A stretch of DNA of 64,000 nt from Pseudomonadota bacterium (GTDB lineage Bacteria > Desulfobacterota > Desulfobulbia > Desulfobulbales > Desulfurivibrionaceae): positions 496,001 through 560,000 of the forward strand of contig JAHJRQ010000015.1 in NCBI GenBank assembly GCA_018830485.1, given 5' to 3'. A program made the position numbers and the translations under genes. Shown here piece by piece: positions 1-64,000 of this stretch. The notes under the pieces were generated by a model that was not told where the DNA came from, ran no database searches, and saw only the letters and a list, made by a program, of their open reading frames with translations. Positions within the stretch are counted from its first letter, which is position 1, and every line of letters starts with the position of its first letter.

Positions 1-1270
1 GCTTTTCCTCCGGGATGCCGATGCCGGTGTCGCACACCTCAATCCGCAGCATCACCCGGGAAGCAAAGGCCGACAGGACCCGGACCCGGACCCGCACCTC
101 GCCCTGCTCGGTGAATTTGATGGCGTTGGTGATGAAATTGATCAGCACCTGGCGCATCCGGGTCGGATCGCCCAGAAGCATCTCCGGCAACTGCGGGTCG
201 ATCTCCGCGACCAGGGCGACATTTTTGGCCTGGGCCTGCCCGTGGAGCAGGGTCGCCAGATCCCCCGCCAGTTTGCGCAGGCTGAAGGGGATATCCTCCA
301 GCAGCATCTTGTGCGCGGCGATCTTGGAAAAATCGAGAATGTCGTTCAGGATGGACAGCAACGCCTCGCCCGAGGAATAGGCGGTCTTCACATAATCGCT
401 CTGGGCTTCGTCCAGCCTGGTGTCCTGTAAAAGCTGCAGGGTCCCGAGGATGCCGTTCATGGGTGTGCGGATTTCATGGCTCATGTTGGCGAGAAATTCA
501 TCCTTGGCCCGACTCGCTGCCTCGGCGGCATCACGGGCCTGGACCAGCTCACCCTCCGTGGCCTTGCGCCGCTCATTCTCGGCGATAAGCTCCAGGTTGA
601 GGGATTCGCTTTCCTCGCTGGCCTGTCTGAGATGCGCCACCAGGGCATCGTTGACAAACCGCGCCTCCAGGGCCGAAAACAGGGACTCCTGCATGCGGGT
701 TGCGGAGTTGATCAGCACCAGGATATAAAAAAGAACGATGATCGCCATGACCAGATACAAAGGGCCGCCCTGTTCAAAAAGCCGATAGGAGAGGGGCAAG
801 AGCGGCAGACAGATGTACCAGTAGTAGAGCTTGCGCAACGGTGACAGGATGGGGATGGCTCCGGCGGTCACGCCCGCCGCGATGAAAACAAGACCCATCT
901 GCTCCAGTATCGCGCCGGGTGGGAACAGGAAAAATACCGCCAACCCCCAGAACACACCGGTGAGAAAAACCAGCCCCACATACACATTCACGCAAAGGGG
1001 GAAGCTCAGACCTTCGGCCTTGGCGAGTTTTCGGTAGCAACGAATGGCTGCAAGGCGCAAGCCGAAGATGGCCGTCATCCCAAGCAGCCAGCCGGTCAAC
1101 ACTCCTGGGGGAACAACCTTCTCCACCATGAGAAAAAGCGCCCAAGCCAGAACATAGACGGCGGTGCTGCTGGAACCCCCGGAATCAAGAACCAGCCGGA
1201 TCAGTTCGTCCGTCACCGGTCCGCGGCTCTCTTTCCCCTTGTGGCTGTTATCCAAAAAAAATCTGAGCAT
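1..1270 (-). CDS. Sensor histidine kinase, 3' end cut by window edge
   Basis: Membrane-bound sensor kinase; about 423 codons are visible and the gene runs off the left edge. Hydrophobic segments lie near residues 36-65, 97-145 and 155-188, followed by a charged, probably coiled-coil linker (about 195-250). The HisKA box [12 protein letters not shown] puts the phospho-acceptor at H265. The ATPase domain starts with the N-box (about 373-386, NFITNAIKF) and the G1 box DTGIGIP (414-420), where the window ends. The rest of the ATPase domain and possible receiver domains lie outside. The ATG at 1270 is 22 bases after the selD stop, so co-transcription with selD is likely. The N-terminal segment resembles no sensor domain I can name, so the signal is unknown. 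The kinase assignment is secure. Confidence 0.88.
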
Positions 1271-1292
1271 GACCGAAGCTATATCCCGCCTA

Positions 1293-2336
1293 TCAGATGA
1301 TTTCAATGGTTCCGGGTTTGCCTGCCACCACTTCGCCGATGATGCCGAAATCAAGGGGATAATCCCGTTTGCCCAGCCGTTCGGCAATGGAATTGGCCCC
1401 CTCGGCGGAAGCGGCAATGAGCAGGCCGCCGGAGGTTTGCGGATCGCAGAGAACCATCTCCATGGGGTCCAGCTCCTCCAAGGCGCTCCGCATGAAAGGC
1501 GCGTAAAAGGCCTTGTTCTTGTAGGCCCCCTCCGGGATGATGCCCATGGAGGCATGGTGCAGGGTCTCGGGCAGAATCGGCACGGCCCGCGAATCGATGC
1601 GGATGGCCACGCCAGAGGCAATAGCCATTTCGTAGAGATGCCCCACCAGCCCGAAGCCGGTGATGTCGGTGCAGGCGTGCGGACCCACGGTCTGCATGAG
1701 CTGGGCCGCCTCCCGGTTCAGGGTGGCCATGACCCGGGTGATCATGGCCTCGGTGCCCCGTGCGGCCACGCCGCCCTTGAGGGCGGTGGAGAGGATCCCG
1801 GTGCCCAGGGGCTTGGTAAGGAGCAGCAGATCCCCCACCCGGGCGCCGGAATTGAGGAGCACCCGGTTGGGATGCACCACACCGGTTACGGAAAGCCCGT
1901 ATTTCAACTCGGGGTCTTCGATGGAGTGCCCGCCCACCAGCAAGGCCCCGGCCTCCTTGATCTTATCAAGCCCGCCGCGCAGAATCTCCTGCAGAACGGA
2001 CCGCCCCAGCTCCTTGATGGGAAAGGCCACCAGGTTCATGGCCAGGAGCGGTTTGCCGCCCATGGCGTAGACGTCGGAAAGCGCATTGGCCGCAGCCACC
2101 TGGCCGAACTGGTAGGGGTCGTCGACAATGGGGGTGAAAAAATCCACCGTCTGGATGAGGGCGGTGTCGTCGTTGAGACGGTACACCCCCGCATCCTCGC
2201 CCGTTGACGCGCCCGCGATCAGGTTCGGGTCGGTGGGCAGGTCAAGGCCGCACAGTAATTGGTCCAGGTCCCCCGGACTCAATTTGGCGGCTCAACCCGC
2301 GGCTTTGACGGTGCTGGTCAGCTTCAGTTTGGTCAT
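1293..2336 (-). CDS. selD: Selenide, water dikinase (selenophosphate synthase), selenocysteine-containing
   Basis: Makes selenophosphate from selenide and ATP, the selenium donor for selenocysteine and selenouridine. A normal ORF call starts at the TTG at 2282, but the reading frame extends upstream through an in-frame TGA (2292-2294) to an ATG at 2336, giving 347 residues. The TGA falls at residue 15 in the motif G-U-A-A-K, exactly where the family has catalytic Cys or Sec followed two residues later by the essential Lys (here K18). A SECIS-like hairpin follows the TGA. Downstream GASTGEDAGVY, QTVDFF, AMGGKP and DPQTSGGLL are family signatures. I read the protein as a selenoprotein, as SelD is in many Sec-using anaerobes. 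It lies downstream of a DUF3343 gene and upstream of a kinase. Confidence 0.95.
2257..2294 (-). promoter_or_regulatory. bSECIS element in selD (UGA plus downstream hairpin)
   Basis: Directly after the UGA (2294-2292) and a 7-base spacer, AATTGAGTCC (2284-2275) pairs with GGACCAATT (2265-2257): nine base pairs with one bulged A, closed by a 9-base loop beginning GGG. The apical loop begins 17 bases after the UGA. Published bacterial SECIS rules are a UGA-to-loop distance of about 16-37 bases and at least one G in the first two loop positions; both are met. The hairpin would be bound by SelB. Confidence 0.8.
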
Positions 2337-2367
2337 TGTTCCTTCCGTTTGGGTCATATAACAAAGG

Positions 2368-2561
2368 GCCTTCGACAAGCTCAGGCCGAACGGTGTTGTC
2401 TGAAAAAATTCAGACTATCCCCTAATTCTTTAACGTCATTCCCGCGCAGGCTGGAATCCATGCGATCGAGCTAATTCCTCTGGATTCCCGCCTGCGCGGG
2501 AATGACTTGGCTGTGCCGAGCAAACAATTAATATTCCGTTCGTGCTGAGCCCTGTCGAAGC
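2368..2561. repeat. Nested palindromic intergenic repeats
   Basis: The outer pair is CTTCGACAAGCTCAGGCCG (about 2369-2387) and its near-complement ending CCTGTCGAAG (2536-2561). The inner pair is TCATTCCCGCGCAGGC (about 2436-2451) and GCCTGCGCGGGAATGA (about 2490-2505). Both are dispersed palindromes common between genes of many proteobacteria. The outer type recurs at 41080-41156. The copies lie between selD and the DUF3343 gene and may form hairpins in the transcript. No coding function is seen. Confidence 0.75.
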
Positions 2562-2587
2562 ACCGCTTTAAAACACCTTCCGAGTTC

Positions 2588-2881
2588 TTACGAATCTGTT
2601 TTCCAAGGTATCTCGCGATACACCCCTTCCGCTTCCTTACAAAAAATCCGTGCAATATCGATGTCGGCTGCCGCCAGAATACCCTGCACCTCGGCAAACT
2701 GGGCCGGGGCAAAGGTGATGGCCATGCCGCAATCCCCGCTGATTTCCCGGGGCACCGGCACCACATCCAGGGCGATGTTGCCGGCTTTGAGCAACTGTTC
2801 CGCCTTGAGCACGTAGTGGATGGAAAAAAAAATAGCCACATACGATCCGCTCGGGTGGCACTCATTTTGGGCGACGGTCAT
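2588..2881 (-). CDS. DUF3343 protein (putative Se/S carrier-like)
   Basis: A 97-residue protein matching the DUF3343 family, described in Pfam as a putative Se/S carrier-like domain. The family pattern is visible: YVAIFFSIHYVLKAEQLLK near the N-terminus, then VPVPREISGDCGMAI with the conserved Cys after Ser/Gly-Asp. The family is proposed to hand selenium or sulfur to SelD-dependent pathways; this has not been shown directly for this gene. Location immediately upstream of selD on the same strand (with repeats between) supports a selenium role. The ATG at 2881 has a purine-rich GGAGGGGGAG ribosome site that lies inside a dispersed repeat. The family match is fairly sure; the substrate is inferred. 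Confidence 0.75.
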   Translation of the reverse strand: MTVAQNECHPSGSYVAIFFSIHYVLKAEQLLKAGNIALDVVPVPREISGDCGMAITFAPAQFAEVQGILAAADIDIARIFCKEAEGVYREIPWKTDS

Positions 2882-2884
2882 AAA

Positions 2885-2995
2885 GCTCCCCCTCCCTCGA
2901 CGGGAGGAGGCGGGGGGGTGGGTGAACTGGCCAACCGCCTCACCTCCTGCACCTTCCCCCTCACCCTATCCCTCTCCCGCAGGGGGAGAGGGGAT
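2885..2995. repeat. G/C-rich dispersed palindromic repeat, copy 1
   Basis: The stretch contains two hairpin halves, CTCCCTCGACGGGAG and CCCTCTCCCGCAGGGGGAGAGGG. The first half matches, in reverse complement, the copy at 8246-8352 between gyrB and gyrA. This kind of element is widespread between genes of GC-rich bacteria. It separates gpsA from the DUF3343 gene. No protein is supported here. Confidence 0.7.
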
Positions 2996-3074
2996 TTTTT
3001 TACATGTTGCAATTTTCTCATCGGATCGTGCTGACTTGCTGCTTTCATAGCTAAAAAATTCAGAGGCAGACAGC

Positions 3075-4103
3075 TCAAGCCTCCGCCATTTCCTCTTTAG
3101 CATCCCGGCCCAGCAGGGCCTGAACCGCCTCACCGCACGGCTTGTCCTCATAGATCATGGCATACACCTGCTCCAAGATGGGCATCTCCACCCCGATCTT
3201 CTTGGCCAGGGCCATGGCGGAACGGGTGGTTTTCACCCCCTCGGCCACCATCTCCATCTCGGCAAGGATCTGCTGCAAGGTCTTGCCCTGCCCGAGCTTG
3301 AGGCCCACCTGCCGGTTGCGGCTCAGATCGCCGGTGCAGGTAAGGACCAGATCGCCCATGCCCGCCAGGCCGGAAAAGGTGAGGGGCTTGGCGCCCATGG
3401 CCACCCCGAGCCGGGTGATCTCGGCCAGCCCCCGGGTGATGAGGGCGGCGCGGGTGTTGGTGCCGTAGCCCAACCCGTCGCAGATGCCCGCTGCTATGGC
3501 GACGATGTTCTTCAGCGCCCCGCCCAGCTCCATGCCGATCACATCGGTGCCAGCGTAGACCCGGAAGCGTTCGGTGTGAAAGATATCCTGGAAAAACCTG
3601 GCCCCCTCGATGGTGGGGGCGGCGACCGTCACGGCGGTGGGGATGCCTCCGGCCACCTCCTTGGCAAAACTCGGCCCTGCCAACACCCCAAGCTGCCCCT
3701 TGAAATCAGGGCGCAGGGAGGTCAGTACCTCTGCCATCACCTGGTTCATGGTGAGCAGGGTCTCGTTTTCCACCCCCTTGGTGGCGGAGATGATCGCGGC
3801 GTTCGGCGCTAGATGGGGCGCAAGAAGGGTGAACACCTCCCGGTAGACATGGGAAGGAACCACCATGACCACCACAGATTTACCGGAAACAGCCTGGGCA
3901 AGATCAGCAGTAGGGCGCACCGTAGTGGGCAAGGGAAAGCCGGGGAGGTAGGTGATGTTTTCCCGATCCCGCAGGAGTCCGGCCACATGGTCAGGCCGAT
4001 GGGCCCAGAGATCAACACCAAACCCCTTGTCGCCAAGGAGCTTGGCCAGAGCGGTTCCCCAGCTACCGGCGCCGATCACCGCTATGTTTTCAGGAGGGGT
4101 CAT
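3075..4103 (-). CDS. gpsA: NAD(P)+-dependent glycerol-3-phosphate dehydrogenase
   Basis: Reduces dihydroxyacetone phosphate to sn-glycerol-3-phosphate for phospholipid synthesis, in the cytoplasm. A 342-residue protein of usual length. The N-terminal Rossmann motif is G11-A-G13-S-W-G16. Family blocks include VMVVPSHVYREV, SATKGVE, LAGPSFAKEVA and GGALKNIVAIAAG with the catalytic Lys, then NTRAALITRGLAEI. I chose the ATG at 4103, preceded by AGGAAG, rather than the in-frame start at 4208, because the family begins with this Rossmann strand and the upstream 35 residues have no family counterpart. It is the first housekeeping gene after the Mrr insert. Confidence 0.96.
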   Translation of the reverse strand: MTPPENIAVIGAGSWGTALAKLLGDKGFGVDLWAHRPDHVAGLLRDRENITYLPGFPLPTTVRPTADLAQAVSGKSVVVMVVPSHVYREVFTLLAPHLAPNAAIISATKGVENETLLTMNQVMAEVLTSLRPDFKGQLGVLAGPSFAKEVAGGIPTAVTVAAPTIEGARFFQDIFHTERFRVYAGTDVIGMELGGALKNIVAIAAGICDGLGYGTNTRAALITRGLAEITRLGVAMGAKPLTFSGLAGMGDLVLTCTGDLSRNRQVGLKLGQGKTLQQILAEMEMVAEGVKTTRSAMALAKKIGVEMPILEQVYAMIYEDKPCGEAVQALLGRDAKEEMAEA

Positions 4104-4164
4104 GGGTCTTCCTGGAGGATTTTGCTGTTTGCGTGTCAGTAGGAGATTGTAGGCAAATACGGCT

Positions 4165-5037
4165 TCATAAATTTGTGAACCAATCTTTATCCACGGTGAC
4201 TTTTTCAATCATCTCAGTATGTAATCCGAGTTGAAGTTCTTTTAATTTTTCTGCCAGTTGTTCTCCGTCAACGAGGTCTATTGGTGGTGCCCCATCTCGA
4301 GTTGCCTCCTTCAGCGCGGCTGGTGTAAACGTGCCCGTGGTGATAAATAAGCCCTTATCTGCCCTTCCCACCATTGCACCCCGGAAATCACGGATATCGC
4401 CCGCAGATACCGAGCCTTGGTATTTTTTGCATTGAAATATGACGTGAAAGCTCATAAATCCATGGATTCTGGCAATACCCTTACCGTCTATTCCGCCGTC
4501 ACCTGTTCGTCCAGTAACCTCAACTTGGACAAAACCGGATTCTCTCAGTAGACGCTGAGCAAGTCTTTCAAAAGCATCGGGGGATATTTCTTTCGTTAGA
4601 ATATGGTACAATTCTTCTTTCCAGCCCTGAGCCTCTGGAGTATCGCTGTCCACCAATTCAATGGAGTCGTTCTTGGCTTTTTTGTTCTTCTGTTTTGATT
4701 CAGCCTTGTCCGCCTCCCTAATCTCCCTTACAACCGTTTGCGGATTTACATGCTTTTGTTGCTTGGCCAGCTTCGTCAAGGCCCACACACCTCGGCTGGA
4801 GTTTTCTAGATATCCATATTTCTTAAGATAGGTACGCGCCCAAGCCAAGCGGTAAGCAACCTCGGTTTGATTGCTTTTTTCATGATTGTGCGGAACAGAT
4901 GAGATTTCCTCATCAATACTTTCCAGTTCCAGCACCTTTTCATAAATTTCGTCAATTGACCCAGAACCACCAAGCGCAAACAACGCATCCAATAGCGGAT
5001 TCATCAAGGAATCAAATGTTGGCATTTGTTTGCGCAT
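4165..5037 (-). CDS. Mrr-type restriction endonuclease
   Basis: Predicted type IV (modification-dependent) restriction nuclease, 290 residues. The N-terminal about 95 residues form the Mrr winged-helix-like domain (LMNPLLDALFALGGSGSIDE, then GVWALTKLA). A Lys/Asp-rich linker (about 105-135) follows. The catalytic Mrr_cat domain shows the PD-(D/E)xK-like pattern: TGDGGID with D184 and FQCKKY with Q202-x-K204. Mrr nucleases cut methylated DNA; the specificity here is unknown. AAGGAT precedes the ATG at 5037. It sits with a toxin-antitoxin pair between gpsA and gyrA, which suggests a small acquired defence insert. Confidence 0.87.
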   Translation of the reverse strand: MRKQMPTFDSLMNPLLDALFALGGSGSIDEIYEKVLELESIDEEISSVPHNHEKSNQTEVAYRLAWARTYLKKYGYLENSSRGVWALTKLAKQQKHVNPQTVVREIREADKAESKQKNKKAKNDSIELVDSDTPEAQGWKEELYHILTKEISPDAFERLAQRLLRESGFVQVEVTGRTGDGGIDGKGIARIHGFMSFHVIFQCKKYQGSVSAGDIRDFRGAMVGRADKGLFITTGTFTPAALKEATRDGAPPIDLVDGEQLAEKLKELQLGLHTEMIEKVTVDKDWFTNL

Positions 5038-5114
5038 AGGCGATCCTTACCTTACAGCCCACCAAGTTATTTCATGAGAGCCAGGAACCATAAACCCACC
5101 ATCATCATCCTGCC

Positions 5115-5399
5115 TTATCCGCTTTTCAAATACGTCTTCAAGTCCCGGTAGTAATTTTCATGGGGCCCGATCATGATAAGCTCAAGACTTTCGTCCTTGA
5201 TACAGCGGTAGGCAAGAAGATACATCTGGCTCTGCACCGTGAACTTGTGGACAAAAACACCCCGCAAATCGCCTTTCTTTTCCGAGCCAAGGGCGGGATT
5301 TTCGATAATCCGCCTGATTGCGCTGTCTAACTCAGACTTCTCTTTTGCGTTGAATTTTTTAACTTTTTTCGCAAAGGATCGTGATTGATAAATCTTCAT
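5115..5399 (-). CDS. Type II toxin, RelE/ParE family
   Basis: A 94-residue basic protein with the RelE/ParE fold pattern: an N-terminal helix pair (SFAKKVKKFNAKEKSELDSAIRRI is the region near residues 8-32), then strands ending in the typical LLAYRCIKDESLELIMIGPHENYYRDLK block. ParE members poison gyrase and RelE/YoeB members cut mRNA on the ribosome; I cannot tell which applies. It starts 6 bases after the antitoxin stop, so the two are co-transcribed. Confidence 0.82.
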   Translation of the reverse strand: MKIYQSRSFAKKVKKFNAKEKSELDSAIRRIIENPALGSEKKGDLRGVFVHKFTVQSQMYLLAYRCIKDESLELIMIGPHENYYRDLKTYLKSG

Positions 5400-5405
5400 G
5401 GATCA

Positions 5406-5624
5406 TCAACCGAATTGATACTCTGTCTTCTCGTCGTGCTCCAGCTCTTCAAGCCCCATCAAAATTTCCTTGATAAGGCTGTAGGTGAGATCCGGGTTTT
5501 CTTCCGAGCATTTGCCGATCCGCGCCCAATGCTCGATCTGGCCGGTCAGGGATCGGTGCTCGATTTTACTGAACCGTTTCGCCTCACCGACCAACTCTTC
5601 TGATATTCTTACCGCCATTGCCAT
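5406..5624 (-). CDS. ParD-like antitoxin
   Basis: A 72-residue protein, MAMAVRISEELVGEAKRFSK..., with the ribbon-helix-helix-like start seen in the ParD_like antitoxin family, then EHRSLTGQIEHWARIG and an acidic tail ending EHDEKTEYQFG. It should bind and neutralise the toxin encoded directly downstream and repress the shared promoter. GGAGGTGT precedes the ATG at 5624. It lies 69 bases after the gyrA stop codon. Confidence 0.8.
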   Translation of the reverse strand: MAMAVRISEELVGEAKRFSKIEHRSLTGQIEHWARIGKCSEENPDLTYSLIKEILMGLEELEHDEKTEYQFG

Positions 5625-5693
5625 AGTACACCTCCATGATTGATCTCATGGATACATTTTACGATCATTAATTGCAAAATGCAACTTTTTGTA

Positions 5694-8180
5694 TCACTCT
5701 GCGGTTTCCTCGTCCTCGCCTTCCTCATCCTCGGAAATAATCTCGGCCATGCGATCAACCGCCATAACCTTTTCACCCTCATCCAACTTGAAGAGCCTTA
5801 CCCCCTGGGTGTTGCGGCCAATAACCCGCAGGTCGCGCATGGAGATGCGGATAATCTTGCCGCCGTTGGTGATCATCATCAGCTCGTCTTCGTCCGTCAC
5901 CTGCAGGGCCCCGACCACCTGGCCGTTGCGCTCGCTGGCCTTGATGGCGAAAACCCCCTTGCCGCCGCGTTTGATCAGCCGGTAATCCTCCACCTCGCTG
6001 CGCTTGCCGTAGCCGTTTTCCGTGACCACCACCACAGAGGAGCCCTCGTGCACCACATCCACGGAGACCACCTCGTCGCCCTCGGCCAGGTTGATGCCCT
6101 TGACCCCGGTTGCGGTGCGGCCCATGCTGCGGACGTTCTGCTCGTTGAAGCGCACCGACATGCCGCCCCGGGTGACAACCAGGATATCGTTGGAGCCGTT
6201 GGTCAGCACCGCGCCCAAGATCTCGTCATCCTCACGGATGGTCAGGGCGATCTTGCCGCGCCGGATGGGGCGGCGGAACTCGTCGAGCACGGTCTTCTTG
6301 ACGATGCCCTTCTTGGTGATCATCATCACGTGGCACTCTTCACCCTCGGGGATGTCGAAGGTTTTCACCGGCAGAATGGCCATAACCTTTTCGCCCTCGG
6401 TGAGCTCCAAAAGGTTGACAATGGCCTTGCCCCTGGCGATGCGGCCCGCCTGCGGGATCTCGTACACCTTGCGCCAGAAGACCTTGCCGTGGTTGGTGAA
6501 GAAGAGGAAGGTGTCGTGGGTGGAGGCGGTGTACATGTGGGAGACGAAATCCTCCTCGATGGTGTTGGCGCCCTTGATGCCCTTGCCGCCCCGCCGCTGC
6601 GAGCGGTAGAGGTCCACGGGGTTGCGCTTGATGAAGCCCTCGTGGGTGACCGTAACGACCATCTCTTCCTGCATGATCATGTCTTCCGGCAAAATCTCGT
6701 CCGGGGCCTCGATGATCTCGGTGCGCCGCTCGTCGCCGTACTGCTCGATGATCTCGCTGAACTCGTCGCGGATGATCTTCATCACCAGATGCTGGTCGGC
6801 CAGCACCTGCTTGAACCAGGTGATCTGTTTCATCAGCTCTTCATACTCGCTGACGATCTTTTCCCGCTCCAGACCGGTGAGCCGGTGCAGACGCATCTCC
6901 AAAATGGACTGGGCCTGGATCTCGGAGAGGGCAAAGCGGGCGATAAGCCCGATCTTGGCTTCCGCCGGATTGGCGGATTTCTTGATCAGCTCCACCACCT
7001 CGTCGAGGTTGGTGATGGCGATCTTGAGCCCTTCCAAAATATGGGCCTTTTCCTCGGCCTTCTTGAGGTCGTAGGCGGTGCGGCGGTAGACGATGGTCTT
7101 GCGGTGCAGGAGGAAGTATTCCAAAATCTGCCGCAGGTTCAAAATCTCGGGCCGGTTGTTGACGATGGACAACAGAATAATGCCCATGCTCCGCTGCAGC
7201 GGGGTCAGCTTGTACAACTGGTTGATCACCACCTCGGCAATGGCGTCCTTTTTCAGCTCAAGCACGATGCGCATCCCATGGCGGTCGGACTCGTCGCGCA
7301 CCTCGGCGATGGTCTCTATCCGCTTTTCCTTGACCAGGAGGGCGATCTTCTCGATGAGGAACGCCTTGTTCTGCTGGTAGGGGATCTCGGTGATGATGAT
7401 GGATTCCCGGCCGCTCTTGCTTTTCTCCACCTCGGTTTTCGAGCGCATGAGGACGGAGCCGCGCCCTGTTTCATAGGCCTCGCGGATGCCGGCCCTGCCG
7501 CAGATATAGGCGCCCGTTGGGAAATCCGGGCCGGAGATATGATCCATCAACTGGTTGACCGTGATGTTCGGGTCGTCGATCATGGCGATCAGGCCGTTCA
7601 TCACCTCCACCAGATTATGGGGCGGGATATTGGTGGCCATGCCCACGGCAATGCCGGAGGAGCCGTTGATCAGCAGGTTGGGAATCCGGGAGGGGAAAAC
7701 CACCGGCTCCATATGGGAGTTGTCGTAGGTGGGCACGAAATCAACGGTTTCCTTTTCAAGGTCCGCGATGATCTCCTGGTCGATCTTGGTCATGCGCGCT
7801 TCGGTGTACCGCATGGCCGCAGGGGAATCGCCGTCCACCGAACCGAAGTTGCCCTGGCCGTCGACGAGCGGGTAGCGCATGGAGAAATCCTGGGCCATGC
7901 GGACGATGGTGTCGTACGCCGCGGTATCGCCGTGGGGGTGGTACTTACCGATAACATCACCGACGATACGGGCCGACTTGAGGTGGGGCCGGTTGTGGAA
8001 ATTGCTCAGCTCCCGCATGGCAAAAAGAGCGCGGCGATGCACGGGCTTGAGGCCGTCGCGCACATCGGGCAGGGCCCGGCCGATGATGACGCTCATGGCG
8101 TAATCGAGGTAGGATTTCTTCAATTCCTTCTCGATGGAGATCGAGGCAATCGGCAAATTGTGGGTCATTTCTTCCGACAT
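5694..8180 (-). CDS. gyrA: DNA gyrase subunit A
   Basis: DNA-breaking and wrapping subunit of gyrase, which introduces negative supercoils; it works as A2B2 with GyrB. 828 residues. The quinolone-resistance region reads [17 protein letters not shown], with Thr at the usual Ser83 position. The catalytic Tyr is in [10 protein letters not shown]. The C-terminal wrapping domain carries the GyrA box QRRGGKGI, which separates gyrase from topoisomerase IV. The tail is strongly acidic ([13 protein letters not shown]). The ATG at 8180 has AAGGAT upstream. It follows gyrB on the same strand with 180 bases between them, part of which is a dispersed repeat. Confidence 0.98.
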
Positions 8181-8245
8181 ATTAAAAATCCTTGTTCATT
8201 GGATGGAGACCATCCTGAATGTGTTACACCCGAGTCGCTTAAGTT

Positions 8246-8352
8246 CCCTCCCCCCTGACGGGGGAGGGTTAGGGGGAGGGGGAACTGGCTAGTGGATCGG
8301 CTGGCGGCAACGTCACCCACCCCCTCGCCCCCTCCCGTCGAGGGAGGGGGAT
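8246..8352. repeat. G/C-rich dispersed palindromic repeat, copy 2
   Basis: Two hairpin halves, CCCCCCTGACGGGGGAGGG and CCCTCCCGTCGAGGGAGGG, lie between gyrB and gyrA. The second half matches, inverted, the copy at 2885-2995. It could form a strong hairpin in the gyrB-gyrA transcript and adjust the ratio or stability of the two messages, but that is a guess. Confidence 0.7.
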
Positions 8353-8360
8353 AAAAGCTA

Positions 8361-10811
<2,451 letters not shown>

Positions 10812-10926
10812 CTAATTTTTTTTATATCTTTTTAAAATCGCACAAAGCCGCTATTACAAAGGTTTCCCAATGGAGCATTTATTTTGTTGTACGGACCTGT
10901 GTGTTCTTTCCTTTTCTACGAGTCCT

Positions 10927-12057
10927 TTATATTTTCATGGGCATGATGATGCTGGCAAAGCCCGGGTCGTCATCGCCTTGAATCATGCAGGGGCTTTCTT
11001 CCGAATTGATATAGGCCTTGATGGTCTCGCTGGACATGACCTGCATGGTTTCGATAAAATATTTTCCGTTGAACCCGAGCTTTAAAGGAGCATCATCATA
11101 GGTGATGGCTAGTTCATCCTTGGCGCTGCCTATATCCATGCTCTGCGAGGATAGCACAAGTTTGCCTGGTTTTATCTGAAACTGCACGGCGTTGTAGCGG
11201 TCTTCGGTGAAGAGATTCATCTTCTTCATCGAGTTCATGAACTGAACCCTTTTCAACCCTATGCATTTTTCTTTTTTGATCATATTGATGATATTTTTAT
11301 AATCAGGGAAATCACCATTCATCAAACGCACAACGATTATGGAATGGTCGGTTTTTATAACCGCTTGTTTTTCTTCAAAGGATATTTTTATTTCCGCTGA
11401 ATTTTCCGTGAATTTCCGTATCTCCTGCATGCCTTTGCGGGGGATGAGGATGATCTTTTCCATCTTCAACCCGCTCAAATCATTGTCCACGTTCGTTTCG
11501 CACAAAGAAAGACGGTGCCCGTCCGAGGAAACCATGCGGAGCATATTCTTGCCGTCCGCAACATCCTTTTCCACCAGAACACCGGTGAGATTGAATTGGG
11601 ATTCCCCTTCCGGAGCCACGGAAAATATCGTTTTATCGATGAGATCTTTTATCCTGTCGCTGGCCAGGGCGACGAGATTGTTTTCATCGTACTCGGGAAA
11701 GGCGGGATATTCCTCGCTGGGCATTCCGGCCAGCTTGTAATCCGTGGAATCCGCGGTGATCTTTGCCCAGTTGTTTTCCATGATCTCGACGTGGATCTGA
11801 TCCGCGCCGGATTCCCTGACTATTTCAAAAAGCTTCTTGGCAGGCAGGGTGATCGAGCCGGGGGAGAGTATCTCCGAGGGCAGAGTGTTTCGGATGCCTA
11901 TTTCCAGATCCGTGGCAGTCAGAAGGAGGGAGTCTGTCTTGGACTCGATCAAGATATTGGAGAGAATGGCTATATTTCCCTTTTTACCGGTTACATTTTG
12001 CAGGGAAGCAAGACCTGTCAAAAAATCATCACGGGAGATGTTGAAAATAAGGGACAT
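10927..12057 (-). CDS. dnaN: DNA polymerase III beta subunit (sliding clamp)
   Basis: Ring-shaped processivity clamp that tethers DNA polymerase III to DNA. 376 residues, the usual length. It starts MSLIFNISRDDFLTGLASLQNV and ends with the clamp C-terminal peptide SIIMPMKI (MPMR/K-type end). I chose the ATG at 12057, eight bases after GGAG; a GTG at 12066 is also in frame. dnaN followed by gyrB and gyrA resembles the classic origin-side order dnaA-dnaN-recF-gyrB-gyrA, but dnaA and recF are not in the window. Confidence 0.97.
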   Translation of the reverse strand: MSLIFNISRDDFLTGLASLQNVTGKKGNIAILSNILIESKTDSLLLTATDLEIGIRNTLPSEILSPGSITLPAKKLFEIVRESGADQIHVEIMENNWAKITADSTDYKLAGMPSEEYPAFPEYDENNLVALASDRIKDLIDKTIFSVAPEGESQFNLTGVLVEKDVADGKNMLRMVSSDGHRLSLCETNVDNDLSGLKMEKIILIPRKGMQEIRKFTENSAEIKISFEEKQAVIKTDHSIIVVRLMNGDFPDYKNIINMIKKEKCIGLKRVQFMNSMKKMNLFTEDRYNAVQFQIKPGKLVLSSQSMDIGSAKDELAITYDDAPLKLGFNGKYFIETMQVMSSETIKAYINSEESPCMIQGDDDPGFASIIMPMKI

Positions 12058-12531
12058 AAGGGACACTCCATAGAGTAGTAGTAGTTTTATGTATATTTAA
12101 AAGATTATGGTTATTACAGGTGTTGATATGTTTAAAAAGACATTAACCTCCTGAAAATTTTAAATATTTTTTAACTGAATGCAGACTGGGAAAAATTGGA
12201 AAAGGTTACAAAACAAGTTATCAACAGGTTGTGCAAATAGAGTGAACAGAGTTTCGACAGTCGCGGTTGAGAAGGTGTTGAAAAAATTGTGCACGGGCAG
12301 TACGCGGATCAAGATGATAAAATCCATTCAATATATTGATTTCATTATAAAATAATAAAAAATACCTCAACAGCGGCGCTTTTGAAAAAACAGCTACAAA
12401 AAGATAGTGTAAAATCAAAAAAAATTCAATGATAATAAATAAAAAGATACTGTATTATGGTAATTTTCGAGCCGCCGGAATACCCATTTTCGTGACCAAC
12501 CAGCCCAGGGAGCAGAATATTTTTTCATTGT
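12058..12531. other. AT-rich intergenic region, candidate replication origin
   Basis: This 474-base gap between divergent dnaN and the serine-hydrolase gene holds no supported gene. It is far richer in A/T than its surroundings, with long A/T runs at about 12320-12450. DnaA-box-like nonamers, each one or two mismatches from TTATCCACA, are TTATCAACA (12218-12226) and, on the other strand, ATATCAACA (12121-12129). Position upstream of dnaN-gyrB-gyrA is typical of oriC. The promoters of dnaN and of the 12532 gene must also be here. The boxes are few and imperfect, so the origin call is tentative. Confidence 0.35.
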
Positions 12532-13647
12532 ATGGATATAAATAATAAAAAATCATTAATATCAAACTGTTATAATATTTTTAACAAGGCGATTCAGCTC
12601 CGTGCTTTTCCCGGGGCTGCAATGGGTGTTGCGTGGGGAGCGCCGGAGAAGAGAGAACGGGTACTTCAGACATACGGACACACCACCTACGGTAGGGAAA
12701 ACAGGGTTGATGAAGCCACGGTGTACGACCTCGCCTCGCTGACCAAGCCGCTGGCCACCACCCTGGCGCTGCTCGCCCTGTTGAAAGAACAACGGCTGCA
12801 ACTTACCGAGCGGATCTCGGATATCTTTCCCCTGACAAGGGATTCATTCCTGCACAGGGTCTCGCTCAGGGATATTCTCTGCCATTGCGCCGGCTTTTCG
12901 GCCCATAAACCCTATTATCTCGAATTGCTCCGCCTGCCGAAGGCCAAAAGAAAGGAAGCGCTTCTCGACCTGCTTCTCGCGGAATATCCAGCCTATGAAC
13001 CTGGCAGCGCCTCGGTGTACAGCGACCTTGGTTTTCTGTTGCTCGGCCTGATTGTGGAAAAGAAAAGCAATTGGGATTTGGACCGATTTTTCAGGGAAAA
13101 AATCGCCGGGCCTCTCGGGGTTGCGGAAAGGATATTCTACGTACCGGCAGGGCAGATGCAAAAGCTGAGTATCGCCCCCACGGAAGAGTGTGCCTTTCGC
13201 AAGCGCCTCCTCTGCGGCGAGGTGAGCGATGAAAACTGCCATGCCCTGGGAGGGGTGGCCGGGCATGCCGGTCTGTTCGGCACCATCGAGGGGGTGCTGG
13301 AGATGGGAGAACATCTGTTGGATCAATGGCAGGGCAGGGAGGAGCACCCCAACTACCTGGCGAGCGATCTGCGCCGGTTTTTGATCCGGCAGGAGATTCC
13401 CGGCTCCACCTGGGCTCTGGGCTTTGACACCCCTTCCGCCGCAGGTTCCAGCGGCGGAAGATATCTCGCCCCCAGCAGCGTGGGCCATCTCGGCTTCACC
13501 GGGACCTCTTTCTGGATTGATCCGACCCGCGATCTGGTCATGGTTCTGTTGAGCAACCGGGTCCATCCCAGCCGGGAGAATTCACGGATCAAGCAGTTCC
13601 GGCCTTTGTTTCACGAGACGGTTATGGAGAGTTTGGGGTTGGTCTGA
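12532..13647 (+). CDS. Serine hydrolase, beta-lactamase / penicillin-binding-protein-like family
   Basis: A 371-residue protein of the class C beta-lactamase-like fold (EstB / PBP-like group). The nucleophile motif S-x-x-K is S69-L-T-K72 in the stretch YDLASLTKPLATT. The second motif is Y163-S164-D165, and a third-motif equivalent is GHLGFTGTS near residues 325-333. LRDILCHCAGFSAH is a usual family block. No signal peptide is seen, so the enzyme is probably cytoplasmic and more likely an esterase or peptidase than an antibiotic-resistance enzyme; the substrate is unknown. The ribosome site is weak (GGGAG lies 20 or more bases upstream). It is divergent from dnaN. Confidence 0.85.
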   Translation: MDINNKKSLISNCYNIFNKAIQLRAFPGAAMGVAWGAPEKRERVLQTYGHTTYGRENRVDEATVYDLASLTKPLATTLALLALLKEQRLQLTERISDIFPLTRDSFLHRVSLRDILCHCAGFSAHKPYYLELLRLPKAKRKEALLDLLLAEYPAYEPGSASVYSDLGFLLLGLIVEKKSNWDLDRFFREKIAGPLGVAERIFYVPAGQMQKLSIAPTEECAFRKRLLCGEVSDENCHALGGVAGHAGLFGTIEGVLEMGEHLLDQWQGREEHPNYLASDLRRFLIRQEIPGSTWALGFDTPSAAGSSGGRYLAPSSVGHLGFTGTSFWIDPTRDLVMVLLSNRVHPSRENSRIKQFRPLFHETVMESLGLV

Positions 13648-13652
13648 AGGAT

Positions 13653-13905
13653 ACCACATCTGCTTCGCAGTCTTGCTCTCCTCGTGCCTTGTCCGCCTTC
13701 TGTTCATTTCTTTGCTTGCCCAAAGAAACGAACCAAAGAAAGGGCACCCTGTGTCCCTTGTCCCGCCGCAGGCGGGAGTCCCTGTGCTCCTCGATGCTGC
13801 CGGGGCTTTGCAAACTCGGCTTCGCCTCAAACAGTGCAAAGCCCTTTTTCGGCAGCCTCTCCGGTGCTCGGCTGCGGGCCAATGGGATTTTAACCGCTGT
13901 GAGGC
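13653..13905. repeat. Composite dispersed repeat downstream of the serine hydrolase
   Basis: This stretch holds no credible gene although every frame is open for 60-110 codons. Its left part (13653-13678, ACCACATCTGCTTCGCAGTC...) is the reverse complement of elements at 15335-15382 and 56312-56359. Its right part includes GCCCAAAGAAACGAACCAAAG and hairpin-forming GCAAAGCC/GGGCTTTGC. Sequence of this second type (encoding CLPKETNQRKGT in one frame) is, from memory, a dispersed element in many proteobacterial genomes. It begins just after the stop codon at 13647. Confidence 0.6.
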
Positions 13906-13933
13906 CAAAGGAGTTGACTAATGAGAGAGGTTT

Positions 13934-15040
<1,107 letters not shown>

Positions 15041-15055
15041 GTCCGCCCCGGGAGA

Positions 15056-15229
15056 TCAGAGAAAAAAGGTGAAAAGATAATATGATATGAGACCCATACC
15101 AATAGCGGCGTAGATCAACAGTCAGGACGGACAGTCGATCTCACGCTGCTTCTTGAGCATAAATGCAAAGGTCAGACCGGCAACAACAAGGGCGGCAAGG
15201 CTGGCAAGGGTATGTGGGGTCATGGGCAT
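15056..15229 (-). CDS. Candidate CxxU membrane selenoprotein (UGA read-through), upstream of mtnA
   Basis: I do not recognise this gene. An ATG at 15229 (AAGGA just upstream; a second in-frame ATG at 15223 is better spaced) opens a frame with a membrane helix (about residues 8-25), the basic loop KKQREID, then C33-P-S and a TGA codon (15122-15124). The frame continues past the TGA as a second helix (LLIYAAIGMGLISYYLFTFF) to a TGA at 15056-15058. Read as selenocysteine, it is a 57-residue two-helix protein with a C-P-S-U redox motif. A SECIS-like hairpin directly follows the UGA. Without read-through the product is 35 residues with one helix, and an unexplained gap before mtnA. The organism uses Sec, as selD shows. 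A thiol/selenol redox role at the membrane is inferred. Confidence 0.62.
15091..15124 (-). promoter_or_regulatory. Candidate bSECIS element in the CxxU gene
   Basis: After the UGA (15124-15122) and five bases, GATCTACGCC (15116-15107) pairs with GGTATGGGTC (15100-15091): nine of ten positions pair (three by G-U wobble, one C/A mismatch). The 6-base loop GCTATT begins with G, 16 bases after the UGA. This meets the same distance and loop rules as the selD element (17 bases). Confidence 0.58.
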
Positions 15230-15334
15230 CTGTCCTTATGGGTTGATTGCACAGGGTAATCCGTATTTTTTTTGCTGCCAAGAATTTAATGGTCGCAGAT
15301 CAGAAAGATGAATGCCCGGCATCCCCCGGGCCTA

Positions 15335-15382
15335 TGACAGGCAAGCGAGCGAGGCGAGACTGCGAAGCAGAGGTGGTGCTGC
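15335..15382 (+). repeat. Short dispersed repeat, copy 2 (3' of comF)
   Basis: TGACAG..AAGCGAGC..GCGAGACTGCGAAGCAGA.GTGGTGCTGC lies just beyond the 3' end of comF. It shares about 40 of 48 positions with 56312-56359, and its core GACTGCGAAGCAGA.GTGGT also occurs inverted at 13653-13678. All three copies abut a gene's stop codon. Confidence 0.75.
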
Positions 15383-15393
15383 CGGATGTTGAC

Positions 15394-16119
15394 CTAATAG
15401 TCTTCCTTGACCCTGGCCAGGGTCAGCGCCATCACTTCGGCGGCCCCCGCCTTCTTGAGAACCCGGGCGCATTCGTTCACCGTGGTGCCGGTGGTGAACA
15501 CATCATCGATGAGGAGAATATTTTTTCCTTTAAGCCGGTGCGGTTTCACAACCCCAAAGGCGTTTTTCAGGTTGGCGCGGCGGGCTGTGCCGTTGAAGTT
15601 GGTTTGCGGCTCGGTCGGCCGGGTACGGACGAGAAGATCGGGAGCGATCCGGCGGTCTTTGGGAAACAAGGCGCGGGCCAGGAGCAGGGCCTGGTTGAAG
15701 CCGCGTTCCCGCAAGCGGCTTGGATGCAAGGGCACGGGGAAGATCCAGTCAGCATCCGCCAGATCAGCCAGCAGGGGATGGTTTTTGGCAAATCGGGCAA
15801 AGCTTGGCAAACAGGCGGTCTTTCCCTGGTACTTGAAGCGGTGGATAACCTCTTTCAGCGGCTCTTCATAGAGAAAGAGCGCCCTGGCCCGCGTGAAATG
15901 ACGGGGGGCGGCAAGGCAGGCTCCGCAAAGGTGGTCGCCGCCTGCAGCAACAAGATAGACCCGGCCGCAGCAGGGGCAGAGCGGGCTGCGGATGAACCTA
16001 AGCCTCGCAAGGCAGTCCGGGCAGAACAAGAGCTCCGGCGCCGAGCCCAGTGGCTTTTCACAGGCCAGGCAGAACGAGGGCAGCAGGAGGTCGAGGAGGG
16101 CTGTAAAAAAACGTCTCAT
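15394..16119 (-). CDS. comF: ComF family phosphoribosyltransferase-like protein
   Basis: A 241-residue protein. The N-terminal zinc ribbon has paired cysteines (C17/C20, C33/C36, C48/C51, C65/C68). The C-terminal PRTase domain carries the PRPP-loop signature ILLIDDVFTTGTT. ComF is needed for DNA uptake in competent bacteria but is also widespread in species not known to be competent, so the role here is uncertain. HPSRLRERGFNQALLLARAL is a family block. It overlaps the upstream Nudix gene by four bases (ATGA), so the two are translationally coupled. Confidence 0.9.
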   Translation of the reverse strand: MRRFFTALLDLLLPSFCLACEKPLGSAPELLFCPDCLARLRFIRSPLCPCCGRVYLVAAGGDHLCGACLAAPRHFTRARALFLYEEPLKEVIHRFKYQGKTACLPSFARFAKNHPLLADLADADWIFPVPLHPSRLRERGFNQALLLARALFPKDRRIAPDLLVRTRPTEPQTNFNGTARRANLKNAFGVVKPHRLKGKNILLIDDVFTTGTTVNECARVLKKAGAAEVMALTLARVKEDY

Positions 16120-16619
16120 CCGGCCATGAATCTCTTCAGGACCATAAGGCCATCCGGGGTAAATTGTTCGGCTGCGGCAAGGGATTGCAACTCATCCATC
16201 CCGAGAAAAAATCCATCCTCCACCTCTTCGGGCTGGAGCACGAACGGTCCCTCGGCGGTGCAGGAAAAAACCCTGCCCCAGACCCGGTTGTTGTCCGCCG
16301 CATGGTAAAAATCGAAATGGCTGGTGAGGGAAGCCTTGCGAACCCCAAGCTCTTCGGCCAGTTCGCGCTTGGCGGAAACCTCGTAGGATTCCCCGGCCAG
16401 GACCACCCCGCCGGTGGCCACATCCAGGTAGCCGGGATAGATATCCTTGGTCATGGTCCTTTTTTGGACAAAGATTTCCCGGCTCCGGTTAAAAACCAGG
16501 ATGTAGCAGGCCCGGTGGATCAGGCCGCCCTCCCGCATCACCCGCCGGGAAACCTGCGCCACCTCGTGGTTCTGCTCATCAACGATCAAAACGATTTCAT
16601 CACCGGGATTCATTTTCAA
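16116..16619 (-). CDS. Nudix hydrolase (IPP-isomerase / YfcD-like group)
   Basis: A 167-residue Nudix protein. The full box GX5EX7REUXEEXGU spans residues 71-93 with G71, E77, R85, E86, E89, E90 and G92. The N-terminal VSRRVMREGGLIHRACYILVFN and VQKRTMTKDIYPGYLD resemble the YfcD / isopentenyl-diphosphate isomerase-like branch. The substrate is unknown; a nucleotide or isoprenoid diphosphate is likely. The start codon at 16619 is supported by the four-base coupling with comF and by protein length. It diverges from ftsH across a gap of about 120 bases. Confidence 0.88.
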   Translation of the reverse strand: MKMNPGDEIVLIVDEQNHEVAQVSRRVMREGGLIHRACYILVFNRSREIFVQKRTMTKDIYPGYLDVATGGVVLAGESYEVSAKRELAEELGVRKASLTSHFDFYHAADNNRVWGRVFSCTAEGPFVLQPEEVEDGFFLGMDELQSLAAAEQFTPDGLMVLKRFMAG

Positions 16620-16675
16620 CGGGCTCCATTCTGCGGCTTTGCAAAAAAACCAATTCTCTTATACCATGAAAGCAA

Positions 16676-16718
16676 GGTCCGGGCAGGGAAGATCGTGTTT
16701 TCCCTGCCTGAGCGGACC
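16676..16718 (+). other. Strong hairpin in the ftsH leader
   Basis: GGTCCG..CAGGGAA (from 16676) pairs with TTTCCCTG...CGGACC (to 16718), two helical segments separated by an internal loop. It ends about 23 bases before the ftsH ATG, just upstream of AAGGAT. It could be a leader structure tuning ftsH translation, or the end of the divergent region. No match to a known thermosensor or riboswitch is evident by eye. Confidence 0.45.
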
Positions 16719-16741
16719 GTAATCCAAAGGATATATTGGCA

Positions 16742-18556
16742 ATGGAAAAAAAATTCCAGTTTTCTCTCAGCTACCTGTTCATCGCCCTGGGCATCTTCAT
16801 CCTCCTGCAGAACTGGCTTTCGCCGCAGATCAACAATGTTTCCTACAGCCAGTTCAAGGCGCATGTGGCGGAAAAAAAGATCAACTCCGTGGTCATTTCC
16901 TCCAACCTGCTCAAAGGGTATGAAAAAATCGAGAGCAACAAGAAGGAGCCCATGTTTCCCAGGGCCCTCTTTGTAACCCCTCGGATAGACGACCGCAACC
17001 TCGTGGATTTTTTGGAAAAAAACGGGGTAGATATAATCGCGGCCAACGAGAACACCTTCTTGCGCACCCTGCTCTCCTGGGTTCTGCCCACCCTCTTTTT
17101 TGTCGGCATCTGGATGTTCATGATGAAGCGCATGGGCCAGTCAGGGGCCGGGGGGATGATGACCCTTGGCAAGTCCAAGGCCAAGATCATCGCCCAGACC
17201 GACCTTGGCGTTGATTTCAGCTCGGTGGCGGGCCAGGAGGAGGCCAAGGTGGAGCTGGCCGAGGTGATCGAGTTCCTGAAAACCCCGGAGAAATTCACCC
17301 GGCTGGGCGCGAAGATCCCCAAGGGTATTCTCCTGGTCGGCCCTCCGGGAACGGGCAAGACCCTGCTGGCCAAGGCGGTGGCCGGGGAGTCCGGGGTGCC
17401 GTTTTTTTCGATCAGCGGCTCGGATTTCATCGAGATGTTCGTGGGCTTGGGCGCGGCCAGGGTGCGCGATCTCTTTGAGCAGGCCAACGCCAAGGCGCCC
17501 TGCATCGTGTTCATCGACGAGCTGGATTCCCTGGGCAAGGCCAGGGGCAGCGGCATGATGGGTGGCCACGACGAGCGCGAGCAGACTCTGAACCAGTTGC
17601 TCGCCGAGATGGACGGCTTTGAGGTGAACAAGGGGGTGGTGATCCTCGCCGCCACCAACCGGCCAGAAATCCTGGACCCGGCCCTGCTCAGGCCGGGCCG
17701 TTTCGACCGGCATATCCTGGTGGACCGGCCGGACCTCAAGGAGCGGGTGGCCATTTTGGCGGTGCACGCCAAGGGGATCAAACTTGCTGTGGGGGTTGAT
17801 CTGGAGATAATCGCCCGCCGCACCCCTGGTTTTACCGGGGCGGACCTGGCCAATCTGGTCAACGAGGCGACCCTGCTGGCGGTGCGCAAGGGTAAGGAGC
17901 AGGTGGAGGCGACGGAGTTTGAAGCGGCCATCGACCGGATCGTCGCCGGGCTGGAGAAGAAAAACCGGGTGCTCAACGAAACGGAAAAGAAAACCGTGGC
18001 CTACCACGAAACCGGCCACGCCCTGGTGGCCACCTTCCGCAAAACCGCGGAAAAGGTGCACAAGATCAGCATCGTGCCTCGCGGTATCGGCGCCCTGGGC
18101 TACACCATGCAACTGCCCACCGAGGACCGCTTTTTGATGTCCAAGACCGAGCTGCTGGAAAAAATCGACGTGCTGCTGGGGGGCAGGGGCGCGGAAAAGG
18201 TTATCTTCAACGAGATCACCACCGGCGCCCAGAACGATCTGCAGCGCGCCACGGACATTGCCCGCAGCATGGTGGCCATGTACGGGATGAACGAAAAACT
18301 CGGCCAGGTCACCTACCTGCAACAGGCCAACCAGTTTTTGCAGCAGGGGATGTTCCAGCAAAAGGAATTCAGCGACCAGACCGCCTTGCTCATCGACGAG
18401 GAAGTGCGCAAAATCATCGATGAACGCATGGCCGGGGTGGAAAAAACCCTGACCGAACAGCGGCCCCTGCTGGAAAAGATAGCGAAAACCCTGCTGGAGA
18501 AAGAGGCCCTGGATGATGAGGAGTTCAAGGCGTTGCTGGCGGAAGGGGCTCCATGA
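16742..18556 (+). CDS. ftsH: ATP-dependent zinc metalloprotease FtsH
   Basis: Membrane-anchored AAA+ protease that removes misfolded membrane and regulatory proteins. 604 residues. The first helix is near residues 8-24 and the second near 106-128, bracketing a short periplasmic domain. Walker A is GPPGTGKT (200-207), Walker B is [12 protein letters not shown], the second region of homology is [20 protein letters not shown], and the protease motif is HETGH (422-426). ATG at 16742 is preferred over TTG at 16736 because AAGGAT is nine bases upstream. The C-terminus is somewhat shorter than E. coli FtsH (644). It overlaps the fic gene by four bases (ATGA). A second FtsH elsewhere cannot be excluded. 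Confidence 0.96.
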
Positions 18557-19548
18557 GCAAAACCAGTTCGCCGCCGTTCACCATCACCTCAGGCATTGTT
18601 TCCCTGGTGGCGGAGATAGGCCAGGCGGTGGGGAGTCTTTCGGTATTTGCGGCCCAAGCCAAGGCACTCCGGCTGCGGCGCCTCAATCGCATCCGCACCA
18701 TCCACGGCTCGCTGGCGATTGAAGGCAACATCCTGAGCCTGGAGCAGATCACCGACATATTGGAAGGCAAGCGGGTCATCGCCCCCCCCCGGGAGATCCA
18801 GGAGGCGCGCAATGCCATCAAGGCCTATGACCTGTTCGGGCAGTGGCAGCCCTGGCGGCAAGAAGATCTGTTGACGGCCCACGGCATCATCATGGACGGC
18901 CTGTTGGATGCGCCCGGAAAGTTCCGCGCCAGCGGGGTCGGCATCATGGCGGGCAAGGAGGTCATTCACCTGGCGCCGCCCGCGGACCGGGTGCAGCCCC
19001 TTGTGCGGGATCTGCTGCACTGGCTGAAAACAACCGCCGAGCACCCGCTCATCGCCAGTTCGGTGTTTCACTACGAGTTTGAGTTCATCCATCCGTTTGC
19101 CGACGGCAACGGCCGCATGGGACGGCTCTGGCAAACCTTGATCCTCAGTCGTTGGAACCCGCTTTTCGCCCATGTTCCAGTGGAAAGCCTCGTCCACGAA
19201 CACCAGCGGGAGTACTATGCGGCTTTAAACCAAAGCACCGGCAAAGCTGATTCCGCGCCATTCATCGAGTTCATGCTGCAGATGATTCTCGGCGCACTCA
19301 CCCCCCAAGTTACCCCCCAAGTTACCCCCCAAGTCGCACGGCTGCTGCAAGTGCTCGCTGGCGAGATGTCCAGGGAGGAAATTCAGCGCGCTCTGGGCCT
19401 GCAGGACCGGAAGTCGTTCCGCGCCCGGTATCTCATCCCTGCTTTGGCCGAGGGCTTGATTGCCATGACCATCCCCGACAAACCCAACAGCCGTTTGCAG
19501 AAATACCGGCTGACCGAAACCGGGCGGGCATGGCGACAAGGTTTGTGA
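18553..19548 (+). CDS. Fic family protein (AMPylase-type)
   Basis: A 331-residue Fic-domain protein expected to transfer AMP (or another nucleotide moiety) to target hydroxyls. The catalytic motif HPFADGNGRMGR spans 180-191 with H180. The N-terminal inhibitory helix motif S53-L-A-I-E57-G-N matches S/TxxxE(G/N), so the protein carries its own inhibitor (class II). The C-terminal third looks like a winged helix (QVARLLQVLAGEMSREEIQRAL), usual for DUF4172/ATP-binding Fic proteins. Between them lie three perfect TPQV units (251-262), a common spacer in this subgroup. It starts within the ftsH stop (ATGA) and is probably co-translated. Target unknown. Confidence 0.92.
   Translation: MSKTSSPPFTITSGIVSLVAEIGQAVGSLSVFAAQAKALRLRRLNRIRTIHGSLAIEGNILSLEQITDILEGKRVIAPPREIQEARNAIKAYDLFGQWQPWRQEDLLTAHGIIMDGLLDAPGKFRASGVGIMAGKEVIHLAPPADRVQPLVRDLLHWLKTTAEHPLIASSVFHYEFEFIHPFADGNGRMGRLWQTLILSRWNPLFAHVPVESLVHEHQREYYAALNQSTGKADSAPFIEFMLQMILGALTPQVTPQVTPQVARLLQVLAGEMSREEIQRALGLQDRKSFRARYLIPALAEGLIAMTIPDKPNSRLQKYRLTETGRAWRQGL
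19300..19334 (+). repeat. 12-base tandem repeat inside fic
   Basis: Three copies of ACCCCCCAAGTT (the last one incomplete) encode TPQVTPQVTPQV. The unit is a multiple of three, so copy-number changes would lengthen or shorten the linker between the Fic and winged-helix domains without breaking the frame. Confidence 0.9.
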
Positions 19549-19577
19549 GAGGGTGATGAATGACCAGAAAGCTCCGG

Positions 19578-22235
19578 TCACGCAATCCCAACTTTTGCCA
19601 GCTCTTCCTTCAAACCGTCTTCCATCAGCAGGGTAAAGGTCATTCCTTGCGCTTCTTCCCACAACTCAAGCTGGCCTGCGCGGATGGCCGAGTCGGCATG
19701 GGCGGTCAAGAGGTCGAACAGTCTGCGTTTATACTCGGTGTCGTCGTTACCCTTCAGGTGCTCGCCCTTGGTCTCCAGCACCGAGAAACGAAACTTTCCG
19801 TCGTCTGCGCCGTGTAAACAGGCGAGCAGATCGGGATAGACCCGTTGCCGCTGCCAACCCTGCAAGCCGTATGACTGCTGATTCACGGCGATCCGGTGCC
19901 ACCAGTAGACACAGTCGCGGCTGTCCAGATACCAGGCGGTTTCTTTTTCCAGGTTGTTGAAGTCGCGTTGATAGACTTTTTCAAAAAGGGATCTCTCCAG
20001 CAATGCCCCGTCTTTCCGATATAAGATGCGATCTTCCTCTGCAACTTCAATCTCCAGCGTCTTCGCCAAGGCCCAATTCAATTCGGAATTTTTGGAAGTC
20101 AACAAGCGCAGCGTAATATCACCGCTTTCCAGTTTTTTTAAGAAAAGGGTTTTTGCCGCGTCATTAACCTGCCTGCGGAGATCAAGTTTCATGGCCTTCA
20201 GCAGGTCTAGCCGGTTGGCGTAGAGTCGTTCTTCGCTCACACCCCGCAAGCGCAAGGTGTCCAGGGTTTCCGCAAGAATGCGCATACCCTGCCAGGGGTT
20301 GGGGATAACATCAAGCAACTGCCGGACAAGAAAGGCCACATCGAGCCCCTCGGCGGGCAGGTCTTCTATTTTCTCCTGGATGAAATCGAGCAGGGTCCGG
20401 CCGCTTTCCTGTTCAGACTTGTCGATGTCGATTCGGGCGATGGTGCGTTTGAGTTTATCCTCGCCGTCGACGCTGACGCTGTCGGCCTGGAAAAAGTGAA
20501 ACGTCTCCCAATCCAGATAGCCCAAGATGTCGCGGTCGTAATCCAGCACCCGATAGCCATCGGGCCGGCTCTCATCACGATGCAGCACCCGTGGCAGAAA
20601 GATGGTCGGCACTCGCGCAAAGGCCGCATGCCGGCCTATGGTTTCTCGGCGCGACATGCGCGTGGCTCCACCCTCGCCGTCCGTGACCTTGACGCTTGCG
20701 GCAAGGTCGGCCATGCCTTCGTCCTCCAGTCCTCGACGCACCCCATTGACCGCCTCCCGCACATCCTGGTCAAAGGTGAAGACATAGCACTCATCCAAGG
20801 CGGGACGGTGGGTCAGTTGGGCATGGGGCTGGCGCAGCACCCTGCCGATCATCTGGGTCAGGGCGGTGTTGGCCGTGGTTTTGGAAAGAATCGTCAGCAC
20901 GTAGGCAAAGGGGCAGTCCCAACCTTCGCGCAGGGCGTCCTTGGTGACGATGTAGCGCACCGGGCAGGTCTCCACCAGCAGATCCTCACTGCCCAACTCA
21001 TCGCTCTCCGAAGTCTTGAGCCGGATTTCCTCTCCCCGCACCCCCAGCTTTTCGATCAGGTACTCGCGGGCATCCTCGGCATGAACAAAGGCCGTGTCGC
21101 GTTGATCCTTGCCGGTTCGTTCCACCCGCACCAGCATGATTGGCCTGATATGGCGTCCGCTTTCAGCCTGCAAGGCCTCCGCCTCCTTGGCCAACTCGCC
21201 CAGTTTGGCGTGGGCGATGGTCAGGGTATGCTTCCAGCCGCCTTTATCCTCGTTGATGACGTTGATGGGCAGCTTGATCATCTCTTCGTCTTTCAAGTCC
21301 GTGCCGGGCACGTTGACCAGGACGTTTGACTGGTGCTTGCCGTTGGTGTTCGGCGTGGCCGAGAGTTCGACGATAAAGCGGGGGTTGAAGCCGTGTATGG
21401 TGAGGCGGGCTGTATCGGAGTAAGCCCGATGCCCTTCATCGATGATCACCACCGGCCGCACCAGGCGCAGTACATTGCCGAGACTCTGCTTGATGGAAAG
21501 CAAGCCGGGGGTGACTCCCTGCATCCAGCCCGTGTGCGAGAGGTCATTGATGTCCAGATTCCGCACCGCATCAAGCATCCGCCGGTTGGCCACGCTGTCG
21601 TCTTCCACCGGAAAAAACGAGGTGAAGCGGCCGCTGTCGCGGAACATGCGCAGGGTTTCCTTGGATTGCCGGGCCGCCGAGGGCAGCATCAGCAGCATGA
21701 CGCAGAGTTGGCCTTCCACGTCGCGCCGGGTGAAGACGTCGCCCTTTTCCAGCAGCTTGACCCGGCCGCCGGAGGCGCGTTCCAGGATTTGCCGGTAGGG
21801 GTGCTCGCGGTTGGCGAGCTGTTTCCAGGTCTGGCGGTAGATGGCGTCGGAAGGAACCACCCAGAGGATAACCCCGGTCTGGCATTTGAAAAAATCGGTC
21901 TGGATGCGCTCCAGCGCCGAGGCGGCCAGCAGGGTTTTGCCGCCGCCGGTGGGCACCTTCAGGCAGACGTTGGGGATGGCGCGGTGAAGGCCGTCACGGC
22001 GGGAGAGATAGGGCGCGACACAGGCATTGCCGTTCCGGTCGCCCAGATAGGGCAGCAGGCGTTCCTTGTTCAACTGGTCCCAGGCCTCATGGCAGTAGTC
22101 CGCCAGTTCGGCTTCCTTGCCCCGGCTCTTCTGAAAGGCCACAAAAGCCTCGGCATCCTCACGCTTTTCAGAAAGCACAGCCAGATAGCGGTCGATCTTC
22201 TGGAGAACCCCCTGCTGGTATTCCTTGAGTTCCAC
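19578..22235 (-). CDS. Type III restriction enzyme, Res (helicase-nuclease) subunit
   Basis: ATP-dependent restriction subunit that translocates on DNA and cuts with Mod. 885 residues from GTG at 22235, which has GGAG nine bases upstream and lies 5 bases after the mod stop; an in-frame ATG at 22268 without a ribosome site would add 11 residues. Helicase motif I is PTGGGKT (95-101) and motif II is DEGH (266-269). GWDCPFAYVLTILSKT and QMIGRVLRQP are motifs of the second RecA domain. Near the C-terminus, FRFSVLETKGEHL is the PD-(D/E)xK nuclease core. No frameshift or internal stop was found, so the enzyme looks intact. Confidence 0.9.
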   Translation of the reverse strand: MELKEYQQGVLQKIDRYLAVLSEKREDAEAFVAFQKSRGKEAELADYCHEAWDQLNKERLLPYLGDRNGNACVAPYLSRRDGLHRAIPNVCLKVPTGGGKTLLAASALERIQTDFFKCQTGVILWVVPSDAIYRQTWKQLANREHPYRQILERASGGRVKLLEKGDVFTRRDVEGQLCVMLLMLPSAARQSKETLRMFRDSGRFTSFFPVEDDSVANRRMLDAVRNLDINDLSHTGWMQGVTPGLLSIKQSLGNVLRLVRPVVIIDEGHRAYSDTARLTIHGFNPRFIVELSATPNTNGKHQSNVLVNVPGTDLKDEEMIKLPINVINEDKGGWKHTLTIAHAKLGELAKEAEALQAESGRHIRPIMLVRVERTGKDQRDTAFVHAEDAREYLIEKLGVRGEEIRLKTSESDELGSEDLLVETCPVRYIVTKDALREGWDCPFAYVLTILSKTTANTALTQMIGRVLRQPHAQLTHRPALDECYVFTFDQDVREAVNGVRRGLEDEGMADLAASVKVTDGEGGATRMSRRETIGRHAAFARVPTIFLPRVLHRDESRPDGYRVLDYDRDILGYLDWETFHFFQADSVSVDGEDKLKRTIARIDIDKSEQESGRTLLDFIQEKIEDLPAEGLDVAFLVRQLLDVIPNPWQGMRILAETLDTLRLRGVSEERLYANRLDLLKAMKLDLRRQVNDAAKTLFLKKLESGDITLRLLTSKNSELNWALAKTLEIEVAEEDRILYRKDGALLERSLFEKVYQRDFNNLEKETAWYLDSRDCVYWWHRIAVNQQSYGLQGWQRQRVYPDLLACLHGADDGKFRFSVLETKGEHLKGNDDTEYKRRLFDLLTAHADSAIRAGQLELWEEAQGMTFTLLMEDGLKEELAKVGIA

Positions 22236-22239
22236 GCCT

Positions 22240-24060
22240 TCAGTCTCCCAGTATCCGGTGTACGGCATAGGGTAGCTGGCAGAATTCGATGCGCTGCCGG
22301 GTAAGCTCCTTTTGGCTCATGAACTTGGCCACCGCAAAGACGATGGCCCTTTTTTTGTCTGAACGTCTGCCCGAGGCAATGGCCTCGACCCGTTCGGCGT
22401 TCAGGGCCGCCTCGTTGGAGCGCAGCCAGACCGGGTCGGGGCGGTAGATAAGATGGATGCGGAAGAGTTCGGTTTCGCCGATCAGGCCGTCGATGGAAGG
22501 CTTGCCGACCTTTGCCAGCGACTGGCCGGTGGCGGTATAGAAAACATAGCGGGCCAGGGCGTCGAAAGCGGGGAGACCCTGGCCGGTGAGCAGGCTTTCC
22601 ACGGCGATGGCATCGCCCAGAGTGCAGAAGGTGAAGCTCCCGCCCAGGCCCGGCACCTTTTTTTCAATCCTGCGTTCGCCGGTAACGGTGAGCACGCCGT
22701 CCTTGATCTCTTTCTTGATCTTGTCAAAGGATGCTGCCGCCTTCTTTTCAAAGTGCTCCACCTGGAGGAGGATTTGCTTATGATTCTTGGCGAAATTGCT
22801 CCAGGTGATTTTCTCGGTGTAAAGTTCCTGCCGCTGGCTGCCGGTGAAGGCGTAGCCGTCTATCACCCGTCGCACCCGTTCGGCGGTCAGGGTGTCGGCG
22901 TACTCCTCGCACTCCACCAGGATGAAGCGCCGGTTGCCGCCGTCCTTTTGGTTGGCGGCCAGCACGGCGTGGGCCGTGGTGCCGGACCCGGCGAAAGAGT
23001 CGAGGATGATGGAGTCACTTGTAGTCGCCAGCGCGATAATTCTTGCCAACAACCTTTTGGGCTTCGGATAATCAAAAGGATTATCACTGCCCAGTATCTG
23101 CATGATTTCTTTTTTTGCTTCCTGATTATGACCGACTTCTTCATTCGGCCACCAGGACCAGCTACTCAACCCTTCCGACTCGGAAAGATACGTTTTTATT
23201 CTTGGCCTTGCATCGCCATTAACTCCAAACCAAATTCGCCCTTCTTGTTTTTTGGTTAAGTACTCTGGTTCAAGCATGGACCAGCAACGTCCGGGAGGAG
23301 GGTCAACTTTTCTCCCGTTAGGCAATGTAATTGTATATTGCTGGCCCTTGCGCTTAGATGGGTCTATATTTTGGGCTGTTAAATCTGTTGACACCCATTC
23401 TCCACGTGGGTCATTGTCGGGGTTGGAAAAGCCGTCCGCCTGTTCTGCTGTAAGGCTAAGTTTGGCAACCTGCGCAGACTGGGGGTGTCGTGAGTAAACA
23501 TGAATTATATCATGAGCAGCCCCGAGTCTTTTCCGAGATTCTGGGGATGTCCTCTTCTGCCATACAATCGAAGCAACATGGCAATCTTGGCCGAATAGCT
23601 CGTCAAGGAGCTCTCTCAAATGATGTTGTTCATTGTCGTCAATGGTTATGAAAATAACACCATTTTCAGACAGCAAGTCGGTGAGTAGGCACAACCTCGG
23701 CCACATCATGCACAGCCACTTGTCATGGCGCTCCAGATCCTCCTTGTCCACCGGGTTGGCCGATTTCTTCAGCCACTCCTGCATCAGGGGCGATCGCACA
23801 TTGTCGTTGTAGCACCAGCCCTCGTTACCGGTGTTGTACGGCGGGTCGATGAAGATGCAGTCAATCTTGCCGGCGTGGGTGGGCAACAGGGCCTTCAGGG
23901 CCTCCAGGTTATCGCCGTGGATAATCAGGTTGTCATCCAGCGAAGGCTGCCGCCCTTGCGCGGGCAGGGACTTGGCCGCCTCCACCCGCAACTCCCGGAA
24001 GGGCACGCTCAGGTGGTGGGAATAGACAAACTGCTTGCCCTTGAATTCCAATGTCGGCAT
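22240..24060 (-). CDS. Type III DNA methyltransferase, Mod subunit
   Basis: Site-specific adenine methyltransferase that also gives the R-M system its recognition. 606 residues. The catalytic motif IDPPYN (71-76) precedes the SAM-binding motif FAGSGTT (356-362), the beta-class order. The roughly 270 residues between them hold the target-recognition region. AAGGAG precedes the ATG at 24060. It is the first gene of the mod-res pair and is preceded, 50 bases upstream, by dinD on the same strand. No simple-sequence tract of the phase-variable kind is seen in the coding region. Recognition sequence unknown. Confidence 0.93.
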   Translation of the reverse strand: MPTLEFKGKQFVYSHHLSVPFRELRVEAAKSLPAQGRQPSLDDNLIIHGDNLEALKALLPTHAGKIDCIFIDPPYNTGNEGWCYNDNVRSPLMQEWLKKSANPVDKEDLERHDKWLCMMWPRLCLLTDLLSENGVIFITIDDNEQHHLRELLDELFGQDCHVASIVWQKRTSPESRKRLGAAHDIIHVYSRHPQSAQVAKLSLTAEQADGFSNPDNDPRGEWVSTDLTAQNIDPSKRKGQQYTITLPNGRKVDPPPGRCWSMLEPEYLTKKQEGRIWFGVNGDARPRIKTYLSESEGLSSWSWWPNEEVGHNQEAKKEIMQILGSDNPFDYPKPKRLLARIIALATTSDSIILDSFAGSGTTAHAVLAANQKDGGNRRFILVECEEYADTLTAERVRRVIDGYAFTGSQRQELYTEKITWSNFAKNHKQILLQVEHFEKKAAASFDKIKKEIKDGVLTVTGERRIEKKVPGLGGSFTFCTLGDAIAVESLLTGQGLPAFDALARYVFYTATGQSLAKVGKPSIDGLIGETELFRIHLIYRPDPVWLRSNEAALNAERVEAIASGRRSDKKRAIVFAVAKFMSQKELTRQRIEFCQLPYAVHRILGD

Positions 24061-24110
24061 GGAATAAACTCCTTATCGCCTTAAAGGCGGGTATCTGTTG
24101 TTCGTCTTTC

Positions 24111-24953
24111 CTATGCGTCCAAGGCGCCCGGATTTTTCAGGGCCTTCCTGTCTTCCGAGGCGATGCGGCGCTCAACCTTTTTGACATCTTCGGCGGCAGG
24201 CAAGTGCTCGGGGCGAATACCGCGTTCGAGGAGGGTGTTTCTGACCGCCTGGTTGTTGGTGATGTGTTCGCTGGAGATAGCGCCTTCGCTGGTCATCTGG
24301 TGTTGCCTGGCGTTAAAAATGGTGATCTCGGTTGCAAAATCCTTGGCCTTCAGGATGATGGTCGGGGCAAAGTCGGCCAGCGGGCGGTTGTCAGGCACCT
24401 TCCAATGGGACTTCATGGCCTGGGTTGTTTTGCCGAAAAGCGCCTGGTCGCCTTTGCTGCGGATGAGGGCGAAGTTCTGGTTGCCGCCGGTTTGTTCGTA
24501 GATGATTTCTGAAAGTTCTTTTTCCGTGGCTGTGAGTTTTTTGCGGGCGGAGACGCGCTCGGATTCGAGCAGGCGTTGTTCGATCAGTTCCGCCTTGCGG
24601 GTCTGTACGGCGAAATAGGTCTGGGCAAAGGCGATTTCCTGCTTTTTGGGGTCGCCGTTCTGGGCGACCAGATAACAGGCGTAGCGGGTGAGCATGATGT
24701 CGTCCACCTCGCGCTGACTGCCTGAGCCGAGATCGACCATTTTGTTGACGTCAACAAAATGGTCGGAAATGGTATGCCCCGAGACCTCGCAAGCGATCTT
24801 CGCCTTGGTGACAACGGAAGTGAAGTTGCGCCATTCCGCATAACCCAAAAGGTGTTGCAGGTCGCGGGCGAGCCAGAATTCCACTCCGCTGTCTGATTGC
24901 TGGGCGTGGGCCTCGAAGGTTTCAGTGAGGGTATGGATGACGTCCGTTTTCAT
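24111..24953 (-). CDS. dinD: DinD-like DNA-damage-inducible protein
   Basis: A 280-residue protein of the DinD family. In E. coli, DinD is SOS-induced and inhibits RecA strand exchange. Family blocks are FWLARDLQHLLGYAEWRNF at the N-terminus (BRO/KilA-like), DIMLTRYACYLVAQNGDP, then EQTGGNQNFALIRSKGDQALFG and ITIFNARQ. The location directly upstream of mod suggests it belongs to the same accessory block. In other genomes DinD often lies beside restriction systems. No clear LexA site can be defended by eye. Confidence 0.85.
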   Translation of the reverse strand: MKTDVIHTLTETFEAHAQQSDSGVEFWLARDLQHLLGYAEWRNFTSVVTKAKIACEVSGHTISDHFVDVNKMVDLGSGSQREVDDIMLTRYACYLVAQNGDPKKQEIAFAQTYFAVQTRKAELIEQRLLESERVSARKKLTATEKELSEIIYEQTGGNQNFALIRSKGDQALFGKTTQAMKSHWKVPDNRPLADFAPTIILKAKDFATEITIFNARQHQMTSEGAISSEHITNNQAVRNTLLERGIRPEHLPAAEDVKKVERRIASEDRKALKNPGALDA

Positions 24954-25008
24954 ATTCGGTCCCCGGTGTAAAATTCAGGTGTCGCCAATTCAACGGAAAT
25001 GGTGCCAC

Positions 25009-25500
25009 TCACCCCAAGGTGCTGAGCACCTTCTTCACCACATTGCCGTCCGCGCTCTTGCCGAAATGCTTCATGATCGGGCCCATGGCCTGCATGGCGC
25101 TCTTGAACTGGGAGAGGTCGATGTTTTCCCTGGCCCAGGCGGTGATCTCCTCTTCCGTGGCCATCTTGGGAAGGTACGCCTCCAGAATCTCCAGGTACTC
25201 GGAGGTCGTTTCTTTTTTGTACTCCAGGGTCTGCCGTTCCGATTTGCACAGCCCCATGATCAGGCTGATGATGTCGTCGTCGGTGATCTCGTCGTCCCGC
25301 TTGGCCCGGGTGCTCTTCTTGCCGCTTTCCAGGGTGATGGGGGTGGTGATCTTGGTGGGGAATTCGCTGATGATGATGCGCAGCGCGCCCTTGACCGTCT
25401 CGTTTTTGCTCAGCATGGCAGCCTTGAGGTCGCTTTTCAGCTTGGCCAGCAGGGTCATGCCCGAGGCGGCGTTCCAGCCGTATGATGTTTCCGTGCTCAT
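25009..25500 (-). CDS. yqeY: GatB/YqeY domain protein
   Basis: A 163-residue protein matching YqeY: MTLLAKLKSDLKAAM, KNETVKGALRIIISE, EYLEILEAYLPKMATEEEI and FGKSADGNVVKKVL are family blocks. The domain is the tail of the GatB amidotransferase subunit and is thought to contact tRNA; the free-standing protein is poorly characterised. The N-terminal 14 residues before MTLL are not usual, but GAGGAAAC before the ATG at 25500 supports this start. Two small genes follow upstream on the same strand with short gaps. Confidence 0.9.
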   Translation of the reverse strand: MSTETSYGWNAASGMTLLAKLKSDLKAAMLSKNETVKGALRIIISEFPTKITTPITLESGKKSTRAKRDDEITDDDIISLIMGLCKSERQTLEYKKETTSEYLEILEAYLPKMATEEEITAWARENIDLSQFKSAMQAMGPIMKHFGKSADGNVVKKVLSTLG

Positions 25501-25524
25501 TATTGTTTCCTCTTTGTGGAGCGT

Positions 25525-25722
25525 TCAGCGGAAGAAGATCAGCAGGATGACGCCAAGCACCAGGAGCATGGGGCCGTTGGCGACATAGACCACGTAGACG
25601 ATGGGGTATCGGGAGCCGAGCATCTCTTTAAGCCGGGTCCGGTTGCAGAGACCCGGGATCCAGAAGGCCACGGAGACGACAAGCCCGGCAACAACGAGGA
25701 TCATGCCGATGGTGGAGAACAT
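25525..25722 (-). CDS. Small two-helix membrane protein
   Basis: Unrecognised 65-residue protein. It has a hydrophobic helix at about 3-25 (GMILVVAGLVVSVAFWIPGL), a short basic loop (NRTRLKEMLGSRYP) and a second helix at about 43-64 ending LLVLGVILLIFFR. GGGAGC precedes the ATG at 25722. It lies 24 bases upstream of yqeY and 15 bases downstream of the 25738 gene, so it is probably part of one operon. The pattern resembles small inner-membrane proteins of unknown role. Confidence 0.7.
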   Translation of the reverse strand: MFSTIGMILVVAGLVVSVAFWIPGLCNRTRLKEMLGSRYPIVYVVYVANGPMLLVLGVILLIFFR

Positions 25723-25737
25723 GGCGCGCTCCCTGTC

Positions 25738-25953
25738 CTATCCGGCTTCGATTTCGGCGATGCGGCCGGTGATGATGGTCTGGCAAGCGACAACCCGCGC
25801 CGCGCCCTGTTCGTTGCCCTTCTGTTCATAGTACATCTGGCTGAGCTCCAGGGATTCCAAGGCAAAGCGCAGGTTTTTAAGCTGCGCCCCGGCTGGTTCT
25901 GTCCGCCAGAGGGCGATGGCTTCCCGGGCCTGATCTTCGTTGTTGATGTTCAT
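25738..25953 (-). CDS. Small helical protein of unknown function
   Basis: A 71-residue protein starting MNINNEDQAREAIALW and ending RVVACQTIITGRIAEIEAG. It is predicted to be wholly alpha-helical and soluble, of tetratricopeptide-like look (LKNLRFALESLELSQMYYEQKGNEQGAA), but too short for more than two such units. ATG at 25953 with AGGA about ten bases upstream is preferred to the longer in-frame start at 26031. It shares its strand and close spacing with the next two genes. No function can be assigned. Confidence 0.65.
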   Translation of the reverse strand: MNINNEDQAREAIALWRTEPAGAQLKNLRFALESLELSQMYYEQKGNEQGAARVVACQTIITGRIAEIEAG

Positions 25954-26011
25954 GGCAGGATTCCTGCTGCTGCGTTGTGCGGCTGAGAGTGTCAGAAAAG
26001 TTGTTACGGGG

Positions 26012-27091
26012 TTAGCGCGCATCCCCGGCAACGAGATTGTACCTTTTTTTTAGGGAATGAAAAGCAAAAGGATAGACCAGGCGGTGCAGCAGGTTCAGGT
26101 TGTAGAAATCCTGAAAAAATGTGCGATGGTCCCCGCTGCGGCCGATGCGGTCCATGATCAGGCTGTAGTTGTTGTACCCCAACCGTTCCCAGAGGTAGCG
26201 GTTGACCAGGCCCGCTTTCTGGGTGCCGAGAAATCGGCGCCGGGCAGCTTCCGGATAGCTGGTGCCGCTGATAATGCTGTGCGCGGCCAGAGCCCCTGAA
26301 ATCACGGCGGAGCGGATGCCGAATCCCCAGAGCATGTCCTGGAGTCCAGCGGCCTCACCCACCAGAAGGCCATGGTTCCGTGCAAAAACCGGGGGCAGGA
26401 GAAAACCGCCCATGCCGCCCACCGGCTTGGGATCCTCCAGGTGGAAATCGACATGCTTCCGGAAGATCCGTTCCGTTTCGGCCAGACAGCGGTTCACCTC
26501 GGAAAAACGGTCGAAGAGCACGGTGCAGAGGCAGCCATATCCCTTGGCGAAAAGCAGGTAGGCATACCCCTTGTAAGCTGCCCGGTCGTTGACCAGGCCG
26601 TAGGCCGCATCGGGCAGGCTGGTTTTGAAGACGATGCCCTTGTCGATGGCAAAGCGGTGGCGCACCAGGGGGCCGGTGGCGACGATATCCGCCTCGTGCC
26701 CGGCAAGGCTGCGCTCAAAAAAAATAGCGGCCCCGGCTGCCAGGGCCTGTTCCTTGAGGCCGTGATCCAGGCTGCCCGCCATGGCCCCGCGCCGGATCAG
26801 ATAAAATACCGGCCGGGAGGAGGTGAAGGGCCAGGTTTTTTCGCCATTGAACACGGTGAGCGCGGAAAAAGAGGTACAGTCGAAGTTGACGGCAAGCCCG
26901 AGCGCCTGGAACTCCTCAAGCACATCGCGCTCCTCCGACCAGTTTTCCAGCCCCTGCAGGTCGCCGTAAAAAACGCGGCCCACATCCCGGTTTTTTTCAT
27001 ACACCTGAACCTGGCGCCCCGCCTTCTGGAGGACAATGGCCGCAGTGAGTCCTGCCGGGCCGGCACCGAGGATTTTTATGGTTTTGGGCAT
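26012..27091 (-). CDS. FAD-dependent oxidoreductase, geranylgeranyl-reductase-like
   Basis: A 359-residue flavoprotein. The N-terminal dinucleotide-binding motif is G9-A-G11-P-A-G14, followed by VYEKNRDVG. The second FAD-binding block is GLLVGEAAGLQDMLWGFGIRSA, where the family normally has G-D-A-A-G; here it reads G-E-A-A-G. The whole resembles the geranylgeranyl reductase / electron-transfer flavoprotein dehydrogenase-like group, but the substrate is unknown. The start at 27091 has GAGGTAG upstream; the longer frame to 27388 overlaps the rubredoxin gene and is rejected. It shares its strand with rubredoxin, a possible electron partner, but a strong terminator lies between them. Confidence 0.82.
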   Translation of the reverse strand: MPKTIKILGAGPAGLTAAIVLQKAGRQVQVYEKNRDVGRVFYGDLQGLENWSEERDVLEEFQALGLAVNFDCTSFSALTVFNGEKTWPFTSSRPVFYLIRRGAMAGSLDHGLKEQALAAGAAIFFERSLAGHEADIVATGPLVRHRFAIDKGIVFKTSLPDAAYGLVNDRAAYKGYAYLLFAKGYGCLCTVLFDRFSEVNRCLAETERIFRKHVDFHLEDPKPVGGMGGFLLPPVFARNHGLLVGEAAGLQDMLWGFGIRSAVISGALAAHSIISGTSYPEAARRRFLGTQKAGLVNRYLWERLGYNNYSLIMDRIGRSGDHRTFFQDFYNLNLLHRLVYPFAFHSLKKRYNLVAGDAR

Positions 27092-27180
27092 CGGGCTACC
27101 TCGCGCGCCGGTTGAAATGGGCAGATACGGCATGGCGCTGCAAAGAGTATGAAAGCAAACGGCGGGATAAGCAAGGGGCG

Positions 27181-27229
27181 AAAAAAAACACCCCCTGAAA
27201 ACCGGGGAGGGAGGGGGTTTCCAGGGGGG
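27181..27229 (-). terminator. Rho-independent terminator after rubredoxin
   Basis: On the minus strand, CCCCCTGGAAACC pairs with GGTTTTCAGGGGG, with one mismatch, and is followed at once by TGTTTTTTTT (27181-27190). It lies 31 bases downstream of the rubredoxin stop codon and should end that transcript. Confidence 0.85.
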
Positions 27230-27260
27230 ATGGCTGGGGCAGACCGTGCGTGTTGTCCGG

Positions 27261-27416
27261 TTATACCTTGTAAAAATTTTCCTTTTCCGCCCCGCATTTT
27301 GGGCAGACCCAGTCATCGGGCAGGTCGGCAAAGGCGGTGCCAGGCTCGATGCCGTGTTCGTAGTCGCCTTCCGCCGGGTCGTACACATAACCGCAGGGGC
27401 ATTCGTACTTGTCCAT
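27261..27416 (-). CDS. Rubredoxin, variant with C-P-C first iron ligand pair
   Basis: A 51-residue rubredoxin, a one-iron electron carrier used by anaerobes to reduce oxygen or superoxide-handling enzymes. The second ligand pair is normal (VCPKCGA). The first reads E-C6-P-C8-G-Y, one residue shorter than the usual C-x2-[20 protein letters not shown] and FADLPDDW are typical. I recall similar short forms in other rubredoxins, but it is worth noting. It is too short for some gene finders. It lies 39 bases downstream of the desulforedoxin-like gene, probably as one operon ending at the terminator. Confidence 0.93.
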
Positions 27417-27455
27417 GATGGTTCTCCTTTTTGGCTAACTGATATTCAGGGGGGG

Positions 27456-27782
27456 TCAGTCCATGGTTTCCATGTCCTTGCCGCAGCATTGCGGAATCTC
27501 ACCGCCTTTTTTCACATTCATGTACTTGTTGCAGACGGAACAATAATAGGTGTTGTCCGCCGCGGCTTTCTGGTCAGACCATTGGGTTTTGCCCCCGGGA
27601 ATCCCCTCGATGACAAAACGGGCCAGGTTTTCCTTGGTTGGGATGTACTCGCCGATGGGCACCAGCTTTTTGTTTTCCCGCATGCAGTCCACAATGACTC
27701 GCCAGAGCAGTTCCATGGCGGCTGTTTCCTGGGCATTGCCCGGCTTGAATTCCACGACATTTCTATCAACGCTGATTTCCAT
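27456..27782 (-). CDS. Protein with C-terminal desulforedoxin-like metal site
   Basis: A 108-residue protein. The C-terminal 30 residues, YYCSVCNKYMNVKKGG then IPQCCGKDM, follow the desulforedoxin pattern C-x2-C...C-C for one Fe or Zn. The N-terminal about 75 residues (IVDCMRENKKLVPIGEYIP, NLARFVIEGIPGG) are helical and not recognised. It is the first gene of a pair with rubredoxin, so an electron-transfer or oxygen-protection role is likely. AGGTGAC precedes the ATG at 27782. The metal site is well supported; the function is inferred. Confidence 0.78.
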   Translation of the reverse strand: MEISVDRNVVEFKPGNAQETAAMELLWRVIVDCMRENKKLVPIGEYIPTKENLARFVIEGIPGGKTQWSDQKAAADNTYYCSVCNKYMNVKKGGEIPQCCGKDMETMD

Positions 27783-27907
27783 AAGTCACCTGATTAATGA
27801 TTAATGATAATTTTTACTATAATCGCTCCTGCGAAAAAATCCACGGGAAAAAGGGATGTTTTTTTCGGACAAGAGATAGGGGGAAAAAGCAGCATCAACC
27901 GGCGGAC

Positions 27908-29611
27908 TTACTGTTCATAGCCATCCTGGTGGCGGGACTTCTTGTCTTCCTTGTTCAGATACATGGCCTGGTCTGCCCGGCGGAGCAGCTCGTCAATGGA
28001 GCAAGGGGCATGATGCTCGTAGCGGCCCACCCCAACACTGAGGGACAGCCGGTATTGCCGGGTTGTCAGCCTGTTGGTTTTTTCGATGTTTTCACTCAAC
28101 CGGTTAAGAATGGTTTCCTGGTTGCCCAGCGCCGAATTGTCGGTGCAGAGGATGACAAATTCGTCCCCGCCCAGGCGGGCGACAACATCCGCCAGCCGGA
28201 AGGTATCACGGAGCAGGGTGGCTGCTTCGATGAGAGCCTGATCGCCCACGGAGTGCCCCAGGGAGTCGTTGATCCATTTCAGGTTGTCGAAATCGACGTA
28301 GATGAGCAGCAGGTCGGTTTTGTCCCGCACGCTGATCTTGATCAGCTTGTCCGCCAGGGTCATGAAGCCGCGGCGGTTGAAAAGGCAGGTGAGTTCATCG
28401 GTCATGGCCGATTCCCGCAGCCGCTCTTCCATCTTCTTGCGTTCGGTGATATCGGCAAAGGCGACCACCGCGCCCAAAATCGTATAATCTTCCACAATCG
28501 GGGTGGAGGTGAAACGGACCGGAAAAGGGGAGCCGTTTTTCCGCCAGAAGGTTTCGGTTCCCTTGCGCATAATGCCGTCCTGGCTGACCGCGCGGATCGG
28601 ACACTCTTTATCCGGGCAGAGGTCTTCTTCCTGTTTGCAGGCGTGGACAATCGTCTGCAGGCTGGAGCCCACCAGCTCATGGGGTTCATAATCCAGCAGA
28701 GCCAGGGCCGCCGGGTTGGCAAAGGTGATGCACCCTTTCGTGTCAAGGCCGAAGATCCCTTCGCCAACGGCGTTGAGAATGCGTTCCTGCTGGCGGCGCA
28801 TCATCTCAAGCTCCCGGGTTGTTGCGATTTTTTCGGTGAGATCCCGCAGGATGGCGATGATGAAGGCATGGGATTCATCCCGGATGGGAAGAAAATGGAT
28901 GGTGACCATCTTGCCGTTGAGCAGGAGGGGCTCGGTTTCGTCGATCACCACCGGAGCTTGGCCAAGGGCGTGCAACAGGGTGTGCAACCGTTCCCGGTGG
29001 GTGCCGGTAAAAAGCTCGGGAAAGCCGGAGGCCAGCAGGTCCTCCTCCCGCAAACCGCATAGGGCAAGGGCCGCGGCGTTGGCATGGAAGATCTTGCCGT
29101 CCAGGGTGAATTCCATCACCCCCTCGGGCATGGAGTTGAAGATACTTTCGTAATGCCGTTTGGAAAAGAGCAGCTCCGAGGTGATATGCCGCTTGTACAG
29201 GTCTTCGCCGCCGAGGATTTTGCCCTTGAGCTCATGGAGGGTGCCATTGTCGATATGCTCGATGACCGTGGCGATATGCGCCTCGGTATTCTTGAACGGC
29301 CCCTTGGCAATGCAGGCATCGGCCCCGAGGTTGAGGATATTGGTTTCATCCTCCAGCACCGTGGCCGAGTAAATGATGATGTGGAGAAGCTTCAGCTCGG
29401 GACGGCTGCGGATCACCTGGCAGAGCTTTTCCCCGTTGATGTTGGGCATGATCAGGTCGGTAAAAACGATGTCCGGCCGTATCTTTTTGAGAACCTCCAG
29501 GGCCGCGAGCCCGTCTTCGGCGGTGATCACCTTGTGGCCCAGCTTTTTCAGGAATTCCACCAGCAATTTCAAGACAACAGGGTGGTTGTCCACCACCAGA
29601 ATCGTTTTCAT
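27908..29611 (-). CDS. Response regulator with two PAS domains and GGDEF (diguanylate cyclase)
   Basis: A 567-residue cytoplasmic signalling protein predicted to make cyclic di-GMP. The N-terminal receiver has phospho-acceptor D52 in VFTDLIMPN. A PAS domain spans about 155-270, and a second, about 280-400, with the cysteine-bearing insert HACKQEEDLCPDKECPIRA. The GGDEF motif is intact (481-485, RLGGDEFVI), and the inhibitory I-site RLAD lies five residues upstream, so product feedback is likely. No EAL domain is present. The partner kinase may be the 30138 gene upstream on the same strand. Confidence 0.9.
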   Translation of the reverse strand: MKTILVVDNHPVVLKLLVEFLKKLGHKVITAEDGLAALEVLKKIRPDIVFTDLIMPNINGEKLCQVIRSRPELKLLHIIIYSATVLEDETNILNLGADACIAKGPFKNTEAHIATVIEHIDNGTLHELKGKILGGEDLYKRHITSELLFSKRHYESIFNSMPEGVMEFTLDGKIFHANAAALALCGLREEDLLASGFPELFTGTHRERLHTLLHALGQAPVVIDETEPLLLNGKMVTIHFLPIRDESHAFIIAILRDLTEKIATTRELEMMRRQQERILNAVGEGIFGLDTKGCITFANPAALALLDYEPHELVGSSLQTIVHACKQEEDLCPDKECPIRAVSQDGIMRKGTETFWRKNGSPFPVRFTSTPIVEDYTILGAVVAFADITERKKMEERLRESAMTDELTCLFNRRGFMTLADKLIKISVRDKTDLLLIYVDFDNLKWINDSLGHSVGDQALIEAATLLRDTFRLADVVARLGGDEFVILCTDNSALGNQETILNRLSENIEKTNRLTTRQYRLSLSVGVGRYEHHAPCSIDELLRRADQAMYLNKEDKKSRHQDGYEQ

Positions 29612-29739
29612 GGCGTTTCGGTATCCGTATCCGTAAGGTTTTTCTGCGGGGAGGCAACGCCTTTTTTATAATGAAAAAACCGCAAAACACAAGAGGGTGA
29701 CTCACCCTGGACACAGAATACAGAGTACTCCGTATTCCG

Positions 29740-30135
29740 TCAATGACCCTGGAGGGCGAGGAGGATGTCCACGCCAACCGCGGCGATGGAGAGGATAAAG
29801 ATAAAGAGGTAGTTGAGGTTCTCCTTGGATTTCATGATGGAGGAGAGCACATAGGCGATGAGCGCCCGGTCTTCGCCGGTGATCTCGTCCTGGGCCTGGA
29901 TCTTTTCCAGCAGCCGGTTGGCGCGGATGGCGGCTTTGCGTTTTTCGGAGATATGGTAGCGGTAGGCGAAAAAGAAGATGTAGCCGATGACCCCGAAGTA
30001 CCAGACCGGTCTGAGGAGGGAGGGGGCAAAGGTGTTGATGATGGTGACAAGCCGGAAGGCCACGGCGGACAACAGGCCGATCACCAGAAACAGATAGATG
30101 ACAATGGGGGGGACGGTTTTCGGTACGGTGGACAT
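29740..30135 (-). CDS. Membrane protein of unknown function
   Basis: Unrecognised 131-residue protein with three predicted helices (about 9-33, 42-58 and 105-127) and a charged cytoplasmic segment between (SEKRKAAIRANRLLEKIQAQ, then DEITGEDRALIAYVLSS). It starts two bases after the stop of the upstream sensor kinase gene, with AAGGAAA as ribosome site, so it is co-transcribed with it. It may be part of the same signalling or transport unit; I assign no function. Confidence 0.7.
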   Translation of the reverse strand: MSTVPKTVPPIVIYLFLVIGLLSAVAFRLVTIINTFAPSLLRPVWYFGVIGYIFFFAYRYHISEKRKAAIRANRLLEKIQAQDEITGEDRALIAYVLSSIMKSKENLNYLFIFILSIAAVGVDILLALQGH

Positions 30136-30137
30136 GA

Positions 30138-31307
30138 CTATTTTTCCTTGTTGCCAGACGGGCGGGAGATGGGGAGGCAGAGGCGAAAGACCGTCCCGTC
30201 CACTGCGGAAGAAGCGAAGTCCACTTTGCCGTTTAGAAAGTTTTCGCCGAAGAGTTTCATGGTGTATGTCCCTGTGCCGCGGCCCACACCCTGTTTGGTG
30301 CTGATGTAGCGCTGGAAGATGCGCAAGCGCACGGCATCGTCTATCTCCCGCCGGTTCCAGACGCAGAAGCAGAGCAAGCCATTCTTTTCCTCAAGCCAGA
30401 GGCGGACGGTGTCGCCGGTCTCGGAGGCTTCGAAGGCGTTGGTAATCATGTTGGAAAGGATGCGGATAAGCAGGGAGCTGTCGGTGCGGATCAATGCATC
30501 CGCATTTTGACGGTCGATGTGCAGGCTCTTGCCTGCGGCGGCGGAGTGCGTGGCGTAAAGGGTCTGCACCTCGGAAAGCAGCTCCGCCAGGGGCACGATG
30601 TGCATGACGGGCCGCAGCTCGGAAAGTTCGGAGTGGAGCAGGGAGCGTTGGATCCTCACCTCGTTGGCCAGCCGGCGGCTCATTTGCCGTATTTGTTTGA
30701 CCAGTTGGAGGTCGTTGCCTTTGCCGCCGCCCCCGTCATGCTTGAGCAGCAAAAGTTCGCTGGCCCCCAGGAGGCCGGAAAGGATGTTGTTGATGTCATG
30801 GAAAAAGGCGCGTTCCAGGGCAGCCCGTTTTTCCTGGATGGTTGCGTCCTGCATGAAAAGCAGCAGGTAGCGGTGGCCGTCGGCGGTTACCGGGCAGGCG
30901 CGGACCAGAAAACAGAGGTCGGTTTCCTCCCCGTTGTGCCGGGCCCGGAGTATGCATTTTTTTTCCATCGGCACATTGGTTTCAAGGCCGGCAACAATGG
31001 CGATGGCCGCGCCGCAGGAGGAGCAGTGCCGTGTGGTGCCGCAGCCATGGGGCTCTTCGTGGGAGTGCACGCACCGGAGCGCTTCGCCGGGCCGCAGGCC
31101 AAGGGTGCTCCGGGCATCGGTGATACCCAGGGAGTCGAGGAGGGAATCATTGACCGCCAGGATCTGCCGGGAGTTGTTGAGCACCGCGAGGACGCCGCCC
31201 ACGGAATGCATCAACCCGTCGATCACCGGGTTGTTGCTGACCCGGGCGATGTCCAGCTCCAATTCTTCCGGGGCGGCCCGTTCTGCCGGGGCGAAGTAGG
31301 TTTCCAT
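30138..31307 (-). CDS. PAS-containing sensor histidine kinase
   Basis: A 389-residue soluble sensor kinase. The N-terminal PAS region (about 25-150) holds a cysteine/histidine-rich segment, CVHSHEEPHGCGTTRHCSSC, a pattern that recurs in PAS kinases of this bacterial group and could bind metal or sense redox. The phospho-acceptor box is the non-standard FFHDINNILSGLLGASELL. The ATPase domain has the N-box NMITNAFEAS and the late glycine-rich VGRGTGTYTMKLFGE, with Thr in place of the usual G-L-G. GAGGAGG precedes the ATG at 31307. It follows bacteriohemerythrin by nine bases, so an oxygen-related signal is plausible. Confidence 0.87.
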   Translation of the reverse strand: METYFAPAERAAPEELELDIARVSNNPVIDGLMHSVGGVLAVLNNSRQILAVNDSLLDSLGITDARSTLGLRPGEALRCVHSHEEPHGCGTTRHCSSCGAAIAIVAGLETNVPMEKKCILRARHNGEETDLCFLVRACPVTADGHRYLLLFMQDATIQEKRAALERAFFHDINNILSGLLGASELLLLKHDGGGGKGNDLQLVKQIRQMSRRLANEVRIQRSLLHSELSELRPVMHIVPLAELLSEVQTLYATHSAAAGKSLHIDRQNADALIRTDSSLLIRILSNMITNAFEASETGDTVRLWLEEKNGLLCFCVWNRREIDDAVRLRIFQRYISTKQGVGRGTGTYTMKLFGENFLNGKVDFASSAVDGTVFRLCLPISRPSGNKEK

Positions 31308-31316
31308 GCGGCCTCC

Positions 31317-31745
31317 TCAGTTGGCTTCGCTTGCTGGTGAATCCGCGGGTTCTTCCTGTTTTTTCCGCGGAGCAATCCGGGAATCCTCGAGCAGGATATG
31401 CTCCAGCACCCAGGCATTCATCAGCCGCTTGAATTTGTAAACCAGCACATCCAGATTGCCGCTGTGCTTCATGATGGCGTTCATCTCGGCGATGATCCCT
31501 TCGTGCAGTTTTTTGTGCTCCTCGTACTGCGGATAGCCAAGCGCGAGCATGTATTCTTCTTCGTGCTGGAAATGGGTTTTCACATAGTCGTAGAGGGCGA
31601 CGATGTACTGCTTGATCCGCGCCAGCTGTTCATTGTTTGCGGCAAGGGAGGCCACATGGTTGGCCAGCTCAATCAGCCGCTGGTGTTCGGCGTCGATCTC
31701 GGCGTTGCCGATGCTGTATTTGGCGCTCCAGACAAATTCGCCCAT
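31317..31745 (-). CDS. Bacteriohemerythrin
   Basis: A 142-residue di-iron oxygen-binding protein. All usual ligands are present: H21, H58, E62, H77, H81, H116 and D121 (patterns H-x3-E, H-x3-H and H-x4-D). It begins MGEFVWSAKYSIGNAEIDAEH, typical of the family. Bacterial hemerythrins bind O2 for transport, storage or sensing. The ATG at 31745 has AGGAGG upstream; the longer frame to 31991 has no family support. The first gene of a probable operon with the PAS kinase and the 29740 membrane protein. C-terminal tail (KKQEEPADSPASEAN) is charged and likely disordered. Confidence 0.94.
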   Translation of the reverse strand: MGEFVWSAKYSIGNAEIDAEHQRLIELANHVASLAANNEQLARIKQYIVALYDYVKTHFQHEEEYMLALGYPQYEEHKKLHEGIIAEMNAIMKHSGNLDVLVYKFKRLMNAWVLEHILLEDSRIAPRKKQEEPADSPASEAN

Positions 31746-31999
31746 GAAGAGAGCCTCCTGCGATGCGTTGAGAGATATGCTCCATTGTATGGCGGCGAGA
31801 CGAGGAAAACAACCAGTAAAATCATGGGGTCGCACGGGCTGGGAGAAGGGCGCGGAACAAGATGCTGTTTGCAATCCCAATCGGTATGTGCTAATTCTTT
31901 TGACTTTCCGGCAGACCCAAACGGATCGTTTTTTTACGAGAAAACAGCACGGTCGATTGAGGCATAAGCAGCCGTCACATCGCCGCGGCAATACAATAA

Positions 32000-34237
<2,238 letters not shown>

Positions 34238-34288
34238 AGTATAATCAGGTAAGGGTTGTTTCAACGAAGCGGACGAAAGGAGGCCACC

Positions 34289-34657
34289 ATGAAAAAAATA
34301 ATGCTGGCAGTGGCTGGCGCGTTGCTCGTTCTTGATGCAGGCTCCGCCCTGGCGGACAAGTCGGCTGTCCGTCTGGAAGCCCCGGCGCATGCGGGTCAAG
34401 GGGAAAAGATCACCATCACCCTTTTTGCCAGACACAGCGCCAATAATTTTTTGCACTACACCGAGCGGCTGAATCTCACCATCAACGGCCAGGAGGCTGC
34501 CAGTTGGGAGTTCGGCGCGTTCAATCTTCCGGATTCGGCCGAGTTCAGCCGGACCTTTGAATATGTGGTGACCGGGCCAACCACCCTGGAATCTGCCGCA
34601 GTCTGTAATGTCCATGGCAGCGCCAACACGGCAACGGCGACCATCGGCCTGCGATAG
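34289..34657 (+). CDS. Secreted superoxide-reductase-like (desulfoferrodoxin domain) protein
   Basis: A 122-residue protein with a cleavable signal peptide (about 1-22, ending SALA). The SOR iron-centre ligands are all present with near-standard spacing: H34, H49, H55, C106 and H109 (H-x5-H and C-x2-H as in P. furiosus SOR). Segments ARHSANNFLHYTERL and CNVHGSANT match SOR signatures. The usual Lys near the first His (E-K-H) is replaced (E-A-P-A-H), and the first spacing is shorter, so it is a divergent member. It would reduce superoxide in the periplasm; the electron donor is unknown. AAAGGAGG precedes the ATG at 34289. Activity is inferred. Confidence 0.72.
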   Translation: MKKIMLAVAGALLVLDAGSALADKSAVRLEAPAHAGQGEKITITLFARHSANNFLHYTERLNLTINGQEAASWEFGAFNLPDSAEFSRTFEYVVTGPTTLESAAVCNVHGSANTATATIGLR

Positions 34658-34696
34658 TTTCCTGCCGGCTTTCAATAGTGCAAAAAGGGTGACGGT

Positions 34697-34882
34697 ATGC
34701 GGATCGGCGGAATCTCCCTGGTGCAGCTTCTCGGGATCATCAACTTCATGCTGATCCTGTTTCAGCTTTCTTCCGGCCTCCGGTGGATACAGGTGAAAAC
34801 CGGCACCCACCGCAAAACGGGCCTCGCCCTTGTTATCTGCGCGAGCCTGCATGCATTGCTGGCGACGGTGACCGGCAGTTGA
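34697..34882 (+). CDS. Small two-helix membrane protein downstream of the SOR-like gene
   Basis: Unrecognised 61-residue protein. Helix 1 is at about 7-28 (SLVQLLGIINFMLILFQLSS) and helix 2 at about 41-58. HRKTGLALVICASLHALLA resembles a heme-binding transmembrane helix of cytochrome b561 / ferric-reductase-like proteins, with His near each end. It starts 39 bases after the SOR-like gene. It could anchor or reduce the SOR-like protein, but that is only a guess. Confidence 0.6.
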   Translation: MRIGGISLVQLLGIINFMLILFQLSSGLRWIQVKTGTHRKTGLALVICASLHALLATVTGS

Positions 34883-34947
34883 AAAATTAGGTCGCCGCGC
34901 ATCTTCGGTTCGCTGTTTCCATTTTCCCTGAAAAAGAGGCAACGGAT

Positions 34948-37580
34948 CTACTTGTCCCGGCCGGGTCCCGTGTCCAGCACCTCGCGCACCAGACCGGCCA
35001 GTTCCTTTTCCTGGAAGGGCTTGAGCAAGAAGGCGCGGATGCCCAGTTCCCTGGCGCTCTCGGCGTTGATCTGCTCGTTGTAACCGGTGCAGAGGATGAT
35101 GGGCAACCCCGGCCTCTCCGCCAGTAATTTCTCGGCCAGCTCCTTGCCGGTGAGACGCGGCATGGACATGTCGGTGATCACCAGATCCACTTCCTGCCGG
35201 TTGGCGCAAAACCACGCATAGGCGGCGGTGCTGTCCGTCAGGCCGGTAACCCTGTAGCCGTACTGGGTGAGAAACATTTCGAGGAGCTGGGTGAGTTCCT
35301 GCTCATCATCCACCACCAGAATGCGCTCGTTTCCGCCCCGGATCTCTTTTTTTTCCAAAACCGCCACCGGTTCGGCCTGAAGCTCTTTCTGCAGGGGCAG
35401 ATAGATGCTGAAGGTGGTGCCAAGTCCCGTGGTGCTGACCACCCGGATATGGCCGCCGTGCCCTTCGACAATGCCGTGGGTCACCGCCAGGCCGAGGCCG
35501 GTGCCCTTGCCCGTTTCCTTGGTGGTGAAATAGGGTTCAAAGATCCGCTCCAGGATTGCGGTGTCCATGCCGCAGCCGGTGTCGCTGACTACGAGCTGCA
35601 GATAGTCGCCGGCGGGCAGCGGCGGGGAAATATCCGCCGCCTCTGTTTCGGCAAGAGAAACCGTCAGGGTGCCGCCCTTTTCCTGCATGGCGTGGTAGGC
35701 ATTGGTGCAGAGGTTCATGACCACCTGGTGGATTTGGGTGGGATCGGCCATTACGGCGCCGCAGCGCGGGAGATGCTGGACGATTCCGATATTGGCCGGC
35801 AGGGAGGCGCGCAGCAGCTTCAGGGCTTCCTTGATAATCAGATGGATCTCGACCGGTTGCTTCTCCTGTTCGCTCTGCCTGCTGAAGGTGAGGATCTGCT
35901 GGACCAGTTTCTGGGCCCGCTGGCCGGCGATGAACACCTCGCCAAGGAAGGAGCGGCAGGTGGCGTCCGAGGTTAGCCGCTGCATGGCCAGTTGGGTGTA
36001 GCCGAGGATGGCGGTGAGGATGTTGTTGAAATCATGGGCAATGCCGCCGGCCAGGGTGCCGATGGCCCGCATCTTCTGGGCCTGCCGCAGCTCAGCCTCC
36101 GCGCGCTTGCGTTCCGCCATCTCGCGGGTCAGGGCGGTGTTGGCCTCGGCCAGCTCCCGGGTGCGCTCGACGACCCGTTGTTCCAGCAGATCGTGCGCCT
36201 CCCGCAGGGCGGTTTCGGCATTTTTTCGTTCGGTGATGTCGGTGAAAATGCAGACAATGCCGAGGAGAGTCCCGCTCTCTTCGGCAAGGGGGGTTGCCGA
36301 AAAAAGGACCGGAACGTGCGCCCCGTCCTTGGTGAGGAGCCGGTGCTCTGCCTTGCTGATTTCGTCCCCCTCGCTTCCGCAGCGGGAGAGGTTCATTGCA
36401 ATATCCGCGGGATGTGTAAAGAAGGATGCAATATTTTTTTGCACCAGATCTGCTTCCCGATAGCCAAGCAGCCGGCAGAGCGCCTGGTTTGCCTTGCTGA
36501 TCGTGCCGTCGGCCGTGGTAACCAGCAGGCCGTCGCTCATGGAGGCCAGGATATTATCCACATAGGTTTTGGCGGCGGTGAGCTCCTGATTGCTCCTGAA
36601 CAGCGAGGTGTTGAGGGTGAGTATCCGGGTGAGCAACTGGCCAAAGCTGAAGTAGAGGACCAGGCTGGAGCTGAGCAGAAGAAGCAGGGCGAGCAGGACA
36701 ACCTTGATGATGAAATTCTGGCCTCGGCCAGCTCCTCGCTGATGTCCAGGGCGACCAGGATCTTGGCAATGGGTTCTTTTTGGAAATTTTTCAGTTCGAT
36801 ATTGGAGAAGAGGAGGTATGTCTTGCCGTCGACGGTGTAGCGGCGGGTATCGTCCTGCTCCAGAAGAACCGTTGCGCCAATTTTTTCGAAAATGGAATTT
36901 TGTTTGGGCAGGAAGGTATATTCCCCCTCCTCGATCTTTTGGCCACCAAGCAGGGTCGCCTGTTGCCAACTCTCCGATTTGACGGCAACGGCGATTTCCG
37001 GGCTGATGCGCTGCTGGAGCAGCGCGATGAGCTGCTCAGGGCTGAGGCCGAACTCCAGGGCGCCGAGGTACTGATTCTCTTTGAATACCGGCTGGACCAC
37101 CCGGTAAAAAAGCCCTCTTTTCCCCACCTCATAGCCGACGCGCTGCTTGTGGCTGCTGTTCACCTCGCGGACAATGGGACGGATCTCGGCCAGCGGGTCG
37201 CCGTGGAGTTCCGGCAGGTGCATGCGCAAAAACGAGGAGCTGTCCGGCAGGTGGAAGTGCATGAGGGCGAAGTAGGGGTTTTCTCCCGTGATCGCCTTGT
37301 AAAAGGGCAGGGTTGCCCGATAGAGGGCCTCCCGGTCGCGCCTGGCAAAGGCGTCGATCACGTCGTGTTTGGTGGTGGCAAGGCTGACGATCCGCGACTT
37401 GTAGGCGCCAAAGACCTGTTCCTGCATGTTTTCCGCCAGAAACGTGGCGGTTTCCCTCTTGGTTTGGATCGCGCCTGCAAGGTGTCCATTTCGCTGCTGA
37501 ATGGACATGAAAACGAAGACCGAGGTCAGGGCGGCGATGGTGAGCATCACCGAGAGGATGGCTTTGGCGCGGATACCCAT
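34948..37580 (-). pseudogene. Hybrid sensor kinase broken by a single frameshift
   Basis: Two overlapping frames make one kinase. Frame 1 (37580 to about 36720) holds an N-terminal helix and a periplasmic double-Cache-like sensor domain ending KILVALDISEELAEA. Frame 2 (about 36720 to 34948) continues with a helix (FIIKVVLLALLLLLSSSL), PAS, HisKA (GIAHDFNNILTAILGYTQ), ATPase (SDTGCGMD, GKGTGLGLAV) and a C-terminal receiver (ITDMSMPR). The switch falls at about 36715-36730, where one base is missing relative to a continuous frame. No slippery heptamer is present, so programmed frameshifting is unlikely; a mutation or sequencing error is more likely. Restored length is about 877 residues. It lies 13 bases downstream of the porin gene. 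Confidence 0.85.
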
Positions 37581-37593
37581 TACGGATCACCTG

Positions 37594-38904
37594 TTAAAAC
37601 ATCCGGAACAGTTGCACCGAAACGCGGTCGTCGTAACTTTCGAGGAGGATATTGGGCGCGGCATTGTCCGCCAGGGAAGGAGCCTCGTTCTTCCGGATTT
37701 CATAGTTGAACATCAGCCTGGTCTTGGGGTTGAAATAGTAATGGGTGCCCAGGGTGAGGGTGGTGAACCGCCGCTCGTTGCTGCTGAGCTCGGTGCCGCG
37801 GTCCAAGCGGTCGTAGCGCACATCGAACCACCAGCCGGGCAGCACCTGATAGCCGAGGTCGATGTACCAGCCACAACCATCTTCTTCCGGGAGCAGATTG
37901 TAGGAGGAAACCTGGTTGCCCGCATTGCTCAGGGCGCCGGGGACGCCGCCGGAGTCGGTGCTGTTGGGAATCATACCCTCGGCCTTGACCAGCTCCACGG
38001 TGGCGCGGAGGTTCCCCTGCCGGTATGCACCGCCGGCCCCGAGCCGGGAGCGGTTGAAATCCTGCTCGGACTGCAGATTGCCGGCCTTGATGGTCCGTTC
38101 GCCGTCCTGCAGCCAGGCGAAGAGCTTCAGCCCCTCCTGCTGCATGCCCTTGCCGGAAAAGATATACTCGGAGGACCAGTAGAGGTGGATATCCTGCCCG
38201 GGGCTGCCGCCGCCGGTGGAGATGCCGCGGCCGTTGCCGAGCATGGCCGCGTAGGAGTGTTCCCAGGCATCCGTGCGAAAGGAGTCGAAGAGCATGACGC
38301 CCATATCCCTGAAGGTGCTGCTGGCTCCGGGTATATTCGCGTCGAGGGGGTTCCCGCCGTCGTTGTCGTAAAAACGCTCCTGGAGCAGCTGGCTGCCCAT
38401 GTTGCTTAAATTCACATAGGGGCCGGGGGCATTGAACTGGAGCCCCTCTTCGGCGCCGGGGTACTTGAACATGCCCAGGCGGAACCGGGCGTGGGGAATG
38501 ACGTTTGCGGTGAGGCTGGCATCAAGCAGCCGCATCCGGTCTTCGGAGTCGATCCGGGTGACGTCATTGTCGCCGGCCAGGGCCATGACCCGATAGTTGA
38601 AACGGGGGTCGGGCAGGGCACCGCGCACGCCGACCCGGATCTTGCGCAGGGTGAGCTGGGAGGAGGAGGCCAACCGGGGGCCGATCTGGTTATACACCGC
38701 CTTCTGATCGAGCCATGGTCCCGTCGGAACCCGGGTATCGTCGGTATACTGGTAGTCGGCAGTCACATCGCCGTAGAACCGGGCCAGCGGGGCGTTGCCC
38801 GGTTCTGTCCCCTGCAGCATCAGCCAGTTCACGGCGTGGGCCGGTTCGGGCAGGGAAAAGGCGAAAACGCCAACCAACAGAGCGCCGCGTAGGGTTCTTC
38901 GCAT
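37594..38904 (-). CDS. Outer-membrane porin (OprO/OprP-like beta barrel)
   Basis: A 436-residue predicted outer-membrane beta barrel. The signal peptide covers about residues 1-24 (FAFSLPEPAHA). It shows alternating strands with FNYRVMALAGDN, RFRLGMFKYPGAEEG and a C-terminus ending in phenylalanine (VSVQLFRMF), needed for barrel assembly. The pattern resembles phosphate-selective porins O/P; the solute is unknown. AAGGAGACAGG precedes the ATG at 38904. The sensor kinase gene follows by 13 bases, suggesting that the porin and a sensor of the same solute were once co-regulated. Confidence 0.85.
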   Translation of the reverse strand: MRRTLRGALLVGVFAFSLPEPAHAVNWLMLQGTEPGNAPLARFYGDVTADYQYTDDTRVPTGPWLDQKAVYNQIGPRLASSSQLTLRKIRVGVRGALPDPRFNYRVMALAGDNDVTRIDSEDRMRLLDASLTANVIPHARFRLGMFKYPGAEEGLQFNAPGPYVNLSNMGSQLLQERFYDNDGGNPLDANIPGASSTFRDMGVMLFDSFRTDAWEHSYAAMLGNGRGISTGGGSPGQDIHLYWSSEYIFSGKGMQQEGLKLFAWLQDGERTIKAGNLQSEQDFNRSRLGAGGAYRQGNLRATVELVKAEGMIPNSTDSGGVPGALSNAGNQVSSYNLLPEEDGCGWYIDLGYQVLPGWWFDVRYDRLDRGTELSSNERRFTTLTLGTHYYFNPKTRLMFNYEIRKNEAPSLADNAAPNILLESYDDRVSVQLFRMF

Positions 38905-39033
38905 CCTGTCTCCTTATGAAGGAATGTGTTTTGCTTGCCGATACACTCATGTTAGCAGCAAGCAAAAATATTCGTCAAGCAAAGGAGGGGAGCTGGGTGA
39001 ACTTTGTAGGCTTGGGCGCGGAATAATCCCGGT

Positions 39034-40386
39034 TCAGCCCCGAATCAGGGTAAGCAGTTCCGCGGTTTTTGCCGCCATGAGTGCGACATCGCCCCTGGTT
39101 TCCACATTGAGGCGCAGGACCGGTTCGGTGTTGGAGCTGCGGATATTGAAACGGAAATTTTCCGCAGTAAAGCTCAGCCCGTCGGTGTAATCCTTCTCCC
39201 CGGGCGTTTCGGCGTAAAAGGCTTCTATCTTGGCAATCACCGCCGCAGGGTCCGCCACCCGGTTGTTGATCTCGCCGCTCACCGGAAACGCCGCCTGCCT
39301 TTCCCGCACCAGATGGGAGAGCGGTTGGCCGCTTCGCGAGAGAATCCCGGCCACCAGCAGCCAGGGGATCATGCCGGAGTCGCAGTAGGCAAAGTCGCGG
39401 AAGTAGTGGTGGGCGCTCATCTCGCCGCCGTACACCGCATCCTCGCTCCGCATGCGCTCCTTGATAAAGGCGTGGCCGGTCTTGCTCAGCACCGGAATGC
39501 CGCCTGATAGCCGGACAATCTCCCGGGTGTTCCACACCAACCGCGGGTCGTGGATGATCTTCGCCCCAGGGTGCTTGGCCAGCATGGCCTGGGCCAGCAA
39601 CCCCACCAGGTAGTAGCCCTCGATAAAGCCGCCCTGTTCGTCAAAGAAAAAACAGCGGTCGAAATCGCCGTCCCAGGCAAGGCCGAAATCCGCGCCATGC
39701 TCGCGAACCGCCAGGGCGGTTACCTCGCGGTTTTCAGGGAGCAGGGGGTTGGGGACGCCATTGGGGAAGGCGCCGTCCGGCTCCCATTGCACCCGAATGA
39801 ACTCAAAGGGCAGGTGCGCGGCCAGTTGGTCGATCACCGCTCCGGCGCAGCCGTTGCCGGGATTGGCCACGATTTTGAGCGGCCTCAAGGCCTGTCTGTC
39901 AACATAGCCAAGCAGGTGTTCGATGTAGGCGGGTTTGTTGTCCAGATAGCTTAGAACTCCGGGGATGTTTGCCGTAACGCGATACCCTTGCGCAGCCAGC
40001 CGTTCAATCTCGCGCAGGCCGGTGTCTCCGGAGATGGGCCTGGCCCCCTGGCGGACCAGCTTCATGCCGTTGTAATCCGCAGGGTTGTGGCTGGCCGTGA
40101 CAATAACCCCGCCGTCCACCGCGAGATGGGCGGCCGCGAAGTAGATCTCCTCGGTGCCGACCATCCCCAGGTCCACCACATCCACCCCGGCCGCGAGAAA
40201 GCCGTCGGCCAGGGCCTTGGCCAGCGCGGGGCTGGAGAGCCGGATGTCGTGGCCGATGGCCACCTTTTTCGGGGAAAACTGGGCGCTGTACGCCTGGCCG
40301 ATGTTGAAGGCCAGGGGTTCGTTGAGTTCGTCCGGAACCCGGCCCCGGATGTCGTAGGCCTTGAAACAGGGAAGCAGAGAGGTCAT
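39034..40386 (-). CDS. Phosphomannomutase / phosphoglucomutase
   Basis: Interconverts hexose-6- and hexose-1-phosphates for nucleotide sugars of the cell surface. 450 residues of the alpha-D-phosphohexomutase family. Domain 1 begins [17 protein letters not shown]. The phosphoserine loop is [16 protein letters not shown], the metal loop is [14 protein letters not shown], the sugar-binding loop is [14 protein letters not shown], and the C-terminal phosphate loop is [15 protein letters not shown]. The AYDIRG start and [10 protein letters not shown] favour a ManB/CpsG-type (mannose/glucose) enzyme. ATG at 40386 is chosen because the family begins here; its ribosome site is weak. It is divergent from the YkgJ-type gene with about 70 bases between. 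Confidence 0.93.
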
Positions 40387-40459
40387 GGCGGATGTCTTTG
40401 AAGGAATGGTTGTTTTCTGGTAGATTGCTTTTTTCTCAAGACAACAAGGATAATTGATC

Positions 40460-41053
40460 ATGGAAGCCTCGATTCTGCAACCGGAACTTGCCGCGAAAAT
40501 CGCCGATCTGTACGACCGCATGGAAAAGGCCTACGACATCGTCGCCCGCCAGTTGGATTTCACCTGTACTGGCTGCGCGGACAACTGCTGCGATTCTTAT
40601 TTTCAGCACCATACCTATGTGGAGTGGGCGTACCTCTGGCAGGGGCTCATGGAGCTTGATCCGGCGCGCCGCAAGGAGATCGAGAGCCGGGCCGCCGAGT
40701 ATGCTGCCGCCTGCGAGCGGGCGTTGGCGAGGGGCGAAAGGCCCCAGGTCATGTGCCCGCTCAACGAAGCGGGGCGTTGCGGACTGTACCTCCATAGGCT
40801 GATGATCTGCCGGATGCACGGGGTGCCTTCCAGCCTCACCTTTCCCAATGGCAAGGTGCAGAGATTTCCAGGCTGTTTCCGCTGCCAGGAGATCGTGGGG
40901 GAAAGGCAGGCGGTGCCCACGGTGGAGCGGGCCCCGCTGTTCCGAGGGCTGGCCGCGCTGGAGCAGGAATTCTTGGGGCCGCTGCAGGGCGAGTTGCCCA
41001 AGGTGAAGAAAACCATTGCCGATATGATCCTGTTGGGGCCGCCCAGGTTGTAA
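40460..41053 (+). CDS. YkgJ-type cysteine-cluster protein
   Basis: A 197-residue protein with the zinc/iron-chelating pattern of the YkgJ (CxxCxxxC) family. Clusters are [11 protein letters not shown] near residue 35, [24 protein letters not shown] in the middle and FPGCFRCQE later. The family probably binds an Fe-S cluster or zinc; function unknown. AAGGAT is upstream of the ATG at 40460, preferred to the TTG at 40454. It is divergent from the phosphomannomutase gene. Confidence 0.78.
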
Positions 41054-41079
41054 CCGGAGAAGGGGGATCGTAAAAGCGG

Positions 41080-41156
41080 CCCTTCGACAGGCTCAGGGCG
41101 AACGGTATTTTTCTGATGTATTGATCTTCCGTTCGTGCTGAGCCTGTCGAAGCACC
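41080..41156. repeat. Dispersed palindromic repeat (CTTCGACAGGCTCAG type)
   Basis: CCTTCGACAGGCTCAGGGCG and its near-complement CGTGCTGAGCCTGTCGAAG face each other across about 30 bases. It is the same family as 2368-2393 / 2536-2561. It lies between converging genes. Confidence 0.8.
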
Positions 41157-41181
41157 AGTTTTGCTCTTTGATCGTTTGGTA

Positions 41182-41217
41182 CCTCCTTGTTGTGCCCCAC
41201 AGGACACAACAAGGAGG
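41182..41217. terminator. Perfect 13-bp hairpin between converging genes
   Basis: CCTCCTTGTTGTG (41182-41194) and CACAACAAGGAGG (41205-41217) pair perfectly around a 10-base loop. It lies between the end of the YkgJ-type gene and the end of the ThiC-family gene. There is no U-tract on either strand, so it may act as a barrier or mRNA-end stabiliser rather than a classical terminator. Confidence 0.5.
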
Positions 41218-41237
41218 GAAAAAAGTCAGCTCGCCAT

Positions 41238-42557
41238 TTACCCCTGACAGCCGCACTTGTCCCCACGGATGTCGTCCTTAAAAAGCGAGATGCCGCGCTC
41301 CATGGCGCAGAAATCCCCGCACATCGTGCAGGTCCGGCTGTTTTCCGGGGTGCGGCTGTCGCGGATTTTTTTGGCCGCCTCCGGGAATAGCATCAGCTCC
41401 ATCTGTCGGTCCCAGTTGGTGTCGCGGCGGGCGATGGCCATCTGCTTTTCCCGCTCGCGCCGGTCCGGGTAGCGGGCCAGGTCGCCGATCCGGGCCGCCA
41501 GCCGGGTGGCCCGCACCCCTTCCCGCACATCCGATTCATTGGGCAGGGCCAGGTGCTCGGCCGGGGTGATATAGCAGATCAGGTCCGCGCCGGAACGCAC
41601 CGAATGCGCCGCGCCGATGGCGGCGGTGATGTGGTCGTAGCCCGCGCCGGTATCGGCGGGCAGTGGCCCGAGCACGTAGTAGGGAGCCTTGCCGCTCATC
41701 TTTTTTTCCAGCATGATGTTGCCTTCGATCTCATCCAACGGTACATGGCCCGGTCCTTCCACCATCACCTGACAGCCCAGATCCCGGGCGATCTCGGCCA
41801 GCTCGCAGTTGATGATCATCTCCGCCATCTGGGCCCGGTCGTGGCTGTCGTGGATGGCCCCGGCCCGGATGCCGTTGCCCAGCGACAGCACCGAATCGTA
41901 CTTTTTCATCAAGCCGCAGACCCGGTCGAACTGCTCGTAGAGCGGATTTTCCCGCTGGTTATGCTCCATCCACGAGACCATGAAGGTGCCGCCTTTCGAG
42001 ACCAGGCCGCCGTAGCGGTAGCCCTGCTTGCGGAGCCGCTCGATGCTGAAGCGGTTGATCCCGCAGTGGATGGCCATGAAGGAGATGCCGTCGGCAAGCT
42101 GGCGCTCGATGAGCTCAAAGAGGTATTCCGGGTCGAGCTTGTTGGGATTGTGGTATTTCTTGCTCGCCTCGGAAAAGGCCTGGTACAGGGGGACATTGCC
42201 CACCGGCAGGGCGGTGGCGGCGAGAACCTCCTTGCGGATGCGGTTGAGGTCGCCGCCGGTGGAAAGCTCCATCAGGGTGTCGGCCTGTTCCTCTTCCGCC
42301 GCACGGGCCTTGCGGGTTTCCAGGTCGAGGTCGGCGATGTCCGAGGAGGTGCCGATGGAGGCGTTGACCTTGGCCCGCAAGCCGGTGCCGATGCCCACCG
42401 CTTTTTGCGCGGGACGGTTGGGGTTGCAGGGGATGACGATCTCGCCCTTGGCCACCAGACCGCGGATGGTCTCAGGGGCAAAGTCTTCGTTTGCAGCGAC
42501 CTGCTGCATGGGTTCGGTGATCATACCGTCACGGGCCAGTTCCAGTTGGGTTTTCAT
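41238..42557 (-). CDS. bzaF: ThiC-family radical SAM enzyme, probable 5-hydroxybenzimidazole synthase
   Basis: A 439-residue member of the ThiC family. ThiC makes the thiamin pyrimidine from aminoimidazole ribotide; its anaerobic paralogue BzaF makes 5-hydroxybenzimidazole, the lower ligand of B12-type corrinoids, from the same substrate. Core blocks are ASIGTSSDI, CGINRFSIERL, VEGPGHVPLDEIE and ICYITPAEHLALPNESDVREGV. The cluster-binding cysteines are C410-x2-C413-x3-C417 (CTMCGDFC); textbook ThiC has CX2CX4C. A second C-x-C pair (C435, C437) ends the protein. A cobalamin riboswitch with a terminator lies directly upstream and no TPP (THI) element is seen, which favours BzaF over ThiC. AAGGAGC precedes the ATG at 42557. 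The family is certain; BzaF is inferred. Confidence 0.72.
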   Translation of the reverse strand: MKTQLELARDGMITEPMQQVAANEDFAPETIRGLVAKGEIVIPCNPNRPAQKAVGIGTGLRAKVNASIGTSSDIADLDLETRKARAAEEEQADTLMELSTGGDLNRIRKEVLAATALPVGNVPLYQAFSEASKKYHNPNKLDPEYLFELIERQLADGISFMAIHCGINRFSIERLRKQGYRYGGLVSKGGTFMVSWMEHNQRENPLYEQFDRVCGLMKKYDSVLSLGNGIRAGAIHDSHDRAQMAEMIINCELAEIARDLGCQVMVEGPGHVPLDEIEGNIMLEKKMSGKAPYYVLGPLPADTGAGYDHITAAIGAAHSVRSGADLICYITPAEHLALPNESDVREGVRATRLAARIGDLARYPDRREREKQMAIARRDTNWDRQMELMLFPEAAKKIRDSRTPENSRTCTMCGDFCAMERGISLFKDDIRGDKCGCQG

Positions 42558-42592
42558 GTGCTGCTCCTTGTTTCTGTTCTCCGTCCGCGGGC

Positions 42593-42633
42593 AAAAAAAA
42601 ATTCCGCACCACCGGTGACGGCGATGCGGAATT
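42593..42633 (-). terminator. Riboswitch-controlled intrinsic terminator
   Basis: On the minus strand, ATTCCGCATCGCCG pairs with CGGTGGTGCGGAAT around a short loop and is followed by eight T's (42600-42593). It lies between the cobalamin aptamer and the bzaF start codon, so it is the likely expression platform: B12 binding would favour termination. Confidence 0.85.
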
Positions 42634-42654
42634 ATCTGGACAGATGGTTCCTTT

Positions 42655-42845
42655 TTTACCAGGCTGGCAGGTCTTCTGACTCGCGGATCTACCCTTCGCC
42701 GCGCCTTCCCGCCTTGCGGCAGTGGCATGTGCGGCGTCGGTCCCCGCTCACAGCGTCGGCCCAACGTGACGGAATCACACCGTCTTCCCTATTCTCCCGC
42801 CAATTCCGAGGAAGAGGCAGGCACCGGTCTGGTTATGTTTTTTCC
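42655..42845 (-). ncRNA. Cobalamin riboswitch
   Basis: On the minus strand the conserved elements occur in order: GGTGCCTGCC near 42825, AGGGAAGACGGTGTGATTCC near 42770-42790, a GCCACTG core near 42720, GGGAAGG near 42700 and the B12 box GAGTCAGAAGACCTGCC near 42665-42682. Together these are diagnostic of the class. It controls the downstream ThiC-family gene, with a terminator as the output. No other gene lies between. Confidence 0.93.
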
Positions 42846-42913
42846 CTCGTCGGCATATCATGCCCGGAGAAAGAGAGTATTTAGCAACTCCCGCGTTTGC
42901 GGGCAACCCCTTT

Positions 42914-44257
42914 TTATTTCTCCCGCATCAACTCGGCGATCTGGAAGGCGAGTTCCAGGCTCTGCTCCGCGTTGAGGCGCGGGTCGCAGTTGGTGAGGTA
43001 GTTCTCGGCCAGATGGTGATCGAGGATCTTTCTCCCGCCGCCGGTGCATTCGGTGACGTTGTCCCCGGTCATCTCAAAGTGCACCCCGCCGGGCGCCGTG
43101 CCCTCTGCCCAGTGGATCTCGAAGAACGAGCGGATCTCGCTCATGATCTCGTCAAAATTTCGGGTTTTGTGGCCGGATTCGGCGGTGTAGGTGTTGCCGT
43201 GCATGGGGTCGCAGCTCCAGACCAGCTTGAATCCCTCCTGCTTCATGGCCCGGGCCAGAGCGGGCAGACCATCGCTGATTTTTTTTGCGCCGAAACGGGT
43301 GATCAGGGTCAATCTCCCCGGTTCGTTGTTGGGGTTCAGGGCGCTGACCAGCTTTTTCACATCATCGATGTCATGGTTGGGGCCGATCTTGACTCCGATG
43401 GGGTTGTGCACTCCCCGGAAGAACTCCACATGCGCCCCGTCGATCTGCCGGGTGCGCTCGCCGATCCAGAGCATGTGGGCCGAGCAGTCGTACCAGTCGC
43501 CGGAGGTGGAATCCTGCCGGGTCAGGGCCTGCTCGTAGCCCAGAAGCAGCGCCTCGTGGGAGGTGAAGAAGCTGGCCTGGGTGAGCTGGGGGATATCGGT
43601 GGCAATACCCACGATACGCATGAAGTTGATGGCCTGGTCGATCTGGCGGGCCAGTTTTTCGTAGAGCTGCCCCTGGGGGGAGCGGCCCACGAACTCGTTA
43701 TTCCAGGAATGCACTCGCTCAAGGGATGCATAGCCGCCCATGGTGAAGGCGCGCAGGATGTTCATGGTGGCGCAGGCCAGGTGGTAGCCCTTGAGCATCC
43801 GCTGCGGGTCGGGCCGCCGGGCCTCGGGGGTGGGGTCGATGCCGTTGACCATGTCGCCCCGGTAGCTGGGGAGCTCCACGCCGTTAACCATCTCGGTGTC
43901 CGCGGAGCGGGGCTTGGCGTACTGCCCGGCCATGCGGCCCACCTTGATCACCGGTTTGCCGCCTGCGTAGCTCATGATTACGGCCATCTGGAGGATGACT
44001 TTGAGCAGCTCCCGGATGGAAGGGGCGGTGCACATGGAAAACTCCTCGGCGCAGTCGCCGCCCTGGAGCAGAAACGCCTTGCCCTCGGCGGCCATGGCCA
44101 GCTGCTTCTTCAGGGTGCGGATCTCTCCGGCAAAGACCAAGGGGGGCAGTTTGGAGATGGTCTGCACCGTCTCGGCAAACTCGTTTTTATCGGGCCAGTT
44201 GGGCTGCTGCAGAGCGGTGAATTGCTGCCAGCTTGTCTTGCTCCAGGGCTGTGTCAT
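42914..44257 (-). CDS. 3-deoxy-7-phosphoheptulonate synthase, class II
   Basis: First enzyme of the shikimate pathway: condenses PEP and erythrose-4-phosphate to DAHP. 447 residues of the class II (plant-like) type. Blocks are LLQGGDCAEEF, KVGRMAGQYAKPRS, PQRMLKGYHLACATMN, LGYEQALTR and WSCDPMHGNTY. The ATG at 44257 has GGAG upstream; the frame to 44464 runs through a dispersed repeat and is rejected. The bzaF riboswitch begins about 70 bases after its stop. A repeat element separates it from the HsdR-N gene. Confidence 0.95.
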   Translation of the reverse strand: MTQPWSKTSWQQFTALQQPNWPDKNEFAETVQTISKLPPLVFAGEIRTLKKQLAMAAEGKAFLLQGGDCAEEFSMCTAPSIRELLKVILQMAVIMSYAGGKPVIKVGRMAGQYAKPRSADTEMVNGVELPSYRGDMVNGIDPTPEARRPDPQRMLKGYHLACATMNILRAFTMGGYASLERVHSWNNEFVGRSPQGQLYEKLARQIDQAINFMRIVGIATDIPQLTQASFFTSHEALLLGYEQALTRQDSTSGDWYDCSAHMLWIGERTRQIDGAHVEFFRGVHNPIGVKIGPNHDIDDVKKLVSALNPNNEPGRLTLITRFGAKKISDGLPALARAMKQEGFKLVWSCDPMHGNTYTAESGHKTRNFDEIMSEIRSFFEIHWAEGTAPGGVHFEMTGDNVTECTGGGRKILDHHLAENYLTNCDPRLNAEQSLELAFQIAELMREK

Positions 44258-44277
44258 GGTAATTTCTCCAAGGGATA

Positions 44278-44402
44278 ATTTTTGCCACGAAACCCACGAA
44301 AAACACGAAAGTTTTAAAGGCTCGTAGATCGGGGCAGGCTTTTTTCTGGGGAAACAGTTTTTTTTTATTTCGTGTTCTTTCGTGGATTTCGTGGCAAAAA
44401 AA
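44278..44402. repeat. Imperfect inverted repeat (CACGAAA-rich dispersed element)
   Basis: TTTGCCACGAAACCCACGAAA near 44280 faces its inverse ATTTCGTGGCAAAAAAA near 44390 with a roughly 60-base middle. The poly-A/poly-T ends suit a bidirectional terminator. Frames through it encode THEKHE-like strings, known to me as a dispersed bacterial repeat. It lies between the HsdR-N gene and the DAHP synthase start. Confidence 0.7.
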
Positions 44403-44987
44403 TCAGCCTTCTTTCGCCCCAGGCAGGGCGCAAGGCCCGCCAGCGCAGCAGACCTCCACATCAAAGGCGTTCAATATCCGCAGTTCCGGCTCCCTGCGTT
44501 CCGGGGGTACCGGGGTGAAATCCAGGGCGGGCAGCATGGCCACAATCGCCTCCCGGGTGGGGATGGCCTCAAGCCCGGTGGCCAGCACCTTGCCGGTTCT
44601 GGCGTCCAGCAGTTCAGCGTCCTCGCCGTTGGTCACAACCACCAGGGGGATCAGCTGAGTCTCCTCCAACACCCGGGCCGCCGCAATGGCCGGACGTTCC
44701 CTGGTCACCAGCGAGCCGGGGCCGTAGCGCACCACCAGCACCCGCTGGTCCCCGATGCTCACCACGATGTCGATCTTCGATGTCACGAACTGGTGGGCGA
44801 ACAGGGTTTCGATTCGGCGCCGCATCTCCAATTCGTTTTTGGCAAATCCCCGTTCTTCAACAAGCAACCGGGCAAGCTTCTGGCGGTAGCGCTCGTCGTC
44901 GGTGTCCACCAGGGGTTCGCCGGTGACGTAATCGCTGAGGCTGCCGTATATCATGTGGTGCGAAGGGATGTCTGCCATAACTACCAT
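44403..44987 (-). CDS. HsdR N-terminal-domain-like protein
   Basis: A 194-residue stand-alone protein with the HSDR_N-type nuclease fold: YRQKLARLLVEERGFAKNEL, KIDIVVSIGDQRVLVVRYGPGS and ETQLIPLVVVTNGEDAELLD follow the restriction-enzyme R subunit N-terminus, with the D...(K/R) core partly altered (VVRYG in place of EVK). C-terminal CCAGGPCALPG is unusual. It lacks helicase parts and methylase neighbours, so restriction is doubtful. Many Desulfobacterota carry such stand-alone versions. ATG at 44987 or 44978 is possible; GGGGT precedes the first. Confidence 0.65.
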   Translation of the reverse strand: MVVMADIPSHHMIYGSLSDYVTGEPLVDTDDERYRQKLARLLVEERGFAKNELEMRRRIETLFAHQFVTSKIDIVVSIGDQRVLVVRYGPGSLVTRERPAIAAARVLEETQLIPLVVVTNGEDAELLDARTGKVLATGLEAIPTREAIVAMLPALDFTPVPPERREPELRILNAFDVEVCCAGGPCALPGAKEG

Positions 44988-45000
44988 ACCCCAAAATAAA

Positions 45001-45028
45001 AAAAGAGGAGGCCGCGGCCCCCTCTTTT
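45001..45028 (-). terminator. Intrinsic terminator after acsE
   Basis: AAAAGAGGAGGCC and GGCCCCCTCTTTT form a hairpin of about 12 base pairs around GC. The minus strand continues into T-rich sequence (TTTTATTTTGG). It should end the acsE transcript at its stop, 54 bases away. Confidence 0.8.
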
Positions 45029-45081
45029 GAGAAAGGCCGTCCCGGATTCGAGAAAGCGGCCTCTATTATGATACCGCTTTT

Positions 45082-45972
45082 TTACAGAGTCAGCCAGGAC
45101 TCGCTGAATACGTTCTGGCCGGAGAGTACCTTATAGGTTTTATAGTGCTCCAGCGCGGTGCCGGTCAGGCCGGAAGGATCGGGGTCGTTGCCGTCCATCA
45201 TGCCATGGACCATGTCCACCAGGTTCTGGCGCTCGCCCTTGCAGATCGCCATCAGCTCGGCGTCGTAGGAGTTGACGATGGCGGTGGTGATCCCGTACTT
45301 CATCAGCATGATGAGGTAGGTGCGGTCCAGGTACTTGCGCAGGTGCTCGGCCACGCCGTTGGATACGTTGGAGAGACCCACGGTGGAGCCTGCGCCCGGG
45401 GCGATCTCCTGGAGCATGGACATGAACTCAAGGCCGGAGGCGATCTGGTCTGCGCCCAGAGTGATTGGGGTGCCGATGGGGTCGAAGAGCATCTTTTCGT
45501 TGGGGATGCCTGCCTCGGCCAGGGCCATCATCAGGTCAACCGCCATGGCGCAGCGCTCGTTGGAGTCGCGGGGCATGCCGTCCGGGCCCCAGAGCAGGGC
45601 GATAACATTGCAGCCGGCCTCGGCGGCAACGGGGATCAGCTTTTCCATCCGCTCGGGCTGGGCGGAGATGGAGTTCATGATCGCGGCTTCGCGGTTTTTC
45701 ACCACCTTGAACCCGGCGGCCATGGCGTCGGTATTGGTGGTGTCCAGGCAGAGGGGTACGGAGCTTGCCGCTTCCACGGTCTGCACAATCCAGGGCATCA
45801 ACTCGATTCCGTCCTTGCGGGCCGGTCCGATGTTGAGATCCAGGTACGAAGCGCCGGCATCGGACTCTTCCTTGGCCATTTCCTGAACCGGGCCGGGGTT
45901 CCGTTCCTTCATGGCGGTGCCGCTTCTCTTGCCCATGATGTTGATGCTTTCCGCGATGGCTGCTACCTTCAT
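45082..45972 (-). CDS. acsE: Methyltetrahydrofolate:corrinoid methyltransferase (AcsE-type)
   Basis: Transfers the methyl group of methyl-tetrahydrofolate to a corrinoid protein, the link between the methyl and carbonyl branches of the Wood-Ljungdahl pathway. 296 residues of the pterin-binding (DHPS-like) TIM barrel family: ESINIMGKRSG, GASYLDLNIGPARKDG, PLCLDTTNTDAMAAG, NSISAQPERM, LFDPIGTPITLG and GLSNVSNGV. GGGAGAAAA precedes the ATG at 45972. CODH/ACS and CoFeSP subunits are not in the window. The likely bzaF at 41.2 kb and RACo-like gene at 56.4 kb are metabolically linked. Confidence 0.9.
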   Translation of the reverse strand: MKVAAIAESINIMGKRSGTAMKERNPGPVQEMAKEESDAGASYLDLNIGPARKDGIELMPWIVQTVEAASSVPLCLDTTNTDAMAAGFKVVKNREAAIMNSISAQPERMEKLIPVAAEAGCNVIALLWGPDGMPRDSNERCAMAVDLMMALAEAGIPNEKMLFDPIGTPITLGADQIASGLEFMSMLQEIAPGAGSTVGLSNVSNGVAEHLRKYLDRTYLIMLMKYGITTAIVNSYDAELMAICKGERQNLVDMVHGMMDGNDPDPSGLTGTALEHYKTYKVLSGQNVFSESWLTL

Positions 45973-46015
45973 TGTTTTCTCCCGTGCTGTGGTTTCAATC
46001 GTATTATATATTCAG

Positions 46016-46048
46016 GAGCCGTTACGGAGAATCATTCCGTTACGGCTC
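46016..46048. repeat. Near-perfect inverted repeat upstream of acsE
   Basis: GAGCCGTTACGGA and TCCGTTACGGCTC pair with one mismatch around a 7-base loop. It lies about 45 bases upstream of the acsE start and is followed on the plus strand by TTTATGCCGTTTTT. It may be an operator or a terminator for plus-strand transcription. Unrecognised. Confidence 0.5.
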
Positions 46049-46269
46049 TTTATGCCGTTTTTCTCATGGCAATGGCTATCGTGCGCCATCAACGGCCATC
46101 TACCGCTCCCGATGGAAACGGCGGTTTTCCCGCGTGTAAGGGTGCATGGTAACGTGGGAAAATAGCGTTTTACACAACGGATGTCAACAGGCAAGAGGTA
46201 AAAAAGTGTCGGAGTGGCGCGTAAATCGGTGGATATACCTATGAAGAGGGAGCTCTGCCCAAGGGCTTC

Positions 46270-46406
46270 TCAGAAGAAAAAACGAGCCCTCAGCTCCAGT
46301 TTGCTGCTGTTTTGTTTTTCTCCGTATTCGCTTGATTCGGCGCCGTTGAGCCAGGAAAAACGCAGACGCGTTTCCCAAGCCAGGCCGCATTTTTCCCGTT
46401 TTTCCA
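46270..46406 (-). pseudogene. C-terminal relic of a DUF1302-like porin
   Basis: A 45-codon minus-strand fragment ending GEKQNSSKLELRARFFF at a stop (46270-46272). It matches the last about 40 residues of the intact porin at 50183-51496 (GEKQNSNKVEVRARWFF; both have LRFS.LNG). The DNA also aligns at roughly 70% by eye. No upstream part of a porin could be followed in any frame. It is read as a gene remnant. Confidence 0.75.
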
Positions 46407-46634
46407 TTGACAAGCAGACAGGCAAACGCTACGGGTTCAGAGAATTAAATTTTCCTTGGCGAGCTTCGGAGCGTGCGTTGACATTTTGTGCCGGCCGGGG
46501 CAGAGAAAAGCGGTTTCTTATCACCATCTCATAAAAAAAACTATCACTGCAGTCTCACACAATTGTAAAGGAATTCAAATAAATAACGGCTCGGGAGTTT
46601 TTTCTTTTGAAAACCATGGGACAGCAGTGAAATT

Positions 46635-46922
46635 ATGAAAAAACTTGGTCTGGCACTAGCCCTGTTTTTTGTCTGTACGCAGGTGCTGGCCTTACTGCAC
46701 ATGGCAGAGCATGGCTTTGAAGAGCATGAGCATAAGGGCCACACATGCAGTATCTACCTTGCCGGTGAACAGTCTCAATACTGCGCAAGCGAAAGACCGG
46801 TCGCCGTATCCCGTCTCGATTTTGTTCTGGGTTCCATATCATTTTTTGTCCAAACAGCCACCCACAGCCAAGATTTCTTCTCCGTTTCCCCCCGAGCCCC
46901 CCCTGTTTTTCTCCTGAGCTGA
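46635..46922 (+). CDS. Small secreted histidine-rich protein at a metal-uptake locus
   Basis: A 95-residue protein with a signal peptide (about 1-19, LALALFFVCTQVLA) followed by a histidine-rich stretch, HMAEHGFEEHEHKGHTC. A second hydrophobic segment is near residues 60-73. The metal-binding look and its place upstream of a metal ABC transporter suggest a periplasmic zinc (or other metal) binder; the family is not recognised with certainty (DUF2946-like). A poly-purine region precedes the ATG at 46635. A 94-base gap separates it from the outer-membrane gene. Confidence 0.6.
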   Translation: MKKLGLALALFFVCTQVLALLHMAEHGFEEHEHKGHTCSIYLAGEQSQYCASERPVAVSRLDFVLGSISFFVQTATHSQDFFSVSPRAPPVFLLS

Positions 46923-47016
46923 GCAAATCACATTTTTCCCACTCTTCCTCCATGGCCCGGATAGTTCCGGATCACAGGGGCAGTCCGCTGAACGTGCTGA
47001 TTCAAGGAGAAAACTC

Positions 47017-48369
47017 ATGCGTAAATCATATTTTGCCGTATCAACGTTGTTTTTTGCTGTTTTTTCAGGGACTTATGCCATGGCGGCATCCAACCCCGAT
47101 CTTGAAGCGTTACAAACCGAGATCCGCCAGATGAAGCAGGCCTATGAAAAGCGTATTTCCGAATTGGAAAACAAATTGGCGAAACTCACAGTCGCTAAGA
47201 CGGAGACAACCGAGATGGCCCAGGCAGCGCCGGACGGTGGTGCCGGAAAGAAGATTCACGGCAACGAATTCAACCCGTCAATCGGGGTCATTCTGAATGG
47301 AAAGTATTCCGGTTTTTCCTCTGACTCCTCGAATATTGCCGGTTTTGGGGTCGGAGAAGAAGGCGAGCGTGGCCGGGAAGGCCTGGGGTTGGATGAGTCG
47401 GCGTTGAATTTTGCCGGCAGTATTGATGACAAATTTTACGGCGGCCTGACCGTCGCGGTTGTGCGCGAGGCTGGCGAGGACAAGGTCGAGCTTGAAGAAG
47501 CCTATGTGCAGACCCTGTCGGGAGCTGGTCTTCCCCAGGGCTTGAGCGTGAAGGCGGGCCGGGCCTTCTGGACTTTCGGCTATCTCAACGAGCACCATAC
47601 CCACGCGGATGATTTCGCAGATCGGCCCTTGCCCTATCGCGCTTTTTTGAACAAGGCCTTCAATGATGACGGTCTGGAAGTTTCCTATGTGCTGCCCACC
47701 GACTTGTACACCGAAGTCGGCGGCGGGGTGTTTCGGGGCGATGATTTCCCCCTGGGCAACGCTACCGGCGATGGAGGCGGAGCCTGGTCGGCATTTGCGC
47801 GTCTCGGCGGCGATATCGGCGAGAACAAGAGTTGGCGCCTTGGCGCATATCTCCTCTCCGGCGAAAGCGATGGAGGCCGGAGTTCCAATGAGGACGCCGT
47901 TACTTTTATCGGGGACAGCGACCTTTATGCCGCTGACCTTCGCTTTACCTGGGCACCGACCGGGAACGCCCGGGAGCGGGAAGTGATTGTTCAGGGGGAA
48001 TATTTTCGGCGCAACGAGGACGGCAGCTACGAGGACACCGACGCCGGCACCGGGGCCGTTGCTTTCGATGACAGCGCCAGTGGCTGGTATGCCCAGGCGG
48101 TATATAAATTCTTGCCGCAGTGGCGAATCGGCGTCCGCTACAGCCTTCTGGAAGCAGCGGGCGCCCCGGCGGGGCTGGCCGGGAGCGCGTTGGATGCAGA
48201 AGGGCATGATCCGGAGGCAACCGCCGTCATGCTCGACTGGACCAACAGCGAGTTCAGCCGGGTACGCTTGCAATACAATCATGAGGAACTCAGCCGCGGT
48301 CAGAATGATGATCAGATAATGCTGCAGTACATCATGAGTCTCGGCGCCCACGGCGCCCATACATATTAA
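47017..48369 (+). CDS. Outer-membrane protein of a metal-uptake locus
   Basis: A 450-residue predicted outer-membrane protein. Signal peptide at about 1-24; then a coiled coil (LEALQTEIRQMKQAYEKRI region, about 29-60), as in trimeric porins of this type; then a beta barrel from about 80. FNPSIGVILNGKYSGF, FYGGLTVAVVREAGEDKVELEEAYVQ and KAGRAFWTFGYLNEHHTHADDFADRPLPY are landmarks of a family often found next to zinc ABC transporters. It has several His clusters. It ends 10 bases before the substrate-binding-protein gene, so is the first structural gene of a tightly packed operon. Confidence 0.78.
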   Translation: MRKSYFAVSTLFFAVFSGTYAMAASNPDLEALQTEIRQMKQAYEKRISELENKLAKLTVAKTETTEMAQAAPDGGAGKKIHGNEFNPSIGVILNGKYSGFSSDSSNIAGFGVGEEGERGREGLGLDESALNFAGSIDDKFYGGLTVAVVREAGEDKVELEEAYVQTLSGAGLPQGLSVKAGRAFWTFGYLNEHHTHADDFADRPLPYRAFLNKAFNDDGLEVSYVLPTDLYTEVGGGVFRGDDFPLGNATGDGGGAWSAFARLGGDIGENKSWRLGAYLLSGESDGGRSSNEDAVTFIGDSDLYAADLRFTWAPTGNAREREVIVQGEYFRRNEDGSYEDTDAGTGAVAFDDSASGWYAQAVYKFLPQWRIGVRYSLLEAAGAPAGLAGSALDAEGHDPEATAVMLDWTNSEFSRVRLQYNHEELSRGQNDDQIMLQYIMSLGAHGAHTY

Positions 48370-48379
48370 AGGAGGCGCC

Positions 48380-49303
48380 ATGAAATCTCTTCTTGTCGCG
48401 ACTCTTATCGCAGGGCTGGCTTTGCTGGCACCGGTCCCGGCCTCTGCTTCCGCACAGGTGAGCGTGTTTGCCTGTGAACCTGAATGGGCCTCCTTGGCCG
48501 AGGAAATCGGCGGGGAGATGGTCGAGACCTTTGCCGCCACCAATGCCCGGCAAGACCCCCATTATATCCGGGCCCGCCCCAGCCTCGTCGCCAAAATGCG
48601 AAAGGCCGATCTGGTTGTCTGCTCCGGGGGGGGCCTGGAGGCGGGCTGGCTTCCGCAGTTGTTTCAAAAAGCCGGCAACGCCAAAGCGCAACCCGGGGGC
48701 AACGGCTATCTCATGGCCGCCGATGTGGTGCCAGTGTTGGAGAAGTCGGCCGCCCTTGACCGGAGCATGGGAGATGTACACCCGGAAGGCAATCCGCACG
48801 TCCATTTGAACCCGCACAATATCCTGCTGGTCGCAAAAGAGCTTAGCAGTCGGCTCAAAGCGCTTGATCCTGCCAACACGGCCTACTACCAGAAGCGGTA
48901 TGAAGAATTTTCCCGCCACTGGCAGCAGGCAATCGGTCGTTGGGAGAACCAGGCGGCAGGACTCAAGGGAAAGGGAATTATAACCCACCATAAGGCCTGG
49001 AGCTACCTGATCAACTGGCTTGGCCTCAACCTGGTAAATACCCTGGAACCCAAGCCTGGGATCCCGCCAAGCACCAGGCACCTAGAGGACTTGCTGCAGC
49101 AGGTCCGGAAGGTTCCCGTGCTGGCAATTGTGAGGACGCCATACGCTCCCGGAGAGGCCAGCGAATGGTTGTCGGAAAAAAGCGGCGTCCCGGCGGTTGT
49201 CCTGCCCTATACCGTTGGGGGCGAAGCCGGGATAACGGACCTGTTTCTTCTTTTTGAACGGACTCTCGGCCGCCTCAGGGAGACCGCCGATGCTCAGCGC
49301 TGA
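48380..49303 (+). CDS. Metal ABC transporter substrate-binding protein (ZnuA-like)
   Basis: A 307-residue periplasmic binding protein of cluster A-I (Zn/Mn). Signal peptide at 1-24. Metal ligands of the family are visible: ARQDPHYIRARPSL (first His), GNPHVHLNPHN (second) and GIITHHKAW (third), with the closing acidic residue late. The Asp/Glu-rich and His-rich loop of long ZnuA proteins is short here. AAAGGAGGCGCC precedes the ATG at 48380. It overlaps the permease gene by 14 bases. Zn is the best guess; Mn or Fe is possible. Confidence 0.88.
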   Translation: MKSLLVATLIAGLALLAPVPASASAQVSVFACEPEWASLAEEIGGEMVETFAATNARQDPHYIRARPSLVAKMRKADLVVCSGGGLEAGWLPQLFQKAGNAKAQPGGNGYLMAADVVPVLEKSAALDRSMGDVHPEGNPHVHLNPHNILLVAKELSSRLKALDPANTAYYQKRYEEFSRHWQQAIGRWENQAAGLKGKGIITHHKAWSYLINWLGLNLVNTLEPKPGIPPSTRHLEDLLQQVRKVPVLAIVRTPYAPGEASEWLSEKSGVPAVVLPYTVGGEAGITDLFLLFERTLGRLRETADAQR

Positions 49304-50069
49304 AATGCTGGAAATCGTGGGGCCGGCTCTTGCCGCCGGCCTCATTATCGCTCTCACCCATGCCCCGCTGGGCATAGAAGTGATGAAGCGCGGAATTATT
49401 TTCATCGATCTTGCCATTGCCCAGGTTGCCGGGCTCGGGCTGGTTGCCGCTGCCTTGTATCTGCATGAGCCGGCCTGGTGGGTTGCGCAAAGCGCCGCCC
49501 TCGGCTGCGCACTGCTTGCCGCCTTCTTTTTCCGCTGGATCGAGCATAAATGTCCCGAACAGCAAGAGGCCATCATCGGCTCCAGTTTTGTCCTGGCGGC
49601 CTCCATGGCCTTACTGCTCCTGGCGGATCATCCCCATGGGGGCGAAAAAATCCAGCACCTGCTTTCCGGGCAGATCCTGTTCGTCACCTGGCGGGATGTG
49701 CTTGTTCATTCGCCGATATATATAATGATTTTGGCATGTTGGTTTATTGTCCCAACCGTCAGATCCGGCCTGGGATTTTATCTTCTTTTTGCCCTTGCCA
49801 TTACCTCGTCGGTGCAGCTTGCCGGGGTGTATGTGGTCTTTTCCAGCCTCATTTTACCGGCCCTGGCCTCTGAGAAAGCTAAAAGACAGGTGTTGACGGC
49901 CTGGAGCGTCGGCATTGTTTCCGTGCTGGCGGGTGTAGTGTTTGCGGCGGTTCTGGATCTGCCGGCCGGCCCGGTTGTTGTCCTCTCTTACACGCTGGCG
50001 GCAATCGCGGCGAGATACGTTTGTCCGCCGGCAAAGCGGCGGGCCGTCTCCGGTGGATGGGGTGCGTGA
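49290..50069 (+). CDS. Metal ABC transporter permease (ZnuB-like)
   Basis: A 259-residue inner-membrane permease of the ABC-3 family with about seven helices. HAPLGIEVMKRGIIFIDLAIAQVAGLG is the family's signature loop. ATG at 49290 overlaps the end of the binding-protein gene; the alternative start at 49254 is less likely. No ABC ATPase gene (znuC) is adjacent on either side, so the transporter must borrow an ATPase or have it elsewhere. Confidence 0.88.
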   Translation: MLSAEMLEIVGPALAAGLIIALTHAPLGIEVMKRGIIFIDLAIAQVAGLGLVAAALYLHEPAWWVAQSAALGCALLAAFFFRWIEHKCPEQQEAIIGSSFVLAASMALLLLADHPHGGEKIQHLLSGQILFVTWRDVLVHSPIYIMILACWFIVPTVRSGLGFYLLFALAITSSVQLAGVYVVFSSLILPALASEKAKRQVLTAWSVGIVSVLAGVVFAAVLDLPAGPVVVLSYTLAAIAARYVCPPAKRRAVSGGWGA

Positions 50070-50182
50070 TGGTCGCGCAGCAATTCCGAAATATCAAATC
50101 CACCTCACCGGCGAAGGGGGCGCCGACCGGCAAAGTCGGAGTGGTGTCCTCCGGCAATACTGGACAGCAAATCTTCATGCCA

Positions 50183-51496
50183 TCAAAAAAACCAGCGAGC
50201 CCGCACTTCCACCTTGTTGCTGTTCTGCTTTTCTCCATACTCGCTCATCACGCCGCCGTTGAGGTAGGAAAACCTGAGGCGTAGCTCCCAGTTGGGGAAG
50301 CCGGTGTAGACCGCCTCGGGGGCGAGGGAGAAGCTCTGGTCGCCGAGGTTGACGATGGCGGTTATTCCGGGGCTGAAGTAGAGAATGTCATAGGGCTCCT
50401 TTTGGGTGAGGCGGGCATAGAGGTAGTTGCGCCCGTTTTGCGCTCGGTCGTATCCGGATTCGGAGGCGGCCTCCGCCCCCTGGAGCAGGGCGTCGTTCCC
50501 CGTTGTCAGAAACTGGCTGTAGCCGTCGGCAACGAGCTGAAAAAAGCGCTCCGTTTCCTGCCCGGTGTAGCCGTCGTCGTTGTGATAGAACTCGACAATG
50601 GCGGTGAGGTCGGTTTCCGTCAGGTAGCGGGCGCCCAGGAGATAACTGGTGTCGCTGGTTTCCCGCAGAACAAGGGTATCCCCGCTGAGCACCTTGTATC
50701 GCTGTTTGGGGATATGGGCCAGTTCGCCATGCACCTCGAGGTTGGCGGCCAGGTTTTTGGAAAAATCCACCCCATAGCGGGTGGTCCGGCTGTTGCCGCC
50801 GTACCAGAGCAGATCGATGTCCGTATCCTTGTACAGCAGGTAGAGCTTGGCCGCCAGGTTCACATTCTCCCGTTCGCCGAAATCCTCGTTCACCCCTTGC
50901 CAGACCGGCAGGGCCACACCGGTGAGGGCCACGGTCCGCAGCTCGCCGCCGTAGCTTTTGATCAGATCAAAGCCCGCCCCGAGATACCCTTCCATGGCCT
51001 CTTCGGGGTTATTGGGGTCCTTGGCCCGGTCGATGAAGCCCACCGGATTCCAGGCGTATCCCTTGCCCCATTTGAAAACCTTTTTGCCCAGATCGAGGGT
51101 GAGGTTCGGGGACGCCTTGAGGCTGACATACCCTTCAAAAACAGCCGCCCGATCGTTCCAGGCAAGATCGTCCTGCGCGCCGGTTGCCTGCAGAACCCAG
51201 TTGAAGGTTGTCATCCCCCGGCTCACGCTGCCGTCAAGCTGGAGGGTTGAGCTCAGGCTCTCCAGGGAGGAACGCGGGTCTTTGTACAAATTGAGGGCGG
51301 AGAAGGCTCCGTCCTGGTTGATATCGCTCCGGTCCCATTTGGCCTCCACATACCCTCCCCACGCCCGGTCTTTTTTTTCGAACTCTTCCAGGTCGAAGCC
51401 GTATTCCTCTTCCGCCCCGGCCAAGGCAGGGAAGGCGGCAAGCGAGAGGAGTCCGAGCAGGGCGGCAAGAGTCTGCCCGCGGGGCGCTGTTTTCAC
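50183..51496 (-). CDS. DUF1302-like outer-membrane porin of the export operon
   Basis: A 437-residue predicted outer-membrane barrel with signal peptide (about 1-25, ending PALAGA) and terminal Phe (EVRARWFF). GFDLEEFEKKDRAWGGYVEAK, GKKVFKWGKGYAWNPVGF and TDIDLLWYGGN are landmarks. The start is GTG at 51496, which overlaps the previous gene's TGA as GTGA, so translation is coupled to the lipoprotein-sorting gene. It is the last gene of an operon of ATPase, permease, small membrane protein, LolA-like protein and porin. It resembles outer-membrane partners of lipid or hydrophobic transport systems. Confidence 0.8.
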   Translation of the reverse strand: MKTAPRGQTLAALLGLLSLAAFPALAGAEEEYGFDLEEFEKKDRAWGGYVEAKWDRSDINQDGAFSALNLYKDPRSSLESLSSTLQLDGSVSRGMTTFNWVLQATGAQDDLAWNDRAAVFEGYVSLKASPNLTLDLGKKVFKWGKGYAWNPVGFIDRAKDPNNPEEAMEGYLGAGFDLIKSYGGELRTVALTGVALPVWQGVNEDFGERENVNLAAKLYLLYKDTDIDLLWYGGNSRTTRYGVDFSKNLAANLEVHGELAHIPKQRYKVLSGDTLVLRETSDTSYLLGARYLTETDLTAIVEFYHNDDGYTGQETERFFQLVADGYSQFLTTGNDALLQGAEAASESGYDRAQNGRNYLYARLTQKEPYDILYFSPGITAIVNLGDQSFSLAPEAVYTGFPNWELRLRFSYLNGGVMSEYGEKQNSNKVEVRARWFF

Positions 51497-52236
51497 CGCA
51501 GCTCCTCGATCCGGGGAAGGGCGTTGAGGGTGAAGACCTCGTCGGCCATCTCTTTTTTCCGGATCTTGGCATAGATCATGACCGACTTGTAGCCCTTGTA
51601 CAGGGGGCTGTCCGTTTCTATCACCGAGGGGCGCTTCAGGCCGTCGCCGAAATCCTTGAGTTCCTTGTAGTGCAGGGTCTTGATCAGCATGCCGCTCACC
51701 GCGTAGCAAGCGACGGAGGTGGGCACCAGGGCTTTTTTGTTCACCAGCATCTCGATTGTGTCGTAGGCCACGGCACCGCTTTTGGCCTTGAGGGTCAGGA
51801 GGTAGTTCTCGCCCTGCTCCACGGTCTTTTCCACCGAGTATTCCGTGGCGTAATCAAGGCGCAGGATGTCGGCATTGTTGAACACCCCGCCCACCACCGA
51901 TTGCAGGCTGGTGATGCGGATGGGCTTGCCCACATTGGGGATGTGGAGCCACATGTTGTCGCCCAGGCGCAGGGTGGCGCGGCCTTTTTCGCTGGCCGGA
52001 GAGAGGAACAGGGCCACCACCTTGTCGTCGCCTTTCTTGAGGCTGTAAAGGACAAACTCCTTCTTGGCGCCGTCCGGTTCGATATTGATCAGCTTCCGGT
52101 ACATTTCATAGGACTGGGGCTGCAGGTTGCGGTCCACCTTGGCAAGGATGGCGTTGCCGTCCAGGGCCAGGGCCGGGGCGGCCAGGGTCAGCAGCAGCAG
52201 GAGGAACGCGGGCAGCAGTCTGGTCGGTGCGTTCAT
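51493..52236 (-). CDS. LolA-like outer-membrane lipoprotein-sorting protein
   Basis: A 247-residue periplasmic protein with signal peptide (about 1-24, LLLLLTLAAPALA). The mature part follows the LolA/LolB fold used by the COG2834 family (outer membrane lipoprotein-sorting protein): RLGDNMWLHIPNVGKPIRI, LQSVVGGVFNNADIL, VNKKALVPTSVACYAVSG and GLKRPSVIETDSPL. It may carry lipid or lipoprotein between membranes. AAGGAG precedes the ATG at 52236. It overlaps both the upstream 67-codon gene and the downstream porin by four bases. Confidence 0.85.
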   Translation of the reverse strand: MNAPTRLLPAFLLLLLTLAAPALALDGNAILAKVDRNLQPQSYEMYRKLINIEPDGAKKEFVLYSLKKGDDKVVALFLSPASEKGRATLRLGDNMWLHIPNVGKPIRITSLQSVVGGVFNNADILRLDYATEYSVEKTVEQGENYLLTLKAKSGAVAYDTIEMLVNKKALVPTSVACYAVSGMLIKTLHYKELKDFGDGLKRPSVIETDSPLYKGYKSVMIYAKIRKKEMADEVFTLNALPRIEELR

Positions 52237-52436
52237 TGCCCAGGCTCCTTGATGCTCTGCCGCAAGGCGCGAACCTCCTCGCGCAGGGCCGCAAACTCCT
52301 GCCGCGGACAATTGCGGGAATCATCCCGGCGCAGCAGGCGAAAAAGCAGGAAGGCCAGCAGGGCAAAGAGGATGAGGCCGAAAAAAGGCTTGAACCAGAA
52401 AAAGAACGGGCTGAAAAAAGCGGGGGAACACCACAT
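52233..52436 (-). CDS. Small inner-membrane protein of the export operon
   Basis: A 67-residue protein: MWCSPAFFSPFFFWFKPFFG, a helix at about 18-34 and a basic/coiled tail (LREEVRALRQSIKEPGQ). The region is rich in Phe. AAGGAGACGATC precedes the ATG at 52436. It overlaps the LolA-like gene by four bases. Unknown function; the tail could contact the ABC permease. Confidence 0.7.
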   Translation of the reverse strand: MWCSPAFFSPFFFWFKPFFGLILFALLAFLLFRLLRRDDSRNCPRQEFAALREEVRALRQSIKEPGQ

Positions 52437-52475
52437 GATCGTCTCCTTGAAAAAAGGGGTTATTTGTTTGTGCAA

Positions 52476-53723
52476 TTATACATGCCGGAGTGCGGCAATG
52501 GGGTCCATTTTCGCCGCCTTCCAGGCGGGCTGCAGACTGGCCAGCACGGAGATGAAGATGACCATGGCCAGGATGGGTGCAATCTGCCCGACCGAGATGG
52601 CCGGCTGCAGGAGCAGCCCGGTCTGCATGCCGAAATTGAAGGTAATTGCCGCGCTGTTCAGTGCGGCAATGGCCAGCAGGCTGATGACCGTGCCTGTTGC
52701 CGTGCCGACAATGGCCAGCAGGAATCCCTCGGCAAGAAACAGGGCCAGGATCTTGCCGGGCGTTGTCCCTATGGCCGCGATGGTGCCGATTTCGCCGATC
52801 CGCTCGTAGACCGCCATGATCATCACGTTCATGATGCTGACCAGAACGATGGCCACCAGCATGACCTTGATAAAGAGGGTCATCAGGTCGATCATCTTGG
52901 CGATATTGTAAAAGGGAGAGAGTTTTTCCCAGGTGTGCACCTCGAAGACCGGCTGGCCCTCCTTGTTGGTGAGCCCTCCGAGCTGCTGCTCGAGGAGCGC
53001 GGTCACCGCGGGCAGGTCGTCGATGTCCTTGAGGCGCACCGCAATCTCGCTGATCTCCACCCCGCTGATCCGCAGCAGTTCCTTGGCATCGTCGAGGTGG
53101 ATGGCGCCATCCCGGCCGCCGGGCCCGGAAATGCCATCAAGAACGCCATGCACCGTAAAGGGCTTGCCGTTGACCGAACCGTCCCGGTTGGTGGCCACCA
53201 GCACCACCGTGTCCCCCACCGTGACCTGCATCCCCTTGGCCAGCAGCGCCGGAATCAGGACGCCGCCCGGAACCAGCAACTCCTCGCCCGCTTTTTTCTC
53301 CGAGAGGCGGGAAGCCAGCAGCGGCATGGCCCTGAATTCGTCCTCCGGGACCACGGCGTTGAGGCGGATGTTGGTCGTTTCGGTGAAGTTGCTGAACATG
53401 GCCCCCAGCCTGAGGCGGAGGGTGAAGGATTCCACCGCCGGTTCGGCGCGGAGGATCTCCTCGACCTTTGCCATCTGCTTGGCGTTGAGGTTGCGATTGA
53501 GCGGCAGGCTGTCGATGGAGGCCACATAGCCCTTGCGGTGGATCTGCACATGGCCCATGACTGAATCGGTGATCTGGCCGATCATCAGGCTTTTGAAGGA
53601 GCCGGATACGGCGATGAAAAGAAGAACCGAGACCACGCCGAGGGCGATCAGGGCCGTGGTCAGCAGGGTTCTCCGTTTGTAGCGCAGGAGGTTTTTGGCG
53701 GCGATTTTTATGATGTTACGCAT
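52476..53723 (-). CDS. ABC transporter permease (FtsX / MacB / LolE-like)
   Basis: A 415-residue four-helix permease. Helix 1 is near residues 20-42, then a large periplasmic domain (MacB-PCD type, about 45-275), then three helices, near 285-310, 325-350 and 375-400. It begins MRNIIKIAAKNLLRYKRRTL and ends AWKAAKMDPIAALRHV, typical of the family (the DP-x2-AL end). The first gene after the ATPase, which overlaps it by eight bases. Together they resemble LolCDE, which extracts lipoproteins from the inner membrane. Confidence 0.92.
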   Translation of the reverse strand: MRNIIKIAAKNLLRYKRRTLLTTALIALGVVSVLLFIAVSGSFKSLMIGQITDSVMGHVQIHRKGYVASIDSLPLNRNLNAKQMAKVEEILRAEPAVESFTLRLRLGAMFSNFTETTNIRLNAVVPEDEFRAMPLLASRLSEKKAGEELLVPGGVLIPALLAKGMQVTVGDTVVLVATNRDGSVNGKPFTVHGVLDGISGPGGRDGAIHLDDAKELLRISGVEISEIAVRLKDIDDLPAVTALLEQQLGGLTNKEGQPVFEVHTWEKLSPFYNIAKMIDLMTLFIKVMLVAIVLVSIMNVMIMAVYERIGEIGTIAAIGTTPGKILALFLAEGFLLAIVGTATGTVISLLAIAALNSAAITFNFGMQTGLLLQPAISVGQIAPILAMVIFISVLASLQPAWKAAKMDPIAALRHV

Positions 53724-54414
53724 AGATTCCTCCGGTGTCGGTCTGTTTCAGCGCGCCGTCTTCCAAGGTGAAAATGGTTTCGGCGTTCTTCACCACCTTC
53801 GGGTCATGGGTGGAAAAGATGAAGGTCGTGCCGAATTCGTCCCGCATCTCCTTCATCAGGGCAATGATCCTGTTGGCTGTTTCGCGGTCCAGATTGGCGG
53901 TGGGCTCGTCGGCCAGCACCAGCTTCGGGTTGGTGATCAGCGCCCTGGCCACGGCCACCCGCTGTTTCTGGCCGCCGGAGATCTGGCCGGGGTATTTCTG
54001 CGCCTGGTCCGCCATGCCCACCGCGGCGAGTACCTGGGAGATGCGTTTTTTCCGTTCCGCCTGGGGCCAGCTCTGCACCATGAGCAGGGGATACTCGATG
54101 TTTTCATACACGGTGAGGACCGGGATCAGGTTGAAGTCCTGGAAAACAAAACCGATATGCTCTCCCCGGAAACGGGCGCCCTCCTTGCGGGAAAGCGTGG
54201 AGACATCCGTGTCGGCGATGGAAAGCGTTCCACCTGTGGGCGGGTCCAGGCAGCCGATCATGTTGAGCAGGGTCGATTTCCCGCTGCCGGAGGGGCCTAC
54301 AAAGGAGACGAACGAGCCCGGCGCAATGGTGAAATCGACTCCCCGGATTGCCTGTACTTGGACCTCTCCGGACACATATGTTTTTTCAAGTCGTTTGGCT
54401 TCTACAAGCGACAT
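53716..54414 (-). CDS. ABC transporter ATP-binding protein (LolD-like)
   Basis: A 232-residue ATPase. Walker A is GPSGSGKS, the Q-loop is FVFQDFNLIPVLT, the signature is ISGGQKQRVAVARAL, and Walker B is LVLADEPTANLD, with the H-loop FSTHDPKV. It matches the MacB/LolD subfamily that drives FtsX-fold permeases. It is the first gene of the operon with the permease, the small protein, the LolA-like protein and the porin. Confidence 0.95.
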   Translation of the reverse strand: MSLVEAKRLEKTYVSGEVQVQAIRGVDFTIAPGSFVSFVGPSGSGKSTLLNMIGCLDPPTGGTLSIADTDVSTLSRKEGARFRGEHIGFVFQDFNLIPVLTVYENIEYPLLMVQSWPQAERKKRISQVLAAVGMADQAQKYPGQISGGQKQRVAVARALITNPKLVLADEPTANLDRETANRIIALMKEMRDEFGTTFIFSTHDPKVVKNAETIFTLEDGALKQTDTGGIYA

Positions 54415-54488
54415 GGCGTCTTCCTTGTGTGTTTGGCAAAGAAAAGGGCCGACAGTGGTGACCGGCCCCGGGAAAATATATGGCGCGC

Positions 54489-54875
54489 CTATCTGCGGCC
54501 GCCGCCCATGCCACCCATGCCGCCGCCACCGCCCATTCCGCCCATACCCCCGCCGGAGCCCATGCCGCCGCCGGAGCCGCCCATGCCTTGTTTCTTGCCG
54601 TTTTTCTGGCCAGAGCCAGAGCCGTCACGCGGGGCATTCTCCGGCTGTCCCATGGCTTTCTGCTTTTCTTCCGGGCTCATTTTCTGGACCCGGTTCTGCC
54701 ATTCGTTCTGGAAGGCGTTGCGTTCTTCCACCGTGGCCTGTTTCATGCTGCCGCGCTGCGCTGCCAATTCATCGTTGGTCATGGCGCTGTAGTCGGTGGC
54801 TGCCCAAGCCATGGCGGCGGTGAGCAGGGAGCCTGCCAGGATGGTGGTGATCCGGAACATCGTGCGTGTCTTCAT
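54489..54875 (-). CDS. Secreted DUF1104-like protein with Gly/Met-rich tail
   Basis: A 128-residue periplasmic protein with signal peptide (about 1-25, ending AMAWA). DYSAMTNDELAAQRGSMKQA then ERNAFQNEWQNRVQKMSPEEK follows the DUF1104 pattern. The last about 45 residues are almost only Gly, Ser, Met and Arg (repeats of GGGMGGMGG), so flexible and possibly metal- or surface-binding. AAGGAG precedes the ATG at 54875; the longer frame to 54959 is rejected. It is upstream of the ABC operon with a 74-base gap. Confidence 0.72.
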   Translation of the reverse strand: MKTRTMFRITTILAGSLLTAAMAWAATDYSAMTNDELAAQRGSMKQATVEERNAFQNEWQNRVQKMSPEEKQKAMGQPENAPRDGSGSGQKNGKKQGMGGSGGGMGSGGGMGGMGGGGGMGGMGGGRR

Positions 54876-55133
54876 GGGGTGGTTCTCCTTGTGATCCAAT
54901 ATGTAGTATGGGAAAAACGGGTTAGCAAAACTCTGTGCGGCCAGTATATCACAAACCATGCCATTGCCTTCTCATAGGGCATCATTTCCCCGAATTTACG
55001 CGGATAATATCAACACGGACTGCTTTGGCCCGGGTTCGGCATGGAGGAATTCCGGGTAATTTTTATCCATCTGAAAACGCCAACCGAGTAGTTTTTGCCC
55101 AGCGTGGTGCTGTGTCGCGGAATTACGGCCAGG

Positions 55134-55147
55134 GTTTCACGTGAAAC
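55134..55147. other. parS centromere site
   Basis: GTTTCACGTGAAAC is a perfect palindrome and the core of the conserved parS consensus TGTTTCACGTGAAACA (14 of 16 positions; the two outer bases differ). ParB binds it, spreads, and helps segregate the origin region. It lies in a 436-base gene-free stretch. parA and parB are not in the window. Confidence 0.85.
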
Positions 55148-55240
55148 GTGCGGGAAATCAACAGCGGGCACGCGGATGGCGCCATTGGGGAAAGGCGGAG
55201 AAATCCCGCCACCGATAAGGGCTTGCGGGGCGTGCCGGGA

Positions 55241-55300
55241 TAAATCAACAGGTTTTCAACAGCCAGTCAACAATTCGCCAACAGGGTTTCAACAGGGTGT
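55241..55300. repeat. Cluster of CAACA(G) motifs
   Basis: Five copies of a CAACA motif in 60 bases: AAATCAACAGG, TTTTCAACAGCC, AGTCAACAATT, CGCCAACAGGG and TTTCAACAGGG, all in the same orientation and spaced about 11 to 16 bases apart. TTATCAACAGG upstream of dnaN shares the motif. It could bind a helically phased protein such as DnaA or another regulator; no function is proven. The rest of 54876-55311 shows only parS. Confidence 0.5.
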
Positions 55301-55311
55301 TTGTCCGTGAA

Positions 55312-56130
55312 TCACGCGGGCATCCGCGCGGGGCGCAGCCATTTTTTCAAGAGCAACCGGGTGCAGTCGCCCACCAGGCGCGGGATATTTTCGGCAACGG
55401 GAATGACCGGCGCGGGGGAGGGTGCGGCCCCGGTTTGAAGCGCCACACCCTCGGCCAGGTAGTGGAGATGCCAGCCAGCCTGGCGCGCCCGCAGGCAATA
55501 ATCGGCATCGGCGTAGTGGGCGGCAAAGCCCTCGTCCAGCAGGCCGATCTCCTCCACCACCTCCCGCCGTATCACCAGACAGGTGTCCAGGAGCCACTCC
55601 GGTTCGAAGGAGCGCAGATGGTCCTGCTCCAGAAGAAGATGGCGGGCCAGGATGCGGGGCGCGGCCGGAAGCAACCTCCCCAGGGAGGTGTGCAGGCAGA
55701 GGATCGCGGCCAGGGTCGGGGCGGAGCGCGCCGAGGGGAGGACCATGCCCTGGGGGTCAACGATCCGGGGCGCGGCCAACCCCGCTTCGGGGTTTTCATC
55801 GAGAAAACGGACCAGACCGGTCAGACAACCGGGCTGCGGGCGGAGGGTTTCGTCCCAGAAGGAGAGATAGCGGGCCGCAGCCAACCGGCAGGCGTGGTTG
55901 CGCGCCTTGGCCGGGTGATCGCCCCCGCTGTTTTCCAGAATGACGATCTCCGGGAAGGCCCGTTCCAGCCGGGTGAGGGCCGGATGCTCGGGCTGACCGG
56001 CCACCACTATGATTTCGAGAGCCACCTGATCGGCCTGGGGCAGGAGCGCGTCCAGAAAGGGGAACAGCCCTTCGGGCTGGGCCGGGTTGTGGATCAGGCA
56101 GATCGCCAAGTCGGGTTCGATGTCTTCCAT
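55312..56130 (-). CDS. Family 2 glycosyltransferase
   Basis: A 272-residue GT2-type enzyme. LAICLIHNPAQPEGLFPFLD is the opening strand, EIIVVAGQPE, then NSGGDHPAKARNHACRLA and SFWDETLRPQPG in place of the metal-binding D-x-D, so the motif is imperfect. LDTCLVIRREVVEEIGLLDEGF and YADADYCLRARQAGW are typical of the rhamnosyl/dTDP-sugar group. It could build surface polysaccharide; the donor is unknown. It ends just after the CAACA cluster and stands alone. Confidence 0.82.
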   Translation of the reverse strand: MEDIEPDLAICLIHNPAQPEGLFPFLDALLPQADQVALEIIVVAGQPEHPALTRLERAFPEIVILENSGGDHPAKARNHACRLAAARYLSFWDETLRPQPGCLTGLVRFLDENPEAGLAAPRIVDPQGMVLPSARSAPTLAAILCLHTSLGRLLPAAPRILARHLLLEQDHLRSFEPEWLLDTCLVIRREVVEEIGLLDEGFAAHYADADYCLRARQAGWHLHYLAEGVALQTGAAPSPAPVIPVAENIPRLVGDCTRLLLKKWLRPARMPA

Positions 56131-56191
56131 GATTCCTGATGGGGGGCGTGACGGGTTGGCCTGTGCGGCGGTCGTGTTTCAGAGGGTTATG

Positions 56192-56286
56192 TTTTTAACA
56201 AAGGGGGGCAAGGGGGGATTTACAGACGGTGGGGTGCGGTACCGGCGTTTTTTAAATCCCCCTCAATCCCCCTTTGTTAAAGGGGG
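56192..56286. repeat. Inverted repeat, TTTAACAAAGGGGG type
   Basis: TTTTTAACAAAGGGGGGCAA (56192-) faces AATCCCCCTTTGTTAAA (ending 56282) around a 35-base spacer. It is a dispersed element of many bacterial genomes (frames read NPPQSPFVKGG). It lies between the glycosyltransferase and the RACo-like gene. Confidence 0.75.
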
Positions 56287-56311
56287 AGGTATTTGCACAC
56301 GAGCAGGCCGA

Positions 56312-56359
56312 TGACAGCTAAGCGAGCACCGCGAGACTGCGAAGCAGATGTGGTGCTGC
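56312..56359 (+). repeat. Short dispersed repeat, copy 3 (3' of RACo-like gene)
   Basis: TGACAGCTAAGCGAGCACC then GCGAGACTGCGAAGCAGATG and TGGTGCTGC. About 40 of 48 positions match the copy at 15335-15382. It directly abuts the stop of the RACo-like gene. Confidence 0.75.
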
Positions 56360-56366
56360 GACACGT

Positions 56367-58295
56367 TTACCGCGGCAGTTTCTCCCGCACTGTGGGGAAG
56401 AGCGCCATGTCGGTGTGGGGCAGAAAGAGCGAGGCCATGTAGTGGTTCATGAATTGGCTGCTCTCCGAGAGCTCCAGGTTGGTAATCAGCGAGCTGACCA
56501 TCATCCGTTCCCGAAAGCGGACATGGTCGGTGAGGCTGATCTGACAGCCGAGCATGGAGGCGTTGCCCAGGTAGTAGAATTTGTCGCGGTCGATGTCCGG
56601 GAGCAGCCCGATGCAGATCGCCTGCTCCAGATCGATGTAGGCCCCGAAGTTGCCGGCCATGATCACCCGGTCCAGATCGTCGAAGGTCATGCCCACGGAT
56701 TCCAGCAGGGTGACGTAGCCCGCGTACATGGCGCCCTTGGCCCGGATCAGGTTGTCGAAATCCACCTCTGTGATGGCGATGTCCTCGCCCATGAGGGTGT
56801 CCTTGGACCAGGCCAGCACGTACTCGTAGCCGTCGATTCCCTGGCGGATACGGGGATGATCCAGGCTGCGGTTGAACTTGCCCTGCTGGTCGATGACCCC
56901 GGCCTCCAGCAGTTCGGCCACAATGGCGATGAGGCCGGAGCCGCAAATGCCGCAGGGCTTGATGCGGTCGATGGTGATGATCATCGGTTCCAGGGTTTCG
57001 GGGTGGATGTGGAAGTTTTCGATGGCCCCGGCATTGGCCCGCATGCCGTGGCGGATGCCGCCGCCCTCGAAGGCGGGGCCTGCGGAGCAGGCGGCGCAGA
57101 CCATCCACTCCTCGTTGCCCACCACGATCTCGCCGTTGGTGCCGATGTCGATGAACAGGGTGAGCTCCGGGCTCTTGTACATCTGGCAGGCATGCACCCC
57201 GGAGATGATGTCGCCGCCCACGTAGCTGGCCACCGCCGGGTAGAGGAAGAGGCGCACCGAAGGATGGGCGTGGATGCCCAAGGATGCGGCGCGGGTCAGC
57301 GGGAAATGGCTGCAGGCCGGGACATAGGGCGATTCCCTCAGGTATTTCGGGTTGAGCCCCAGGAGCAGGTGGCTCATGATGGTGTTGCCCGCGGCCATAA
57401 TATAGCTGATGTCGCTGGGGCTGATCAACACCTTCTTGCACACCGTTTCGATCACCGCGTTGATAGTGCGCACCACCTTTTCCTGCAGCGCCTTGAGGCC
57501 GCCGGGCCTCTGGGAATAGATGATCCGGGATATGACGTCCTCGCCGCAACTGATCTGGTCGTTGTAGGCAGAGGCCTCGGCGATCACTTCGCCGGAGTTG
57601 AGGTCGATCAATACTCCGCACACCGTGGTGGTGCCGATGTCCACCGCCAGGCCGTAGAGATTGCCCGTGGTGTCGCCCGGCTCTATGGCGATGATGCGGT
57701 CCGGCTCTTCGGCCCGCTTGCCGCGCAGCATGATGGCCGTTACCCGCCAGTTCGCTTCCCGCAAAATGAAGGGCAGCTCCATCAACAGTTCCGGGTGGTC
57801 GTAGGTGGGCTCGGCGCAGTCGTGGCATTTTTTCTTGATGCCTCGCATCAGCCGCTGGAGGTCGGGCACGTTGTCTTCCAGGGTCGGCGGCTCCAGGGTG
57901 AGGAAACGCTTCTCCACCGGCGGCGCCACCTGCCAGGTGCCGATCAGATGATCCAGCGAGCGGGCGGAGATGGCGCGGGTGGTCTTGGGCTTGGCCTTGA
58001 GGGCCTTGCCGTCCTTGCTGGTCGCGACCGGGATGGAAACCACGATATCCTCAACGACCGAAGACTGGCAGGCCAGGCGGAAGCCCTCGGCGTGCTCCTC
58101 GGCCTTGAGCGGCATGGCCTTGTTGGCCGCGACCTCGCCCTGCTCGATCTTGACCTTGCACTTGCCGCAGACCCCGTCGCCGCCGCAGGAGGCCTGGATA
58201 TAAAGCCCGGCTTTGGCCGCGGCGCTCAACAGGTTTTCGCCGGTATCCACCTCGATGGTGACGTTATCGGGCAGGAAGGTGACGGTCTTTTTCAT
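56367..58295 (-). CDS. RACo-like corrinoid protein reductive activator
   Basis: A 642-residue ASKHA-family protein of the RACo / DUF4445 type. RACo uses ATP to reduce Co(II) in the corrinoid iron-sulfur protein so that it can accept a methyl group. The N-terminal [2Fe-2S] domain has C37, C43, C46 and C76. The middle linker has extra cysteines (KKKCHDCAEP). The ATPase domain starts VDIGTTTVCGVLIDL and continues with DIGTNGEIVVGN and GICGSGLIAI. It resembles RACo more than the methyl-transfer RamA, which has a C-terminal cluster. AGAGTT precedes the ATG at 58295. The AcsE-type gene at 45 kb is its likely pathway partner. Confidence 0.88.
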   Translation of the reverse strand: MKKTVTFLPDNVTIEVDTGENLLSAAAKAGLYIQASCGGDGVCGKCKVKIEQGEVAANKAMPLKAEEHAEGFRLACQSSVVEDIVVSIPVATSKDGKALKAKPKTTRAISARSLDHLIGTWQVAPPVEKRFLTLEPPTLEDNVPDLQRLMRGIKKKCHDCAEPTYDHPELLMELPFILREANWRVTAIMLRGKRAEEPDRIIAIEPGDTTGNLYGLAVDIGTTTVCGVLIDLNSGEVIAEASAYNDQISCGEDVISRIIYSQRPGGLKALQEKVVRTINAVIETVCKKVLISPSDISYIMAAGNTIMSHLLLGLNPKYLRESPYVPACSHFPLTRAASLGIHAHPSVRLFLYPAVASYVGGDIISGVHACQMYKSPELTLFIDIGTNGEIVVGNEEWMVCAACSAGPAFEGGGIRHGMRANAGAIENFHIHPETLEPMIITIDRIKPCGICGSGLIAIVAELLEAGVIDQQGKFNRSLDHPRIRQGIDGYEYVLAWSKDTLMGEDIAITEVDFDNLIRAKGAMYAGYVTLLESVGMTFDDLDRVIMAGNFGAYIDLEQAICIGLLPDIDRDKFYYLGNASMLGCQISLTDHVRFRERMMVSSLITNLELSESSQFMNHYMASLFLPHTDMALFPTVREKLPR

Positions 58296-58397
58296 AACTC
58301 TCCGGTCTCCGGGGAAGTATTGTCAGGGTATGAATATTGCCACAAAGATAGCAGGAAGGCGGGGCTTGTCAAGCATCCTGAAGCAGATTCGCCACTA

Positions 58398-59567
58398 TCA
58401 GGCGGAGAGGAGACCGCCGCTTTCCCGCCACCCCCGCACTTGGATTCCTTTGTGATGATAGGCGTCGTCGGCGCCTCCGTGGATCAGGGTAGGGGAAAGG
58501 GCGCTCTCCCCGGCAAGGGACAGCCATTTTTCCAGGCCGTTGAAAAAATCCCGGTTCACTGTTTTGCCGGATTTGATTTCAATGGGCATGAGCTTGCCGC
58601 CATGCTCGACGAGGATATCCACCTCGTTTCCGTTGCTGTCCCGCCAAAAATAGAGGTTGCGGGGCTCAGCCCGGTTGCATTGCGATTTTACCAGCTCGGC
58701 AATGACGAAGTTCTCGAAAATATTCCCCCGCAGCGGGTGGGTTTCCATCTGTTCCGGCGTTCTGATCCCCAGCAGCCAGGAGACGAAACCTGTGTCGTAG
58801 AAGTAGAGTTTGGGCATTTTGATCAGCCGTTTGTTGAAGCTGGCGTGGTGCGGACGGAGCTGAAAAACCAGAAAGCTCGCCTCAAGCACCGAAATCCAGG
58901 CCTTTGCCGTGTTGTGGGTAATGCCGCATTCCGTGGCCAGGGAAGAGAGATTGAGCAATTGTCCCGTTCTGCCGGCACAGAGGCGCACGAAACGTTGGAA
59001 GGTGTCAAGGTCCTGGACCTTGAGCTGTTGCCGCACGTCCCGCTCGACATAGGCGGTCATGTAGGCGGCAAACCAGGCGGACGGCTGAATCTCGCGGTCG
59101 TAAAGCGGTGGATAGCAGCCAGTGAGGAGCATGGTGTCGGCATCTGGGGCGAGTTTGCCGACCCGGTTCAATTCGGGAAGCGAAAACGGCAACAGTTCGA
59201 GGAAGGCGCTTCGACCCGCCAGGGATTGGGTTATGCCGGACATCAGTCCGAATTGCTGGGAGCCGGTCAGGATAAAGAGCCCCATTCTGCCATCGGCATC
59301 AACGATGGTTTGGAGGTAGGAGAGAAGATCCGGACAGCGCTGCACCTCGTCGAGCACCCCGCCATCGGGAAAACGTTCCAGGAACGAACGGGGGTCATCC
59401 TGGGCGCCCCGGCGGATATCGGGGTCTTCCAGCGAGACATAGGGGCGATCAGCAAAAATAGCCTTGGCAAGGGTCGTTTTTCCGGATTGACGCGGCCCGG
59501 TCAGGGTGATGACCGGAAAACCGCGCAACAGGAGGCGGATGATCTGTTCACTATCGCGGGGAATCAT
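58398..59567 (-). CDS. AAA ATPase with DUF4143 domain
   Basis: A 389-residue protein of the ATPase (PF13173) plus DUF4143 type. Walker A is GPRQSGKTT (24-32), Walker B is GVLDEVQRCPDL, with sensor-like LFILTGSQQF. The C-terminal PD-(D/E)xK-like part (FWRDSNGNEVDILVEHGG then PIEIKSGK) resembles a nuclease core. Function in the cell is unknown; homologues are often in variable regions. ATG at 59567 is preferred over a TTG at 59603. A long perfect inverted repeat overlaps its 5' region. Confidence 0.88.
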   Translation of the reverse strand: MIPRDSEQIIRLLLRGFPVITLTGPRQSGKTTLAKAIFADRPYVSLEDPDIRRGAQDDPRSFLERFPDGGVLDEVQRCPDLLSYLQTIVDADGRMGLFILTGSQQFGLMSGITQSLAGRSAFLELLPFSLPELNRVGKLAPDADTMLLTGCYPPLYDREIQPSAWFAAYMTAYVERDVRQQLKVQDLDTFQRFVRLCAGRTGQLLNLSSLATECGITHNTAKAWISVLEASFLVFQLRPHHASFNKRLIKMPKLYFYDTGFVSWLLGIRTPEQMETHPLRGNIFENFVIAELVKSQCNRAEPRNLYFWRDSNGNEVDILVEHGGKLMPIEIKSGKTVNRDFFNGLEKWLSLAGESALSPTLIHGGADDAYHHKGIQVRGWRESGGLLSA

Positions 59568-59583
59568 ATCACGATAATACCGG

Positions 59584-59628
59584 TATTTTATGTAATTTGT
59601 CAAAGTCTTTTACAAATTACATAAAATA
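59584..59628. repeat. Perfect 17-bp inverted repeat in the AAA-ATPase leader
   Basis: TATTTTATGTAATTTGT (59584-59600) and ACAAATTACATAAAATA (59612-59628) pair perfectly around an 11-base spacer, 17 bases upstream of the ATPase start codon. All-AT arms of this length next to a start codon suggest an operator or leader hairpin, not a terminator. Confidence 0.85.
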
Positions 59629-59689
59629 CAAGGGGGGCGACGAAGAGGATTGGTGTCTTGGAAAAAAAAGAAGAGGCGGTGGACGAAAA

Positions 59690-60085
59690 TCAGGCCATGA
59701 AGCTGGGGAGAAAGGCCTCGATCTGCTGGAGGAGGTTGCGGGTAACCGGCTTTTTGACCACCGTCATTACCAACGGGCTGTCCGCCAGGGGGTGCATCTG
59801 GTCGATCTGCATGGTGTCGAGCATGGAGATCAGCACCACCTTCGGTTTTTTGACGAGCTGGCCGCAGCGGTAGCACTCCCGCAGGGTGTCCAGCACGGTC
59901 CGGCCATCCATGATCGGCATCAGCATGTCCAGAAAGACGAGATCCGGCTTTTTCTTGAAGAACTGGTACAACCCCTGGGCCCCGTTGGGCGCCTCGCTGA
60001 TCTTGCACCCCGCGAACATGGCGGTCAGGTGGTTTTTCAGGGTGGTGCGGGCAACAACGTCGTCGTCAATAATAAGAAACTGCAT
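59690..60085 (-). CDS. Single-domain response regulator (CheY-like)
   Basis: A 131-residue receiver domain with no output domain. D7-D8-D9 form the acidic pocket, D53 is the phospho-acceptor in VFLDMLMPIMD, and the conserved Lys is in VVKKPV (K112). It acts by docking to a partner after phosphorylation. No cognate kinase is adjacent. Confidence 0.93.
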   Translation of the reverse strand: MQFLIIDDDVVARTTLKNHLTAMFAGCKISEAPNGAQGLYQFFKKKPDLVFLDMLMPIMDGRTVLDTLRECYRCGQLVKKPKVVLISMLDTMQIDQMHPLADSPLVMTVVKKPVTRNLLQQIEAFLPSFMA

Positions 60086-60313
60086 GGGGCCACCTGCTGT
60101 GTATCGTATTGGTTATTTTTGTACCCTGCAGATATGGCAGATTGGTTGCCCGGATGCAATACTAAAAAAATACGGGAGTATCGCGGAAAAAGAAAGGCGC
60201 TGGCAAGAGAGGGATGTGGCTTGAATCAGGGACAACGCTGCGTGATGTGTATGGCCTCTGTAGCGGGACACAACGAATCACGCAGCGTGGCTGGCGGAGC
60301 AGCCTGGGGAATG

Positions 60314-60745
60314 CTAGTCGAATACCCCGGTCAGCACGTCGGCGATGATGGCGGTGGCAACGGCGACCAGCACCAGATCGGAGCCGCACACCTGCCATTC
60401 GTAGCCCGGGTGGTGGGGCAGTTGGGCCAGCAACGGGGTGGGGACAGCTTTTTTGGCGATCCCTGGAGGCAGCGGTTTGCCACGGCCCAGATTCTTGCGG
60501 ATCCCCGGGGGAAGCGCACCGTAGCCGGTGTAATTGTTCGAAATCGCCAAACGGCGGGCCTGTTCGATGGTGATGGCGGCGGTGATCAGGACGGAGGAGT
60601 CTGACGTACTCTCTCCCTTGTCGTGCTTTTGGGTCTTGCCGGGTTTGCCCTTCCCTTCTGGAGGCGCCGCCATGGCCGGGGCTCCGGCGAGTTGCGTTGC
60701 CACAAAAAGGGCGAGGAAAAGTCTCAGCAGATGGGTGCGAATCAT
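60314..60745 (-). CDS. CigR-like (RcnB-related) periplasmic protein
   Basis: A 143-residue protein with signal peptide (about 1-26, ending AMA), a Lys/Gly-rich region (PPEGKGKPGKTQKHDKG) and the family core GYGALPPGIRKNLGRGKPLP then ADVLTGVF. Homologous to CigR and RcnB-type proteins; CigR is a Salmonella anti-virulence factor and RcnB is linked to nickel/cobalt, so the role here is open. GGAGGATT precedes the ATG at 60745. It ends 121 bases before the next gene's start. Confidence 0.82.
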   Translation of the reverse strand: MIRTHLLRLFLALFVATQLAGAPAMAAPPEGKGKPGKTQKHDKGESTSDSSVLITAAITIEQARRLAISNNYTGYGALPPGIRKNLGRGKPLPPGIAKKAVPTPLLAQLPHHPGYEWQVCGSDLVLVAVATAIIADVLTGVFD

Positions 60746-60866
60746 GGTCAATCCTCCGTAGGTGTGAGGGGGTACAGTATTGCATGCCTGATTCTGGTCT
60801 ACCGCGAGACAGTTCTTTTTGTCAAGCGCCGGGCATCCAGTGCGGCTGGCCGGGTTGTAGGAAGTG

Positions 60867-61889
60867 TTATGCGGATGTGAGCGGTCCGCTGGTGGCCGGC
60901 GGTTCAGCAGGAAGAAACCACTGGTACAGCCGGTTGCGGAAAGCGTTTTGCAGGGCGGTGAAGGATTTGGCGGTGTCCGGTTGCTCGCTCCTGCCTGCCG
61001 CTTTTTCCATGGCAGTGGCGGCCAGGGGACCGGCAAAGGGGGAGAGTTTCGGGTGATTGGTCAGGAGCTCTTCCACGCGGGTCAGCATCTGTTGGGCAAC
61101 CCGCTCCGCTGTGGGGATGGGGAGGTCCGTGGTTTTGCGGGGAACGGGGAGCGGTTCGCTTGCCACTGGCTGCGGTGCTTCCGCCATGGCGTTCAAGCCA
61201 TCAATCTCCACTGGTTTCTCCCTGCGGGCAAAGAGTCCATCCAGTTCCTTTTCCTTCATTTCATCCAGGGCCTTGAGGATCTGCTGCCAGCGCGCCTCAA
61301 GCATTTCGGCGTAATCCAGCTCCTTGCCCGGGCCAGTGCCCAGCGTATCGTAGAGATCCTTGAGATTCAGGTCGTTGAGGTCCGCCATGGCGGGCAGGGG
61401 CTGGTGGCTGGTGATTCGGGTCTGGGTGACGGTTTGTCTGCTGAACGAAGCGGAAAAGGAGGAGACCGAGCCCATGGACATTTCGCCGAAGTCCATCGCC
61501 CTGGTCATGGCCTCCTCATGGTCGCCGGAAAAAAAGGTCGAGGCAATGGAGGTCAGTTCCCCCACCAGCCTGGTGATATCGGCAAGCTCCTGCGCATTGA
61601 GATCGCCCTGCACCGAGATGCCCATGGCCTCGGCGGAGGTGGAGCTGCTGGCATAATTCACCCCCGAGGATGCAGGATTGAACCAGCCGATGGCGTGGGT
61701 GTACTGGTAATTCTGGCTCAGGCTCGAAAGCGTGACCTGATCGCCCTCCGCCGTGGTCAGGGAGAAAGAGGACGACTGGGTCTGGGCCAGGGTCTGCTCG
61801 AAGGTGGACTTGCCGGAACGGGCGGAATAGAGGGATTGGTAGTCGTTGCTTGCGACTGGTCCCTGGCCGGATTGGGCTGGAATGTTCAT
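60867..61889 (-). CDS. Hypothetical protein, low complexity
   Basis: Unrecognised 340-residue protein with no signal peptide and no membrane helix. It is Ser/Thr-rich in the first 60 residues, has an acidic middle and a Pro-rich stretch (EPLPVPRKTTDLPIPT), and helical ends (VAQQMLTRVEELLTNHPK; FTALQNAFRNRLYQWF). It may be a secreted or flagellar/adhesin-type protein, but no motif supports this. GGGAGAGCG precedes the ATG at 61889. It lies upstream of the cigR-like gene. Confidence 0.6.
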   Translation of the reverse strand: MNIPAQSGQGPVASNDYQSLYSARSGKSTFEQTLAQTQSSSFSLTTAEGDQVTLSSLSQNYQYTHAIGWFNPASSGVNYASSSTSAEAMGISVQGDLNAQELADITRLVGELTSIASTFFSGDHEEAMTRAMDFGEMSMGSVSSFSASFSRQTVTQTRITSHQPLPAMADLNDLNLKDLYDTLGTGPGKELDYAEMLEARWQQILKALDEMKEKELDGLFARREKPVEIDGLNAMAEAPQPVASEPLPVPRKTTDLPIPTAERVAQQMLTRVEELLTNHPKLSPFAGPLAATAMEKAAGRSEQPDTAKSFTALQNAFRNRLYQWFLPAEPPATSGPLTSA

Positions 61890-62070
61890 GGTACGCTCTC
61901 CCGGTGCTGGTTTGCAGTGGGGCACGGCGGTTGGAAGGTGCAGTCGTGCTACTGTGCTTGTCGGGAGGTTGGAAGGTAAACTTGAGGGAAAAGTTAGGCG
62001 GATTTTACGGAATAACGGGGAGATGAAGGGAGGGGTTATGGAAACCGTCCCCCATTTGGCCCATAAAACG

Positions 62071-62742
62071 TTATCTGTCGTATCGAAAGAATGTGCGCGA
62101 AGATGCTTGTGATTCAATATGTGTAATGAACGCCATCCACCGTTGCTGCCACAAGTCGACAAGTGTGCGAACATCAGTCAACGAATAGTTGCGCCCCACT
62201 TCATCGGGAGTGAGTCGACCGTGGGCAATTCCGTTTCTTTCGGCTACAATTGCGTCTAAACGTGTCCACACCTCTTTCAGAATTGCTCCTGGGTCGCCCA
62301 GCTCAAAAATTTCACAGAACAGGGCGACTTGAGAACACTTCATGAAGCTACCATCTGCAGGGAAAAGGTCGGTGTTGACCGTGCATGATCGGGAATCGAA
62401 GATGCAGTCGAGTAATCGCGGACCAGAATCTTTCCATCTCCTGCCATCTGAAGAGTTTGCAATGGACTGGAAGTAGTTGTGTATCGCGAACAAGCGAAAG
62501 CCTTTACGGAGGCGCCGGTTACCAACGCGAAGCCCCACCGCCATTTCAAGAAGTCCTCTGCACAGTGAAGTCAACAAATTTTCGTAAGATGCGAATAGCA
62601 AGAGAATGGCAAGGCCCCTAGCCTCGCGGCTTATATCCATCTCTGAGGCCGGAGACATCGCTGGATGCGCAGCCTCCAGCACACGGCGAATGGAGTCAAG
62701 CCGTCGTAGCAATTCGTCTCGATATGGTTGTCCGTCAAACAT
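62071..62742 (-). CDS. HEPN nuclease of the MAE_28990 type
   Basis: A 223-residue helical protein with the HEPN nuclease signature R169-N-x3-H174 (RNGIAHG) and the upstream E54-N in SYENLLTSLCRG. The pattern matches the MAE_28990/MAE_18760-like HEPN family (PF18737), which occurs next to DUF262 proteins. HEPN nucleases usually cut RNA in abortive-infection or toxin modules. It overlaps the DUF262 gene by eight bases. A toxin role is inferred. Confidence 0.78.
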   Translation of the reverse strand: MFDGQPYRDELLRRLDSIRRVLEAAHPAMSPASEMDISREARGLAILLLFASYENLLTSLCRGLLEMAVGLRVGNRRLRKGFRLFAIHNYFQSIANSSDGRRWKDSGPRLLDCIFDSRSCTVNTDLFPADGSFMKCSQVALFCEIFELGDPGAILKEVWTRLDAIVAERNGIAHGRLTPDEVGRNYSLTDVRTLVDLWQQRWMAFITHIESQASSRTFFRYDR

Positions 62743-63811
62743 CCTGCTGCACGCCCAAGAATCTATCTCGACAAAACTCTATTCTCCCCTTTACACGAAG
62801 GCGGCTGTTTGTCGCGCCAGTGGTCAGGTGGCGCAGATCGGAAGAATGTAACCAAGAGACAGTATCAGGGAAAGCAAGGTCAGGGTTCTCCTGTATTGCA
62901 AGTGCCGCGCCTACGGATACAGCCTCAAACAGATTGACAGGGGTCATCCCTTTTCGTGATTTGATCCCGGTTGGAAAGACTGCGGCAAGGTAGTTGAATG
63001 ACTTAACAAAAATCTCTCGCATGTCCGTAATGTTCGGATTTTTGGCTTTTGCTTGGGCGAAATCGTTAAGAAAAGTCTTCACCGAGTGTTCGAATGATTG
63101 ATATCGTTCCATAAAGGCGAAAAAGCGAAGCACATAATCCTCAGGTGTTCCATCCTTCCAATTGTTTTTTGGCAAGTGGACGACCGTCCTGAAGTTTGCG
63201 TGTGCCGCCAGTTCAGATAGGAGATCCATAAATGGTCCACGGAATACGCACTCCCGTACTTCCTGGTCTGTCAGTTTTAATCCACCGGTATTGAGCCGTT
63301 CAAACAGGTCGAAACGGACCTGCATGTCGCTTTTGTCGTTTAGTACTACCACTTTCACGGGACGATCTTCTAGGGCCGTCCGGATGTCGGCGGGTAGCTC
63401 TGCAAAAGGCATGTTGCACAGCGCTGGCAGTTTTTCGAGCCCAGTCAGCAGTAATGGCGGGTCAACGAGTTTAGCCGCATTTCGGGCGTCCGCATCGCCA
63501 GCGAAGTTTACCAGGGTCAATAGCCGCTGAAGACCATCTACGACCTCCCATTGTGTCTGCTGCCCTGGCGTCTGGTTGGTCGCCATGAACAGAGGAGGAA
63601 CAGGGATACCGAGCAAGAACGACTCAATGAGCCGAGATTGTCGGACTGCATCCCAACGAAACTGACGTTGGTAGATTGGTGCGATTTCGATTCGTGCACG
63701 CTCCACACGTCGAATCAGTTCATCGACAGTAACGTCATAGGTGTCGAAATCGACCTTACGACGCTGTTCCGCGAGTTGTTGCCGTTGTATTATCGGATCA
63801 TGCGAAGCCAC
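62735..63811 (-). CDS. DUF262-domain (ParB/Srx-like) protein, defence-linked
   Basis: A 358-residue protein with the DUF262 pattern: IYQRQFRWD (46-54), LGIPVPPLFM and V-D92-G-L-Q95-R96, the DGxQR-type motif of ParB-like nucleotide hydrolases (as in GmrS). LFERLNTGGLKLTDQEVRECVFRG is typical. Such proteins work with nuclease partners in restriction or abortive-infection systems. It starts with GTG at 63811 (AGGGA upstream) and overlaps the HEPN gene, forming a two-gene operon. Confidence 0.88.
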   Translation of the reverse strand: MASHDPIIQRQQLAEQRRKVDFDTYDVTVDELIRRVERARIEIAPIYQRQFRWDAVRQSRLIESFLLGIPVPPLFMATNQTPGQQTQWEVVDGLQRLLTLVNFAGDADARNAAKLVDPPLLLTGLEKLPALCNMPFAELPADIRTALEDRPVKVVVLNDKSDMQVRFDLFERLNTGGLKLTDQEVRECVFRGPFMDLLSELAAHANFRTVVHLPKNNWKDGTPEDYVLRFFAFMERYQSFEHSVKTFLNDFAQAKAKNPNITDMREIFVKSFNYLAAVFPTGIKSRKGMTPVNLFEAVSVGAALAIQENPDLAFPDTVSWLHSSDLRHLTTGATNSRLRVKGRIEFCRDRFLGVQQDV

Positions 63812-64000
63812 GGTGTATTCCCTCGATTAGTTAACCCGGTCCGTTCGAAAATAGAAAATTTTGGGGATAGCAATCTAATTTTTCTCGAAAACCGAAAATG
63901 TGGTCATCCCCAAACACTTTTGCAAGTGTCCCATGCGCCTAACAGCTTGTCAATGCAGAAAAAATACGGGGTGTCGTTATCAGTCCACAGCTTCATTCGC
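63812..64000. other. Upstream region of the DUF262-HEPN operon
   Basis: No gene is visible to the window edge. TTTGGGGAT (63860-63868) and ATCCCCAAA (63906-63914) form a 9-bp inverted repeat around 37 bases, near the expected promoter of the DUF262-HEPN operon. It might be an operator; unproven. Confidence 0.4.

What the first reader, a model, noticed from the sequence alone, without database searches (positions are those of the whole stretch)
15056..15229. Candidate new membrane selenoprotein with a C-P-S-U motif, coupled to mtnA
The frame opens with a ribosome site and ATG and has a helix, then Cys-Pro-Ser-UGA, then a second hydrophobic helix continuing in frame to a normal stop 15 bases before the mtnA start. 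A hairpin after the UGA (9 of 10 paired positions, loop starting with G, 16 bases from the UGA) meets bSECIS rules, with almost the same geometry as the selD element in this window (17 bases). SelD shows that the organism decodes UGA as Sec. CxxU is a classic redox motif. I know of no named family with this two-helix form.
Basis: partly seen in the sequence, partly recalled or inferred. Interest (0 to 1): 0.92.

Follow-up and report, generated by a model that had tools for sequence, protein, structure and literature searches.

The report
New tiny membrane selenoprotein family
A 55-residue membrane protein that carries the rare amino acid selenocysteine, encoded in most genomes of one class of sulfate-reducing bacteria and absent from the family libraries and selenoprotein catalogue checked here, has been read as a truncated scrap because its UGA codon looks like a stop.

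Summary
On the minus strand, window 15223-15056 encodes a 55-aa two-helix membrane protein with Cys-Pro-Ser-UGA. The read-through frame was found in 214 of 258 genomes of the class (Desulfobulbia, by named members). Every listed match has exactly one in-frame TGA at the same column, except two sister genomes with Cys. Conservation continues after the TGA, and 73 of 90 distinct sequences stop exactly 22 codons from it. A hairpin after the TGA is supported by compensatory changes at synonymous sites. In most other families it sits 8 bases nearer the TGA (loop AGGU). The genome has SelA, SelB, tRNA-Sec and a UGA-containing selD. A genus without SelA also lacks the gene. The mtnA link is lineage-specific: two large families have the gene after typA instead. 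No Pfam, NCBIfam or PDB family matches, and a 2026 catalogue of 119 prokaryotic selenoprotein families does not list it. Function is inferred: membrane-surface redox by a CxPU motif at the start of helix 2. Selenoprotein identity: about 0.95. Function: tentative.

The parts
15056..15223 (-). selenoprotein gene, 55 codons plus TGA stop (15058-15056); most likely start ATG 15223-15221, alternative ATG at 15229
   Evidence: conservation of the frame through the internal TGA
15233..15237 (-). ribosome-binding site AAGGA, 9 nt before ATG 15223
   Evidence: similar AGGA-to-ATG spacing in relatives that have only the second ATG
15131..15133 (-). Cys codon of the C-x-P/S-U motif
   Evidence: Cys in 89 of 90 distinct sequences; Gly in G257 (L112)
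15122..15124 (-). internal UGA = selenocysteine codon
   Evidence: exactly one TGA at this column in every listed match of the class except G025 and G224, which have Cys
15083..15101 (-). SECIS hairpin UGGUAUG-[GGUCU]-CAUAUCA, 20 nt spacer after the UGA, apical loop 15094-15090
   Evidence: 95% of cells paired, outer pair UA/CG/GC/AU at two synonymous third positions
13934..15040 (-). mtnA, downstream neighbour (not part of the selenoprotein; lineage-specific neighbour)
   Evidence: NCBIfam TIGR00512, 4.4e-120; for synteny
2292..2294 (-). UGA (Sec) codon of selD, showing Sec use in the same window

Best explanation
The locus is a genuine selenoprotein gene. It encodes a 55-aa membrane helical hairpin: helix 1, a positively charged loop, Cys-x-Pro/Ser-Sec, then helix 2. 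Shown by comparison: the internal UGA is decoded (the protein is conserved on both sides), a SECIS hairpin just 3' of the UGA is under selection, and the organism has SelA, SelB, tRNA-Sec and SelD. Inferred: charged tRNA-Sec is delivered by SelB bound to the hairpin, whose loops (GGUCU or AGGU) resemble the E. coli fdhF loop. The loop faces the cytoplasm by the positive-inside rule. The Cys-Sec pair sits at the N-terminus of helix 2 and works as a thiol-selenol redox couple at the membrane surface, passing electrons between a cytoplasmic thiol partner and a membrane-held acceptor (quinone, peroxide or polysulfide). The redox role is a judgement from the motif, about 0.5. The selenoprotein identity is about 0.95.
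For: Read-through conserved in 31/38 relatives and 214/258 genomes of the class (136/149 high-quality ones), essentially always with one TGA. Frame test after the UGA: BLOSUM 2.68 in frame against 0.30 and 0.63 out of frame; beyond the hairpins 2.04 against -0.17 and 0.01; third codon positions most variable; stop 22 codons from U in 73 of 90. SECIS covariation: class I, 43 double-change cells against 15.8 +- 3.1 shuffled, 0/500, 86% paired against at most 57.5% when slid; class II, 8 against 2.8 +- 1.5, 0/500, 95% paired. Codon bias in the element: ATA 34 of 40 at Ile+12 and GGT 69 of 88 at Gly+8, against shares of 13% and 26% in typA/mtnA. Sec machinery: selA, selB, tRNA-Sec 71.1 bits, selD with UGA. 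All five genomes of genus g34 lack both selA and the gene. Cys forms exist at the Sec column (G025, G224). AlphaFold2: helices 3-26 and 32-54. Loop K+R 2.45 against 0.61 and 0.74 at the two ends.
Against: No protein-level or 75Se data. Folding energy of the region is not lower than in synonymous shuffles (mean z -0.34; near zero or positive in the window's genus), and in the window sequence the conserved hairpin (-5.6 kcal/mol) is weaker than the overlapping one (-9.6). Only one genus shows co-loss, and several SelA-positive genomes lack the gene. No function is supported by neighbours. The structure model is of modest confidence (pLDDT 69.5, pTM 0.35). One homologue has lost the Cys of CxxU (L112).
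Confidence: 0.85

Rival explanations
1. A 33-35 aa single-helix peptide that stops at the UGA; the sequence beyond is untranslated spacer or part of the mtnA leader.
For: Standard gene callers would see it so; the mtnA start is only 15 bases after the end of the frame.
Against: In-frame amino-acid conservation after the UGA in lineages where mtnA is not the neighbour, including beyond the hairpins, and a conserved stop at +22 codons. Cys replaces the UGA in two genomes.
Confidence: 0.03
2. The UGA is decoded by something other than selenocysteine (read-through with Trp or near-cognate insertion, or a reassigned UGA).
For: No direct proof of the inserted residue.
Against: Cys in the two relatives with a sense codon, a SECIS-type hairpin with covariation, full Sec machinery, absence in a genus without selA.
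Confidence: 0.03
3. The selenoprotein is a metal or metalloid handler (a small transporter or metallochaperone like MerF/MerT), the Cys-Sec pair binding a soft metal ion rather than doing redox.
For: Two-helix membrane hairpin with a thiol/selenol pair near the membrane face resembles small mercury carriers in outline; a Sec form of a MerT-like protein with C/SxxU is catalogued (PMC13188914).
Against: No Pfam or NCBIfam mercury-transport match among the families listed for 69 members; no mer-type neighbours among recurrent ones; near-universal presence in the class suggests a housekeeping role.
Confidence: 0.2
4. A structural small subunit of a membrane complex (as CydS is to cytochrome bd), in which the Cys-Sec pair forms a permanent link or ligand.
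For: Size and hairpin form; one member matches CydS at E 0.002, which is weak among 69 members.
Against: No conserved neighbouring complex genes; the gene sits next to unrelated housekeeping genes.
Confidence: 0.15

Closest known systems
Bacterial CxxU selenoproteins (SelW-like, GrdA, AhpD-like and others; PMC13188914 Table 1)
   Same: Sec paired with Cys two residues away, decoded with SelA/SelB/tRNA-Sec and a hairpin just after the UGA.
   Different: No sequence match above cut-off to any Pfam or NCBIfam model; two membrane helices instead of a thioredoxin-like or other soluble fold; almost no Cys homologues.
DsbB / VKOR quinone-linked disulfide oxidoreductases
   Same: CxxC at the start of a transmembrane helix after a short loop, with a conserved residue four positions on (Arg in DsbB, Tyr here).
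   Different: Profile comparison gives no homology (probability 1.2% and 0.2%); only two helices, no second Cys pair, and the loop is predicted cytoplasmic rather than periplasmic.
E. coli fdhF SECIS element (comparison from memory)
   Same: Hairpin close behind the UGA with an apical loop holding GGU (AGGUCU in fdhF; GGUCU or AGGU here).
   Different: Two alternative positions in one gene family, with loops beginning at nucleotide 21 or 28 after the UGA.
MerT/MerF-type small mercury carriers (a Sec MerT-like family is catalogued)
   Same: Small membrane helices with a soft-ligand pair.
   Different: No model match and no mer genes among the recurrent neighbours.

Membership tests
Bacterial selenoprotein (Sec encoded by in-frame UGA) | Protein conservation continues in frame through the UGA | tested here: met
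Bacterial selenoprotein (Sec encoded by in-frame UGA) | Cys homologue at the same position | tested here: met
   G025 and G224 only
Bacterial selenoprotein (Sec encoded by in-frame UGA) | SECIS hairpin shortly after the UGA with a G in the apical loop | tested here: met
   covariation in two classes; folding energy alone not significant
Bacterial selenoprotein (Sec encoded by in-frame UGA) | SelA, SelB, tRNA-Sec and SelD in the genome | tested here: met
Bacterial selenoprotein (Sec encoded by in-frame UGA) | Selenium incorporated into the protein | not testable with these tools
   needs 75Se labelling or mass spectrometry
Any catalogued prokaryotic selenoprotein family | Match to a Pfam or NCBIfam model, or listed in the 2026 table of 119 families | tested here: not met
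   catalogue entries that lack a model or use only a cd domain were compared by description only
DsbB/VKOR | Detectable homology to DsbB | tested here: not met
   (against two single DsbB sequences); single weak member hits only; VKOR itself was not compared
DsbB/VKOR | Second Cys pair that shuttles electrons | tested here: not met
   no other conserved Cys in 69 sequences
MerT/MerF mercury carriers | Match to MerT/MerF models | tested here: not met

The most novel reading that the evidence does not exclude
A minimal, cytoplasm-facing, quinone- or peroxide-coupled selenol oxidoreductase made of just two helices. It would be a core part of energy or sulfur metabolism throughout Desulfobulbia, and would show that a selenol redox centre can work without a folded redox domain.
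Probability: 0.2. Interest if true: 0.9.

Novelty: new variant of a known kind. Interest (0 to 1): 0.74.

Why it matters
It adds a selenoprotein family present in most of a bacterial class that includes cultured sulfate reducers (Desulfogranum mediterraneum has it), and one that uses Sec almost without exception. Small size, an internal UGA and scarce Cys homologues are why searches that start from Cys homologues would pass it by. It also gives a clean example of one gene family with SECIS elements at two positions, and of RNA selection acting on the codons of a membrane helix.

Tried and rejected
Single-sequence folding as proof of a SECIS: not significant; replaced by covariation. Function from mtnA: rejected as family-wide, since f11 and f12 have typA upstream and some members have neither. 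DsbB homology: suggested by a 4.7e-4 hit of one member, not borne out by profile comparison. CydS, FeoB-associated, PrgI and CoxD hits: scattered, single-helix or compositional, far below significance for 69 members scanned. PDB profile search: nothing. Viral contigs: nothing. A fold search was not run because the model is a low-confidence two-helix hairpin. SelB counts across the class are unreliable because only five candidates per genome were scored, so selA was used, and only on 60 chosen genomes. Paper searches for CPSU, mtnA with selenoprotein, and membrane selenoproteins gave nothing relevant; most subscription papers, including some original selenoproteome papers, are not held.

Full report
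What is there. The finding lies on the minus strand. Reading 15229-15056 with TGA as Sec gives MPMTPHTLASLAALVVAGLTFAFMLKKQREIDCPSULLIYAAIGMGLISYYLFTFFL and a TGA stop, 15 bases before mtnA at 15040 (mtnA by TIGR00512). The second ATG (15223) is the conserved start in relatives and has the better spaced ribosome site, so the protein is most likely 55 aa.

Conservation. The read-through protein matches in 31 of 38 related genomes. With a profile of 25 members, 214 of 258 genomes of the class match, 136 of 149 among high-quality genomes. All listed matches contain exactly one TGA except G025 and G224, where the codon is Cys. In 394 genomes drawn across the phylum, only members of the class and one other genome, G293, match. 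G293 gives GRCTPU-IFMYAAVAAGLVTY; from its gene content it looks Desulfovibrio-like, which is my inference. Named records place the class as Desulfobulbia; Desulfogranum mediterraneum DSM 13871 is one host. Core motif: C-x-[PSAT]-U-L-x-x-Y-[GAS]-[ST]-x-G-x-G-L.

Is the part after the UGA protein? Across 90 distinct sequences, codons 1-21 after the UGA score BLOSUM 2.68 in frame against 0.30 and 0.63 in the other frames; only 1% have a stop in frame, against 78% and 19%. For codons 14-21, beyond the hairpins, the scores are 2.04 against -0.17 and 0.01, and the third codon position is the most variable. The stop comes 22 codons from the U in 73 of 90 (that script stopped with an error only after printing these numbers). 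The 90 sequences were chosen for having one TGA, so TGA conservation itself is taken, not from this set.

SECIS. Single-sequence folding is unimpressive (z -0.69), and folding energy against synonymous shuffles drawn from typA/mtnA codons averages z -0.34. Comparison is decisive. In 55 sequences, nucleotides 13-20 and 25-32 after the UGA form a stem with a 4-nt loop, usually AGGU. There are 43 cells with both sides changed, against 15.8 +- 3.1 in shuffles (0 of 500), and 86% of cells paired, against at most 57.5% when slid. The best pair joins the wobble bases of Gly+5 and Gly+10 and occurs as CG, AU, GC and UA, with no effect on the protein. In a second set of 20, including the window, nucleotides 21-27 and 33-39 form a stem around GGUCU: 95% paired, the outer pair UA, CG, GC or AU, again at synonymous positions, 0 of 500 shuffles. 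These shuffles do not remove shared ancestry; the slid controls do. In this second set the run GGTATGGGTCTCATATC is nearly invariant across several families of the class. Ile+12 is ATA in 34 of 40 and Gly+8 is GGT in 69 of 88 over all sequences, against 13% and 26% in neighbouring genes.

Decoding. The genome has selA, selB, tRNA-Sec at 71.1 bits, above its cut-off, and selD with its own UGA at 2294 in this window. All five genomes of genus g34 lack selA and the gene. That is one clade, and several genomes with selA also lack the gene.

Surroundings. Two conserved settings: directly before mtnA (the window's genus and its relatives g5 and g6, and families f2, f3, f4, f5, f7, f8, f14, f15) and directly after typA (families f11, f12). 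The sampled members of genus g4 and family f13 have neither. The typA name is my reading of the conserved reading frame (a BipA/TypA-type GTPase start), not a library match. Both neighbours are housekeeping genes, so neither tells function. In the window's genus the 15-nt gap makes an operon with mtnA likely, which is inference.

How it probably works. AlphaFold2 gives helices 3-26 and 32-54 (pLDDT 69.5, pTM 0.35), which places C-x-P-U at the N-terminus of helix 2. Positive charges crowd the loop (2.45 K+R against 0.61 and 0.74 at the ends), which points to a cytoplasmic loop. Cys at -3 is kept in 89 of 90, the exception being G257. A thiol-selenol couple at the membrane surface is the most likely use. 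The acceptor (quinone, peroxide, polysulfide) is unknown. DsbB is similar in outline but not homologous by the test run. The two Cys forms lack the Gly-x-Gly, so that motif may be kept by the RNA hairpin rather than by the protein; this rests on one genus.

Known or new. No Pfam or NCBIfam model fits any of 69 members above its cut-off, nothing in the PDB, and the 2026 table of 119 prokaryotic selenoprotein families (PMC13188914) has no entry of this form; entries without a model could only be compared by description. deep-Sep (PMC12013277) scanned two Desulfosediminicola genomes, which by my knowledge are Desulfobulbales, and the new families shown in its text do not include it. Its authors say that proteins without Cys homologues may be missed. 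Most subscription papers are not in the library searched, so prior description cannot be fully excluded.

Noticed in passing
window 42649-42843 (-): Cobalamin riboswitch, 113.5 bits, the only Rfam match in the window at gathering threshold.
   Followed up: no
window 2294 (-): selD with an in-frame UGA (motif GUAAK) and a strong hairpin directly after the UGA (-24.9 kcal/mol for 47 nt).
   Followed up: partly
window 19578-24060 (-): Two overlapping large reading frames that read like a type III restriction enzyme (res, 896 aa) and its DNA methyltransferase (mod, 606 aa); judged from the translation only.
   Followed up: no
L192 (G000:C1:38356-38730): A short DsbB-like gene followed by a DsbA-like thioredoxin-fold gene and a TlpA-like gene, about 1.1 kb from selA; DsbB is otherwise rare in this phylum sample (2 of 59 genomes).
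   Followed up: partly
L168 and L169 (genome G253): Two copies of the selenoprotein in one genome, each next to an mtnA.
   Followed up: no
L112 / L193 (genome G257): A copy directly before mtnA with Gly-Arg-Pro-Sec: the Cys of CxxU is lost while the Sec is kept.
   Followed up: partly
L025 / L116 (genomes G025, G224): Cys forms (CPMC, CPAC) in genomes that still have selA; they have lost the Tyr+4 and the Gly-x-Gly that Sec forms keep almost without exception.
   Followed up: partly
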